A stretch of DNA of 35,272 nucleotides, taken from NCBI GenBank assembly GCA_017396825.1, contig JAFQKR010000018.1, positions 1-35,272 of the forward strand, in the 5' to 3' direction. Position numbers and translations under genes: made by a program. Position 1 is the first letter of the stretch. Each line of letters opens with the position of its first letter. Positions 1-35,272 of this stretch are shown here, one piece after another. This stretch comes from Clostridia bacterium (GTDB lineage: Bacteria; Bacillota; Clostridia; Oscillospirales; CAG-382). Below the pieces are notes generated by a model. That model had not been told where the DNA came from. It worked only from the letters and a program-made list of their open reading frames with translations, and made no database searches.

Positions 1-36
1 TACTGTGAGCCGAGGTTCGTTTTGAGCGAAAAAATA
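1..36 (+). repeat. 3' end of a dispersed structured repeat (partial copy)
   Basis: Bases 1-36 match 35220-35255 in the same orientation with one difference (g at 26 against a at 35245). The match starts at base 1, so the 5' part of this copy lies outside the window. It includes the GCC-GA-GGTTCGT arm and the following TTCGTT-ttg-AGCGAA hairpin of the fuller copy at the right edge. No coding capacity is visible. Confidence 0.8.
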
Positions 37-47
37 TAAAAATATAT

Positions 48-80
48 AAAAATTTCGGGAAAATTTTCCCCGAAATTTTT
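48..80 (-). terminator. Probable intrinsic terminator of the BaiN-like flavoprotein gene
   Basis: Arms AAAAATTTCGGG (48-59) and CCCGAAATTTTT (69-80) pair perfectly, and the loop AAAATTTT is itself self-complementary. Read on the minus strand, the stem is followed by a long T-rich tract (about 27-50). This suits termination of the leftward gene ending at 170. The symmetry would also allow function on the plus strand. Confidence 0.6.
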
Positions 81-137
81 CACTTTATAGTAACTATATT
101 TTCTTTTTTCGTGTTCTGTGCCTTTGTCAGCGGTCTG

Positions 138-167
138 AGCCGTAGGCGTGGTCGCCTACGGCTTTTT
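138..167 (+). terminator. Intrinsic terminator for a rightward transcript
   Basis: Perfect 11-bp stem AGCCGTAGGCG / CGCCTACGGCT with loop TGGT, followed by TTTTT. The T-run is on the plus strand only, so the hairpin would end a rightward transcript entering from the left edge, possibly one containing the repeat at 1-36. It sits directly beside the stop codon of the leftward gene. Confidence 0.7.
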
Positions 168-169
168 GT

Positions 170-1399
170 CTATTCTGTATACGCCGCGTTAGTGCCTGCC
201 AAAACTCCCGTTGCAAAGGCTATTTGCAAATTGTAGCCGCCAGTGTAGGCGTCCACGTCGATAACCTCCCCTGCGAAGAAAAGCCCTTTTGTAAGTTTTG
301 ACTCCATGGTAGAGGGGTTTATTTCCGTTACGGTAACGCCGCCGCTGGTCACTATCGCCTCGTCTATGGGGCGTTTGCCCGTAAGGGTAAGCCTTATGCC
401 CTTTATCAACTCCGCAAGCCTTTTTCTTTCCTCTTTTGTAATAGAATTTACCTTTTTATGCTCCTCTATGCCGCTTTGCTCCACTATAACGGGAATAAGT
501 TTTTGCGGAAGAAGTGCACCGAGGCTGTTGCAAAAATCACGGTTACGGTTCTCCTCAAAATCCCGCAGAAGACGTTTGTCCAGAGTTTCAAAATCGAGGG
601 CGGGCTTTAGGTCTATTTGCACCTTAACCCCTGCCGCGTCCCCAAGATGAGCAGATGCAGACAGCACCAAGGGACCGCTTATGCCGAAATGGGTAAACAG
701 CATCTCGCCCTGCTCGCTGTAAAGAAGCTTGTCTTCTTTAGAGTAAAAGGAAGTCTTTACGTTTTTAAGAGACAACCCCATAAGGCGTTTGCAAAGACTG
801 CCTGCGGCGCAAAGAGGCACAAGAGAGGGCTTTAGGGGAACGATGCTGTGCCCCGCTTCCTTAGCAAAACGGTAACCGTCGCCGTCGCTACCCGTTTTGG
901 GATAGGAAGCGCCGCCCGTGGCGACTATGCAGGCATCGAAAGCTGCTTCCCTACCACCGGAAAGCCTTACGCCCTCAAAGACGCCATCCTTTACGTTAAT
1001 ACCTCTTACTCTGTTGTGGATAACTTTTACTCCTGCCGACGTGCAGGCGTTATACATAGCGGCGGTTATATCCGCGGCCCTATCACTTACTGGGAAAACG
1101 CGCCTGCCACGCTCTACCTTAAGCGATACCCCTAAGGACTCGAAAACGGTCATTGTGTCCTCCGGAGTAAGATTATTAAGCGCCTTATACAAAAAGCGGG
1201 GGTTAACGGGCACGTTCTGCAAAAAGGTTTGGATATCGCACAGGTTGGTAAGGTTGCAACGGCCCTTGCCCGTTATATTAAGCTTTTTACCGCAGTTATC
1301 GTTACGCTCGTAAAGGGTAACCTCTGCGCCGTTTATCGCAGCGTAGTACGCCGCCATCATCCCTGCGGCTCCGCCGCCTATTACGCAAACCTTTGCCAA
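170..1399 (-). CDS. BaiN/HI0933-family NAD(P)/FAD-dependent oxidoreductase
   Basis: Flavoprotein of the HI0933/BaiN ('aminoacetone oxidase-like') family, expected to be a cytoplasmic FAD enzyme; the physiological substrate is unknown for most members. Seen: an N-terminal Rossmann motif VIGGGAAGMMAAYYAA, then the family signature CGKKLNITGKGRCNLTN, an internal GGASYPKTGSDGDGY segment, and the C-terminal FAD-closing GLFFAGEVIDVDAYTGGYN. Start: a longer frame reaches an ATG at 1435, but that ATG lies upstream of the expected transcription start and has no Shine-Dalgarno. The TTG at 1399 (reading LAKVCVIGGG) is preceded by AAAGGTGG at 8 nt and puts the Rossmann strand at the N-terminus as usual. 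Length about 409 aa is normal. The gene is monocistronic and divergent from the HAD gene. Family assignment is firm; function is not. Confidence 0.9.
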   Translation of the reverse strand: MAKVCVIGGGAAGMMAAYYAAINGAEVTLYERNDNCGKKLNITGKGRCNLTNLCDIQTFLQNVPVNPRFLYKALNNLTPEDTMTVFESLGVSLKVERGRRVFPVSDRAADITAAMYNACTSAGVKVIHNRVRGINVKDGVFEGVRLSGGREAAFDACIVATGGASYPKTGSDGDGYRFAKEAGHSIVPLKPSLVPLCAAGSLCKRLMGLSLKNVKTSFYSKEDKLLYSEQGEMLFTHFGISGPLVLSASAHLGDAAGVKVQIDLKPALDFETLDKRLLRDFEENRNRDFCNSLGALLPQKLIPVIVEQSGIEEHKKVNSITKEERKRLAELIKGIRLTLTGKRPIDEAIVTSGGVTVTEINPSTMESKLTKGLFFAGEVIDVDAYTGGYNLQIAFATGVLAGTNAAYTE

Positions 1400-1425
1400 G
1401 CCTTGCACCACCTTTCTTAAAACTA

Positions 1426-1454
1426 ATTGTACCATATTTTTACAAAATATGCAA
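1426..1454 (-). promoter_or_regulatory. Sigma-A promoter of the flavoprotein gene
   Basis: On the minus strand: TTGCAT (1449-1454), 17 nt, TACAAT (1426-1431), with TGG before the -10 (extended -10). The expected start point near 1419 lies downstream of the alternative ATG at 1435 and supports the TTG start at 1399. Confidence 0.65.
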
Positions 1455-1461
1455 GGACGTC

Positions 1462-1490
1462 TTGCAAAAGGTGAAAAAGTGGACTATAAT
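1462..1490 (+). promoter_or_regulatory. Sigma-A promoter of the HAD hydrolase gene
   Basis: TTGCAA (1462-1467), 17 nt, perfect TATAAT (1485-1490). It is back to back with the leftward promoter at 1426-1454, leaving only 7 bp between the two -35 boxes. Confidence 0.75.
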
Positions 1491-1517
1491 TTGCTTATGA
1501 CATAAGGAGTGCTGACT

Positions 1518-2165
1518 ATGAAAAATAAACGTTATTTACTTTTTGACCTTGACGGCACCGTTGCCGACTCTGCCCCCGGCGTTATGGACAGCGTAGAGCA
1601 TTCGCTCAAAAAAATGGGGATTACTCCACCCGACAGAGGCTTCTTGGCAAAATTTATCGGCCCGCCCCTTCGTTATTCTTACATGGAATATATTGGGCTT
1701 TCTGCTGAGGACGCGGAAAGGGGCGTTGCCCTTTACCGTGAGCACTACGCAGTGGAGGGTATACTTAACACCGGTCTTTTTGAGGGCGTTAAGGAGTTTT
1801 TGGAGGCGGCAAAGGAAAAAGGCAAAACAGTATTGCTTGCCACGGCAAAGCCCGAGGTTTTTGCAAAGCGTTGCCTTAAAAACTTAGGCGTTGAGCAGTA
1901 TTTTGACTACGTCTCTGCCGCAAGCTTTACACCTGAGCTTGACAGTAAAAGCGCAATAGTAGGCAGAGCCCTTGCTATGTCCGGCGCTGACAAGGAGGAC
2001 TGCGTTATGATAGGCGACCGTTGCTATGATATAGAAGGCGCCCACAATAACGGTATCCCCTGCATTGGCGTTGTTAACGGCTCGCCCTTTGAAAAAGAGC
2101 TTATAGAAACGGGTGCCGACGCCGTTGTCAATGATTTTTTTGCACTTAGAAAGTTTTTACTGTAA
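1518..2165 (+). CDS. HAD-superfamily hydrolase (phosphoglycolate phosphatase/PgmB-like)
   Basis: Soluble HAD subfamily IA phosphatase of 215 aa. Visible motifs: I, FDLDGTVADS near the N-terminus, with the nucleophile and acid Asp pair; II, LLATAKP near residue 115; the motif III lysine region; IV, MIGDRCYDIEGA near residue 165. A helical cap follows motif I, as in Gph and PgmB. Likely role is dephosphorylation of a small phosphometabolite; substrate cannot be read from sequence. Start: AAGGAG at 1504-1509 is 8 nt before ATG 1518; a GTG at 1509 overlaps that Shine-Dalgarno and is rejected. It has its own promoter at 1462-1490. No convincing terminator is seen before the next promoter at 2225. 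Confidence 0.88.
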   Translation: MKNKRYLLFDLDGTVADSAPGVMDSVEHSLKKMGITPPDRGFLAKFIGPPLRYSYMEYIGLSAEDAERGVALYREHYAVEGILNTGLFEGVKEFLEAAKEKGKTVLLATAKPEVFAKRCLKNLGVEQYFDYVSAASFTPELDSKSAIVGRALAMSGADKEDCVMIGDRCYDIEGAHNNGIPCIGVVNGSPFEKELIETGADAVVNDFFALRKFLL

Positions 2166-2224
2166 TTATATACAAAAAAAGCGGTTATAATACACCGTAG
2201 GATACTAAAAAGATTAAAAATGTA

Positions 2225-2253
2225 TTGACATTATTGGGAAAATGTGCTAATAT
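2225..2253 (+). promoter_or_regulatory. Strong promoter of the discoidin-like surface protein
   Basis: Consensus TTGACA (2225-2230), 17 nt, TAATAT (2248-2253) with TGC directly before it (extended -10). The 5' untranslated region is about 70 nt. A strong promoter agrees with the biased codon use of the gene it serves. Confidence 0.65.
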
Positions 2254-2328
2254 ATGTTGACTAAAGTGGTAAATTCTCTTTAGTTGTTTTCATCACACAA
2301 TATTAATTTAAAGAAAGGAAAATGAACG

Positions 2329-3252
2329 ATGAAAAGAATCACAGCTATTCTCCTCGCTATGCTGATGGTTTCCTTCTGCTTCGCTACTACCGTTATGGCA
2401 GATGAGACCACCGAAGATGCTACTGCTGATATCACTGCTGATATCACTGCTGACGTTACTTCTGACGATGCTACTTCCGAAGATTCTACTTCTGAAGATG
2501 CTACTTCCGAAGATGAACTTCCTTTTGAAGTTATCAATGTTGCTGCAGGCAAGACCTACACCATCACTTCTGATGCAGAAGACGGCGCTCCTACCTTTAA
2601 CGGCGCTCTTGACGACGGTTTTGGCTTAGGCGAATCCATGGGTCTCCTCACCGACGGCGTTGTTCGTGACGTTGAAGAGCTCACCTCTGCAGGCGCTGGC
2701 GTTATGGATAAGTCCGTAGAACTCGCAGGCACCAACAGAACCCACTTCGTTACCATCGATCTCGGTTCCGTTCAGGACATCGGTATCGTTTCTCTCGGTA
2801 CCGTTCGTCGCGGTAACAACAGATACACCAACCTCGTTTCCGTTGAAGCTCTCATCGGCGGCGTTTGGACCAAGATCAACTACGAAGAAATCGCAGTTGC
2901 TATCGAAGGTGCTGGCCAGTACGGCAGCGAAACCATCGAAGCTTACGATCAGTTCTTTGATGTATACGCAGTTTTCGAAGACCTCGTAGACACCACTTCC
3001 ATCAGAGTTGCTATCGACACTGAAGACAAGACCGGTGCTATCTCCCACTACGGCCCCAGAGGCTACATCGCTCAGCTCGATGAAATCTCTGTTTACTCCA
3101 TCATCGGTCTCGAAGACGAGTCCGGCGATAACGGCACTGACGCTCCCACTGTTCCTTCTACTCCTTCCGCAGGCGACCTCGGTCTCGGCGTATTCGCAGT
3201 ACTTGCAGTTGTTTCTCTTGCAGGTGTTGTAGTTGCTAAGAAGGTTAAGTAA
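2329..3252 (+). CDS. Secreted, membrane-anchored discoidin-like (F5/8 type C) surface protein
   Basis: Product of 307 aa. Signal peptide at residues 1-25 (MKR, hydrophobic core, TTVMA|DE). An acidic low-complexity linker follows (about 25-65: repeats of ADIT and TSED). A single beta-rich domain spans about 67-265; its opening NVAAGKTYTITSDAE, the later LLTDG and the VTIDLGSVQDIGIVSL segment are typical of F5/8 type C/CBM32-like galactose-binding folds. A Pro/Thr/Ser hinge precedes a C-terminal membrane helix ending in AKKVK, so the protein is probably held on the outer face of the membrane. No catalytic domain is seen; it may bind glycan. Codon choice differs from neighbours (GAA over GAG, GCT/CTC/ACC preferred), as in very highly expressed genes. 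AAAGG lies 11 nt before ATG 2329. Own promoter and terminator make it monocistronic. Confidence 0.8.
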   Translation: MKRITAILLAMLMVSFCFATTVMADETTEDATADITADITADVTSDDATSEDSTSEDATSEDELPFEVINVAAGKTYTITSDAEDGAPTFNGALDDGFGLGESMGLLTDGVVRDVEELTSAGAGVMDKSVELAGTNRTHFVTIDLGSVQDIGIVSLGTVRRGNNRYTNLVSVEALIGGVWTKINYEEIAVAIEGAGQYGSETIEAYDQFFDVYAVFEDLVDTTSIRVAIDTEDKTGAISHYGPRGYIAQLDEISVYSIIGLEDESGDNGTDAPTVPSTPSAGDLGLGVFAVLAVVSLAGVVVAKKVK

Positions 3253-3274
3253 TTAATTTTACTTTAGTATTTCA

Positions 3275-3309
3275 AATCCCTTGTGGCTTTCGCCACAAGG
3301 GATTTTTTT
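3275..3309 (+). terminator. Intrinsic terminator of the discoidin-like gene
   Basis: Perfect 13-bp stem AATCCCTTGTGGC / GCCACAAGGGATT with loop TTTC, followed by a T-run to 3309, 22 bp after the stop codon. Confidence 0.9.
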
Positions 3310-3400
3310 GTTTTGTATTCGTCCAATTTGCTTCACCATATAATCCCCTCACACCGTGCAAAACGTGTCAGGATAACATAAAAAGTGGTTTGGTTTACTT

Positions 3401-3457
3401 AGCCAAAGCATTGCAATCCGAACCGGCCCAAAAGGGCTGAAATGCAATTTTTTGGCT
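3401..3457. other. Long imperfect hairpin in the intergenic region
   Basis: The 322-bp gap between 3252 and 3575 holds two terminators and this structure. Three nested stems: AGCCAAA / TTTGGCT (3401-3407, 3451-3457), ATTGCA / TGCAAT (3410-3415, 3443-3448), and GGCCC / GGGCT (3425-3429, 3434-3438) around an AAAA loop. It has no T-run and no reading frame. Identity unknown; a small structured RNA or repeat remnant is possible. Confidence 0.45.
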
Positions 3458-3527
3458 ATGTTTAATTCGCCTCGGTTAAGTTTGTTCTTCCCCTATCACA
3501 GCTTCATATAAGCCATTGCCCTGCCTT

Positions 3528-3563
3528 AAAAAACAAGAAAAGCCCTGCAAGTGCAAGGCTTTT
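3528..3563 (-). terminator. Terminator of the polyphosphate-polymerase operon
   Basis: Minus-strand hairpin with arms at 3538-3549 and 3552-3563 (AAAAGCC / GGCTTTT plus TGCA / TGCA with one C-A mismatch), followed 4 nt later by a run of six T on the minus strand (3528-3533). It lies 12 bp beyond the stop of the beta-helix lipoprotein. Confidence 0.7.
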
Positions 3564-3574
3564 GCTTTTTGTTA

Positions 3575-5560
3575 TTATCTGGGAGGACGCGCGCCACCGC
3601 CCATTCCGCCGCCAGAACCATAAATGGCGGTGGTCATATTTATAGTGGCAAGAGTCGTACCGCCGGTTTTAGTAGTGTTTTGGGCAAAGCCGTTAGAGTC
3701 TACCCCTGAAACGTTTGCTCCTGCAACAAGTGTATAGGTATTACCGCTTTGAATACCGGGTGCTGTAACTATCGCACACTGATAGGATTTTTTACTTGTG
3801 AAGGACACTATAACCTTCCCTGTGCTGTCACAAACCGCAAAGGAGGTACCTGCACTTTGGGTAGAAAAGGTGGATAGAATCGAGCCTTGGTTTTGTGCAG
3901 TGGAGAAGTTTTGCGCCATAGAGGACGTACCAAGTGCCACAAGCACGCCGCCCGTAACGGTAGCACTGCCGTCAAAGTCGAATATACCGTTGCCTCCGCC
4001 TGTAGGACCGCTTACAAGAGTAACGCCTCCGCTGACGGTTATCTTGCCATTGGAATCGATGCCGTCGCCGCCTGAATTAACCAGCAGATACCCACCGGAA
4101 ATGATTATCTCAGCTGTGGTAGCGCTGAATCCCTCAGAGCCGCCTACGGCGTTAAGTGCATCATCCGAGGAAACCACAGAGATGGTACCGCCGGATATAA
4201 GTATACGTGCCGCCTCGATGCCCTCGTAACTTTTCGTGATGTTCATTGTACCGCCGGATATCGCCAAGTCGGTGCTGGCGTGGACGGCGTCGTCGCCGCT
4301 GGCTAGTGTAAGATTACCACCGGTTATATTAACCGTGTTGTTGGAGTGGAGACAGTCGTCACGGCTGTCAAGGCTGTAGGTTCCGCCGGATATAAGTATA
4401 TCAGAGCCCGCCTTCATAGCCTTATAGGACTGAGTGGCGTTGTTTAGCATTGTTCCGCTGCCACCGCCTGCTTTTACGGTAATAGTGGTATTATTGGATT
4501 TTATAATCGTTTCCGCTTGTATGCCGTCAAAGCCCGCAGTGATGTTAACGGTGCCGCCCTCGAAATAGATATAACCACGGGTGGTGTCCTCAGTATTGTC
4601 GGAAACAATACCGTTACTTCCTGCGTTTATCTTAACAGAACCGCCCGTGACCTTTACACAATCCTTGCCGCCGAGAGCTGTGGATTTGGAGGTAACGTCA
4701 AGAGTGCATCCCGCAACGATAAGATTATCCTTGGAAACCACGCCGTGCTTGTAGTTACCCTTAACGGTAAGCTTACCCGTGCCGTTTATAGTAAGGTCGC
4801 CAAGGCTGAACACGGCGCCGTCAACGGTGGTAGTGCCGTCGGTAAACACGTACGAGGTGCCGTCTGCAAGACTGTTTACAGTACCCACCTTAGCGGTGAT
4901 AGTAACCTTATCGGCTTCCTTAACGTAGATGGCAGGGCCTTTGCTGTTGTTTATCAACACGTTGTCAAGGACAAGCTGAACCTCTTCCTTTACGCCTACC
5001 TCTACTATAACCTTTCTGTCTGTAAATCCACCCGTAAGCACGTGTGTACCGGCGGTGGTAATGTATATATCACCCGTAGGCGCGGGGGTTGGCGCAACAG
5101 AACTGTCCTCAGCCTTGGAGCTTGTATCTTCGGGCTTAGAACTTACGTCCTCAGCCTTGGAGCTTGTATCCTCGGGCTTAGAACTTGTGTCCTCAGCCTT
5201 GGAGCTTGTATCCTCGGGCCTTGAACTTGGTTCATCGAGAGCGCTGCTGTCATCGGGGACAGTAGTGCTGTCACCTGCCATGGAAGAATCGTCAACAGAA
5301 GCATTTTCGGAAGTATCATCAGACCCCTCCGAGGAAGATGGCTCACTGCTATCGTTCGGAATAACCACAGGGTCACCCTGAATAACACTTACTACGTCGG
5401 ACTCGTCATAACTACCGTCAACGTCGTTTTTATCAAAGGAAAAGTCCATCCCCTGAGTAGGCGCAGTGGAGGGGAGGTCGGAACTTGCATCTCCGCAAGC
5501 CGTAAAAAACGCGGTAAGCACAAATATTAAGGTCAATACTAAAGCGATGGATTTTCTCAC
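3575..5560 (-). CDS. Beta-helix carbohydrate-binding-domain (DUF4353-type) surface lipoprotein
   Basis: Product of 661 aa. Lipoprotein signal with Cys22 (FFTACGD), then a long Ser/Asp/Glu/Pro linker (about 25-160) containing a seven-residue repeat SSKxEDT. The rest (about 165-650) is many short repeats such as ISGGT, INGTG and ITGGNLTL, with alternating strands of a right-handed parallel beta-helix as in the DUF4353 'carbohydrate-binding domain' family. The tail is Gly-rich (GSGGGMGGGARPPR). It is expected to sit on the cell surface; ligand or catalytic activity is unknown. GTG start at 5558-5560 overlaps the upstream TGA (GTGA) and has AAGGAG at 10 nt, so it is translationally coupled to the DUF4956 gene. 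Last gene of the operon before the terminator at 3528-3563. Confidence 0.82.
   Translation of the reverse strand: MRKSIALVLTLIFVLTAFFTACGDASSDLPSTAPTQGMDFSFDKNDVDGSYDESDVVSVIQGDPVVIPNDSSEPSSSEGSDDTSENASVDDSSMAGDSTTVPDDSSALDEPSSRPEDTSSKAEDTSSKPEDTSSKAEDVSSKPEDTSSKAEDSSVAPTPAPTGDIYITTAGTHVLTGGFTDRKVIVEVGVKEEVQLVLDNVLINNSKGPAIYVKEADKVTITAKVGTVNSLADGTSYVFTDGTTTVDGAVFSLGDLTINGTGKLTVKGNYKHGVVSKDNLIVAGCTLDVTSKSTALGGKDCVKVTGGSVKINAGSNGIVSDNTEDTTRGYIYFEGGTVNITAGFDGIQAETIIKSNNTTITVKAGGGSGTMLNNATQSYKAMKAGSDILISGGTYSLDSRDDCLHSNNTVNITGGNLTLASGDDAVHASTDLAISGGTMNITKSYEGIEAARILISGGTISVVSSDDALNAVGGSEGFSATTAEIIISGGYLLVNSGGDGIDSNGKITVSGGVTLVSGPTGGGNGIFDFDGSATVTGGVLVALGTSSMAQNFSTAQNQGSILSTFSTQSAGTSFAVCDSTGKVIVSFTSKKSYQCAIVTAPGIQSGNTYTLVAGANVSGVDSNGFAQNTTKTGGTTLATINMTTAIYGSGGGMGGGARPPR
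5106..5231. repeat. 42-bp tandem repeat, three units, inside the lipoprotein linker
   Basis: Units start at 5106, 5148 and 5190 with few differences. Each encodes two heptapeptides (SSKPEDT, SSKAEDx). The period is a multiple of three, so unit gain or loss keeps the frame and changes only the length of the surface-exposed stalk. Confidence 0.85.
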
Positions 5561-6228
5561 AGCTCGTCAACTCCTTCTACACACTCGGAAACGGCAATCT
5601 CAAGGTTACCGTTACGGCAACGAAGCTTATCAATAAACTCCTGCAGTTTGGATTTATCTTTAAGCTCTATTCTGTAAAACAGCTTGTAAAGACTGCCCAT
5701 GTTGCTGGTCTTAATTCTTACAAGGCTGTGGCTTTTTGTGTATTCATCAAAAAGGTCGTTAAACGCATCGGCAAAACGAAGCGCCTCGGGAACGAAAACG
5801 GTAAGCTCCATGCTCCTCTGGTCACGCATGGGAATAAGAGAGAGAACCAACATGACCCCGGCAACAACAGCGGTAAACACCAACGCCAAAACAGCGTAGC
5901 CAACGGCACAGGCAAGGCCTGACGTCATTACAAGAAAGATTGCCGCTATTTCCTTTGCCTTACCTGCAACGGAACGGAAGCGAACCAAGGAGAAAGCGCC
6001 CATTACGGCTACGCCTGTACCTACGTTACCGTTAACCATCACTATAACCGTATGTACTATCATGGGAAGCAAAACAAGTGAAACTATGAAGCTTTTTGAA
6101 CTGCGAGACTTTATAGCAGCGGCAACTGCCGTAATAATACCGCAGCCAAGGGCAGCAGCCAAGCATAAAAAGTATTCCTTCGCAGTAAGGGTTGAACTTT
6201 TTAAAAGAGTTTCAAAAATTGCAGACAT
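5557..6228 (-). CDS. DUF4956 family membrane protein
   Basis: Product of 223 aa with about four to five membrane segments in residues 15-135, including the family-typical GAFSLVRFRS stretch between segments, followed by a soluble C-terminal domain of about 85 aa that resembles a small alpha/beta (ferredoxin-like) fold. Family function is not established, but DUF4956 genes commonly sit beside VTC-domain polyphosphate polymerase genes and CotH or surface-protein genes, as here. It may be the membrane partner of the soluble polymerase (inference). AGGAG lies 9 nt before ATG 6228. It is 25 bp downstream of the polymerase gene and overlaps the lipoprotein start by 3 bp. Confidence 0.85.
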   Translation of the reverse strand: MSAIFETLLKSSTLTAKEYFLCLAAALGCGIITAVAAAIKSRSSKSFIVSLVLLPMIVHTVIVMVNGNVGTGVAVMGAFSLVRFRSVAGKAKEIAAIFLVMTSGLACAVGYAVLALVFTAVVAGVMLVLSLIPMRDQRSMELTVFVPEALRFADAFNDLFDEYTKSHSLVRIKTSNMGSLYKLFYRIELKDKSKLQEFIDKLRCRNGNLEIAVSECVEGVDEL

Positions 6229-6253
6229 ATAGTTTTTCTCCTTTATATACTAC

Positions 6254-6964
6254 TTAGTTTGCCACTTTAATTTTGTTTTTCATTATTACGGCGTAAGCGT
6301 TGCCGCATTTTGAGAAGGACGAGGGGAGTATTTTGCATTTACCGAGGGCCGCCGACAGCCACAATGGCATTGCACCATCGGTCTTTATCTCCAGTATCAG
6401 CCTATCATCGGGCAAAAGCATCTCTCCGTGGTTACCCTTTTCCAAAAACAGATCCTCATTTCGGTATCTTATTCCGCTGTCAAAGGTCAGTCGAACGTTG
6501 GGCAAGCCCTTTACGTAAAACGCCTCTCTTTCGTAGGCTATCAATATGGAAGGCTTTGGCTGTCCGTAAAACCTCATTGCGTAGTCTATCTCCGACATTA
6601 TCTGTGATTTTATGGGGCTTTCCCCGCCGTCTATGTACGCCTTTGCTTCGTCAAGAGTCATGGAAACACGGCGTTTATATACTACGCCCTGAAATTTTTT
6701 CTTTATCTCCAAAAAAACCTTGGTGTCTCCGTTAGGTACGCCGTAGCTGCGAAGCCTTAGTTTTTCCTTATAGCACTTTGCTTCGATAGAGTTACGTATA
6801 AGAAGATGAGTGGGCGTATCAAGATAAAGACTGCAGACGGTGCTTTTCCCATACTCATCGGGCACAAGCTTATCCTCTATCATGGTTAAAAGTTTTTCCT
6901 TTTGGGCTGTGCTTACAGGGTACTTTTTTTCCAGCCTTTTAAAAATAAAGGTGTCCTTTGCCAC
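6254..6964 (-). CDS. VTC-domain polyphosphate polymerase-like protein (CYTH/TTM fold)
   Basis: Product of 236 aa, matching a stand-alone VTC domain (the tunnel-fold domain of yeast Vtc4, which makes polyphosphate from ATP). Visible conserved charged residues: RLEKKYPV near the N-terminus, YKEKLRLRSYG (the R-x-R pair), VFLEIKKKFQGVVYKRR (E-x-K pair), IAYEREAFY (Arg), and LILEIKTDGAMPLWL near the C-terminus (metal-binding Glu). All candidate tunnel residues appear intact. No membrane segment, so it is cytoplasmic and would need DUF4956 as membrane anchor or channel (inference). GTG start at 6962-6964 with GGAGG at 8 nt. First gene of the operon; promoter -10 at 6999-7004. Confidence 0.85.
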   Translation of the reverse strand: MAKDTFIFKRLEKKYPVSTAQKEKLLTMIEDKLVPDEYGKSTVCSLYLDTPTHLLIRNSIEAKCYKEKLRLRSYGVPNGDTKVFLEIKKKFQGVVYKRRVSMTLDEAKAYIDGGESPIKSQIMSEIDYAMRFYGQPKPSILIAYEREAFYVKGLPNVRLTFDSGIRYRNEDLFLEKGNHGEMLLPDDRLILEIKTDGAMPLWLSAALGKCKILPSSFSKCGNAYAVIMKNKIKVAN

Positions 6965-6998
6965 GGATACGCGCCTCCTTCCTTAATCGTTCGTAAGA

Positions 6999-7007
6999 AT
7001 TATAGCA
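6999..7007 (-). promoter_or_regulatory. Extended -10 promoter of the polyphosphate-polymerase operon
   Basis: On the minus strand TGC followed by perfect TATAAT (6999-7004). No good -35 is found at 16-18 nt, so activity may rest on the extended -10 or on an activator. It lies just downstream of the terminator of the previous operon. Confidence 0.5.
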
Positions 7008-7047
7008 CCCTAACATTAACAAAAGATAAAAGAATAAAAAAATTTTA

Positions 7048-7087
7048 AAAACGGCTGTTAAAGCGTTTATGCCTTAACAACCGTTTT
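7048..7087 (-). terminator. Terminator of the seven-gene envelope operon
   Basis: Arms AAAACGGCTGTTAA (7048-7061) and TTAACAACCGTTTT (7074-7087), 14 bp with one C-A mismatch. On the minus strand the stem is followed by AAAATTTTTTT-type sequence. It starts 3 bp after the stop codon of the glycosyltransferase gene. Confidence 0.8.
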
Positions 7088-7090
7088 TGC

Positions 7091-9142
7091 TCAATAGGAA
7101 AGGAGATAAAACACGCCGGAGGAAAGGGAAAACAACACCGTAAGAGCAAGAGTAGTAGTCTTGATCACACGTTTTCCTTCTGTGTTGAGATAGATTCCCG
7201 TAAATACTGCACCGATAAGAAGGGTAGGCACGATATAGCGAAAATCCATAGTGCAAGTATGTGGGTATCCGAAGCAGAACAAAATATAGCTACCCAAAAG
7301 AACAAGATAATAAACCGCCATAAAGCGTATCGGCACCTTATACTTACCGTCAGCAGATATGGTGCATTTAATAATAGCGTAAAGGCTTATCCCAATAAGA
7401 ACAATTGCAGAAAACACCATAACATAAGCCAAAAGGTTTTGAAAACCGCCAACATTGGTTTTCATAAAGTACTCGCCAAAAAGGGAACTTTTTACTATAT
7501 AGGGCCCTATTCCGTAGTCAAAAAAGCCACTGCTATCTCCGGTTACAAATCCGCCGTCTACCGTGGTACCGCCCACGTTGGGGTACATATTGGAAAAAGA
7601 CAGGCTTCCTATCCCCGTAAGACGTTCAAATATAGAATACTCACCCAAGTACTGAACATTGTTAACGCTTAAAGCAGGCACGTAGCCCAAGGGCATACCG
7701 TACAGCACGTAACAACGTATGGGCCACCAAAGCCCCATGGGAAAGCACACCGCGCCAAAGGCAAGAAAACGTTTCCAAAGAGACTTTAGGTTTTCAAAGA
7801 ATCCACCGGTCTTGGTATCAAAAAGCTTTGCCAGCATTACGTATGCAGTGCCAACCGCTACCATGGCACCGGATAGTTTTGTCATCATGGCACCACCTAT
7901 GGAAACGGCAAGAAGCAGGGTATTTTTGTAACTCGGAGTCTTGTACCAACGCACGGTATACAGGATGGCAAGAAAAATAAATAACGTGGTAAGCGGGTCG
8001 TTATTGACGCTGCCTGCAAAAATATAAAAGGTGGGATGAAAGGCTATCACGGCAAACGCGGTGCAAAGAGCCACGCCCTTCAGCTTAAACTCACAAAACA
8101 GCTTATACGCCACGGTCATCATGGCCGCAGAGCAGAACATGGTAAAATACTGAATATTTTCGTAAGCGGCGTAAAGTTCTATACCGCAAAGGGTCTGTGC
8201 CTTCATCCAAAGGGCGGCAATAAAATGATACAGAGGCGGATGGTAATACTGAGACAGCCCTGCATTGTAAACGTTTTCCGTCGGCAACGACCAATTATTG
8301 TAGATATGCATTATATACGTGTTATGACGGGGATACTCTGGGGTAAAAACAGAGAAAACGTCATGCTGGTTACTTGGCAAAGCCACGTCAAAAACGTATC
8401 CAAGGCGCATTACAAGGCCCAATCCGAACATCAAGGCGATTATAGATGTTACTCTATCCCTGCCTCTGATAAGTGCAACAAGGCAACCGCCCACGCAAAG
8501 AAGCACACCTGCGGAGAAAACACCGCCTGCCGCTTCTGCCGCCTCCGAATATACCATAGGCACGGTAACTGCGGTCAACGCCATTACTGCTGTTGCCACA
8601 CATCTCCTTATAAGAGATATCTCCGTATCTGACAGGATGGTAAGAGCAAACACCAAGGCTCCTATAACGCATATCAAAATACCAAACCCAAAGGCCAGAC
8701 ACAAAGCGAGGACCGCAACAGCACAAAGAGCAGTAGAAAGGAACCGCTTTTTTATATAAAAATAAAGGCAAAGAGCAATGGCCGCAACCCCCATAAGGAG
8801 CATACAAAGGTCGAACCAAATTTCACTGAGCAAAAGCAAGCCCCTCCAGCATAGAAACGCCGCAGCAAAGCCGCCGCCGATATAAAGGGCTGTTTTCGCC
8901 TTACCCTCGCTGCTCTCCCTTAAAAAGCCGATAAACACCGAAAGAGTCAGCGCGGTGAGAACAACGGCAGGAAGCACCGAAACAAAGCCGAACTGACCGT
9001 TGATCCCCGCCATGGTATAGCGGCTTGCCTGATGCTTCTGCTCAAAACATAGGCAAAGTAAGCAAGCAAGTGCCGTGACAACGAGGGGATATTTTGAAAT
9101 ACGGGAAGACAGCGTAAGGCTGTCCTTATAATCTTGCTTCAC
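7091..9142 (-). CDS. GT-C (GT39/ArnT/PMT-like) polyprenyl-phosphate-sugar glycosyltransferase
   Basis: Polytopic protein of 683 aa with roughly 12-14 membrane helices. GT-C features: after the first block of helices, a loop with SNQHDVF and later GLSQYYHPPLYHFIAALW (HPPLYH signature), then FAGSVNNDPLTTLF (NNDP motif), both typical of PMT/ArnT-like enzymes that transfer a sugar from a polyprenyl-phosphate donor on the outer membrane face. An acidic residue in the first loop, expected for catalysis, may be the QHD aspartate (inference). Acceptor unknown: protein, teichoic acid or other glycan. GTG start at 9140-9142 is 2 bp after the stop of the flavoenzyme gene; the Shine-Dalgarno is weak (AAGTGG), suggesting coupling. 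Last gene of the operon. Confidence 0.82.
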   Translation of the reverse strand: MKQDYKDSLTLSSRISKYPLVVTALACLLCLCFEQKHQASRYTMAGINGQFGFVSVLPAVVLTALTLSVFIGFLRESSEGKAKTALYIGGGFAAAFLCWRGLLLLSEIWFDLCMLLMGVAAIALCLYFYIKKRFLSTALCAVAVLALCLAFGFGILICVIGALVFALTILSDTEISLIRRCVATAVMALTAVTVPMVYSEAAEAAGGVFSAGVLLCVGGCLVALIRGRDRVTSIIALMFGLGLVMRLGYVFDVALPSNQHDVFSVFTPEYPRHNTYIMHIYNNWSLPTENVYNAGLSQYYHPPLYHFIAALWMKAQTLCGIELYAAYENIQYFTMFCSAAMMTVAYKLFCEFKLKGVALCTAFAVIAFHPTFYIFAGSVNNDPLTTLFIFLAILYTVRWYKTPSYKNTLLLAVSIGGAMMTKLSGAMVAVGTAYVMLAKLFDTKTGGFFENLKSLWKRFLAFGAVCFPMGLWWPIRCYVLYGMPLGYVPALSVNNVQYLGEYSIFERLTGIGSLSFSNMYPNVGGTTVDGGFVTGDSSGFFDYGIGPYIVKSSLFGEYFMKTNVGGFQNLLAYVMVFSAIVLIGISLYAIIKCTISADGKYKVPIRFMAVYYLVLLGSYILFCFGYPHTCTMDFRYIVPTLLIGAVFTGIYLNTEGKRVIKTTTLALTVLFSLSSGVFYLLSY

Positions 9143-9144
9143 GA

Positions 9145-10716
9145 TTAGTCACCACTTTTATCTTCGGTAGTCTCATGATACTCTTTTTCGGTATTTACAT
9201 TCCACACGGCGCTTTTATCGTTGCTGCCTGAGGCGATAGCGTCCACCGCCTCCATAGCCGTAAGCATGGAGTGGTCCATGTTGTTGTATCTGTGCTGGCC
9301 GTTTCTGCCTATGCAAAACAGATTTTCAAAGCCGTCCAAGAACTGTTTAACCTCATCAAAGCGGCTGTAAACGCCGAAATACGCAGGATAAGCCTTCTTA
9401 ACACGGATACGAACTGCGTCTCTTACGTCGTTTTTATCTATTATATCTATCTTTTGAAGTTCGTCTATAGCAAAGGAAATAAAGTCCTCGTCGGACATAT
9501 TCCACATTTCGTCTCCCTCGTTGCAAAAGTACTCAAGCCCCATCCAAATTTTAGAGGGGTCTGCCACCATGTAGGGGGACCAGTTGTTGAATATCTGAAG
9601 TCTGCCTATCTTAACGTCCCTCTCCTGTATGTATATCCAACAGTCGGGAACTATATTGTTCACGGTCTTCATCTTGGTCTTGTTGGTGATAAGAAGTTTG
9701 TCCACAAGAAGCCCCACCGTAATAAAATCACGGTAAGGAAGGCCCGATGCCACCTCGCGCACGTTGTCGGGAGCGTTTTCAAAGCCAGCGATCAGATCCT
9801 TAACGGGCATAGAAGACAAGGCGTAATCGCAATCAAGCACGCTATCCTTACCCTCGCGGGTTACCTTTACGCCCACTACACGGTTACCCTCGGTAACCAC
9901 GCCCGTAGCCGTTGTTTCGGTAAGTATCAGACCTCCAAGCTTTGCAATCTCGTCCGCAAGGGTCTCCCAAAGCTGACCCGGACCCTTTTTGGGGTAAACA
10001 AACTGCTCTATAAGAGAGGTTTCCACATTCTTGCCGTCACCACCCGTAAAGGGCTTTTTTATCATAGACCACACAGCCTTGGTAAGGGAAAGGCCCTTAA
10101 CGCGCTGTGCGCCCCAATCGGCAGAGATATTTTCCGGATTAACGCCCCAAAGCTTTGTGGTGTAGTCCTCGAAGAACATCTCATAAAGAGGCTTACCAAA
10201 ACGGTTTATATAAAAGTTTTTAAGGTTGTCCTCGGGAAGCTTGAACATTACGCTCTTTATATAACCAAAGCCGCTTTTTACGGTACGGCTAAAGCCCATA
10301 TTTTTGAAGGTCTCCCCCTTCATGCTGATGGGATAATCAAAAAACTTACGCAAGAAGAATATACGGGACACGCGTGTACGCACAAGCATTACCCTATCCT
10401 CCTTATCGGGGTCGGGACCACCCTCGGCAAGGGGCTTTTCGTTCCCGGTTATCTTGTCGTCGGAGGAGGGTGCGCCCTGAGTGGGCATAAGCATGCTCCA
10501 AAAATCGGTAACACGCTTATCCTTGGAGAAAAAACGGTGGCCGCCAAGGTCCATACGGTTACCCTTTACCTGAGCCGTACGGGAAATACCGCCTATAAAG
10601 GGGCTTTCCTCTATGATTATTGGCAATATATCGGTCTTAGTCAAAAGCTGATACGCGGCGGTAAGCCCCGCGGGGCCGGCGCCTATTATAACTGCATGCT
10701 GTCTTTTTCCTGACAT
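9145..10716 (-). CDS. FAD-dependent oxidoreductase, UDP-galactopyranose-mutase/amine-oxidase-like
   Basis: Soluble flavoenzyme of 523 aa. FAD Rossmann motif [16 protein letters not shown] at about 8-23, followed by the GGISRTAQ and [12 protein letters not shown] segments found in UDP-galactopyranose-mutase-like and protoporphyrinogen-oxidase-like proteins; the C-terminus has [16 protein letters not shown], where the second FAD-contact region usually lies. Such proteins recur beside GtrA and GT-C genes in cell-envelope clusters, where they are thought to alter a nucleotide- or lipid-linked sugar; the reaction here is not known. ATG 10714-10716 is preceded by AAGGAGAAATAAA. It is 1 bp from the gtrA-type gene upstream and 2 bp from the glycosyltransferase downstream. 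Family is clear, substrate is not. Confidence 0.8.
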
Positions 10717-10717
10717 T

Positions 10718-11185
10718 TTATTTCTCCTTAAAAACGAAAATCTTTCTTCCCACGTAATTCCAGATAAGCACTATACCTGCAACCACTATCTTTACGGCGT
10801 AAACACCAAGGCCGCCTATGGCACTGTCAAGTTCCTTGCCCATGGTGCTTGTCAACAGCTTTGCCTCGCCAAGCCATTGCAAAAGCTCCGTAAGACCAAG
10901 TCCTATTACACCGATCACGGCAAACACAAGCACCGCCTTTAAGTTTCTGCCCTGCTCTTGTTGCTTTTTGGTGCGGAAAACCATCAACATAGAAAGCACG
11001 TAGTTTACCGCAAGCCCTGCAATAAAGCCTGCGGCGGTGGATACCGTTATCGCCGCCACTCCGTTTCCGCCGCCAAACACAAACTCACGGAACAAAGCAA
11101 AAACGCCGAAATCAATGACAAAGGCTATACCGCCCACCACGGCGTAACGTAGAAACTCTGCTATCAAGGCTTTTTTGTTATCCAC
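10718..11185 (-). CDS. GtrA-family membrane protein
   Basis: GtrA-fold protein (about 155 aa) with four membrane helices: [21 protein letters not shown], then [19 protein letters not shown], then [19 protein letters not shown], and a last helix ending [14 protein letters not shown], the family's C-terminal signature. GtrA proteins are implicated in moving polyprenyl-phosphate-linked sugars across the membrane. Start: an in-frame ATG at 11203 has no Shine-Dalgarno, while GTG 11183-11185 has AAGGAAGG at 7 nt and is preferred; the longer form would add six residues. It lies between the lipoprotein gene and the mutase-like gene, with the GT-C enzyme two genes downstream, which fits a donor-supply role (inference). 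Confidence 0.88.
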
Positions 11186-11203
11186 GGTTTTTCCTTCCTT
11201 CAT

Positions 11204-11740
11204 TTAAAAAGTGTAAAACGCAAAGCAGGGATGAAGATACCATTTTCCGTTCTGTTTTACGAAATAAAGGGTTGCTTCCTTGCTTTCTTTTCCGTCGTCT
11301 CCCCCAAGGGTGTAGGTGAACACGGCGCTTTTTACTTCCTCGGTGTTTTCCTCAGTTACATAACGAACAAACGTATGATAGTCCAAATTAGCGTCCCCCA
11401 AGGACTCCACGCTGACGGTTCTTATCTCTCCCACGCTTCCGTTTATAAACGGAGAACTGCCGTAGGATTCTTTGTAAATACGCAGATTGTTGCCCAACCA
11501 CGCTGTCATATCCTCAAGGCTGTAATAATACAGATACACCTCTTGCTGCTTATAATCCTCTGCCATTTTAGAGGGGAAAGCATTCAAATATGCATCACCG
11601 TCACCACTCATAAGCCCCTTCAGCGCTGTCTCCAAGGGAGTGGCAAACGCAGGCAGGTCGTCAAGCGTAACCGCCTCTCCGCCGCCGCAGGAGGTAAGCA
11701 TAAGGGATATAAGCACTATAAGACATAGGGTTTTTTTCAC
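11204..11740 (-). CDS. Small predicted lipoprotein of unknown function
   Basis: Product of 178 aa. Lipoprotein signal with Cys18 (LMLTSCGGG). The mature part of about 160 aa looks like a single alpha+beta domain: a helical first half (PLETALKGLMSGDGDAYLNA) and a beta-rich second half ending FVKQNGKWYLHPCFAFYTF, resembling NTF2-like or DUF4878-type extracytoplasmic modules (low certainty). No catalytic motif. It starts 3 bp after the ftsK stop codon within the seven-gene operon, so it may act with the envelope functions around it. Not recognised at family level. Confidence 0.75.
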   Translation of the reverse strand: MKKTLCLIVLISLMLTSCGGGEAVTLDDLPAFATPLETALKGLMSGDGDAYLNAFPSKMAEDYKQQEVYLYYYSLEDMTAWLGNNLRIYKESYGSSPFINGSVGEIRTVSVESLGDANLDYHTFVRYVTEENTEEVKSAVFTYTLGGDDGKESKEATLYFVKQNGKWYLHPCFAFYTF

Positions 11741-11743
11741 AGT

Positions 11744-14329
11744 TTACTCCTTGTTTTCTCCGCCTGCATCTGCGGAGTTCTCATCGGCTTGGTTCATCTG
11801 CATTTTCATAAATTCTTCTTTGGTGATAAGCACTTTTCTCTTCTTTGCCGCCGCATCAAAGGGGCCTACTATACCCTTTTGCTCAAGCTTGTCTATTATA
11901 CGCGCTGCACGGGAATAGCCTATGGATAGTCGGCGCTGGATAAGGGACGTGGATATGGTATCGCACTCGATAGCAAGCTCTATTACCTGCATTTCCAAAC
12001 TGTCCACTGCTCCGCCCGACGCTTCTGCCTCGGCGGCGGCACGCTTTGAAGGCTTTTCGCCGCAAAGCTGGGCTTCCTTTTCTATCATCGCCATTACGTC
12101 TTCACTGTATTTTGCCTCTGCCGCTTGCTTAAGATAGGTACATACGGAGATAACCTCTCTACCCTCTACAAAAGCGCCCTGAACACGCTTCGGCTTTAAG
12201 GTGCCAACGGGGTTGTAAAGCATATCGCCTCTGCCCATCAGTTTCTCGGCACCTGCAATATCAAGTATGGTACGGCTGTCCACCTGAGAGGCAACCTTGC
12301 AGGCTATACGTGAAGGGATATTAGCCTTAATAAGACCGGTAATAACGTCAACAGAGGGTCTTTGGGTACCGATGATAAGGTACATACCTGCGGCACGCGC
12401 CTTTTGCGCCAGACGGCAGATAGAGTTTTCCACCTCGCCGGGGGCGGTCATCATAAGGTCAGCCAGCTCGTCGATGATGATAACCACCTGAGGGATATAT
12501 TCCTTTTCGGGGTCGTCAGCCGTAAGCTCGTTGTATTCCTCAAGATTCTTTGCGCCCACCTCTTGTATCTCAGAGAAGCGCCTTTCCATTTCAAGCACTG
12601 CCCAACTGAGGGAGCCTGCCGCCTTCTTAGGCTCGGTAACTACGGGAACAAGCAGGTGAGGGATACCGTTGTAATCGGAAAACTCAACCTTTTTAGGGTC
12701 GATAAGTATCAGCTTAACCTCGTCCGGATGGGCGCGGTATAGCAAGGAAACGATAAGGGAGTTGATACAAACGGACTTACCCATACCGGTTGCGCCTGCT
12801 ATAAGCAGATGGGGCATCTTTGCCACGTTAAGGGTAACGGGGTTACCAACCACGTCAACACCAAGACAGCAAAGAAGTTTTTCCTTAGACTTTTTAAACT
12901 CGTCTCCCTCGATAAGTTCACGAAGACGCACTATGTTTTTGTTTCTGTTGGGTATCTCAATTCCCACCGCGGATTTACCGGGGATGGGCGCCTCCATTCT
13001 TATACTGGTAGCCGCCAAGTGAAGGGCTATATCGTCACTTAAGTTTGCTATCTGCTTAACTCTTACACCGGCGTCAGGCTGTACCTCATACCTTGTAACG
13101 GTAGGACCGCAGCAGGTGTTCACCACACGGGCTCTTACGCCGAAGTTTGCAAGGGTTTGAACCAACAGTTCGCTGGTGTTAAGAACCTCTGCCGGAGAAA
13201 AGCCTTCCTTGTCGGGGTCCTTGGGGGTAAGAAGTGTAACGGGCGGGAACACGTAAGCCGCCTCGGGCTCCTTAACCGGCTCAACCCTTATATCTATAGG
13301 CTCCTCATTAACGGGTTCCTCGGGAATGGGCTCTTCTGTTACGGGTTCCTCTGCTACGGGCTCGTCAAAGGCCTCATGTACGGGTTCTTCCACGGGTATC
13401 GGCTCTTCCAAAACAGGCTCATCTACGGGAGGAAGCTCTGTAACCACAGGCTCTTCTACCGTTTTCTCTTCTGTAAACGCCTTTTTACGGGTGCGGTTTA
13501 TCTCCTCTGCCTGCTCCGGCAGGGTCTTTATCTCCTCTGCCTCGTCCACCTCGTCATCGGGAAACTCAAAAACGGGACGCTTTTTAGCAGGCTTGTCCCT
13601 TTTAACGGGAGCCGGCGCAGGTGTTTTTACCCTGCGGCGGTTATCCTCATCAACGTTTGCTGTAAGCTCCTTTTCGTAGCCATCGTCCTCATCGGTAACC
13701 TGCACCGTAAGGGTACGAAAGCCGTTTATTATCCCCCGCAAAACACGAAGAGGAGTGGAATCAAAAAGCAACGGAAGGGTAAGCAACAGAAGAATAATTG
13801 CCACGGTAACGGTAGCCGCCTCGCCCATAAAAGCGCTGAAGGCGCAAAAGGCGTTACCGCCGATAAAGCCCGAACCAATTCCCTCTCTGCCCAAGGTCCA
13901 CCCCTTGGTACCGAACACACGGTCTGCACTGCTTACGGACAAACGGTGGATTATCATAAGAAGGGACAGGTAGTTAACGGTGGAAAAAAACCATTTAAGT
14001 CCCACCTTATCGTTTTTTCTGTCCTTAAACCAAGTGAAAAGCAGTTTTATAAGATAAAGGGGCGCAATAATAATACCCCATTCCCCCACAAGGCCGCAAA
14101 GGAACGGACGCATTACCTTACCGAAAAACGCCATATCCTTAAATATAAGCAAAAATATTAGCAAAAGGGCTATAACCCCCGTAATACAGAAGCCCACAAA
14201 GGGGTTTCTCTGCTTAACGGGAGGAGTTTGTGCCGCAGGAGCCGCCCTTTTTGCCGTCCTTGGCTTTTGTGGCGTAGTTTTTTTAACCGTTGTTTTTTTC
14301 TTGTTGTTAGTATTTTTACTTTGAGCCAT
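11744..14329 (-). CDS. ftsK: FtsK/SpoIIIE-family DNA translocase
   Basis: Product of about 861 aa. Basic Lys/Thr-rich N-terminus, four membrane helices (about 45-200), an acidic Pro/Glu linker with repeated EEPV/EEPI units (about 240-380), then the alpha, beta and gamma domains. Walker A GATGMGKSVCINS near residue 515; Walker B VVIIIDELADLMM near 613; IIGTQRPSVDVITG next; a winged-helix gamma domain at the C-terminus (about 775-840) for KOPS/SRS-type DNA recognition. Expected role: ATP-driven chromosome pumping at the division or sporulation septum. Starts: a TTG three codons upstream (14338) is less likely than ATG 14327-14329. SpoIIIE and FtsK cannot be told apart here. Co-transcribed with uppP and envelope genes. 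Confidence 0.93.
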   Translation of the reverse strand: MAQSKNTNNKKKTTVKKTTPQKPRTAKRAAPAAQTPPVKQRNPFVGFCITGVIALLLIFLLIFKDMAFFGKVMRPFLCGLVGEWGIIIAPLYLIKLLFTWFKDRKNDKVGLKWFFSTVNYLSLLMIIHRLSVSSADRVFGTKGWTLGREGIGSGFIGGNAFCAFSAFMGEAATVTVAIILLLLTLPLLFDSTPLRVLRGIINGFRTLTVQVTDEDDGYEKELTANVDEDNRRRVKTPAPAPVKRDKPAKKRPVFEFPDDEVDEAEEIKTLPEQAEEINRTRKKAFTEEKTVEEPVVTELPPVDEPVLEEPIPVEEPVHEAFDEPVAEEPVTEEPIPEEPVNEEPIDIRVEPVKEPEAAYVFPPVTLLTPKDPDKEGFSPAEVLNTSELLVQTLANFGVRARVVNTCCGPTVTRYEVQPDAGVRVKQIANLSDDIALHLAATSIRMEAPIPGKSAVGIEIPNRNKNIVRLRELIEGDEFKKSKEKLLCCLGVDVVGNPVTLNVAKMPHLLIAGATGMGKSVCINSLIVSLLYRAHPDEVKLILIDPKKVEFSDYNGIPHLLVPVVTEPKKAAGSLSWAVLEMERRFSEIQEVGAKNLEEYNELTADDPEKEYIPQVVIIIDELADLMMTAPGEVENSICRLAQKARAAGMYLIIGTQRPSVDVITGLIKANIPSRIACKVASQVDSRTILDIAGAEKLMGRGDMLYNPVGTLKPKRVQGAFVEGREVISVCTYLKQAAEAKYSEDVMAMIEKEAQLCGEKPSKRAAAEAEASGGAVDSLEMQVIELAIECDTISTSLIQRRLSIGYSRAARIIDKLEQKGIVGPFDAAAKKRKVLITKEEFMKMQMNQADENSADAGGENKE

Positions 14330-14348
14330 TTTTACCAACCTAAATTTT

Positions 14349-15179
14349 TTATATTATCAAGTCGCCTATTACTGCGGCAACGCCTACTGTAAGGCAGTAT
14401 ACCGAAAACACGGTAAAGTTCTTTTTTGCTGCGAAATACTGCAGCACCTTAATGGCAAGCATCCCCGAAAGGGCTGCAACTGCCATGCCAACAAGGCAAG
14501 GAAGCGCTCCCACGCCTCCGAAAAAGTCACCCTCGGTCTTAAGAAGCTCTAAGAGATTTGCGCCAAGGATAGCGGGTATAGACATAAGAAAGGAAAAACG
14601 AACCGCATCCTTTCTGTTAAGACCGTTAAACAGACCGCCGGTTATGGTAGAGCCGGAACGAGATATACCGGGCAATACGCCGAAAAGTTGAAACAGACCA
14701 ATGAAAAACGCGCGAAGCACCGTGGTGCCTTCAAGGCTCTCGTCGCCGCGGTTAAGTCTATCGGAAACAAAAAGCATAACACCGTTTACTATAAGCAGTA
14801 CGCCTATGGCCCAGCTTACCTCCGCCAACGCCTCCACGTAGTCGGAAAGCAACGCCGCAGGCACAAGAACAATGGTAGCGGCACAAACCATAAGAAACAG
14901 TTTTTCGGGAAAAGTAAGTCTTTCCTTCTTTTTACCGCCAAAGGGTCTGGCGCACAGAGAGAAAAAGCCCTTTATAAGATACCAAACATCTTCCTTATAC
15001 ATAACGAAAACAGCAATAAGAGTGCCGAAATGCAAAAGTATGTTAAACCCGAAAAAATCCTCAGCACTGCCCGTACCGAAAAAGTTCTGTGCTAAAGCCA
15101 GATGCCCGGAACTGGATATGGGCAAAAACTCTGCCACGCCCTGTACCAAGCCGTATATAATCGCTTCTAAAATGCTCAT
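14349..15179 (-). CDS. uppP: Undecaprenyl-diphosphatase UppP (BacA)
   Basis: Membrane protein of 276 aa with about eight helices. Both catalytic signatures are present: QGVAEFLPISSSGHLAL near residue 14-30 (E-rich motif) and LPGISRSGSTITGG near 170 (P-G-x-S-R-S). It dephosphorylates undecaprenyl diphosphate released by cell-wall and glycan polymerisation, recycling the lipid carrier, and can give bacitracin resistance. Length is normal. Start ATG 15177-15179 overlaps the stop of the upstream surface-protein gene (ATGA). Sharing a transcript with GtrA and GT-C genes that depend on polyprenyl-phosphate is biologically consistent. Confidence 0.95.
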   Translation of the reverse strand: MSILEAIIYGLVQGVAEFLPISSSGHLALAQNFFGTGSAEDFFGFNILLHFGTLIAVFVMYKEDVWYLIKGFFSLCARPFGGKKKERLTFPEKLFLMVCAATIVLVPAALLSDYVEALAEVSWAIGVLLIVNGVMLFVSDRLNRGDESLEGTTVLRAFFIGLFQLFGVLPGISRSGSTITGGLFNGLNRKDAVRFSFLMSIPAILGANLLELLKTEGDFFGGVGALPCLVGMAVAALSGMLAIKVLQYFAAKKNFTVFSVYCLTVGVAAVIGDLII

Positions 15180-16672
15180 TTTACACCCTTCAATTTGCCT
15201 TTCTTTAGTATGTCAACGCACCCCATTGCCAACGCCCCCAAGGCAAAGACGGTAGAGATGACCTTAAGGATAACGGAAAAGACCTTTTCCGCCGTACTAA
15301 CCGAAGGAATTATGCGTATACCGTAAATGCTTGTCAACGGGTTTACGGTATCGCTTTCCTTTACGCTGACGGCGGCGTAGTATTCACCCGCCGCGGTAGG
15401 CGGGCCGTTTAAGTATACGGCGCTTCCGTTCTCCAGTCGGTAATAGCTTATATCGTATTCGACGTAGGAGGGCTCCACAGTCACCGCCAAGGGCTTGGGT
15501 TCTCCGTCCTCGGAGTATATAAGGCTTTCCGCATGTAAAACGGGGCTTGCCTTCTCTATGGTAACGTAGCAATAGGATATAACAAAGCTATAAAGAGCCG
15601 TATTATCGGGACAAGCGCTTATAAGATACGTGCCGCAATCCACAAGTGGAAAGGCAACGCTGTCACCAACTGCCCCGTTTTTATATTCGTATGCTTTGTA
15701 GACCATATCTATGCCCGCAGGGGTTACCGTTGCCGCAGGAGGATATACTCCTTCGGGTGTATAGGTAAAACTGATATCCGACATTTCTATCGACGGAGTA
15801 AGCTTATCTATAATTATTTTGCCGCTTCCTATAACCGTATCAAGAACAAAGCAGGAGGCAACGTAGTCGCCGGGTGTGGTAGGAAGCTCGTCAGTGTATT
15901 CACCGATGGTACCGTTAGCGTACAAATGGCTGTACTTAAGGCTGCTTTCCACCCCTGCAATATTGGTATGATACTGAGGGGGCGCATAGGAGTTTGAATA
16001 AACGGCGCTCAGGCTTTCCACGGTGGCACTGAAATCAGTGGGTACGCTTTTTATCGCATCCTCGGCAGAAAGAGGCATCCCTGCCCTCTCCGCTATCTCA
16101 TACACAAGGTACTTACCCGCGCATTGCACGTTAGGGTCTTTCACCGTAGCAGAGATCTTAACCAGATACTTGCCTAAGTCCTTGGGGACGTCAACCGCGG
16201 TCCCTGCATCCTCATAGCTGCTTATAGCACGGTAGCTCACGTGGGTGTCCACCAGGTCTGCCGCCCAAAGCGGCACCACGGAATACTTAACGGGATTATC
16301 CATGGCGGTATGTGCAACCACGGTTTCCGTTACGGACAAATACACCGTTGCCTTTTCCACCGTCAAGGAAGCGGTGGCAGAGGCGGCGGTATGCATCTCC
16401 GTCTCCTCCATATAAGCGGTAACTGTATAACTGCCTACCGCCTTTACGGGCACGGCAACCTCCTTGCCCGTGGCGTTATCAGTGACCTTATACTGTATCT
16501 CCCAAGAAAACAAATCTGCGCTTGCCGTAGGATAATACCCTTGGGGAGTGTAGCTTACAACGGCGTTTTCCATAGAAATACTTATTATTAACGGGGCCGC
16601 AGATGCAGGCCATGAGCAGAGCAAAAAAGCGCCTAAAACCACGGCAAAGAACAATGCTAAGCGTCTGCCCAC
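15176..16672 (-). CDS. Secreted MBG/Ig-like repeat protein with C-terminal membrane anchor
   Basis: Product of about 498 aa. Signal peptide in the first ~27 residues (GRRLALFF, hydrophobic core, PASAA), then four to five beta-sandwich repeats of roughly 80-90 aa marked by SYTPQGYYPTA, FTYTPEGVYPPAA and similar strands, each closing with VEKATVYL/IEKASPVL-like segments, as in MBG and related Ig-like repeats; a final membrane helix (about 465-490) and the basic tail KKGKLKGVK. Likely a surface protein facing outward. Start: GTG 16670-16672 has GAGG at 8 nt; a GTG three codons earlier overlaps that Shine-Dalgarno and is rejected. First gene of the seven-gene operon, driven by the promoter at 16706-16734. 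Confidence 0.78.
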   Translation of the reverse strand: MGRRLALFFAVVLGAFLLCSWPASAAPLIISISMENAVVSYTPQGYYPTASADLFSWEIQYKVTDNATGKEVAVPVKAVGSYTVTAYMEETEMHTAASATASLTVEKATVYLSVTETVVAHTAMDNPVKYSVVPLWAADLVDTHVSYRAISSYEDAGTAVDVPKDLGKYLVKISATVKDPNVQCAGKYLVYEIAERAGMPLSAEDAIKSVPTDFSATVESLSAVYSNSYAPPQYHTNIAGVESSLKYSHLYANGTIGEYTDELPTTPGDYVASCFVLDTVIGSGKIIIDKLTPSIEMSDISFTYTPEGVYPPAATVTPAGIDMVYKAYEYKNGAVGDSVAFPLVDCGTYLISACPDNTALYSFVISYCYVTIEKASPVLHAESLIYSEDGEPKPLAVTVEPSYVEYDISYYRLENGSAVYLNGPPTAAGEYYAAVSVKESDTVNPLTSIYGIRIIPSVSTAEKVFSVILKVISTVFALGALAMGCVDILKKGKLKGVK

Positions 16673-16705
16673 AAAAAACACCTCTCCCTTTTAATAATCT
16701 ATACT

Positions 16706-16734
16706 ATTATATCAAAAAAATTGCTTTTTTTCAA
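16706..16734 (-). promoter_or_regulatory. Promoter of the seven-gene envelope operon
   Basis: On the minus strand TTGAAA (16729-16734), 17 nt, perfect TATAAT (16706-16711). The transcript would run about 9.6 kb to the terminator at 7048-7087. Confidence 0.75.
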
Positions 16735-16742
16735 GTGCTGTA

Positions 16743-16771
16743 TTGAATTATTGTGTACTTTATGCTATTCT
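16743..16771 (+). promoter_or_regulatory. Promoter of ung-dapF
   Basis: TTGAAT (16743-16748), 17 nt, TATTCT (16766-16771) with TGC before the -10 (extended -10). It is divergent from, and 8 bp away from, the -35 of the leftward operon promoter. Confidence 0.6.
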
Positions 16772-16795
16772 TTTACAGAGAAAGGCGGTGGCTTT

Positions 16796-17464
16796 TTGGT
16801 AAACATAGGAAACTCTTGGGACTCGCTTCTTAAAGCGGAATTTGAGAAAGAATATTACGCAAAGCTGCGTGTTTTTTTAAAACAGGAATACGTCTATTCA
16901 GGCAAACGTATCTTCCCCCACATGAACAATATTTTTAACGCCTTTAAATACACCGATTACCACGACGTTAAGGCGGTTATTTTAGGGCAAGACCCGTACC
17001 ACGGAGAAGGGCAGGCCCACGGGCTTTGCTTTTCCGTAGAAAAGGGTACTCCTGCACCTCCCTCCTTGCAGAATATTTTTAAAGAGCTAAAGACCGACCT
17101 TGGCATTGATGCGCCCTCCCACGGTTGCCTTACGGATTGGGCAAAGAACGGTGTTTTGCTACTTAACAGCGTGCTTACCGTAAGAGAGAGCCTTGCGGGG
17201 AGTCACCGTGGCAGAGGGTGGGAGATATTCACCGACAGCGTCATTGAGTTGCTGAACGCCCGTGAAAAGCCAATGGTGTTTTTGCTTTGGGGCAACTACG
17301 CCAAAGCAAAGGCCTCGATTATCAATACGGACCGTCACTTAGTACTTACGGCGGCACATCCCAGCCCCCTTTCGGCTTATAACGGCTTTTTCGGGTGCCG
17401 TCATTTTTCCAAGGCTAACCAATTTTTGGGAGAGAGAGCCATTGACTGGCGGATAGGAGAATAG
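16796..17464 (+). CDS. ung: Uracil-DNA glycosylase
   Basis: Family 1 uracil-DNA glycosylase of about 222 aa, which removes uracil from DNA in base excision repair. The catalytic water-activating motif VILGQDPYHGEGQAHG, the uracil-pocket LLLN motif, and the minor-groove loop HPSPLSAYNGFFG with the catalytic His are intact. Start: the frame is open to 16721, but that region contains the promoter. TTG 16796-16798 is preceded by AAAGGCGG at 7 nt and gives the family-typical N-terminus VNIGNSWDSLLK. One base separates it from dapF. Confidence 0.95.
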   Translation: MVNIGNSWDSLLKAEFEKEYYAKLRVFLKQEYVYSGKRIFPHMNNIFNAFKYTDYHDVKAVILGQDPYHGEGQAHGLCFSVEKGTPAPPSLQNIFKELKTDLGIDAPSHGCLTDWAKNGVLLLNSVLTVRESLAGSHRGRGWEIFTDSVIELLNAREKPMVFLLWGNYAKAKASIINTDRHLVLTAAHPSPLSAYNGFFGCRHFSKANQFLGERAIDWRIGE

Positions 17465-17465
17465 T

Positions 17466-18305
17466 ATGGAACTTAAATTTACGAAAATGCACGGCTGTGG
17501 CAACGACTATATCTATGTGAATTGCTTTGAGCAAAGACTTGATAACCCCAACGAGGTAGCAGAAAAACTATCCAAGCGCCACTATTCCGTTGGCTCTGAC
17601 GGGCTTATTATGATATGCCCCTCCACGGTTGCCGACGCTATGATGCGTATGTTCAACGCCGACGGCAGCGAGGGCAAAATGTGCGGCAACGCCCTGCGTT
17701 GCGTGGGCAAATACCTATACGACAGCGGCATTGCAAAAAAAGAAACCATAACCGTTGAAACGCTAAGCGGTATAAAGACCCTGAAAATGCACGTAAAGGA
17801 CGGTGTTGCCATAGGCGCGACCGCCAACGTGGGCAAGGCGATTTTTGAAAAAGAAGCCGTGCCCGTGGTTTGGGAGGCAGAGGGCACCGTGGCTGTTCCC
17901 TTGCATATAGTTGATAAGGAGTTCCTCTGCACAGCGGTATCCGTCGGCAGCGCCCACAACGTTTGCTTTGTTGATGACACCGAAGGCTTTGACCTTGAAA
18001 AATACGGCCCTGCCACGGAAAACCACGCGGTCTTCCCCGACAGGGTAAATGCTGAGTTTATTACAGTAAAAAGCCCCCACTGCATTGATATGCGCGTGTG
18101 GGAGCGTGGAAGCGGTGAAACGTGGGCTTGCGGCACGGGGGCTTGCGCCGCTGTTGCCGCAGCGTGTGCTAACGGTCTTTGCCCCTACGGCGAAGACGTT
18201 ACCGTTAACCTTAAAGGCGGTAAGCTTATAATAAACGTTACCGAAGAGCGAGTGCTTATGACGGGGCCTGCAGTTAAGGTTTGTGACGGCGTTACTCTTT
18301 TGTAG
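17466..18305 (+). CDS. dapF: Diaminopimelate epimerase
   Basis: PLP-independent epimerase of 279 aa converting LL- to meso-diaminopimelate for lysine and peptidoglycan synthesis. Opening motif FTKMHGCGNDYIYV, then the two catalytic Cys motifs, MCGNALRC near residue 75 and WACGTGACAA near 220, and the ERGSGET segment just before the second. Length normal. AGGAGA is 5 nt before ATG 17466, and the gene follows ung by 1 bp, so the two are probably co-transcribed. Its last 14 bp overlap the convergent HTH gene. Meso-DAP synthesis implies a DAP-type peptidoglycan or the lysine pathway. Confidence 0.95.
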   Translation: MELKFTKMHGCGNDYIYVNCFEQRLDNPNEVAEKLSKRHYSVGSDGLIMICPSTVADAMMRMFNADGSEGKMCGNALRCVGKYLYDSGIAKKETITVETLSGIKTLKMHVKDGVAIGATANVGKAIFEKEAVPVVWEAEGTVAVPLHIVDKEFLCTAVSVGSAHNVCFVDDTEGFDLEKYGPATENHAVFPDRVNAEFITVKSPHCIDMRVWERGSGETWACGTGACAAVAAACANGLCPYGEDVTVNLKGGKLIINVTEERVLMTGPAVKVCDGVTLL

Positions 18306-18495
18306 CCTCCCTAAGCCACTTTAAAAGCCCTTCCTTAGGTACTACAATGCGTTTACCCAAGCTTACAGAGGGAAACCCCTCCTTTGCCATAAGCGCGTAA
18401 GCACCGGAACGGGATATGCGAAGAAGCCGCGAAAGCTCCTTGGCTGTGAGCAACAAAGGCAGATCCTCGTAGTTTTTATACAAATCTTGTTTCAT
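18292..18495 (-). CDS. Small excisionase/MerR-type helix-turn-helix protein
   Basis: Product of 67 aa built around one winged HTH of the 'helix_turn_helix, excisionase-type' (HTH_17) class: LLTAKELSRLLRISRSGAYALM followed by the wing SLGKRIVVPKEGLLKWL. Expected to bind DNA. No integrase, recombinase or phage gene lies nearby, so a role in excision is not supported; it could be a stand-alone regulator. GGAGGGGG precedes ATG 18493-18495 and a TATAAT box lies at 18520-18525. Its 3' end overlaps the end of dapF by 14 bp on the opposite strand and no terminator of its own is seen. Confidence 0.8.
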   Translation of the reverse strand: MKQDLYKNYEDLPLLLTAKELSRLLRISRSGAYALMAKEGFPSVSLGKRIVVPKEGLLKWLREATKE

Positions 18496-18519
18496 TTATC
18501 CCCCTCCTTTTACGGTTAC

Positions 18520-18556
18520 ATTATATCAAGCAAAAGGAGTAATAAAACGGACAATT
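18520..18556 (-). promoter_or_regulatory. Promoter region of the HTH gene with a motif shared with 27708-27743
   Basis: Minus strand: AATTGTCCGTTTTATT (18541-18556), 15 nt, TATAAT (18520-18525). The same 16 bp at the same 15-nt distance from a CATAAT box occurs before the small membrane protein gene at 27788. The shared block covers the -35 zone, where no TTGACA-like hexamer is present. Confidence 0.5.
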
Positions 18557-18572
18557 TGATGCTTACTATTCA

Positions 18573-18606
18573 AAAAAGCAGTTCAGCTGTTGCTGAACTG
18601 CTTTTT
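18573..18606. terminator. Bidirectional intrinsic terminator
   Basis: Perfect 10-bp stem GCAGTTCAGC / GCTGAACTGC, loop TGTT, flanked by AAAAA and TTTTT, so each strand has a T-run. It ends the leftward MATE gene (5 bp from its stop) minus its start side, and can end rightward ung-dapF read-through. Confidence 0.85.
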
Positions 18607-18610
18607 ACAC

Positions 18611-20026
18611 CTATTTTACGGGCAGCCCGTCGGGGATATGCTTTATCTCCTTGCGGTACAAATACACAAACAAAGAAACGGAAACTGCAAGAGACATGAC
18701 CTCGGCTATAGGGAAAGCCCACCACACAGAGGAAACCTTACCCGTAAGAGAAAGCAGAAATGCTGCCGGGATAAGCACCACAAGCTGTCTTGCGGCGGAA
18801 ACGGTCATGGAGAAAATGCTTCTGCCAAGGGCTTGGAATATAGAGCCTATGGCTATACAGAAGCCTGCCAAGGGAAGGTGAATGCATATAATGCGAAGGG
18901 CGGTTGAGCCTACGTCGTAGAACAGCTCCAAGTCACAGTTTTCCGGCTTAAAAATACTGAGAAGCTCCTTGGGGAACACCTGCATTGTGGTGAAGCCTGC
19001 CGCCATAAAGCAAAACGCCATTATCATAGCAAGCTTAAGGGTTGCCATCATACGCTTACGGTTACGTGCGCCGTAGTTGTAGGCAACGATGGGGATAACA
19101 CCGTTATTCATACCGAAAAGGGGCATAAAGAAGAAGCTTTGAAGTTTGAAATACACGTTATAAACAGTGTAGCCCATGCCTGCCGTATCCTTCATACCCG
19201 AGAGTATGCGTTGCATACAGTAGGTCATAATCGAGCCTATGCCCACCATGAGTATGGAGGGTACGCCGATGGCATATATTCTGCCTATTATCTTAACGTT
19301 AGGGCGGAAACGGCTAAGCTTAAGCCTTATATCGGGATTCTTGAAAACGTTGAACACCACAGCAAGGATAGCGGCAACTATCTGACCTATAACCGTAGCG
19401 TATGCCGCGCCCTTTACACCCATTGCAGGGAGGCCAAGATAACCGAAAATAAAGATAGGGTCAAGGATAAGGTTGATTATTGCGCCTATACCCTGAGTAA
19501 ACATGGTGAAAAGAGTTCTGCCCGTAGACTGAAGCAAACGTTCAAACATTACTTGGAACAAAACGCCAAAGGAGCATACGCAAACTATTTGCAAATAATC
19601 CGTACCAAGTGTTCTTACACCGTCACTGACGTTACAGCTTTGCATATAAAGGTCAACGCCGAAAAGCCCGAACAGCAAAAAAGCAACAGAAGCGCAAAAC
19701 GCAAGAAAAATGCCGTTTTCGGCTATACGGTTTGCCCTATCATATTCCTTTTGCCCAAGGCTTTTCGAAAGGAGGGCGTTAACACCCACCGCGGTACCTG
19801 TACCAACGCCGATAAGTATGTTTTGCACGGGGAAAGCCGCGCCGACTGCATCAAGCGCATCCTTACTTACACGGGCAACGAAAATACTGTCCACCACGTT
19901 GTAAAGCGCCTGCACCATCATAGAGGCTATCATGGGCAAGGACATTGTTATAAGCAGCTTACCTACGGGCATAGTGCCCATTTTGTTTTCGGAAGGCTTT
20001 GCCTCCGCTTTCTTCGTATCTGTCAT
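18611..20026 (-). CDS. MATE-family efflux transporter
   Basis: Product of 471 aa with the twelve-helix MATE topology in two halves. Seen: KLLITMSLPMIASMMVQALYNVVDSIFVAR near the N-terminus (family start; conserved P and the NxxD pair), ALDAVGAAFPVQ, and the second-half counterpart FFMPLFGMNNGVIPIVAYNYGARN. It resembles the MepA/DinF-like branch that exports drugs or organic cations with Na+ or H+; the substrate cannot be read. CAGGAGA is 5 nt before ATG 20026. It lies 59 bp downstream of the Stn-like operon, separated by the hairpin at 20052-20078, and may be transcribed partly by read-through. Confidence 0.92.
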   Translation of the reverse strand: MTDTKKAEAKPSENKMGTMPVGKLLITMSLPMIASMMVQALYNVVDSIFVARVSKDALDAVGAAFPVQNILIGVGTGTAVGVNALLSKSLGQKEYDRANRIAENGIFLAFCASVAFLLFGLFGVDLYMQSCNVSDGVRTLGTDYLQIVCVCSFGVLFQVMFERLLQSTGRTLFTMFTQGIGAIINLILDPIFIFGYLGLPAMGVKGAAYATVIGQIVAAILAVVFNVFKNPDIRLKLSRFRPNVKIIGRIYAIGVPSILMVGIGSIMTYCMQRILSGMKDTAGMGYTVYNVYFKLQSFFFMPLFGMNNGVIPIVAYNYGARNRKRMMATLKLAMIMAFCFMAAGFTTMQVFPKELLSIFKPENCDLELFYDVGSTALRIICIHLPLAGFCIAIGSIFQALGRSIFSMTVSAARQLVVLIPAAFLLSLTGKVSSVWWAFPIAEVMSLAVSVSLFVYLYRKEIKHIPDGLPVK

Positions 20027-20051
20027 TGTTTCTCCTGCATTTTAACCGCAC

Positions 20052-20078
20052 AAAGTGGGCTGTTACCCAGCCCACTTT
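20052..20078 (-). terminator. Hairpin after the Stn-like operon (weak terminator)
   Basis: Perfect 11-bp stem AAAGTGGGCTG / CAGCCCACTTT, loop TTACC. On the minus strand only TTTGTGCGG follows, a poor T-run, so it may be a leaky terminator or an mRNA-stabilising end that lets some transcription into the MATE gene. Confidence 0.5.
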
Positions 20079-20085
20079 ACATTTA

Positions 20086-22110
20086 TTACATAAGCTTTAA
20101 TGCGCCCGTGGGACAAAGTTCTACGCACTTACCACAAGCAGCGCATATGGAAATCGTTTCCTCTTTGTTAAACTCGGACTTAACCACGGTGGTAAAGCCG
20201 CGGCCAACCAAGCCGAGAATACCTGCGCCCACTACCTCGTCGCATACACGAACGCATAGGCCGCAAAGGATACACTTTCCGTTGTTTCTTCCTACGGCTT
20301 TAAGAGAAAGGTCCTTGCTGAAGCTTCTCTTATCACCCTCAAAACGGGGCTTATCGGTAAGATAACGGTCAGAGTAATCAACAAGCTTACATTCACCGTA
20401 ATCGTGACAGCCGCACTCAAGACAGCGCTTTGCCTCTGCACGTGCAACCGCCTCGTCAAGGGGAAGGTTAACCTCTTTAAAATCGTTTCTTCTTTCTTCT
20501 GCAGGACGCTGAGGGATAGCGCATCTGGGCGCCTTTTCTCTGTCTGAGAAATCAATATCCTCTACCTTGCGCTCGGAAACGTAAGGTTTTCTGTAAGAAA
20601 GCTCTATGCCGTTAAGATATGCGTCAACGATGGTTGCCGCCTTATTTGCCTCACCGATAGCGGCAATAGCTATGCTTGCGCCCTTGTTGGTAGCGTCACC
20701 AACAGCGAAAACGCCCTCAAGATTGGTAAGGAAGTTGCCCTCGTCAGCGGCAATAATGCCTCTGCGGTTAAGCTCTACACCCTCAAACCCCTTAACGTTT
20801 ACCTTCTGACCGATAGCCTGAATAAAGCTGTCAGCCTCTATATACTCAAACTTGCCCTCTACGGGTACAGGGCTTCTTCTTCCGCCTGCATCGGGCTCAC
20901 CAAGCTCCATCACCTGAAGCTTTACGGATTTAAGCACGCCGTTTTCGCCGACAAGCTCACAAGGGTTAACAAGGAAACGGAAGCTTACGCCCTCCTCCTT
21001 TGCCTCGGCTATCTCTATCTTTTCGGCGGGCATTTCCTTTTCGGTACGGCGGTAAACCACCGTTACCTCCTTTGCGCCCAGCCTTACGGCGCTGCGACAA
21101 GCATCCATAGCGGTATTACCGCCACCCATGATAACTACCTTCTCGCCAATATCAACGGGGTTGCCGGTAACAATGGAACGAAGGAAGTCGATGCCGCCGT
21201 ATACGCCCTTAAGGTCTTCGCCGCCACAGCCTGCGCTCATGCTGGTCCAAGCGCCGATAGCGATAATAACCGCATCGTTGTTTGCTCTAAGCTCGTCAAA
21301 GGTAACGTCCTCGCCTATGCGAACGCCGCACTTTATCTTTACGCCCGTCTTTTCTATAAGGGCAATCTCACTGTCAAGAACCGCCTTGGGCAGTCTGTAT
21401 TCGGGAATACCGTAACGAAGCATACCGCCTGCCTTGGGCATGCCCTCGTATATGGTAACGTCGTGACCCTTAAGAGCAAGGAAGTACGCCGCGGTAAGGC
21501 CTGCGGGACCACCGCCTGCTATGGCGACCTTCTTACCGGTGGAGGGAGCGCTTTCTGCTACCTTTTCACCTGCCGCAAGAACACGGTCAGCGGCAAACGC
21601 CTTAAGCTGTGCTATGGAGATGGGCTCCTCAACATACTGTCTGCGGCATGCAGTCTCGCAGGGATGAGGGCACACACGTCCGATTGAAGCGGGCAAAGGA
21701 AGCTTTTCCTTGATTATCTGCACTGCCCTTGCATCGTCACCCTCGGCTATTGCCTTGAGATAGCCCTGACAGTCGGTGCCTGCGGGACAATTAAGGTTAC
21801 AAGGGCCGCGGCAGTCGCCGTCATGGTCACTCATAAGGAATTCAAGAGCAAGACGGCGGGAACGAACAACTCTTTCGCTTTCCGTATCTATGTCCATACC
21901 GTCCTGAGCGACGGTGGAGCAAGCGCGCATAAGCTTGGGGCTGCCCTTAGCCTCTACAACGCAGATACCGCAGGCGCCGTAATTCTTAACAAGTTCGCTT
22001 TGACAAAGAGTAGGTATCTCAATACCGCCTCTTTTTGCTATCTGAAGTATGGTTTCACCCTTTTCGCCCGTAAGGGGAACACCGTTGATTATTAGGTTTA
22101 TCTTTTCCAT
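20086..22110 (-). CDS. Stn-type subunit: [2Fe-2S] + GltD/NfnB-like FAD-NAD(P) + ferredoxin domains
   Basis: Fusion protein of 674 aa. Domain order: plant-type [2Fe-2S] domain as in NuoG (1-95; CQSELVKNYGACGICVVE and a later RACS); a GltD N-terminal Cys region (about 95-175; RGPCNLNCPAG, GRVCPHPCE-x-ACRR); FAD Rossmann [18 protein letters not shown] (near 195); NAD(P) Rossmann VVIMGGGNTAMDACRSA with the Tyr-Arg-Arg that often binds the NADPH phosphate (near 330); and C-terminal ferredoxin-like clusters (CILCGLCVRVC, CAACGKCVELC, about 615-670). No H-cluster motifs, so it is not a hydrogenase. With NuoE- and NuoF-like partners this matches the architecture of the Sporomusa-type Nfn (Stn) transhydrogenase, which couples NADH, NADPH and ferredoxin (inference from architecture). 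Start ATG 22110, AAAGGAG upstream, 18 bp after the nuoF-like stop. Confidence 0.85.
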   Translation of the reverse strand: MEKINLIINGVPLTGEKGETILQIAKRGGIEIPTLCQSELVKNYGACGICVVEAKGSPKLMRACSTVAQDGMDIDTESERVVRSRRLALEFLMSDHDGDCRGPCNLNCPAGTDCQGYLKAIAEGDDARAVQIIKEKLPLPASIGRVCPHPCETACRRQYVEEPISIAQLKAFAADRVLAAGEKVAESAPSTGKKVAIAGGGPAGLTAAYFLALKGHDVTIYEGMPKAGGMLRYGIPEYRLPKAVLDSEIALIEKTGVKIKCGVRIGEDVTFDELRANNDAVIIAIGAWTSMSAGCGGEDLKGVYGGIDFLRSIVTGNPVDIGEKVVIMGGGNTAMDACRSAVRLGAKEVTVVYRRTEKEMPAEKIEIAEAKEEGVSFRFLVNPCELVGENGVLKSVKLQVMELGEPDAGGRRSPVPVEGKFEYIEADSFIQAIGQKVNVKGFEGVELNRRGIIAADEGNFLTNLEGVFAVGDATNKGASIAIAAIGEANKAATIVDAYLNGIELSYRKPYVSERKVEDIDFSDREKAPRCAIPQRPAEERRNDFKEVNLPLDEAVARAEAKRCLECGCHDYGECKLVDYSDRYLTDKPRFEGDKRSFSKDLSLKAVGRNNGKCILCGLCVRVCDEVVGAGILGLVGRGFTTVVKSEFNKEETISICAACGKCVELCPTGALKLM

Positions 22111-22128
22111 AAAAACGTGCTCCTTTCC

Positions 22129-23880
22129 TTACACTGCCCTTGCCGCGCCGAAGCGGCAGAGGGAGGCGCACTTGCCGCACTTGATACAAGCGGCGTTATC
22201 TATAGTATAAGGCTGTTTAACAACGCCCTTGATTGCGCCAACGGGACAGTTTCTTGCACAAAGACTGCAGCCTACACACTTTTCTTTATCTATTTCGTAG
22301 CTGATTAGTGCCGTACACTGGTGTGCGGGACACTTTTTGTCATTAATATGAGCCTCGTATTCATCACGGAAGTAGCGAATAGCCGTAAGAACGGGGTTAG
22401 GCGCAGTCTGACCCAGACCGCAAAGAGCGCCGTCCTTGATGCCCATGCAAAGTTCCTCAAGAAGCTCTATATCTCCTTCTTTACCCTTGCCCTCGGTAAT
22501 ACGGGTAAGAACCTCGTACATACGCTTAGTGCCGATACGGCAGTGCACACACTTACCGCAGGATTCCTTGGTGGTAAAATCAAGGAAGAAGCGTGCCATA
22601 TTTACCATACAGGTACGGTCATCCATAACAACCATACCGCCGGAGCCCATTATAGCGCCTGTTGCGCCAAGGATCTTGTAATCAATAACTGTATCCAGCA
22701 AAGATTCGGGCAGACAGCCGCCGGAGGGGCCGCCCATCTGCACTGCTTTAAAGCTTCTGCCGTTACGCACGCCGCCGCCTATATCGAAGATTACGTGGCG
22801 AAGGGTTTTGCCCATAGGCACCTCTACCAAGCCGCCGCGCTTGATCTTACCGGTAAGGGCAAACACCTTGGTACCCTTGCTGTTCTCGGTACCCATAGCA
22901 GAAAATGCCGCACCGCCGTTAAGAATAATCCACGCAACGTTTGCAAAGGTTTCAACGTTGTTGATGTTAGAGGGCATGTCATTGTAGCCGCGCTGTGCAG
23001 GGAAAGGAGGCTTAAGACGAGGCATGCCGCGCTTGCCCTCAAGGCTTTCGATAAGCGCTGTTTCCTCACCGCAAACAAAGGCGCCTGCGCCTGCCTTTAT
23101 ACGCATCCTGCAGCTGAAGTCGCTGCCAAATATATTGTCGCCCAGATAGCCCTTTTTCTCTGCCTGCTTTATAGCTTCTTCCAATCTGGTTATTGCCAAG
23201 GGATACTCAGCACGAACGTAAACCACCGCTTCGGAGGCACCTATGGCATAGGCGCCGATAAGCATACCCTCAATAAGATTATGGGGGTCACTTTCTATAA
23301 CCGCACGGTCCATAAACGCACCGGGGTCCCCCTCGTCGGCGTTACAGATAAGGTATTTCTTTTCGCCTGCGTTAGACCTTGCGGCGTTCCACTTGAACCA
23401 AGTGGGAAAGCCTGCGCCGCCTCTGCCCGCAAGACCGGAAACCTTGATTTCCTCTATTACACCCTCGGGACTCATATCCGAAAGAGCCTTCTTTATCGCC
23501 TCGTAGCCGCCCCTTGCTATGTACGCTTCTATATCGTTAGGGTCGATCAAGCCACAGTTACGAAGAGCGATACGGGTTTGAAGCCCAAGGAATTGCTCAT
23601 CCTCCTCGCTTATCTCCAGCGCGGAGAGAGCGCTAAGGTCACCGCTGCGAACGGCGCTTACTATCACTTCCCCATCCTTTGCGGCAACACGCACAAGGCG
23701 TTTAACAAGAGCGTCACCGTCGTATATATCAACGATGGGCTCCAGATAACACATACCTATACAGCCCGTTATACCCAGAGTAAAGCTGTCGCTATCGGCC
23801 ATAGCGGCGCTTATGGAGTTATAAACCTGCTCTGCACCCGCGGCAATGCCGCAGCTGCCCTGACCAACTACTATCTTCAT
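22129..23880 (-). CDS. NuoF/HydB-like NADH-binding flavoprotein with three iron-sulfur regions
   Basis: Product of 583 aa. N-terminal thioredoxin-like domain with Cys at GQGSCGIAAGA and GCIGMCYLEP; FMN/NADH core with GLAGRGGAGFPTWFKW and the Glu-rich CGEETALIESLEGKRGMPR; N3-type [4Fe-4S] ESCGKCVHCRIGTKRM with the fourth Cys in GALCGLGQTAPNP; and a C-terminal 2x[4Fe-4S] ferredoxin (CVGCSLCARNCP, CIKCGKCASLC). This domain set is that of HydB/StnB-type subunits, longer than respiratory NuoF, and is the site of NADH oxidation and electron branching in bifurcating complexes. Start ATG 23878-23880 overlaps the previous stop by 1 bp (TAATG). Middle gene of the operon. Confidence 0.92.
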   Translation of the reverse strand: MKIVVGQGSCGIAAGAEQVYNSISAAMADSDSFTLGITGCIGMCYLEPIVDIYDGDALVKRLVRVAAKDGEVIVSAVRSGDLSALSALEISEEDEQFLGLQTRIALRNCGLIDPNDIEAYIARGGYEAIKKALSDMSPEGVIEEIKVSGLAGRGGAGFPTWFKWNAARSNAGEKKYLICNADEGDPGAFMDRAVIESDPHNLIEGMLIGAYAIGASEAVVYVRAEYPLAITRLEEAIKQAEKKGYLGDNIFGSDFSCRMRIKAGAGAFVCGEETALIESLEGKRGMPRLKPPFPAQRGYNDMPSNINNVETFANVAWIILNGGAAFSAMGTENSKGTKVFALTGKIKRGGLVEVPMGKTLRHVIFDIGGGVRNGRSFKAVQMGGPSGGCLPESLLDTVIDYKILGATGAIMGSGGMVVMDDRTCMVNMARFFLDFTTKESCGKCVHCRIGTKRMYEVLTRITEGKGKEGDIELLEELCMGIKDGALCGLGQTAPNPVLTAIRYFRDEYEAHINDKKCPAHQCTALISYEIDKEKCVGCSLCARNCPVGAIKGVVKQPYTIDNAACIKCGKCASLCRFGAARAV

Positions 23881-24377
23881 TACTCAGCCGCCTCCTTCTT
23901 AAGATCCTCCAATATCCCCACAGCTTTATCGGGAGTAAGAGAGCCATATGCTACGCCGTTTATCATCATAACGGGAGACAAGCTGCAGCAGCCGAGGCAG
24001 GCAACGTTTTTAAGAGAAAAAAGACCGTCGTCAGTGGTACCGCCATCCTCTATATTTAGATGCTTGCATATAGCCTTTTCTATCTCACCGGAGCCATTAA
24101 CGTGGCACGCGGTGCCTTTGCAAAGCATGATAAGATACTTGCCAATAGGCTTAAGCCTGAACTGGGTATAAAACGTAGCCACACCCATCACCTTTGCAGG
24201 GGTGCTGCCCATTTTCTCCGCAATATAATAAACAACATCGGTTGGAATATAACCATATATTTCCTGAGCCTTCTGAAGCACGGTAATAAGGTTGCCTTTA
24301 TCACCGCCGTAGCTTTCCAAAACACCGTCAAGCAGCTTAAGGTCGCTGCCTGCGGAAGAGCAATTACACTTGCACAT
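23880..24377 (-). CDS. NuoE/HydC-like thioredoxin-fold [2Fe-2S] subunit
   Basis: Product of about 165 aa. Helical N-terminus (LITVLQKAQEIYGYIPTDVVYYIAEKMG, given here in part) followed by a thioredoxin-like [2Fe-2S] domain with C-x4-C (CKGTACHVNG) and C-x3-C (CLGCCSLSPV), all four ligands present. In NADH dehydrogenase and HydABC/Stn complexes this subunit carries the N1a-type cluster next to the NuoF FMN. Start: an ATG eight codons upstream (24401) lacks a Shine-Dalgarno; ATG 24375-24377 has TAGGAGG at 7 nt and is preferred. First gene of the operon, driven from 24432-24460. Confidence 0.93.
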   Translation of the reverse strand: MCKCNCSSAGSDLKLLDGVLESYGGDKGNLITVLQKAQEIYGYIPTDVVYYIAEKMGSTPAKVMGVATFYTQFRLKPIGKYLIMLCKGTACHVNGSGEIEKAICKHLNIEDGGTTDDGLFSLKNVACLGCCSLSPVMMINGVAYGSLTPDKAVGILEDLKKEAAE

Positions 24378-24431
24378 ATAAAATCCTCCTAAATCAAACA
24401 ATGTGACTACTGCCCCATTGTGATAACAACT

Positions 24432-24460
24432 ATTCTACATAAAACCCGCCCGAATGTCAA
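24432..24460 (-). promoter_or_regulatory. Promoter of the Stn-like operon
   Basis: Minus strand: consensus TTGACA (24455-24460), 17 nt, TAGAAT (24432-24437). Just downstream, at 24418-24429, lies TTGTTATCACAA, a 12-bp element with TTGT/ACAA symmetry that resembles a compressed redox-repressor (Rex) half-site pair. The promoter call is firm; the operator is speculative. Confidence 0.7.
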
Positions 24461-24504
24461 TAAGTTACACGAAAAAACATTAACTTTTAACGTTTTTTAA
24501 GGCA

Positions 24505-24538
24505 AAAGCCGTCTGCAACCTATCTTGCAGACGGCTTT
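24505..24538. terminator. Intrinsic terminator of the orphan membrane protein gene
   Basis: Perfect 14-bp stem AAAGCCGTCTGCAA / TTGCAGACGGCTTT, loop CCTATC. On the minus strand it is followed by TTGCCTTAAAAAACG and on the plus strand by ATTTTCAAAAT. It lies 33 bp after the stop at 24571 and separates that gene from the Stn-like operon promoter. Confidence 0.75.
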
Positions 24539-24570
24539 ATTTTCAAAATATGCAAAACAACGTAAAAGGG

Positions 24571-25032
24571 TTATGCCAAATCCTCGGCTTCCTCAGCAAA
24601 AACATCGTCATCGGCTTCCACTATAATGTCTTCCGTTTCCTCGGTGTTTTCCTCGGTATCCACTACCGTTACGTACTTCTCCTTAAACTCCGACACGCTC
24701 TTGGCAACCCTTTGGGCACAGCTCTTTGCCTTTTCGGCGGCAGTATCACAAAGTTTTGCAATGTCATTACGCAAAGCATCCTTGTTTACCTGAACCCTTT
24801 TGCCCTTGGCTTCGCCGCAGTGCTCCTTTGCCGCGCCGAAAAGCGCCACATCCAGCTCGCTTTCCTTATCACCGTCCTTGGGGACGTAGGTTATACGGGC
24901 GGTAACGCTACGGGCAGAGATTTTTTTGATTTTTTCATTCTCGTCCTTTTCGGTCTTTACGCTGTAAGGAACCACTAAGGCGGCAACAGCTGCAACCTTA
25001 AGCCAAGTGGGTATTATTTTATTTTTAGCCAT
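24571..25032 (-). CDS. Hypothetical membrane-anchored protein with acidic tail
   Basis: Product of 153 aa, not recognised. N-terminal hydrophobic segment (residues 5-25, IIPTWLKVAAVAALVVPYSV) suggests one membrane anchor. A mixed-charge beta-rich part (ISARSVTARITYVPKDGD) is followed by a Lys/Ala-rich helix with two Cys (LCDTAAEKAKSCAQRVAKSV), then a strongly acidic Glu/Asp C-terminus. No enzyme motif. Start ATG 25030-25032; GGAGTG lies 6-7 nt before it, and a GTG three codons upstream overlaps that site. Promoter at 25066-25094 and terminator at 24505-24538 make it a single-gene unit, divergent from queT. Confidence 0.7.
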   Translation of the reverse strand: MAKNKIIPTWLKVAAVAALVVPYSVKTEKDENEKIKKISARSVTARITYVPKDGDKESELDVALFGAAKEHCGEAKGKRVQVNKDALRNDIAKLCDTAAEKAKSCAQRVAKSVSEFKEKYVTVVDTEENTEETEDIIVEADDDVFAEEAEDLA

Positions 25033-25065
25033 AACTAACACTCCATTTAATTACTTGCCACACCA

Positions 25066-25094
25066 AGTATACCATTTTACCTTCCCATAATCAA
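25066..25094 (-). promoter_or_regulatory. Promoter of the hypothetical membrane protein gene
   Basis: Minus strand TTGATT (25089-25094), 17 nt, TATACT (25066-25071). Confidence 0.6.
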
Positions 25095-25114
25095 GGCTTT
25101 TTTCACAAAACTTA

Positions 25115-25144
25115 TTGACAATAAAAAGCAAAATAGTTTATAAT
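25115..25144 (+). promoter_or_regulatory. Promoter of queT
   Basis: TTGACA (25115-25120), 18 nt, perfect TATAAT (25139-25144). The expected start point, near 25151, lies just before the riboswitch. A perfect palindrome TTATTG-A-CAATAA (25112-25124) covers the -35 box. Confidence 0.75.
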
Positions 25145-25157
25145 CTCCCTTGCAACC

Positions 25158-25199
25158 AGTGAGTTCGTAACCATCCTCACTTAAAACAAAACTAAGGAG
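25158..25199 (+). ncRNA. preQ1-I riboswitch
   Basis: P1 stem AGTGAG (25158-25163) / CTCACT (25176-25181), a loop containing TTCGTAACCATC, then the A-rich tail TAAAACAAAACTAAGGAG. This stem, loop and A-rich 3' tail arrangement is that of the compact preQ1 class I aptamer, where the tail forms a pseudoknot with the loop. The tail contains the Shine-Dalgarno AAGGAG of queT, so preQ1 binding would hide it and reduce translation. The downstream gene, a queuosine-precursor transporter, fits. Confidence 0.85.
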
Positions 25200-25207
25200 A
25201 ACTAAAA

Positions 25208-25693
25208 ATGAAAAGAACAAAGGGGATAACCCATGCGGCAATCATCGCCGCGCTTTACGTTGTGCTTACCTACCTTGCTAACCTTTTCGGGCTTTCAAGC
25301 GGCGCGGTGCAGGTACGCATTTCGGAAGCGCTTACGGTGTTGCCTTTTTTTACGCCTGCCGCCATCCCCGGGCTTACCATAGGCTGTCTTGTTGCCAACA
25401 TAGTAACGGGAAGCCTGCCTTGGGATATCGTTTTTGGCTCTTTGGCAACCCTTTTGGGTGCGGTTGGCACATATCTGCTACGCAAAAAAAGCCCCTATCT
25501 TGCGCCTTTACCGCCTATTATTGCAAACACGCTTATCGTTCCCGTAGTGCTTGCTAAGGTTTATGGCGAGGGTACGCCTATCCCTTTACTTGCCGCAAGC
25601 GTTTTTGCAGGGGAGCTTATTTCCTGCGGTGTGCTTGGTATGCTTTTGCTTATTTCACTGAACCGCAGTAAAAACAACCTTTTTAAGCGTTAA
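25208..25693 (+). CDS. queT: QueT-family queuosine-precursor transporter (ECF S component)
   Basis: Polytopic protein of 161 aa with about five to six helices. Typical QueT features: ITHAAIIAALYVVLTYLANLF at the start, then the conserved VQVRISEALTVLPFFTPAAIPG segment (shown in part as VRISEALTVLPFF), GCLVANIVTG and the late ELISCGVLGM helix. QueT proteins are the substrate-binding S components of energy-coupling-factor transporters for preQ1/preQ0-type precursors; the shared ECF ATPases are not in the window. The preQ1-I riboswitch directly upstream supports this. ATG 25208 has AAGGAG at 8 nt. Its last 11 bp overlap the convergent thpR gene. Confidence 0.92.
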   Translation: MKRTKGITHAAIIAALYVVLTYLANLFGLSSGAVQVRISEALTVLPFFTPAAIPGLTIGCLVANIVTGSLPWDIVFGSLATLLGAVGTYLLRKKSPYLAPLPPIIANTLIVPVVLAKVYGEGTPIPLLAASVFAGELISCGVLGMLLLISLNRSKNNLFKR

Positions 25694-26174
25694 GGTCTTT
25701 TTCGTAAACCGTTTTATACACTCCGCCAACGCTTTGCATAATCAAAACTTTTTCCACCCGCAAAACAGCACTTGGTACGAAAACAACGGGATCCATATCG
25801 GGGGCGTATCGCCTTGCAAGCGTTATATGGGGCTTAAAGGGGCGTTTTTCTATATTAAAACCTGCCTTGATAAGCCCGTCGGATACGCTTTTTTGCAAAG
25901 CGTTAAGCTGTACGGAGTGGGATATCCCAACATAATAGGTATTGCCGAAATTTCCTATGCCGCTAAGACTTATATCAAAGGGCGCTTGCTTTATACCGTC
26001 AAGCACCGCTTTTATATCCTGAACTCTGTCGCTTTCGCCTATAAAGGCAAGGGTTACGTGATACAAATCCTCACCGCAAAAGGCACCGTTTCCGAACAGC
26101 CTTAAAGAGGACGCAACGTTTTTAAGGGCCGCATTAACACTGCGGTCCGTTTTTATTGCCACAAAAAGACGCAC
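25683..26174 (-). CDS. thpR: RNA 2',3'-cyclic phosphodiesterase (2H family)
   Basis: Product of 163 aa of the 2H phosphoesterase (LigT/ThpR) family. The two catalytic H-x-T/S motifs are present: HVTLAFIGES near residue 40 and HITLARR near 120. The enzyme opens 2',3'-cyclic phosphates on RNA to a 2'-phosphate. N-terminus MRLFVAIKT is typical. GTG start 26172-26174 with AAGGAG at 9 nt. Monocistronic, with promoter at 26200-26227; its 3' end overlaps queT by 11 bp on the opposite strand. Confidence 0.92.
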   Translation of the reverse strand: MRLFVAIKTDRSVNAALKNVASSLRLFGNGAFCGEDLYHVTLAFIGESDRVQDIKAVLDGIKQAPFDISLSGIGNFGNTYYVGISHSVQLNALQKSVSDGLIKAGFNIEKRPFKPHITLARRYAPDMDPVVFVPSAVLRVEKVLIMQSVGGVYKTVYEKDLNA

Positions 26175-26199
26175 CCCATATCACTCCTTTCATGTTTAT

Positions 26200-26227
26200 A
26201 TTATAGTCCATTGTCAAAAATATGCAA
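26200..26227 (-). promoter_or_regulatory. Promoter of thpR
   Basis: Minus strand TTGCAT (26222-26227), 16 nt, perfect TATAAT (26200-26205). Confidence 0.6.
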
Positions 26228-26269
26228 GGTATCTAATTGCAAACAAGCTTTTTTCTATAATAATTTATA

Positions 26270-26298
26270 TTGACTAAAAGGGCTTACAGTGTTATAAT
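26270..26298 (+). promoter_or_regulatory. Promoter of the cation:proton antiporter gene
   Basis: TTGACT (26270-26275), 17 nt, perfect TATAAT (26293-26298). The untranslated leader is about 30 nt. Confidence 0.75.
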
Positions 26299-26335
26299 TC
26301 AAAGCCGAAATATATAAAAAGAGGTTTACTATAAT

Positions 26336-27646
26336 ATGGATGTACTTATGCAAAGTCTCGGTGAAGCAAGCGTTTTGCTTAGTCTTGCAATAGCGCTTGT
26401 AGGCGGGCTTGTTTTATCAAGAATAGTTAAGCGCTTTGGCATGCCTGCAGTTACGGGCTACCTTATAGCGGGTATTTTGGTTGGCCCCTTCTGTCTGGGT
26501 GCTCTCGGCATTGACGGTATAGGCTTTACCTCCCTTGAGAACGCAGAGGAATACGGCATTCTTTCCGATCTTGCCTTGGGCTTTATCGCCTTTGCCATCG
26601 GTAACGAGTTCAGACTGTCAGAACTTAAGGAAACCGGTAAGGCTGCCGCAGTTATAGGCTGCTTTCAAGCTCTAACAGCCACCTTTGTGGTTGACGCCGC
26701 CCTTATCGGTCTTCACTTCATCATCGGCGGCGAGATGTCATTACCCGTTGCAATCACCCTTGGCGCAATAGCCACCGCCACCGCCCCTGCGGCAACCTTG
26801 ATGGTTGTTAAGCAGTACAAGGCAAAGGGTAAGCTTACAAAGCTTCTTCTTCCCATAGTTGCACTTGACGACGCAGTGGGGCTTATAGTGTTCGCCGCGT
26901 CCTTCGGCGTAGCAAGGGCCCTTCAGAACGGCAACGCGAATATGACCGCCATCGTGGTTGAGCCTCTTATTGAAATATTCGGCTCTCTCCTCCTCGGCTT
27001 CCTTATGGGGCTTCTTCTTTCCTACGCGGAAAAAATGTTCACCTCCGGCAGCAAGCGTCTTTGTCTTGCTGTTACCGCTGTTACCTTTACCGTTGCCCTC
27101 TCCATGCTTAAAATGGAGATCGGCGGCATCCACGTTGGGTTCTCGTCCCTTCTCGTTTGTATGATGCTTGGTACTGTGTTCTGCAACGTGTGCGACTTCT
27201 CCGCAGACATCATGGACAGAGCAGATAAGTGGACCATGCCCATATACATACTTTTCTTCGTGCTCAGCGGTGCAGAGCTTGACCTTAGCATACTTACCAA
27301 CGGTACCGTAGTTCTTATCGGTATTATCTATATAGTAACTCGTTCCATTGGTAAATACGGCGGCGCTTACTTAAGCGCAAGGGCTATGAAGCTTGATAAA
27401 AAGGTTACAAACAACCTTGGTATCACCCTTCTCCCCCAGGCTGGTGTCGCTCTCGGCATGTGTATGACTGCCGCCGCTGAACTGGGCAACGACGGCCAGA
27501 CAATACGCAACATTGTTCTTTTCGGCGTGCTTATTTACGAGCTTGTAGGTCCTACCCTTACCAAGGGCGCTCTTATGCGCGCAGGGGATATCACACCCCG
27601 TCCCGCAACGCCTCACGATAAGGACCAAAGACAAAAGAATAAATAA
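26336..27646 (+). CDS. CPA2-family cation:proton antiporter
   Basis: Membrane protein of 436 aa with about 12-13 helices in the Na+/H+-exchanger (KefB/CPA2-like) fold. Seen: first helix pair SRIVKRFGMPAVTGYLIAGILVGPF, the GFIAFAIGNEF segment, TATAPAATLMVVKQYKAKG (the loop before the ion-binding helix) and VALDDAVGLIVFAASFG, whose DD pair corresponds to the transport Asp region. There is no C-terminal RCK/TrkA-N domain, so it is a pore-only type without nucleotide control. Substrate may be Na+ or K+. Start ATG 26336 with a weak AAGAGG 12 nt before. Monocistronic between its promoter and the terminator at 27657-27690. Confidence 0.9.
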   Translation: MDVLMQSLGEASVLLSLAIALVGGLVLSRIVKRFGMPAVTGYLIAGILVGPFCLGALGIDGIGFTSLENAEEYGILSDLALGFIAFAIGNEFRLSELKETGKAAAVIGCFQALTATFVVDAALIGLHFIIGGEMSLPVAITLGAIATATAPAATLMVVKQYKAKGKLTKLLLPIVALDDAVGLIVFAASFGVARALQNGNANMTAIVVEPLIEIFGSLLLGFLMGLLLSYAEKMFTSGSKRLCLAVTAVTFTVALSMLKMEIGGIHVGFSSLLVCMMLGTVFCNVCDFSADIMDRADKWTMPIYILFFVLSGAELDLSILTNGTVVLIGIIYIVTRSIGKYGGAYLSARAMKLDKKVTNNLGITLLPQAGVALGMCMTAAAELGNDGQTIRNIVLFGVLIYELVGPTLTKGALMRAGDITPRPATPHDKDQRQKNK

Positions 27647-27656
27647 ACGTACACTT

Positions 27657-27690
27657 CCCCATTACCACCGTAGTGAGTAATGGGGATTTT
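27657..27690 (+). terminator. Terminator of the antiporter gene
   Basis: Stem CCCCATTAC / GTAATGGGG (27657-27665, 27677-27685), extended inside by CAC / GTG, then ATTTT. It lies 10 bp after the stop codon. Confidence 0.8.
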
Positions 27691-27707
27691 CTTATTCTTT
27701 AACATCA

Positions 27708-27743
27708 ATTGTCCGTTTTATTGCCCTGTAACTATGGCATAAT
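27708..27743 (+). promoter_or_regulatory. Promoter region sharing a 16-bp motif with the HTH-gene promoter
   Basis: AATTGTCCGTTTTATT (27708-27723), 15 nt, CATAAT (27738-27743) with TGG before it (extended -10). No normal -35 is present. Same motif and spacing as at 18520-18556 on the minus strand. Confidence 0.5.
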
Positions 27744-27787
27744 AACCTTGCGAAAGGCAAATTTTTAAAAAAACGGAGGTTAAGATT

Positions 27788-28105
27788 ATGTTTTACTGTG
27801 TACTTACGGGCTTTGTTGCCCTTCTTATCAGCGGAAAGGCGTGGATATCCTTTGCTACGATGGCGGTAGCAGGCCTTACGGTGGTGATACTTAAAAGCCG
27901 CCATGAGGAGATAATGAAAAGATACGGAGGGGTTACGGGCGCCAAGGTAATAAGCAGCGTTTGCTACGGCACTCCCAAGGGCGACACCCGTTACACCGAA
28001 TATACCGTTCTTGTAAGCTATCGCAACGGCAACAGGGTCCGCTATACGCTCACTCCCGAACAGAAGCTTTTCAAGGCCCTTCGACCCTACATGGGCAGAG
28101 CGTAA
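27788..28105 (+). CDS. Small hypothetical membrane protein
   Basis: Product of 105 aa, not recognised. Two close hydrophobic segments at residues 1-36 (FYCVLTGFVALLISG and ISFATMAVAGLTVVIL) form a membrane hairpin, followed by a soluble part with a beta-rich segment (GDTRYTEYTVLVSYRNGNRVRYTL) somewhat like DUF3592-type domains. No catalytic motif. GGAGG is 8 nt before ATG 27788. Own promoter region carries the shared motif at 27708-27723. No terminator is seen before the WYL gene promoter, so read-through into that operon is possible. Confidence 0.68.
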   Translation: MFYCVLTGFVALLISGKAWISFATMAVAGLTVVILKSRHEEIMKRYGGVTGAKVISSVCYGTPKGDTRYTEYTVLVSYRNGNRVRYTLTPEQKLFKALRPYMGRA

Positions 28106-28114
28106 AACAAAGCC

Positions 28115-28143
28115 TTGCAAAATACCACCGGGTGTGATATTCT
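28115..28143 (+). promoter_or_regulatory. Promoter of the WYL-GH20 operon
   Basis: TTGCAA (28115-28120), 17 nt, TATTCT (28138-28143) with TGA before the -10 (extended -10). Confidence 0.6.
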
Positions 28144-28165
28144 GTTTGTAAAGGAGGGGTGAGGA

Positions 28166-29167
28166 ATGCCAAAAAATTCAGGTCATAAGCTAAGGCTTGT
28201 GCACGTACTGCGCCTTTTGTGGGAGCAAACGGACGAAAAGCATGGGCTTAGCGCCACCGCTATACTTGAATCCCTTAAGGCTATGGGTATAGAGGCGGAG
28301 CGAAAGACTATATACGACGATATTGCACAGCTTGAGTTTTTGGGCTTTGATATTGAGCAAAGCCGCGGAAAGGACGGAGGATACCGTCTTATAAGCCGAG
28401 ATTTTGAACTATCGGAGCTTGTGCTGTTGGCGGATGCCGTTCAAAGCAGCCGTTTTATAACCGAAAAGAAAAGCGCCTCTCTTATCAAAAAGCTTTCCTC
28501 ACTTACCAGCGTTCACGAAGCGAAGCAGCTTGAAAGGCAGGTACACGTGGCAAGCCGTATAAAAAACATGGACGAGACCATTTTTTACAACGTGGATGCC
28601 ATACATACCGCTATCAACGAGAACAAGCAGATACTTTTTACCTACTTTGATTGGAACGAAAGCAAGGAGATGGTCCCCAGACACGGCGGTGCTCTTTACA
28701 CCGTAAGTCCTTGGGCTCTTTGCTGGGACGATGAAAACTACTATCTGGTTGCCTACGACAGCGCCGCAGGTAAAATCAAGCACTACCGTGTGGACAAAAT
28801 GCACCGAATAACCCAAGGCGACAAGGACAGAGAGGGGCAAAGGGAGGCGGCGGCCTTTGACATAGGCGCTTATTCCGACAGGCTTTTCGGTATGTTCGGC
28901 GGCGAGGAATGCTTTGTTACCCTGCTTTGTAAAAACAGCCGTGCAGGAGTAATAATCGATAGATTCGGCAAGGACGTTCCATTCCGCAAGGTTGACGGAG
29001 ATAGGTTTGAGCTTACCGTAAAGGTAGCGCTAAGTTCTCATTTTTACACGTGGCTTATGAATTTTGGGGACGATATTATAATCAAATCCCCCGAAAAAGC
29101 AATAGAAGGCTTTAAAAACACGGCAAGGGCAGCCCTTGCCCCCTACGAAACGGAGGACAGGATATGA
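28166..29167 (+). CDS. WYL-domain transcriptional regulator
   Basis: Product of 333 aa. N-terminal winged HTH (about 8-75) with RKTIYDDIAQLEFLGFDIE as recognition helix and following turn; a linker helical region; then a WYL domain (about 150-230) containing SPWALCWDDENYYLVAYD and KHYRVDKMHRI, and a C-terminal extension (WCX-like). WYL domains bind nucleic acid or small ligands and often act as effector sensors. Strong Shine-Dalgarno AAGGAGGGG before ATG 28166. The ATGA overlap with the GH20 gene couples the two, so the regulator probably responds to the amino-sugar substrate or stress (inference). Confidence 0.9.
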   Translation: MPKNSGHKLRLVHVLRLLWEQTDEKHGLSATAILESLKAMGIEAERKTIYDDIAQLEFLGFDIEQSRGKDGGYRLISRDFELSELVLLADAVQSSRFITEKKSASLIKKLSSLTSVHEAKQLERQVHVASRIKNMDETIFYNVDAIHTAINENKQILFTYFDWNESKEMVPRHGGALYTVSPWALCWDDENYYLVAYDSAAGKIKHYRVDKMHRITQGDKDREGQREAAAFDIGAYSDRLFGMFGGEECFVTLLCKNSRAGVIIDRFGKDVPFRKVDGDRFELTVKVALSSHFYTWLMNFGDDIIIKSPEKAIEGFKNTARAALAPYETEDRI

Positions 29168-31017
29168 TAGGCTTTAAACTTACCGAAAGCGCGCTTCCTT
29201 ATCGCAAGGAGCTTGACTACATGGCATCCCTTGGACTTGCGCTCTTTTCCGAGGACGGAATACCATTACATATTGAAAAGGGCTCCTCTCTTTCCCTATC
29301 TCTTACCGAGGATAAGGCAACTGTCGTTTACGGCAGTCTGTCTTCACTTTTCCGTGGAATAGCTTTCCTCGGCAGAGGTGTTATGGGGGATTTTTCTGCC
29401 CGCTTTGAGCTTTGCGGCGAGATGATAGACAACTCCCGCAACTCCGTTACCGCCGTTAGCAAAGTAAAGGAGCATATTGCTTACAGCGCCGCCTTTGGTC
29501 TTAACTGCTTGTACCTATACAATGAGGACACCTTCGAAGTGGAGGGTGAGCCTTATTTCGGTTATATGCGCGGCAGATACACAAAAAAGGAACTGGAGGA
29601 GATAGTTGAGTTTGCCGAGGGCTTTGGTGTGGAGATAGTACCCTGCATACAGACTTTGGCTCACCTCAATCAAGCACTGCGTTGGAGCTGTTATGCGCCG
29701 ATAAGAGATTTTGGCGACACCCTTATGGCTGACGAGGAAGCCACCTACGCTCTTATAGAAAAGCTTATTGCCGCTTGGCGCGCCGTGACCCCTACTAAGC
29801 ACATCAATATCGGCATGGACGAGGCATTCAGCCTTTGCCGCGGCAAGTATCTGGACAAGCACGGTCTTGTAAACCGCTTTGATATTATGTGCCGTCACCT
29901 GGAAAGGGTTGCCGCAATCTGCGAAAAATACGGCTTTAAGCCCATGATGTGGAGCGATATGTTCTTCCGTATAGTTTTCGGAGGCTACTACACCGACGCC
30001 CATATCGACAAGGAGCTATTGGAAAAGGTGCCGAAAAACGTTACCCTGATTTACTGGGACTATTACAGCACCGAGCAAAGCAAATACAAGGCGCAGGTGG
30101 AAAAGCACGCGCTGTTTGACAACGAGCTTGCCTTTGCGGGAGGCGCCTGGAAATGGAGCGGTTTTACCCCCGCTATCGACCACAGCCTTCGCGTTTCTCC
30201 CATGGCGTTTAACGAAATAGCGGAAAAGGACGTAAAATACGTGCTTATGACCTGCTGGGGCGACGACGGCGCAGATTGTCTTTCCGGCTGTGTACTGCCC
30301 GTTCTGGCTCTTTACGGCGCGTATAACTATATGCCCTTTGACAAGGCGGAGGAAAGTGCAAGGAACGACGTTCTGTTTGCAACGGGCTACACCACCGAGG
30401 AATTCTGCAAGCTGTGCAGACCCTCCGTGACTCCTTGCGAAAACCTTACCCCCTACGCAAACCCCACCAAGTATCTGTTCTACAACGACCCCTTAAAGGG
30501 CATGTTTGATAAGCATACCACCCCCGAGTTCGGTGCCTTTTACGGCGACTGTGCAAGGGAGCTTGGCGATTTGGCTCTTCGCGGCGGTCCCTTCTCTTAC
30601 CTATTTGACGTACAGGCAAGGCTTTGCTCCGTTCTTGAGCTTAAGGCGACCCTTGGCGTAGAGCTTAAGGCCGCTTACGACAGCGGCGACAAGAGGGCGC
30701 TTAAGCGCTTTGCAGATGAGGTTATACCTGAGATATTGAAGCGCACCGAGGCGTTTTACCGCGCCTTCAGAAGCGGTTGGCTAAGTGAAAGTAAGCCCCA
30801 CGGTTTTGACGTTCAGGACATACGTATAGGCGGCATGATGCAAAGGCTTAGGGCGGCGATGACCACGGTTTACGATTATCTGGAGGGGGTCACCGACCGA
30901 ATTGAGGAGCTTGAGGAGGAAAGGCTTTATTTTGACTGCCGACCTGACGACTCCGACAAATGCCTTACAATCGGCATGAATCGTTATAACATAACGTCTA
31001 CACCTAATATTTTATAA
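29164..31017 (+). CDS. Cytoplasmic GH20 beta-N-acetylhexosaminidase
   Basis: Product of 617 aa without signal peptide, so intracellular. GH20 TIM barrel: the catalytic Asp-Glu pair is D219-E220 in HINIGMDEAF; GVEIVPCIQTLAHLNQALRW supplies a conserved substrate His; LIYWDYYSTE, FAGGAWKWSGFTP and LMTCWGDDGAD carry the aromatic and acidic residues of the later barrel strands. A helical C-terminal region (about 440-610) follows. It should cut terminal beta-GlcNAc/GalNAc by substrate-assisted retaining catalysis, probably from imported oligosaccharides. Start ATG 29164 overlaps the WYL stop (ATGA). The terminator follows at 31026. Confidence 0.88.
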   Translation: MIGFKLTESALPYRKELDYMASLGLALFSEDGIPLHIEKGSSLSLSLTEDKATVVYGSLSSLFRGIAFLGRGVMGDFSARFELCGEMIDNSRNSVTAVSKVKEHIAYSAAFGLNCLYLYNEDTFEVEGEPYFGYMRGRYTKKELEEIVEFAEGFGVEIVPCIQTLAHLNQALRWSCYAPIRDFGDTLMADEEATYALIEKLIAAWRAVTPTKHINIGMDEAFSLCRGKYLDKHGLVNRFDIMCRHLERVAAICEKYGFKPMMWSDMFFRIVFGGYYTDAHIDKELLEKVPKNVTLIYWDYYSTEQSKYKAQVEKHALFDNELAFAGGAWKWSGFTPAIDHSLRVSPMAFNEIAEKDVKYVLMTCWGDDGADCLSGCVLPVLALYGAYNYMPFDKAEESARNDVLFATGYTTEEFCKLCRPSVTPCENLTPYANPTKYLFYNDPLKGMFDKHTTPEFGAFYGDCARELGDLALRGGPFSYLFDVQARLCSVLELKATLGVELKAAYDSGDKRALKRFADEVIPEILKRTEAFYRAFRSGWLSESKPHGFDVQDIRIGGMMQRLRAAMTTVYDYLEGVTDRIEELEEERLYFDCRPDDSDKCLTIGMNRYNITSTPNIL

Positions 31018-31025
31018 AAGAAAAC

Positions 31026-31062
31026 GGGGGATCTGCCGCTAAACTGCAGCCCCCCTTTTTTT
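31026..31062 (+). terminator. Terminator of the WYL-GH20 operon
   Basis: Stem GGGGG-at-CTGC / GCAG-CCCCC followed by seven T (31056-31062), 8 bp after the stop codon. Confidence 0.88.
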
Positions 31063-31131
31063 GTGCTTGTTTTTCACTCCTATTCAGCACATTGCACTAT
31101 TCCTACAAGTATTTATTATATAATAGCAACA

Positions 31132-31161
31132 TTGACACAAAAGCCTTTTTGCTGATATAAT
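31132..31161 (+). promoter_or_regulatory. Promoter of the dockerin metallophosphoesterase gene
   Basis: Consensus TTGACA (31132-31137), 18 nt, perfect TATAAT (31156-31161). A small hairpin GCAGGT-tttt-ACCTGC (31179-31194) lies in the leader directly before the Shine-Dalgarno GAAAGG. Confidence 0.8.
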
Positions 31162-31207
31162 TAAGGGTAAATTAAAAGGCAGGTTTTTACCTGCAGAAAG
31201 GTTTGGT

Positions 31208-33709
31208 ATGATTATGAAGAAGTTTCTTGTAATGATACTCGTTATTGCTCTCTGCATACCTTGCCTCGGAACTAATCTGTTCGTTTCCGCGGCTTCCTCT
31301 AACGTGTATATGATAGTAACCAACCCAGGCGAAAACATGAACACGCAGATGAATATAAGCTTCCACGCAAACCCCGGCTACACCGGCTGTTACGTGGAAT
31401 ACACCAAGGCTACGGATACCTCCTTTGCATCCGCAACCAAGGCTACGGGCACTCAGGATACCGACGACTATCAGTGGTTTTACAACAGACACACCACTAT
31501 GTCCAACACCTCCTCCCGTTACACCACTAAGTTCATCCATTACAGTGTAAATCTTACTAACCTTACCCCCAACACCAAGTATATTTACAGAGTTTGTGAC
31601 GGCAAGGGCGGCTATTCCGATACCTACGCCTTTAAGACCGCCGGTCAGGATAAGTTTTCCATTCTCTGGACCTCGGATACTCACCTTACCAACACCGAAA
31701 CCGTAAAAATAAACCGTTTTTCTGCTACCACCAACTACGTTGCTTCCCTGGCAGACTATGAGATAGGTCTGCACTTCAGCACCGGCGACGTTGTTGCCAG
31801 CGGCGAAAGGCACACCTTCTGGCAGACCGCTTATAACGACCCCTCCATCAAGAAGTACACCTTTGCAATGACCACAGGCAACCACGACGTATACGATAGC
31901 ATGATGTCTCAAGACACCACTTATTCCCAGTATTGGAAGGGCGCGCAGTACATGCGCGTAACAAGCAACTATCCTAAGAACAGCTACGTTCAGACCTCCT
32001 CACGTATCAGCGGCTACCTTAACGGCGACGGCTACTCCCAGTACATCGGCAATACCTCCGATACCCTCTTTGACCCCGGTACGGGTACCTACGCAGGCAA
32101 GCAAATAACCGGCGCAAAGGAAGACCTTAACGGCCGTAGCTATTGGTTCCTTTACAACCGCGTTCTGTTCATAATATTTGACTACTATGCAATGACGGCA
32201 GGGGCTGAAAAGACCACCGCCTTCAATTGGGCAAACAGCGTTATTGAAGCTAACAAGGGCAAATACGACTACCTTATCTCTGCTCAGCACATCTACCTTT
32301 TTGACGGCGCTTCCGGTACAGATACCTCCGGCTCCGTATACGACGCTTACTCCGACTGGGCAGCAACCGCAAACGTTGACATACTTCTTTGCGGCGATAA
32401 CCACATTTACTTCCGTACCGGCTCCCTTATCAACGGCGTTGCAAACAACGACCCCGAAAAGGGTACCTACGTGCTTCAGGCTCCCGCTATAACCAATACC
32501 AACTCCTATCCTCTTTATACCGGTCCCGCAGGCGTTGCTATAAACAGATATTCCAACACCTCTTACATGGGCGGCGCTATTATGAACTTTGATGAAAGAG
32601 GCCTTACCCTTGAGGTTGCAGTAAGCCCCGATGGCAACGCAAGCAGTTACACCACCTTTGAAACCGTTACTATCCCCAAAAAGGTTCGCTACAATGACAT
32701 AAGCACCGGCGTTTACACAACCAAGACCTCTCTTAACGTTAAAGAAACCTTCGACGACGGTTCCTCTACTCTTACCACCATCCCCGCAGGCACCCTTGTT
32801 GAGGTAAATGCCGCTAACGGCGTATGGGGCAGAGTTCGTTACAACGGCTATACCGGTTGGATAAACCTTGCAGGCTACACCGCAAGCTACACCACCACCG
32901 ACGTTACAGCACCTGAGATGTTTGAGATAAGCAACGTTAACGTTGGCTACGCATCTGCTCATCTGGTTAACGCCTACACCCCCGCATACGGCTCTACCAT
33001 AGCTAACGGCGGTTGGCTGTTCTCCGGCAACGTTACCATTACGGGCGTTAAGGACAGCACCGGCGCATATAAGGTTACCGCACAGAACACTGACGGCAAC
33101 CCAAAGAACACCACTCCTATCCCCGCTAACGGCTGCGTGCTGCTTATAAATAAGAACTACGCTAAATACAGCGATCTTATGGCAAAGCTGGCAGTTGGCA
33201 AATACTTCACCCTTGACAGCGGCAAGGTGACTGTTTACACCGCCAACCCCGGCGAGGCAAACGTTACCCCCACTATCCCCGGCACCGAGCCCGAGGAGCC
33301 TACCGAACTTGTTCCCTCCCCCGATTCTCCATTCGAAAACGGCGAGGAGTTCCTTAAAAAGGTTCCTTTGCTTACCACCGCTAAGGGTCTTAAGAACGCC
33401 TTTACTAATAAAGACCTTCGCGTTACCAACGCTAAGGGCAACAGTGTAGAGGATACCGCAGTTATCGGTACCGGCTACGTAATAAGCTGCTATGTTGACG
33501 GTAAGGCAACCGACAGCGTTACCGTTGTAATTATCAACGACGTTGACGGCGACGGTGCCATCGGTACCTCCGACTATATTACCGTTGGGCTTTCCCTTAA
33601 GAACTCCGTAGTTCTCAGTGGTGCTTATAAACAGGCTGCTGACTCGGATGCAGACGGCTCTGTAAGCACCTCCGACTACATTGCTCTTAAAGCGGTCCTC
33701 AAGAAATAA
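31208..33709 (+). CDS. Secreted purple-acid-phosphatase-like metallophosphoesterase with SH3 and dockerin domains
   Basis: Product of 833 aa. Signal peptide 1-29 (cut near SAA). Fibronectin-III-like N-terminal domain (about 32-145; HYSVNLTNLTPNTKYIYRV is typical of purple acid phosphatases). Metallophosphoesterase domain (about 150-440) with metal motifs TSDTH near 155, FSTGDV near 196, TGNHD near 224, QHIY near 360 and GDNHIYF near 396. Bacterial SH3 domain (about 500-560; SLNVKE, GVWGRVRYNGYTGWINLAGY). A beta domain (about 570-680), a Pro/Glu hinge, then a type I dockerin (about 772-833) with two Ca loops DVDGDGAIGTSDY and DSDADGSVSTSDY. The dockerin implies docking to a cohesin scaffold, the SH3 implies wall binding. 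Codon bias resembles the discoidin-like gene. AAAGG lies 6 nt before ATG 31208. Confidence 0.88.
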   Translation: MIMKKFLVMILVIALCIPCLGTNLFVSAASSNVYMIVTNPGENMNTQMNISFHANPGYTGCYVEYTKATDTSFASATKATGTQDTDDYQWFYNRHTTMSNTSSRYTTKFIHYSVNLTNLTPNTKYIYRVCDGKGGYSDTYAFKTAGQDKFSILWTSDTHLTNTETVKINRFSATTNYVASLADYEIGLHFSTGDVVASGERHTFWQTAYNDPSIKKYTFAMTTGNHDVYDSMMSQDTTYSQYWKGAQYMRVTSNYPKNSYVQTSSRISGYLNGDGYSQYIGNTSDTLFDPGTGTYAGKQITGAKEDLNGRSYWFLYNRVLFIIFDYYAMTAGAEKTTAFNWANSVIEANKGKYDYLISAQHIYLFDGASGTDTSGSVYDAYSDWAATANVDILLCGDNHIYFRTGSLINGVANNDPEKGTYVLQAPAITNTNSYPLYTGPAGVAINRYSNTSYMGGAIMNFDERGLTLEVAVSPDGNASSYTTFETVTIPKKVRYNDISTGVYTTKTSLNVKETFDDGSSTLTTIPAGTLVEVNAANGVWGRVRYNGYTGWINLAGYTASYTTTDVTAPEMFEISNVNVGYASAHLVNAYTPAYGSTIANGGWLFSGNVTITGVKDSTGAYKVTAQNTDGNPKNTTPIPANGCVLLINKNYAKYSDLMAKLAVGKYFTLDSGKVTVYTANPGEANVTPTIPGTEPEEPTELVPSPDSPFENGEEFLKKVPLLTTAKGLKNAFTNKDLRVTNAKGNSVEDTAVIGTGYVISCYVDGKATDSVTVVIINDVDGDGAIGTSDYITVGLSLKNSVVLSGAYKQAADSDADGSVSTSDYIALKAVLKK

Positions 33710-33737
33710 GCATCACTTTCCCGAAAATCTAAGGAAC

Positions 33738-33761
33738 AAGGGACGGCGAAAGCCGTCCCTT
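33738..33761 (+). other. Perfect hairpin with GNRA loop between two genes
   Basis: 10-bp stem AAGGGACGGC / GCCGTCCCTT closed by a GAAA tetraloop, followed by ATCGATATAAA and not by a T-run. It starts 28 bp after the phosphoesterase stop and ends 11 bp before the ATG of the YitT-like gene. It may be a weak terminator, an mRNA 3'-end stabiliser or a leader control element. Confidence 0.6.
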
Positions 33762-33772
33762 ATCGATATAAA

Positions 33773-34384
33773 ATGAAAAACGCAAAAAAACACCTTCTAC
33801 CCATACTCATCCTACTCATTGGCAGCGGGATACAGGCCTTTGGGCTTTACAACGTTCACTCCTTATCGGGGGTGACCGAGGGCGGCGTTTTGGGCCTTTG
33901 CCTCGTATTTGCCAACTGGTGGGGGATGTCTCCCGCTGTAAGCGGTTTTTTCCTTAACGCCGCTTGCTATGCTTTAGGGGCAAAAACACTGGGCAAGCAC
34001 TTCATCCTCTACTCCGCCGTTGCAGGGCTAGGGTTTTCCGCTCTGTACCGCATTTTCGAACTATTCCCTCCAATATACCCCGAAATAGCCGATTATCCCC
34101 TTGCAGCCGCCGTAATCGGCGCCTTGTTCATAGGCGTGGGGTGCGGCATATGCGTACGTGTGGGGGGCGCCTCCTGCGGGGACGACGCCTTGGCAATGAG
34201 CCTTTCCCACATAACTAGGATCGACATCAAGTGGGTCTACCTTGTAACCGACCTTACGGTGCTGGGGCTATCCCTCACCTACATACCTCTTACCCGTATA
34301 ATGTACTCACTGCTTACGGTAGTGCTGTCGGGGCAGATAATAAGCCTGATACAAAAGATAAAACCCAAGGAGAAAACCGAATGA
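33773..34384 (+). CDS. YitT-like integral membrane protein
   Basis: Product of 203 aa with about five to six helices. Resembles the YitT/YczE (DUF161) group: ILILLIGSGIQAFGLYNVH in helix 1, VTEGGVLGLCLVF, and a GGASCGDDALAMSLS loop comparable to the G-G-x-x-G-x-D motif before the last helices. Function of the family is unknown. No Shine-Dalgarno is visible before ATG 33773 (preceded by ATCGATATAAA), and the hairpin at 33738-33761 ends 11 nt upstream; no better start is seen nearby. Its stop overlaps the start of the lipoprotein gene (ATGA), suggesting coupled translation. Confidence 0.75.
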   Translation: MKNAKKHLLPILILLIGSGIQAFGLYNVHSLSGVTEGGVLGLCLVFANWWGMSPAVSGFFLNAACYALGAKTLGKHFILYSAVAGLGFSALYRIFELFPPIYPEIADYPLAAAVIGALFIGVGCGICVRVGGASCGDDALAMSLSHITRIDIKWVYLVTDLTVLGLSLTYIPLTRIMYSLLTVVLSGQIISLIQKIKPKEKTE

Positions 34385-35103
34385 AAAAGACTATTATTTC
34401 TATCTTAACCCTTGCTCTTGCGGCGTGTATTGCCCTTGCCTCCTGCGGCGGTAACGACAACGACACCAACAGCAAAGAAGAGAACTCCTCCGCTATAAGC
34501 GTTGAGGAAAAAAGCACCGCAGATAGTGCTGAAAGCAGTGAAGCAAGCGACACCGTAAGCGCTGACAGCAGCGTAGAGGAAAGCAGCGAAATCAGCGAAG
34601 CAAGCGAGGACAGCGAAGCAAGCAAGGACAGCGAGAACAGCGCCGAGGAAACAACAGAGGATTCCTCGCAAGAACTTGCCGTTGGCAAGACCCTCGCCTT
34701 CAAGGCAAAATACGTTAAAACGGGTATTGACAGCAGCAAGACCCAGCCCTACGCCGTTGTAATCGACTCCGATGCGGAGCTTACCTCCTACTACCTTACC
34801 AACAAGAACGCCTGCGGGCTTGGCGCTGATTACAAAAAAATGATCAGAGACTACGACGTTAACTTCTTCGAGGACAAGGCGCTCATCATGGTGGCTTGCG
34901 CCGAAAATGACGACACCGCCCGCCACGAAGTAAGCAAGGCAGTGCTTATAGAATACGGCGGCAATAAGTGGCTTAACCTTGAGATAAAGCATATAAAGGG
35001 TGACGGCACGGGCACTCAAACGGGCTGGCACGTAATAATTGAGCTTGACAAGGAATTCCTTGAAGCGAAAGACAACATTGCAGTAAATATTGTAGAAGGT
35101 TAA
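34381..35103 (+). CDS. Ser/Glu-rich lipoprotein with C-terminal globular domain
   Basis: Product of 240 aa. Lipoprotein signal with Cys22 (ALASCGGND). Low-complexity Ser/Glu/Asp linker (about 28-98; repeats such as SSEAS, ISEASED). C-terminal domain of about 135 aa beginning KTLAFKAKYVKTG, with VVIDSDAELTSYY, FFEDKALIMVAC and WHVIIELDKEF; the layout (a residue-balancing 'set value' strand, a helix, then F-F-x-x-K-x-L-x-x-V) resembles the PrcB C-terminal-like domain, low certainty. Likely extracellular on the membrane face. The real start is ATG 34381 with AAGGAG 8 nt upstream; the frame is open back to 34231 inside the neighbour gene. Confidence 0.8.
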   Translation: MKKTIISILTLALAACIALASCGGNDNDTNSKEENSSAISVEEKSTADSAESSEASDTVSADSSVEESSEISEASEDSEASKDSENSAEETTEDSSQELAVGKTLAFKAKYVKTGIDSSKTQPYAVVIDSDAELTSYYLTNKNACGLGADYKKMIRDYDVNFFEDKALIMVACAENDDTARHEVSKAVLIEYGGNKWLNLEIKHIKGDGTGTQTGWHVIIELDKEFLEAKDNIAVNIVEG

Positions 35104-35113
35104 TGACAAAAAA

Positions 35114-35131
35114 GGGAAGATGCGTCTTCCC
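35114..35131 (+). terminator. Short hairpin after the lipoprotein gene
   Basis: Stem GGGAAGA / TCTTCCC with loop TGCG, 10 bp after the stop codon and without a T-run. It directly adjoins, and may be part of, the structured repeat that follows. Confidence 0.5.
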
Positions 35132-35132
35132 T

Positions 35133-35255
35133 CAGCTTGATGACAAACCTTGTCATCAAGCTGGCAGAGTGCTGAGAAAGAGTGCAGACAAGACGAACCG
35201 AGGCGAAAACTGTACTAAGTACTGTGAGCCGAGGTTCGTTTTGAACGAAAAAATA
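35133..35255 (+). repeat. Structured dispersed repeat, fuller copy
   Basis: Shares 35220-35255 with bases 1-36. Elements: perfect hairpin CAGCTTGATGACAA / TTGTCATCAAGCTG (35133-35146, 35150-35163) with a 3-nt loop; a second structure ACGAACC-GA-GGC (35193-35204) pairing with GCC-GA-GGTTCGT (35228-35239) through a symmetric GA/GA internal loop, with GTAC-taa-GTAC inside; and an alternative hairpin TTCGTT-ttg-AACGAA (35235-35249) that competes with the second. No open reading frame. The 5' limit is uncertain and could include the hairpin at 35114. Confidence 0.7.
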
Positions 35256-35272
35256 GAAAAAATCAAAGAGAA

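Follow-up and report, generated by a model that had tools for sequence, protein, structure and literature searches.

A Vtc4-like polymerase domain paired with the membrane protein DUF4956 and an exchangeable surface module in gut Clostridia

In gut Clostridia, a Vtc4-like VTC-domain protein and the membrane protein DUF4956 form an obligate pair, an association far beyond chance. In the stretch of DNA analysed here (the window; 35,272 nucleotides, contig JAFQKR010000018.1 of a Clostridia bacterium), ORF calls and Pfam matches place this pair in a three-gene operon on the minus strand, in which VTC is followed by DUF4956 and then by a beta-helix lipoprotein of the Cthe_2159/DUF4353 family. We tentatively read the unit as a minimal bacterial VTC-like complex, with cytosolic polyphosphate synthesis, export through or with DUF4956 and a surface partner, and would give this reading slightly less than an even chance.

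Results

The operon and its signals comprise the following features.

7047..7088, minus strand: terminator-like hairpin of the upstream gene (hairpin search)
6999..7007, minus strand: candidate extended -10 promoter TGCTATAAT, picked out by eye and absent from the scanner output
6974..6979, minus strand: AGGAGG ribosome-binding site of the VTC gene, 9 nt 5' of the GTG (read from the sequence)
6254..6964, minus strand: VTC-domain protein, predicted polyphosphate polymerase (TTM/CYTH fold), 236 aa, GTG start; PF09359, E 3.4e-38
6229-6253, minus strand: intergenic gap between VTC and DUF4956, 25 bp
5557..6228, minus strand: DUF4956 membrane protein, 223 aa, ATG start; PF16316, E 5.6e-13
5557..5560, minus strand: GTGA, 4 bp in which the DUF4956 stop and the lipoprotein start overlap (read from the sequence)
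3575..5560, minus strand: surface lipoprotein, Cthe_2159/DUF4353 beta-helix, 661 aa, GTG start; PF14262, E 1.5e-88
5104..5229, minus strand: 42-bp tandem repeat, 3.0 copies, coding for the SSK[AP]ED linker (repeat analysis)
3538..3563, minus strand: terminator-like hairpin 3' of the lipoprotein gene (hairpin search)

An earlier note on this DNA had described three coupled genes under one promoter and one terminator. The coupling is borne out by the gap and the overlap, both present in the ORF coordinates and the sequence, and the same -4 overlap recurs in loci L032, L039, L040, L043 and L061. The single promoter stands in part, as the extended -10 element and the AGGAGG are in place but the promoter scanner reported no two-hexamer site upstream of the VTC gene. 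For the single terminator there is the hairpin behind the lipoprotein gene, with terminator-like sites in the region (6) showing no excess over shuffled sequence (mean 6.5); the hairpin of the upstream gene sets that gene apart from the operon. No riboswitch or other RNA element was detected in the window at gathering thresholds.

The AlphaFold2 model of the VTC protein (pLDDT 94.8) aligns with yeast Vtc4 (3g3r) over 218 residues with a Z score of 19.7 and an rmsd of 2.6. Nine VTC-structure entries score between 15.9 and 19.7 and the best non-VTC match 14.2, TTM phosphatases and cyclases, which the model also resembles, lying at 11-14; a VTC profile retrieves Vtc4 at E 2.3e-22. The model thereby assigns the protein to the VTC branch of the TTM tunnel fold. 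K14, R70, R72, K88, K97, R146, R158, E192, S218 and K219 align with K200, R264, R266, K281, K294, R361, R373, E426, S457 and K458 of Vtc4 (yeast numbering as in full-length chain 8i6v and related chains), which we take to be the catalytic set of the yeast enzyme. Nine of these ten are invariant among 88 VTC sequences, and S218 is conserved in at least 90% of them. The motifs that the earlier note had singled out, R-x-R (R70/R72), E-x-K (E12/K14, E86/K88 and E192/K194) and the metal glutamate (E192, counterpart of E426), are all present and invariant in the 88 sequences, and every compared tunnel residue aligns with Vtc4. The N-terminal motif reads R-x-E-x-K versus R-x-T-x-K in Vtc4, placing a glutamate at the T198 position as in ExExK enzymes. 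Neither an SPX domain nor a membrane segment was found, VTC being the sole Pfam family in the 236-residue protein and the model consisting of the tunnel domain alone, in agreement with the earlier description of a VTC protein devoid of a membrane part. By analogy with Vtc4, its product is most likely polyphosphate made from ATP; the yeast VTC complex carrying R264A/R266A/E426N is catalytically impaired (PMC9911596, in part).

DUF4956 is predicted to span the membrane with five helices, as expected of the membrane protein it had been called, followed by a cytosolic ACT-like domain (AlphaFold2, pLDDT 86.3). Invariant are R83 and R85, an R-x-R where helix 3 is predicted to end on the cytosolic side, and an acidic residue at position 93. 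Profile comparison places it, ACT-like domain included, among the MgtC/SapB-type membrane proteins as a divergent member: hhalign matches it to the MgtC profile over 214 columns spanning both the membrane and the ACT-like parts (probability 97.9, P 4.8e-13), and the controls, five unrelated and six reversed or permuted profiles, all gave P >= 0.01. The MgtC family PF02308 matches 38 of 88 DUF4956 proteins at E <= 1 (best 3.6e-5); it is not among the matches of the window protein, and all DUF4956 genes that it matched in the genome scan fell under the curated cut-off. Foldseek returned nothing for the model at E <= 0.001, and a profile search against the PDB nothing under E 0.1, and no known fold came up for the membrane part; VIA-align recovered only the C-terminal ferredoxin/ACT-like domain (Z 8-9, a level common to many unrelated proteins). 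Thus, the MgtC link comes from profiles, not from structure.

How strict is the pairing? VTC occurs in 46 of 299 genomes of the phylum, and the identical 46 carry DUF4956, none having one alone; among the control genomes, the same 3 of 14 match both. In a survey of 149 related genomes, into which all 135 VTC and 128 DUF4956 places were entered, DUF4956 adjoins VTC on the same strand for 125 of the 135 VTC matches, and the DUF4956-positive genomes are a subset of the VTC-positive ones (95 of 98). Both genes are present in all 80 named loci, the best 80 of 541, drawn with a clade I query. Within the family of the window, 52 of 63 genomes match VTC and 49 match DUF4956. The recurring association of VTC, DUF4956 and surface-protein genes that the earlier note had described is thus real, and the three genes do co-occur in the comparative data. 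For the surface partners, the survey of relatives gives lower bounds: at least 116 Cthe_2159 places, the stronger among those listed, and at least 46 of CotH, mainly from VTC-bearing contigs. ORFs in the locus analysis are mechanical calls with uncertain starts.

Bacterial polyphosphate is usually viewed as PPK1/PPK2 chemistry. In the family of the window, PPK1, PPK2 and Ppx/GppA were each found in 0 of 63 genomes, an absence consistent with export. A role of VTC as a replacement for PPK1 was considered and set aside: among the 149 relatives the pair occurs in 14 of 29 PPK1-positive and 81 of 120 PPK1-negative genomes (Fisher p 0.08), a trend confounded by phylogeny, and only the absence from the family is used here. 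PPK2 and Ppx showed no significant relation to the pair in the same relatives (p 0.16 and p 0.46).

The third gene encodes Cthe_2159 or CotH, and the comparison of neighbourhoods that the earlier note had proposed finds that the two replace each other, usually in the same slot. A Cthe_2159 partner is present in 52 of the 80 named loci (best 80 of 541) and in 39 of 100 fetched neighbourhoods; 38 of these 100 have neither in the operon, so that a surface partner is not obligatory. The fetched loci include only 4 of the 30 CotH-upstream loci, and CotH is therefore under-represented in the neighbourhood counts, the gene orders and the tree. This tree leaves out 3 of the 100 loci, and in it L067, where a mis-called frame hides the third gene, was re-labelled by hand from none to Cthe_2159. 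It falls into two deep clades, and the operon without a CotH kinase, correctly reported for the window, is typical of one of them and no oddity of the window genome. In clade II, CotH and Cthe_2159 ectodomains both follow the same membrane anchor of about 34 residues, a pattern reproduced in genomes outside the set on which the anchor model was built; partner labels in these genomes, as in the 80 named loci, come from profiles built on the same fetched loci. This swap of ectodomains suggests that coupling to the VTC-DUF4956 machine goes through the N-terminal anchor and not through the kinase domain. The swap and the MgtC kinship of DUF4956 both go beyond the earlier note. Absolute exclusion of the two partners (0 of 100 fetched loci with both) was overturned by locus L209, which reads CotH-VTC-DUF4956-Cthe_2159; the two strongly tend to exclude each other, though not without exception.

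In the window, the third gene product is the long beta-helix lipoprotein that had been proposed. It has a signal peptide with the lipobox FTAC at Cys22 (pattern match), an acidic linker with SSK[AP]ED repeats and a beta-helix, which scores 297 bits against PF14262 (curated cut-off 25.8) and matches the Cthe_2159 structure 4peu over 230 residues (E 2.9e-31); a lipobox-like motif is present in 27 of 37 homologues, judged by a loose pattern rather than a dedicated predictor. The homologue alignment reveals conserved Asp/Glu positions in the beta-helix. The protein is strongly acidic (pI about 4.3; its domain 4.9), and homologues from the fetched loci have a pI of 4.05-4.65 in 35 of 36 cases (6.11 in the remaining one), which makes direct polyphosphate binding doubtful and unlikely without a cation bridge. 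The linker formally satisfies the definition of the polyphosphate-binding PASK motif, 75% D/E/S/K in 20 residues including lysine (PMC12345225, in part). As a mechanism this was rejected, with such linkers in only 2 of 41 Cthe_2159 and 0 of 25 CotH proteins versus 7 of 819 other proteins of the fetched neighbourhoods; the PASK-like linker is a window-specific curiosity, not conserved in homologues.

Discussion

What might such a unit do? In the reading that we prefer, VTC would sit at the inner face of the membrane and use ATP to build a chain of inorganic phosphate, most likely polyphosphate. Its obligatory membrane partner, DUF4956, would most likely carry the chain outward, and the third gene would add an exchangeable surface module, a Cthe_2159 beta-helix or CotH, acting with the exported product or matrix, probably via Ca2+, as its strong acidity suggests. 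The yeast VTC complex (Vtc1/Vtc3/Vtc4) has in common with the unit a TTM polymerase domain of the Vtc4 kind, identical in its catalytic residues, and an obligatory membrane partner bearing basic residues. In yeast, these line the channel entrance and synthesis is coupled to translocation (PMC9911596, in part), and the invariant R83 and R85 of DUF4956 speak for a VTC-like complex in this respect. The window polymerase differs in having neither SPX nor a transmembrane part of its own, and its membrane partner is of the MgtC/DUF4956 type; where yeast has the vacuole lumen there is a surface protein, and export is what we infer. The earlier suggestion that a chain is made and exported, and that the lipoprotein binds it or is decorated by it, is favoured in part, by the Vtc4-like active site, the obligate membrane pair and the recurring three-gene unit; direct binding in its last step is unlikely without a cation bridge, given the acidic pI.

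Alternatively, VTC could make cytosolic polyphosphate, with DUF4956 as an MgtC-like sensor or regulator that would respond to a metabolite through its ACT-like domain and adjust VTC or a surface pathway encoded nearby; the surface protein would then be a co-regulated output. The full-length MgtC match with its null controls and the ACT-like domain favour such a role, which we hold to be somewhat unlikely, as do the two-component genes that often adjoin (12 of 100 fetched loci have a histidine kinase inside the operon, and 16 of the 80 named loci, best of 541, have one no more than 5.5 kb away on the same strand). To our knowledge, MgtC relatives act in regulation or virulence and not as polymer channels, which also counts against a VTC-like complex. 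In S. intermedius, deletion of the MgtC/ACT membrane protein gene SIR_1592, which we take to be the DUF4956 gene, raises Pel and lowers aggregation, and no phenotype, including any change in aggregation, is reported for deletion of the VTC gene SIR_1593 (PMC12345266); both observations weigh against a VTC-like complex, the former being explained as readily by a regulator as by a channel. However, the strict 1:1 pairing in 46 of 46 genomes and the invariant arginines at a helix end suit a structural subunit, and the family has no Ppx, PPK1 or PPK2 to draw on a cytosolic store.

VTC might also be another tunnel enzyme, a tri-/polyphosphate hydrolase or one that transfers phosphate to the cell envelope, considering the functional diversity of the TTM superfamily, the resemblance to its phosphatases and cyclases and the ExExK-like glutamate; as VTC structures are clearly the best match and every compared polymerase residue is kept, we find this quite improbable. 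For the lipoprotein, the role of an ordinary adhesin or carbohydrate binder riding in the operon, with no biochemical link to the VTC-DUF4956 product, would agree with the binding of cellulose and polygalacturonic acid by Cthe_2159 proteins (PMC6712302, in part), with their nearness to an adhesive-domain cluster (PMC9210967, in part), with the frequency of the family elsewhere in these genomes (nine matched stretches in genome G000) and with the many loci that have no third gene. Yet Cthe_2159 repeatedly comes right after DUF4956 with conserved -4 overlaps, and CotH can take its place behind a conserved anchor; both argue for a link to the pair and make mere co-residence rather doubtful. Compared with Cthe_2159 itself (4peu/4phb), a carbohydrate-binding beta-helix of the same family, the window protein differs in being a lipoprotein, in its long and acidic linker, and in being encoded beside a polymerase and a membrane protein. 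Against the VTC-like complex that we prefer also stand the acidity of the lipoprotein, the R-x-E-x-K motif, the 38 of 100 loci with neither Cthe_2159 nor CotH in the operon, the PPK1 link that is not significant (p 0.08) and the 86.9% completeness of G000.

The three-gene unit points to an unstudied bacterial route for making, and perhaps displaying, phosphate chains. A gut Clostridia family without PPK1, PPK2 and Ppx/GppA mostly retains a Vtc4-like enzyme tied strictly to one membrane protein, and two unknowns, the roles of bacterial VTC and of DUF4956, become one testable machine. In a bolder and distinctly unlikely version, prokaryotes would have in this unit their first counterpart of the VTC complex, polymerising phosphate and extruding it through an MgtC-fold protein in PPK-free gut bacteria, and feeding a surface-display slot whose machine-docked anchor carries interchangeable CotH or Cthe_2159. 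If extrusion and display slot were true, exported polyphosphate could serve secreted CotH kinases as phosphate donor, and conduits for anionic polymers would count among the MgtC-fold proteins. MgtC/SapB proteins share with DUF4956 the co-linear membrane helices and the ACT-like C-terminal domain, but identity is about 10%, the window protein has no Pfam MgtC match, and DUF4956 is always tied to VTC.

Related gene sets are known. C. perfringens NELoc-2 holds two VTC genes that each have a membrane-protein neighbour, as well as CotH and a glycosyltransferase (PMC2879425). VTC, membrane protein and CotH are shared with our loci, L072 and L078 reading VTC-DUF4956-CotH-unknown-HEAT-GT2, whereas the window operon is without CotH, HEAT and GT2. 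In Gram-positive pel clusters, the accessory genes run cotH - poly-P polymerase - DUF4956 - DUF4832 (PMC7112168), and SIR_1591-1594 of S. intermedius are such genes (PMC12345266, in part). No Pel family was found among eight window proteins scanned, nor contiguity with pelDEADAFG at the window, which differs further in having Cthe_2159 in place of CotH and in belonging to a deep separate clade. The same VTC-DUF4956 core nevertheless lies beside a secreted-protein gene in both, and locus L129 has the very order CotH-VTC-DUF4956-DUF4832; the pel-linked cotH/PPP/DUF4956 genes are thus to be treated as a VTC-like unit.

A conserved operon and its setting

The VTC gene, the DUF4956 gene and a gene for a surface protein constitute a real and conserved module, a variant among systems of the VTC and CotH-VTC-DUF4956 type. 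In the window the three genes lie where the earlier note had placed them, on the minus strand, with 25 bp between VTC and DUF4956 and a 4-bp GTGA overlap between DUF4956 and the lipoprotein gene; coordinates and Pfam assignments agree, and an overlap of the same length recurs in five loci from compared genomes (L032, L039, L040, L043, L061).

Features of the operon
7088-7047, minus: terminator-like hairpin closing the gene upstream of the operon (hairpin scan)
7007-6999, minus: candidate extended -10 of the operon (read by eye)
6964-6254, minus: VTC gene (Pfam family confirmed)
6228-5557, minus: DUF4956 gene (Pfam family confirmed)
5560-3575, minus: lipoprotein gene, Cthe_2159 family (Pfam family confirmed)
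3563-3538, minus: terminator-like hairpin 3' of the lipoprotein gene (hairpin scan)

One promoter and one terminator had been proposed for the unit. Terminator-like hairpins stand behind the lipoprotein gene and behind the upstream gene, in a region where such hairpins are no more numerous than in shuffled sequence; the promoter is a candidate, seen by eye and not reported by the promoter scanner. Genes for GtrA, a flavin amine-oxidoreductase-like protein (PRK07208 type) and a PMT_2-type mannosyltransferase closely adjoin upstream (7091-11203, minus), and are likely an envelope glycan operon. Convergent to the operon (2329-3252, plus) is a gene for a secreted protein of 307 residues with acidic T/S-E-D repeats, a C-terminal hydrophobic anchor and no match in Pfam.

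An obligate pair

VTC and DUF4956 are an obligate pair. Among 149 related genomes VTC occurs in 98 and DUF4956 in 95, all of them within the 98, and DUF4956 is adjacent on the same strand at 125 of 135 VTC matches. Six of the ten remaining matches are weak or partial (fewer than 150 of 235 positions), another is a fragment of 181 positions (G080:C23), and three are nearly full-length (G034:C94, G060:C126, G130:C4), the first from a genome with a DUF4956 gene at the beginning of a different contig. When 299 genomes were drawn evenly across the phylum, both genes were found in the same 46, which include the window genome and two of the relatives already counted; the same three of 14 named controls match each gene (Bacteroides ihuae, Corynebacterium glutamicum, Methanosarcina acetivorans), and the pair is present in every one of 80 named loci, the best 80 of 541 drawn with a clade I query. 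The association that the earlier note had called recurring is borne out.

In the excerpts available, cotH-PPP-DUF4956 genes are described as accessory genes of pel clusters (PMC7112168), a related cluster is described in C. perfringens (PMC2879425), and deletions in genes of this type are reported for S. intermedius, whose authors state that the arrangement of their three genes was not found outside the Pel locus (PMC12345266). CotH with the pair is common in our loci, a count that takes in these genes alone. A literature search covering few subscription journals or preprints returned no paper on a VTC-DUF4956-Cthe_2159 unit, obligate VTC-DUF4956 pairing or the anchor exchange described below.

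An exchangeable third gene

A tree of 97 VTC-DUF4956 pairs falls into two deep, fully supported groups. In clade I, which includes the window (57 pairs), Cthe_2159 is present in 34 loci, 23 have neither partner, and CotH does not occur, and clade II (40 pairs) has CotH in 23, Cthe_2159 in four and neither in 13, CotH loci being under-sampled, as only four of the 30 with CotH upstream are included. With loci bearing neither left out, the tree requires at least four switches between the two partners. Among the best 80 of 541 named loci, Cthe_2159 adjoins the pair in 52, including Roseburia inulinivorans DSM 16841 (L169), Mobilisporobacter senegalensis DSM 26537 (L175) and Bittarella massiliensis (L192), and CotH occurs in two. 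One of these (L209, 2950-7800), a run of CotH, VTC, DUF4956 and Cthe_2159, is the sole locus of the 80 with both partners.

The gene that follows DUF4956 in clade II opens with the same membrane anchor of about 34 residues, whichever ectodomain it encodes.

Loci with the shared anchor
CotH ectodomain: L075, L122, L076, L080, L079, L081, L082
Cthe_2159 ectodomain: L062, L059

When the two Cthe_2159 anchors were compared by BLAST with 3,219 ORFs from 180 loci, they found, besides themselves, only CotH proteins in the same slot; ten shuffled queries found nothing. An anchor profile gave 13 matches in 12 of the 299 phylum genomes, none of which had supplied a query. Seven of the 13, among them the six best (E <= 4.6e-4), stand directly behind DUF4956: one Cthe_2159 protein (G393, L212) and six CotH proteins, including one (G289, L214) from the same family. 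The other six are weak and away from VTC. Not every clade II partner carries a clear copy (in L110, L084, L049 and L058 the match is weak or absent), and the clade of the window has a lipobox in its place, a loose pattern of which is found in 27 of 37 homologues.

The enzyme and its membrane partner

The R-x-R, E-x-K and metal Glu residues are kept, as had been claimed. Yeast Vtc4 is detected at E 2.3e-22 with a profile built from 88 VTC sequences. Each of the ten known Vtc4 residues compared has its counterpart in that alignment, and nine of them do not vary in any of the 88. The window protein alone gave E 0.13 against the PDB, below significance. Its predicted model (mean pLDDT 94.8) matches Vtc4 3g3r with Z 19.7 (24% identity, 218 residues); among the matches listed, all VTC entries reach at least 15.9, against 14.2 for the highest-scoring tunnel enzyme of another kind. 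In place of the R-x-T-x-K of Vtc4, the bacterial motif reads R10-x-E12-x-K14. The available part of one study describes R264A/R266A/E426N as a catalytically impaired yeast VTC complex and couples synthesis to translocation through a basic channel (PMC9911596). Polymerase activity of the bacterial protein is probable.

DUF4956 is a membrane protein, as proposed, with five membrane-length helices and then a C-terminal ACT-like domain in the predicted model (mean pLDDT 86.3). All 88 sequences share G77, R83 and R85, and the residue at position 93 is acidic throughout; charge bias would place R83 and R85 at the end of helix 3 that faces the cytosol. The family profile aligns with that of MgtC along 214 columns with a probability of 97.9 (P 4.8e-13; five unrelated and six reversed or permuted profiles all gave P >= 0.01), and 38 of the 88 members have weak Pfam MgtC matches. 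This agrees with the excerpted description of S. intermedius SIR_1592, the neighbour of a VTC gene, as MgtC plus ACT (PMC12345266).

True MgtC genes also occur beside Cthe_2159 genes, one lying 170 bp upstream of a 1070-residue Cthe_2159 protein in the window's own genome (L250, G000:C50, 4005-8110, minus) and two near such a gene in G080 (L251); no MgtC gene adjoins the large Cthe_2159 genes of G001, G004 and G006 (L253-L255) within the fetched stretch.

Export, binding and regulation

In the window's family PPK1, PPK2 and Ppx/GppA are each found in 0 of 63 genomes, 52 of which have a VTC match, and all three are missing from 78 of the 95 pair-bearing genomes. With no known enzyme among these to use a cytosolic store, export is mildly favoured, and is a plausible if tentative reading. 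In two PPK1-bearing genomes VTC and PPK1 are no more than about 5-7 kb apart (G096:C1:1334447-1340584; G098:C4:1482-15885; around L053, L044 and L117), in the second with Ppx also nearby.

Direct polyphosphate binding by the lipoprotein is doubtful and rather unlikely. The protein belongs to the Cthe_2159 family (4peu), reported to bind cellulose and polygalacturonic acid (PMC6712302); its conserved Asp/Glu positions (345, 401, 402, 424, 446, 449, 466, 467, 499, 502, 528) and pI near 4.3 suit cation binding rather than direct binding of a polyanion. A 42-bp tandem repeat (5104-5229) encodes an SSK[AP]ED linker, near the polyphosphate-polymerase-like gene. The linker falls within the formal definition of the PASK polyphosphate-binding motif, which was rejected as a general feature, only two of the 41 homologues from fetched loci having one.

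A histidine kinase (HisKA/HATPase), absent from the window operon, is found inside the operon in 12 of 100 fetched loci; in 16 of the best 80 of 541 named loci it lies no more than 5.5 kb away on the same strand. A response regulator often accompanies it. L066, L065, L069 and L070 carry a single run of Cthe_2159, response regulator, histidine kinase, VTC and DUF4956, suggesting a dedicated two-component system. In Roseburia inulinivorans (L169, 11431-13079) a response regulator and histidine-kinase pieces lie 3' of VTC-DUF4956-Cthe_2159, the kinase in three frames through draft-sequence error or as a broken gene.

Follow-up and report, generated by a model that had tools for sequence, protein, structure and literature searches.

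The window, the whole 35,272-nt stretch of DNA analysed here, is one entire contig (C88) of its assembly (G000; 1.63 Mb, 99 contigs, 87% complete), and both of its ends are breaks inside a dispersed element of ~225 nt (Table 1). Comparison of the window with itself bore out the same-orientation match between bases 1–36 and 35220–35255 described in an earlier note on this DNA, and extended it to bases 1–42 and 35220–35261, at 95% identity in direct orientation. The genome-wide search proposed in that note, run as BLAST with the 3′ repeat, returned not merely two partial copies but 64 matches in G000, many of them near-identical and far above chance, with 26 of the 64 spanning 124 nt or more of the query. 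A covariance model of the element gave 42 matches in the same genome, and copies are present there and in 7/7 genomes of the genus. G000 has two subfamilies, A and B, and the two pieces in the window are separate copies from separate subfamilies, A at the 3′ end and B at the 5′ end. The earlier note had placed the repeat at 35114–35255; the repeat is real, but 35113–35132 is a host terminator hairpin and the element starts at 35133. Many other G000 contigs likewise start or stop within the element, and we infer that C88 is broken at both ends because the element is too frequent to assemble through. The overlap of contig C79 with the start of the window is exactly 141 nt; this contig has the left half of copy 2, and the sequence to the right of the 3′ copy lies on contig C51. 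The duplicated terminators place these contigs in the order C79, C88 (the window), C51, and many other contig ends of G000 pair likewise. Within open reading frames, the window also has short tandem repeats at 2400–2510 and 5105–5230, built of 15-nt and 42-nt units.

Complete copies are mostly 222–232 nt long, with a maximum of 267 nt where a module is nested, and their ends read CAG...CTG with inverted repeats. From left to right, the element consists of the hairpin H1, the left terminal repeat CAGANTGCTGAGAAAGAGTGCAGA, stem P2, an A-rich strand of stem P4, hairpin P5, the other P4 strand, and a right terminal repeat that terminates in ...CTTTGTCAGCGGTCTG. Consensus columns 34–57 pair with columns 219–241, so that the element has the terminal inverted repeats of a miniature inverted-repeat transposable element (MITE). 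About 85 nt of the right part of copy 1 is absent from the window; AGGGAAGATGCGTCTTCCCTTTTT on C51 abuts the right end of that copy, and the T-run of the host hairpin lies beyond this right-hand hairpin copy. Copy 2 provides the P2 3′ arm, P4, P5 and the right terminal repeat ending in CTG. The outer arm of H1 is similar to the right terminal repeat, and H1 is absent from a few older copies (L089, L092); the sequence of P5 differs between the subfamilies. We also observed H1 loops in both orientations. At six loci (L079, L084, L085, L087, L090, L091), a second module, CACCCC...GGGGACCCC, replaces or adjoins the tip of P2; it occurs elsewhere in the same genomes too, and looks like a small repeat nested in the element. 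Tandem arrays with units of ~190–227 nt were seen at L355 (G605:C84:50200-52300), L337 (G004:C24:55600-56900), L105 and L106, the array in G605 having five units of ~227 nt.

Table 1. Positions of the element copies, their parts and the adjoining host hairpins in the window.
Feature	Positions	Strand	Basis or remark
Host terminator hairpin, left copy AGGGAAGATGCGTCTTCCCT; target-site duplication	35113..35132	+	Second copy AGGGAAGATGCGTCTTCCCTTTTT on C51
Element copy 1, subfamily A, ended by the contig end	35133..35272	+	Compared with complete copies L004, L011, L012
Left-end hairpin H1 (CAGCTTGATGACAA-ACC-TTGTCATCAAGCTG)	35133..35163	+	Pairs in columns 3–6 change two-sidedly between subfamilies
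Left terminal inverted repeat, 5′ strand of closing stem P1 (CAGAGTGCTGAGAAAGAGTGCAGA)	35165..35188	+	Pairs with right end TCTGTGCCTTTGTCAGCGGTCTG
Stem P2: tandem GA/GA loop, GARA/GA loop, GUAC tip; conserved RNA core	35189..35243	+	Covariation and model matches
P4, 5′ strand (AACGAAAAAA)	35244..35253	+	Partner TTTTTCGT in the missing part
Element copy 2, right part, subfamily B	1..137	+	Left part on C79
P5, the element's own A+T-flanked hairpin	48..82	+	Columns 141–178 to 154–165, many two-sided changes
Host terminator hairpin, right copy (AGCCGTAGGCGTGGTCGCCTACGGCT), then TTTT	138..163	+	Left copy adjoins element on C79

The stem proposed in the earlier note, ACGAACC-GA-GGC paired with GCC-GA-GGTTCGT below a GTAC-TAA-GTAC tip, sits in the minimum-free-energy fold of the 3′ stretch (z = -8.5 relative to shuffles), and it covaries. 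It is one arm, P2, of a three-way junction in which the terminal inverted repeats form the closing stem P1. Among 35 diverse copies from the genus, 11 of 20 P2 pairs have two-sided changes, a count reached in 0/500 shuffles, with 46 two-sided cells as compared to 11.9 in shuffles; one compensatory example is CAAG...UUUG to UGGG...CCA. In 20 sequences from the other genera of the family and genome G006, two-sided changes occur at 16/20 P2 pairs (shuffles 0/500). Across family, order and class, 17/20 pairs change two-sidedly (229 cells against 48.5; shuffles 0/500), pair counts that lean towards the model because the class-level alignments were fitted to it. Cells with G-U outnumber those with A-C by 66 to 8 across family, order and class, and by 19 to 0 in the other genera of the family together with G006, indicating that the folded strand is the top strand; in the genus alone, omitting the pairs that are most often G-U leaves similar numbers of G-U and A-C, and strand polarity is visible only in the wider alignments. 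Stems P1 and P4 are not pairs in the covariance model and thus provide an independent check on the fold. P1 forms in other genera too, and by our own reading the junction with P1 and P4 is present in 11/13 folds. From lineage to lineage, the two strands of P4 change together (GCAAAAAG/CTTTTTGC and GCGACAAG/CTTGTCGC; further such pairs are GCACAAAA/TTTTGTGC and GCATAAAG/CTTTATGC). The plain complementarity of P4 exceeds that of shuffled strands only by a modest margin (7.9 versus 7.0, of 9), and the compensatory examples therefore bear the argument for this stem. The conservation of a top-strand fold indicates selection on a single strand in its folded form, whether RNA or DNA.

The earlier note had also suggested switching between competing hairpins. 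The complementarity of TTCGTT with AACGAA, and the A-to-G difference between the two copies within it, are as that note stated. However, this hairpin has zero pairs with two-sided change among the genus copies, equal to shuffles, whereas the main stem covaries; an RNA switch between the two folds is thus not supported. The other pairing it proposed, CTCAGC with GCTGAG, involves host bases, since 35131 (the first C of CTCAGC) and 35132 (its T) belong to the host, and subfamily B has TCAAGC at that position, indicating that this pairing is not a feature of the family. The suggestion of "a structured RNA family or mobile repeat" proved right in both parts, as the GA/GA stem covaries and the repeat is mobile.

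We searched for the core in progressively wider samples of genomes. A covariance model matched 24/63 genomes, in 6/13 genera, of the family, and a second model matched 39/394 genomes of the order and 43/391 genomes (30/223 genera) of the class, with at least 12 matches in some genomes; the E-values of these models are rough, and the assemblies are metagenomic and incomplete. In a sample of 398 genomes of the phylum, the sole match was the element's own genome, showing that the model seldom gives false matches. Named records with matches come from goat and sheep gut and from related Clostridia and Oscillospiraceae assemblies (RGIG1823, RGIG1834, RGIG6331, RGIG6501, SIG636). Searches of Rfam 15 with curated and with relaxed cut-offs gave no hit over the element that reached the threshold of any family. 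Likewise, there was no match in 2.9 million viral contigs, phage records or plasmid records with the element, a class-level relative and core patterns as queries. The fold has no name in the accessible text of the literature searched, the supplementary lists of surveys aside (PMC11109978, PMC8632094), where an earlier unnamed listing is possible. In related genera, the core lies beside what is apparently the same gene in at least two species (L259 and L264; L255 and L257; L265 and L270; L260–L262); judged by eye, the shared neighbours are rpsI, a glutamate dehydrogenase gene, an RNase Y gene and a tRNA gene with a CCU anticodon. Old, fixed insertions may thus account for some copies in related genera.

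Each examined locus has its own host hairpin, present in two copies that directly abut the element, one on either side; typically, the left hairpin comes after an A-run and the right one is followed by a T-run. We quantified this arrangement for 66 intact copies with both flanks, selected by the presence of H1 and drawn from 6/7 genomes of the genus, using as a control the same test with the flanks shifted outwards (n = 178). Direct repeats of 17–37 nt, nearly all of them hairpins, flank 57/66 copies, as compared to 0/178 controls. A perfect hairpin of at least 7 pairs adjoins the left end in 62/66 copies (control, 2/178) and the right end in 62/66 (control, 1/178). The duplicated host hairpins are intergenic and usually intrinsic terminators. 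For an insertion in G003, the orthologous spacer in G001, a related species, lacks the element and contains just one hairpin. The presence of one hairpin at the empty site and two at the filled site indicates that insertion targets the hairpin and duplicates all of it. Hairpin duplication is clearly seen in this genus alone; lineages further away show no evident duplication, and there the element includes a 5′ hairpin that does not vary.

Most copies that lack a duplication have a hairpin on each side, but not the same one, as would be expected from recombination among element copies. Two unlike flanking hairpins were seen at L091, L097, L133, L139, L149, L151 and L158, which suggests recombination between copies and hence genome rearrangement. 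At four loci (L007, L070, L147, L168), the loop of one duplicated hairpin is reverse-complemented relative to the other copy, a possible sign of hairpin processing. In other families, at L325, L333, L338, L345, L362 and other loci, different copies can share one unchanged 5′ hairpin, for example AAGGGATTGTAGC...GCTACAATCCCTTT. The arm of this hairpin is similar to the element's 3′ end, as though a terminal-repeat palindrome had been absorbed into the element. We saw no consistent bias in the orientation of the element relative to genes, based on crude gene calls, and so no signal of a 3′-UTR RNA.

Being flanked by a duplicated terminator hairpin that is single at the empty site marks the element as MITE-like and mobile, with a hairpin target-site duplication. 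Comparing sequences, we consider it likely that this is a non-autonomous, MITE-like element of ~225 nt whose top strand folds into a conserved three-way junction. Terminal inverted repeats together with a target duplication are suggestive of a DNA transposase working in trans. That the duplication is exactly one palindrome, of any length or sequence, suggests recognition by this enzyme of a shape, that of an extruded hairpin. Such a transposase would recognise the element ends together with a palindromic target extruded as a cruciform and would cut each strand at the base of the hairpin; fill-in would then leave a full hairpin at each side. Termination would be preserved, and the insertion would be harmless, because the right hairpin copy retains its T-run, or U-tract. 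Mobilisation, or a function that retains the element in the population, probably depends on the conserved fold, either in RNA or in top-strand single-stranded DNA. An autonomous transposon sharing the ends of the element was not found in searches for rve, DDE_Tnp_1, Transposase_mut and HTH_38: neither rve nor DDE_Tnp_1 had a match in the element's own genome (87% complete), and Transposase_mut had none in any genome of the genus. Three candidate parents were rejected. The ends of the IS30 copies found in G001 and G002 are unrelated to those of the element, and the own genome has no rve match; an IS3 in G002 (L240, G002:C13) is nested inside an element copy; and a 1.27-kb "pair" in L236 consists of two elements on either side of an ordinary gene.

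Other readings give the RNA or the hairpins a different role. The conserved structured RNA could itself be part of the mobility mechanism, either as a retro-inserted, SINE-like RNA or as a guide or scaffold for a recombinase, with terminators as safe, self-repairing landing sites; we regard this as a tentative idea, unlikely overall. Taken specifically as a SINE-like retroelement, the structured RNA would be reverse-transcribed in trans and inserted at terminator hairpins. The most conserved feature being a top-strand RNA fold rather than coding sequence, the G-U excess, the lack in the own genome of the common transposases searched for, and the preference of group IIC introns for sites just after intrinsic terminators are all consistent with this; however, whole-hairpin duplication and terminal inverted repeats are products of DNA transposition, and group IIC introns are not known for duplicating the terminator; we consider a retroelement doubtful. 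A relic of a single-strand transposon of the IS200/IS605 type, a palindrome-associated element, would account for subterminal hairpins and top-strand structure, yet that family is not known to make target duplications, whereas duplications of 17–37 nt flank most of the intact copies (57/66); we find this origin barely credible.

The element might instead be a fixed regulatory RNA (a riboswitch, attenuator or 3′-UTR element) with alternative folds. The complex covarying structure and the fact that some copies in genus g2 seem to lie beside the same genes in at least two species agree with such a role, but the many near-identical copies beside unrelated genes and in both orientations, the target duplications, and the lack of covariation in the alternative hairpin largely refute it for this genus, and we consider it very improbable. 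It is similarly hard to accept that the flanking hairpins are variable outer arms of the element and not host terminators. Nearly all copies do have hairpins on both sides, and other families have a constant 5′ hairpin within the element; however, the hairpin varies by locus with left equal to right at any one locus, the empty site has one hairpin, and many of the hairpins are terminator-like, with an A-run before and a T-run after. A MITE-like element that duplicates terminator hairpins remains our preferred reading.

This covarying fold occurs in about one-tenth of the sampled genomes of the class, sometimes in dozens of copies, and is absent from Rfam 15. It makes two questions testable, namely transposition that reads a palindrome and not a sequence, and the retention of an RNA fold by a non-coding element, and the terminator duplications can serve as barcodes for joining contigs broken at elements, as for C79, the window and C51. 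Like group IIC introns, the element inserts at intrinsic terminators, but it duplicates the hairpin, has inverted repeats at its ends and matches no Rfam intron family. Mobile/repeat sequence candidates from surveys of structured RNA, such as MRSC-65-2 (PMC11109978), share with it a covarying structure and dozens of copies per genome; MRSC-65-2 is one long stem, whereas the element has a three-way junction, asymmetric internal loops and hairpin duplication. A published precedent for the duplication of an inverted repeat is IS1630, an IS30-family element of Mycoplasma fermentans (Calcutt et al., 1999; PMC3317919 and its reference 47), for which PMC3317919 gives target duplications of 16, 23, 25 and 26 bp and terminal repeats of 27 bp. 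In both cases the target duplication is an inverted repeat of variable length, here hairpins of 17–37 nt; however, IS1630 encodes an IS30 transposase and belongs to a distant host, and no conserved RNA fold is described for it. Bacterial MITEs (PMC10969869) are likewise short and non-coding, with terminal inverted repeats, a target duplication and many near-identical intergenic copies; the element differs from them in that no parent was found, in duplicating a whole terminator hairpin, and in having a core fold that covaries across the class. The element joins three things that are usually separate: a MITE, a complex RNA, and the choice of target by hairpin shape.
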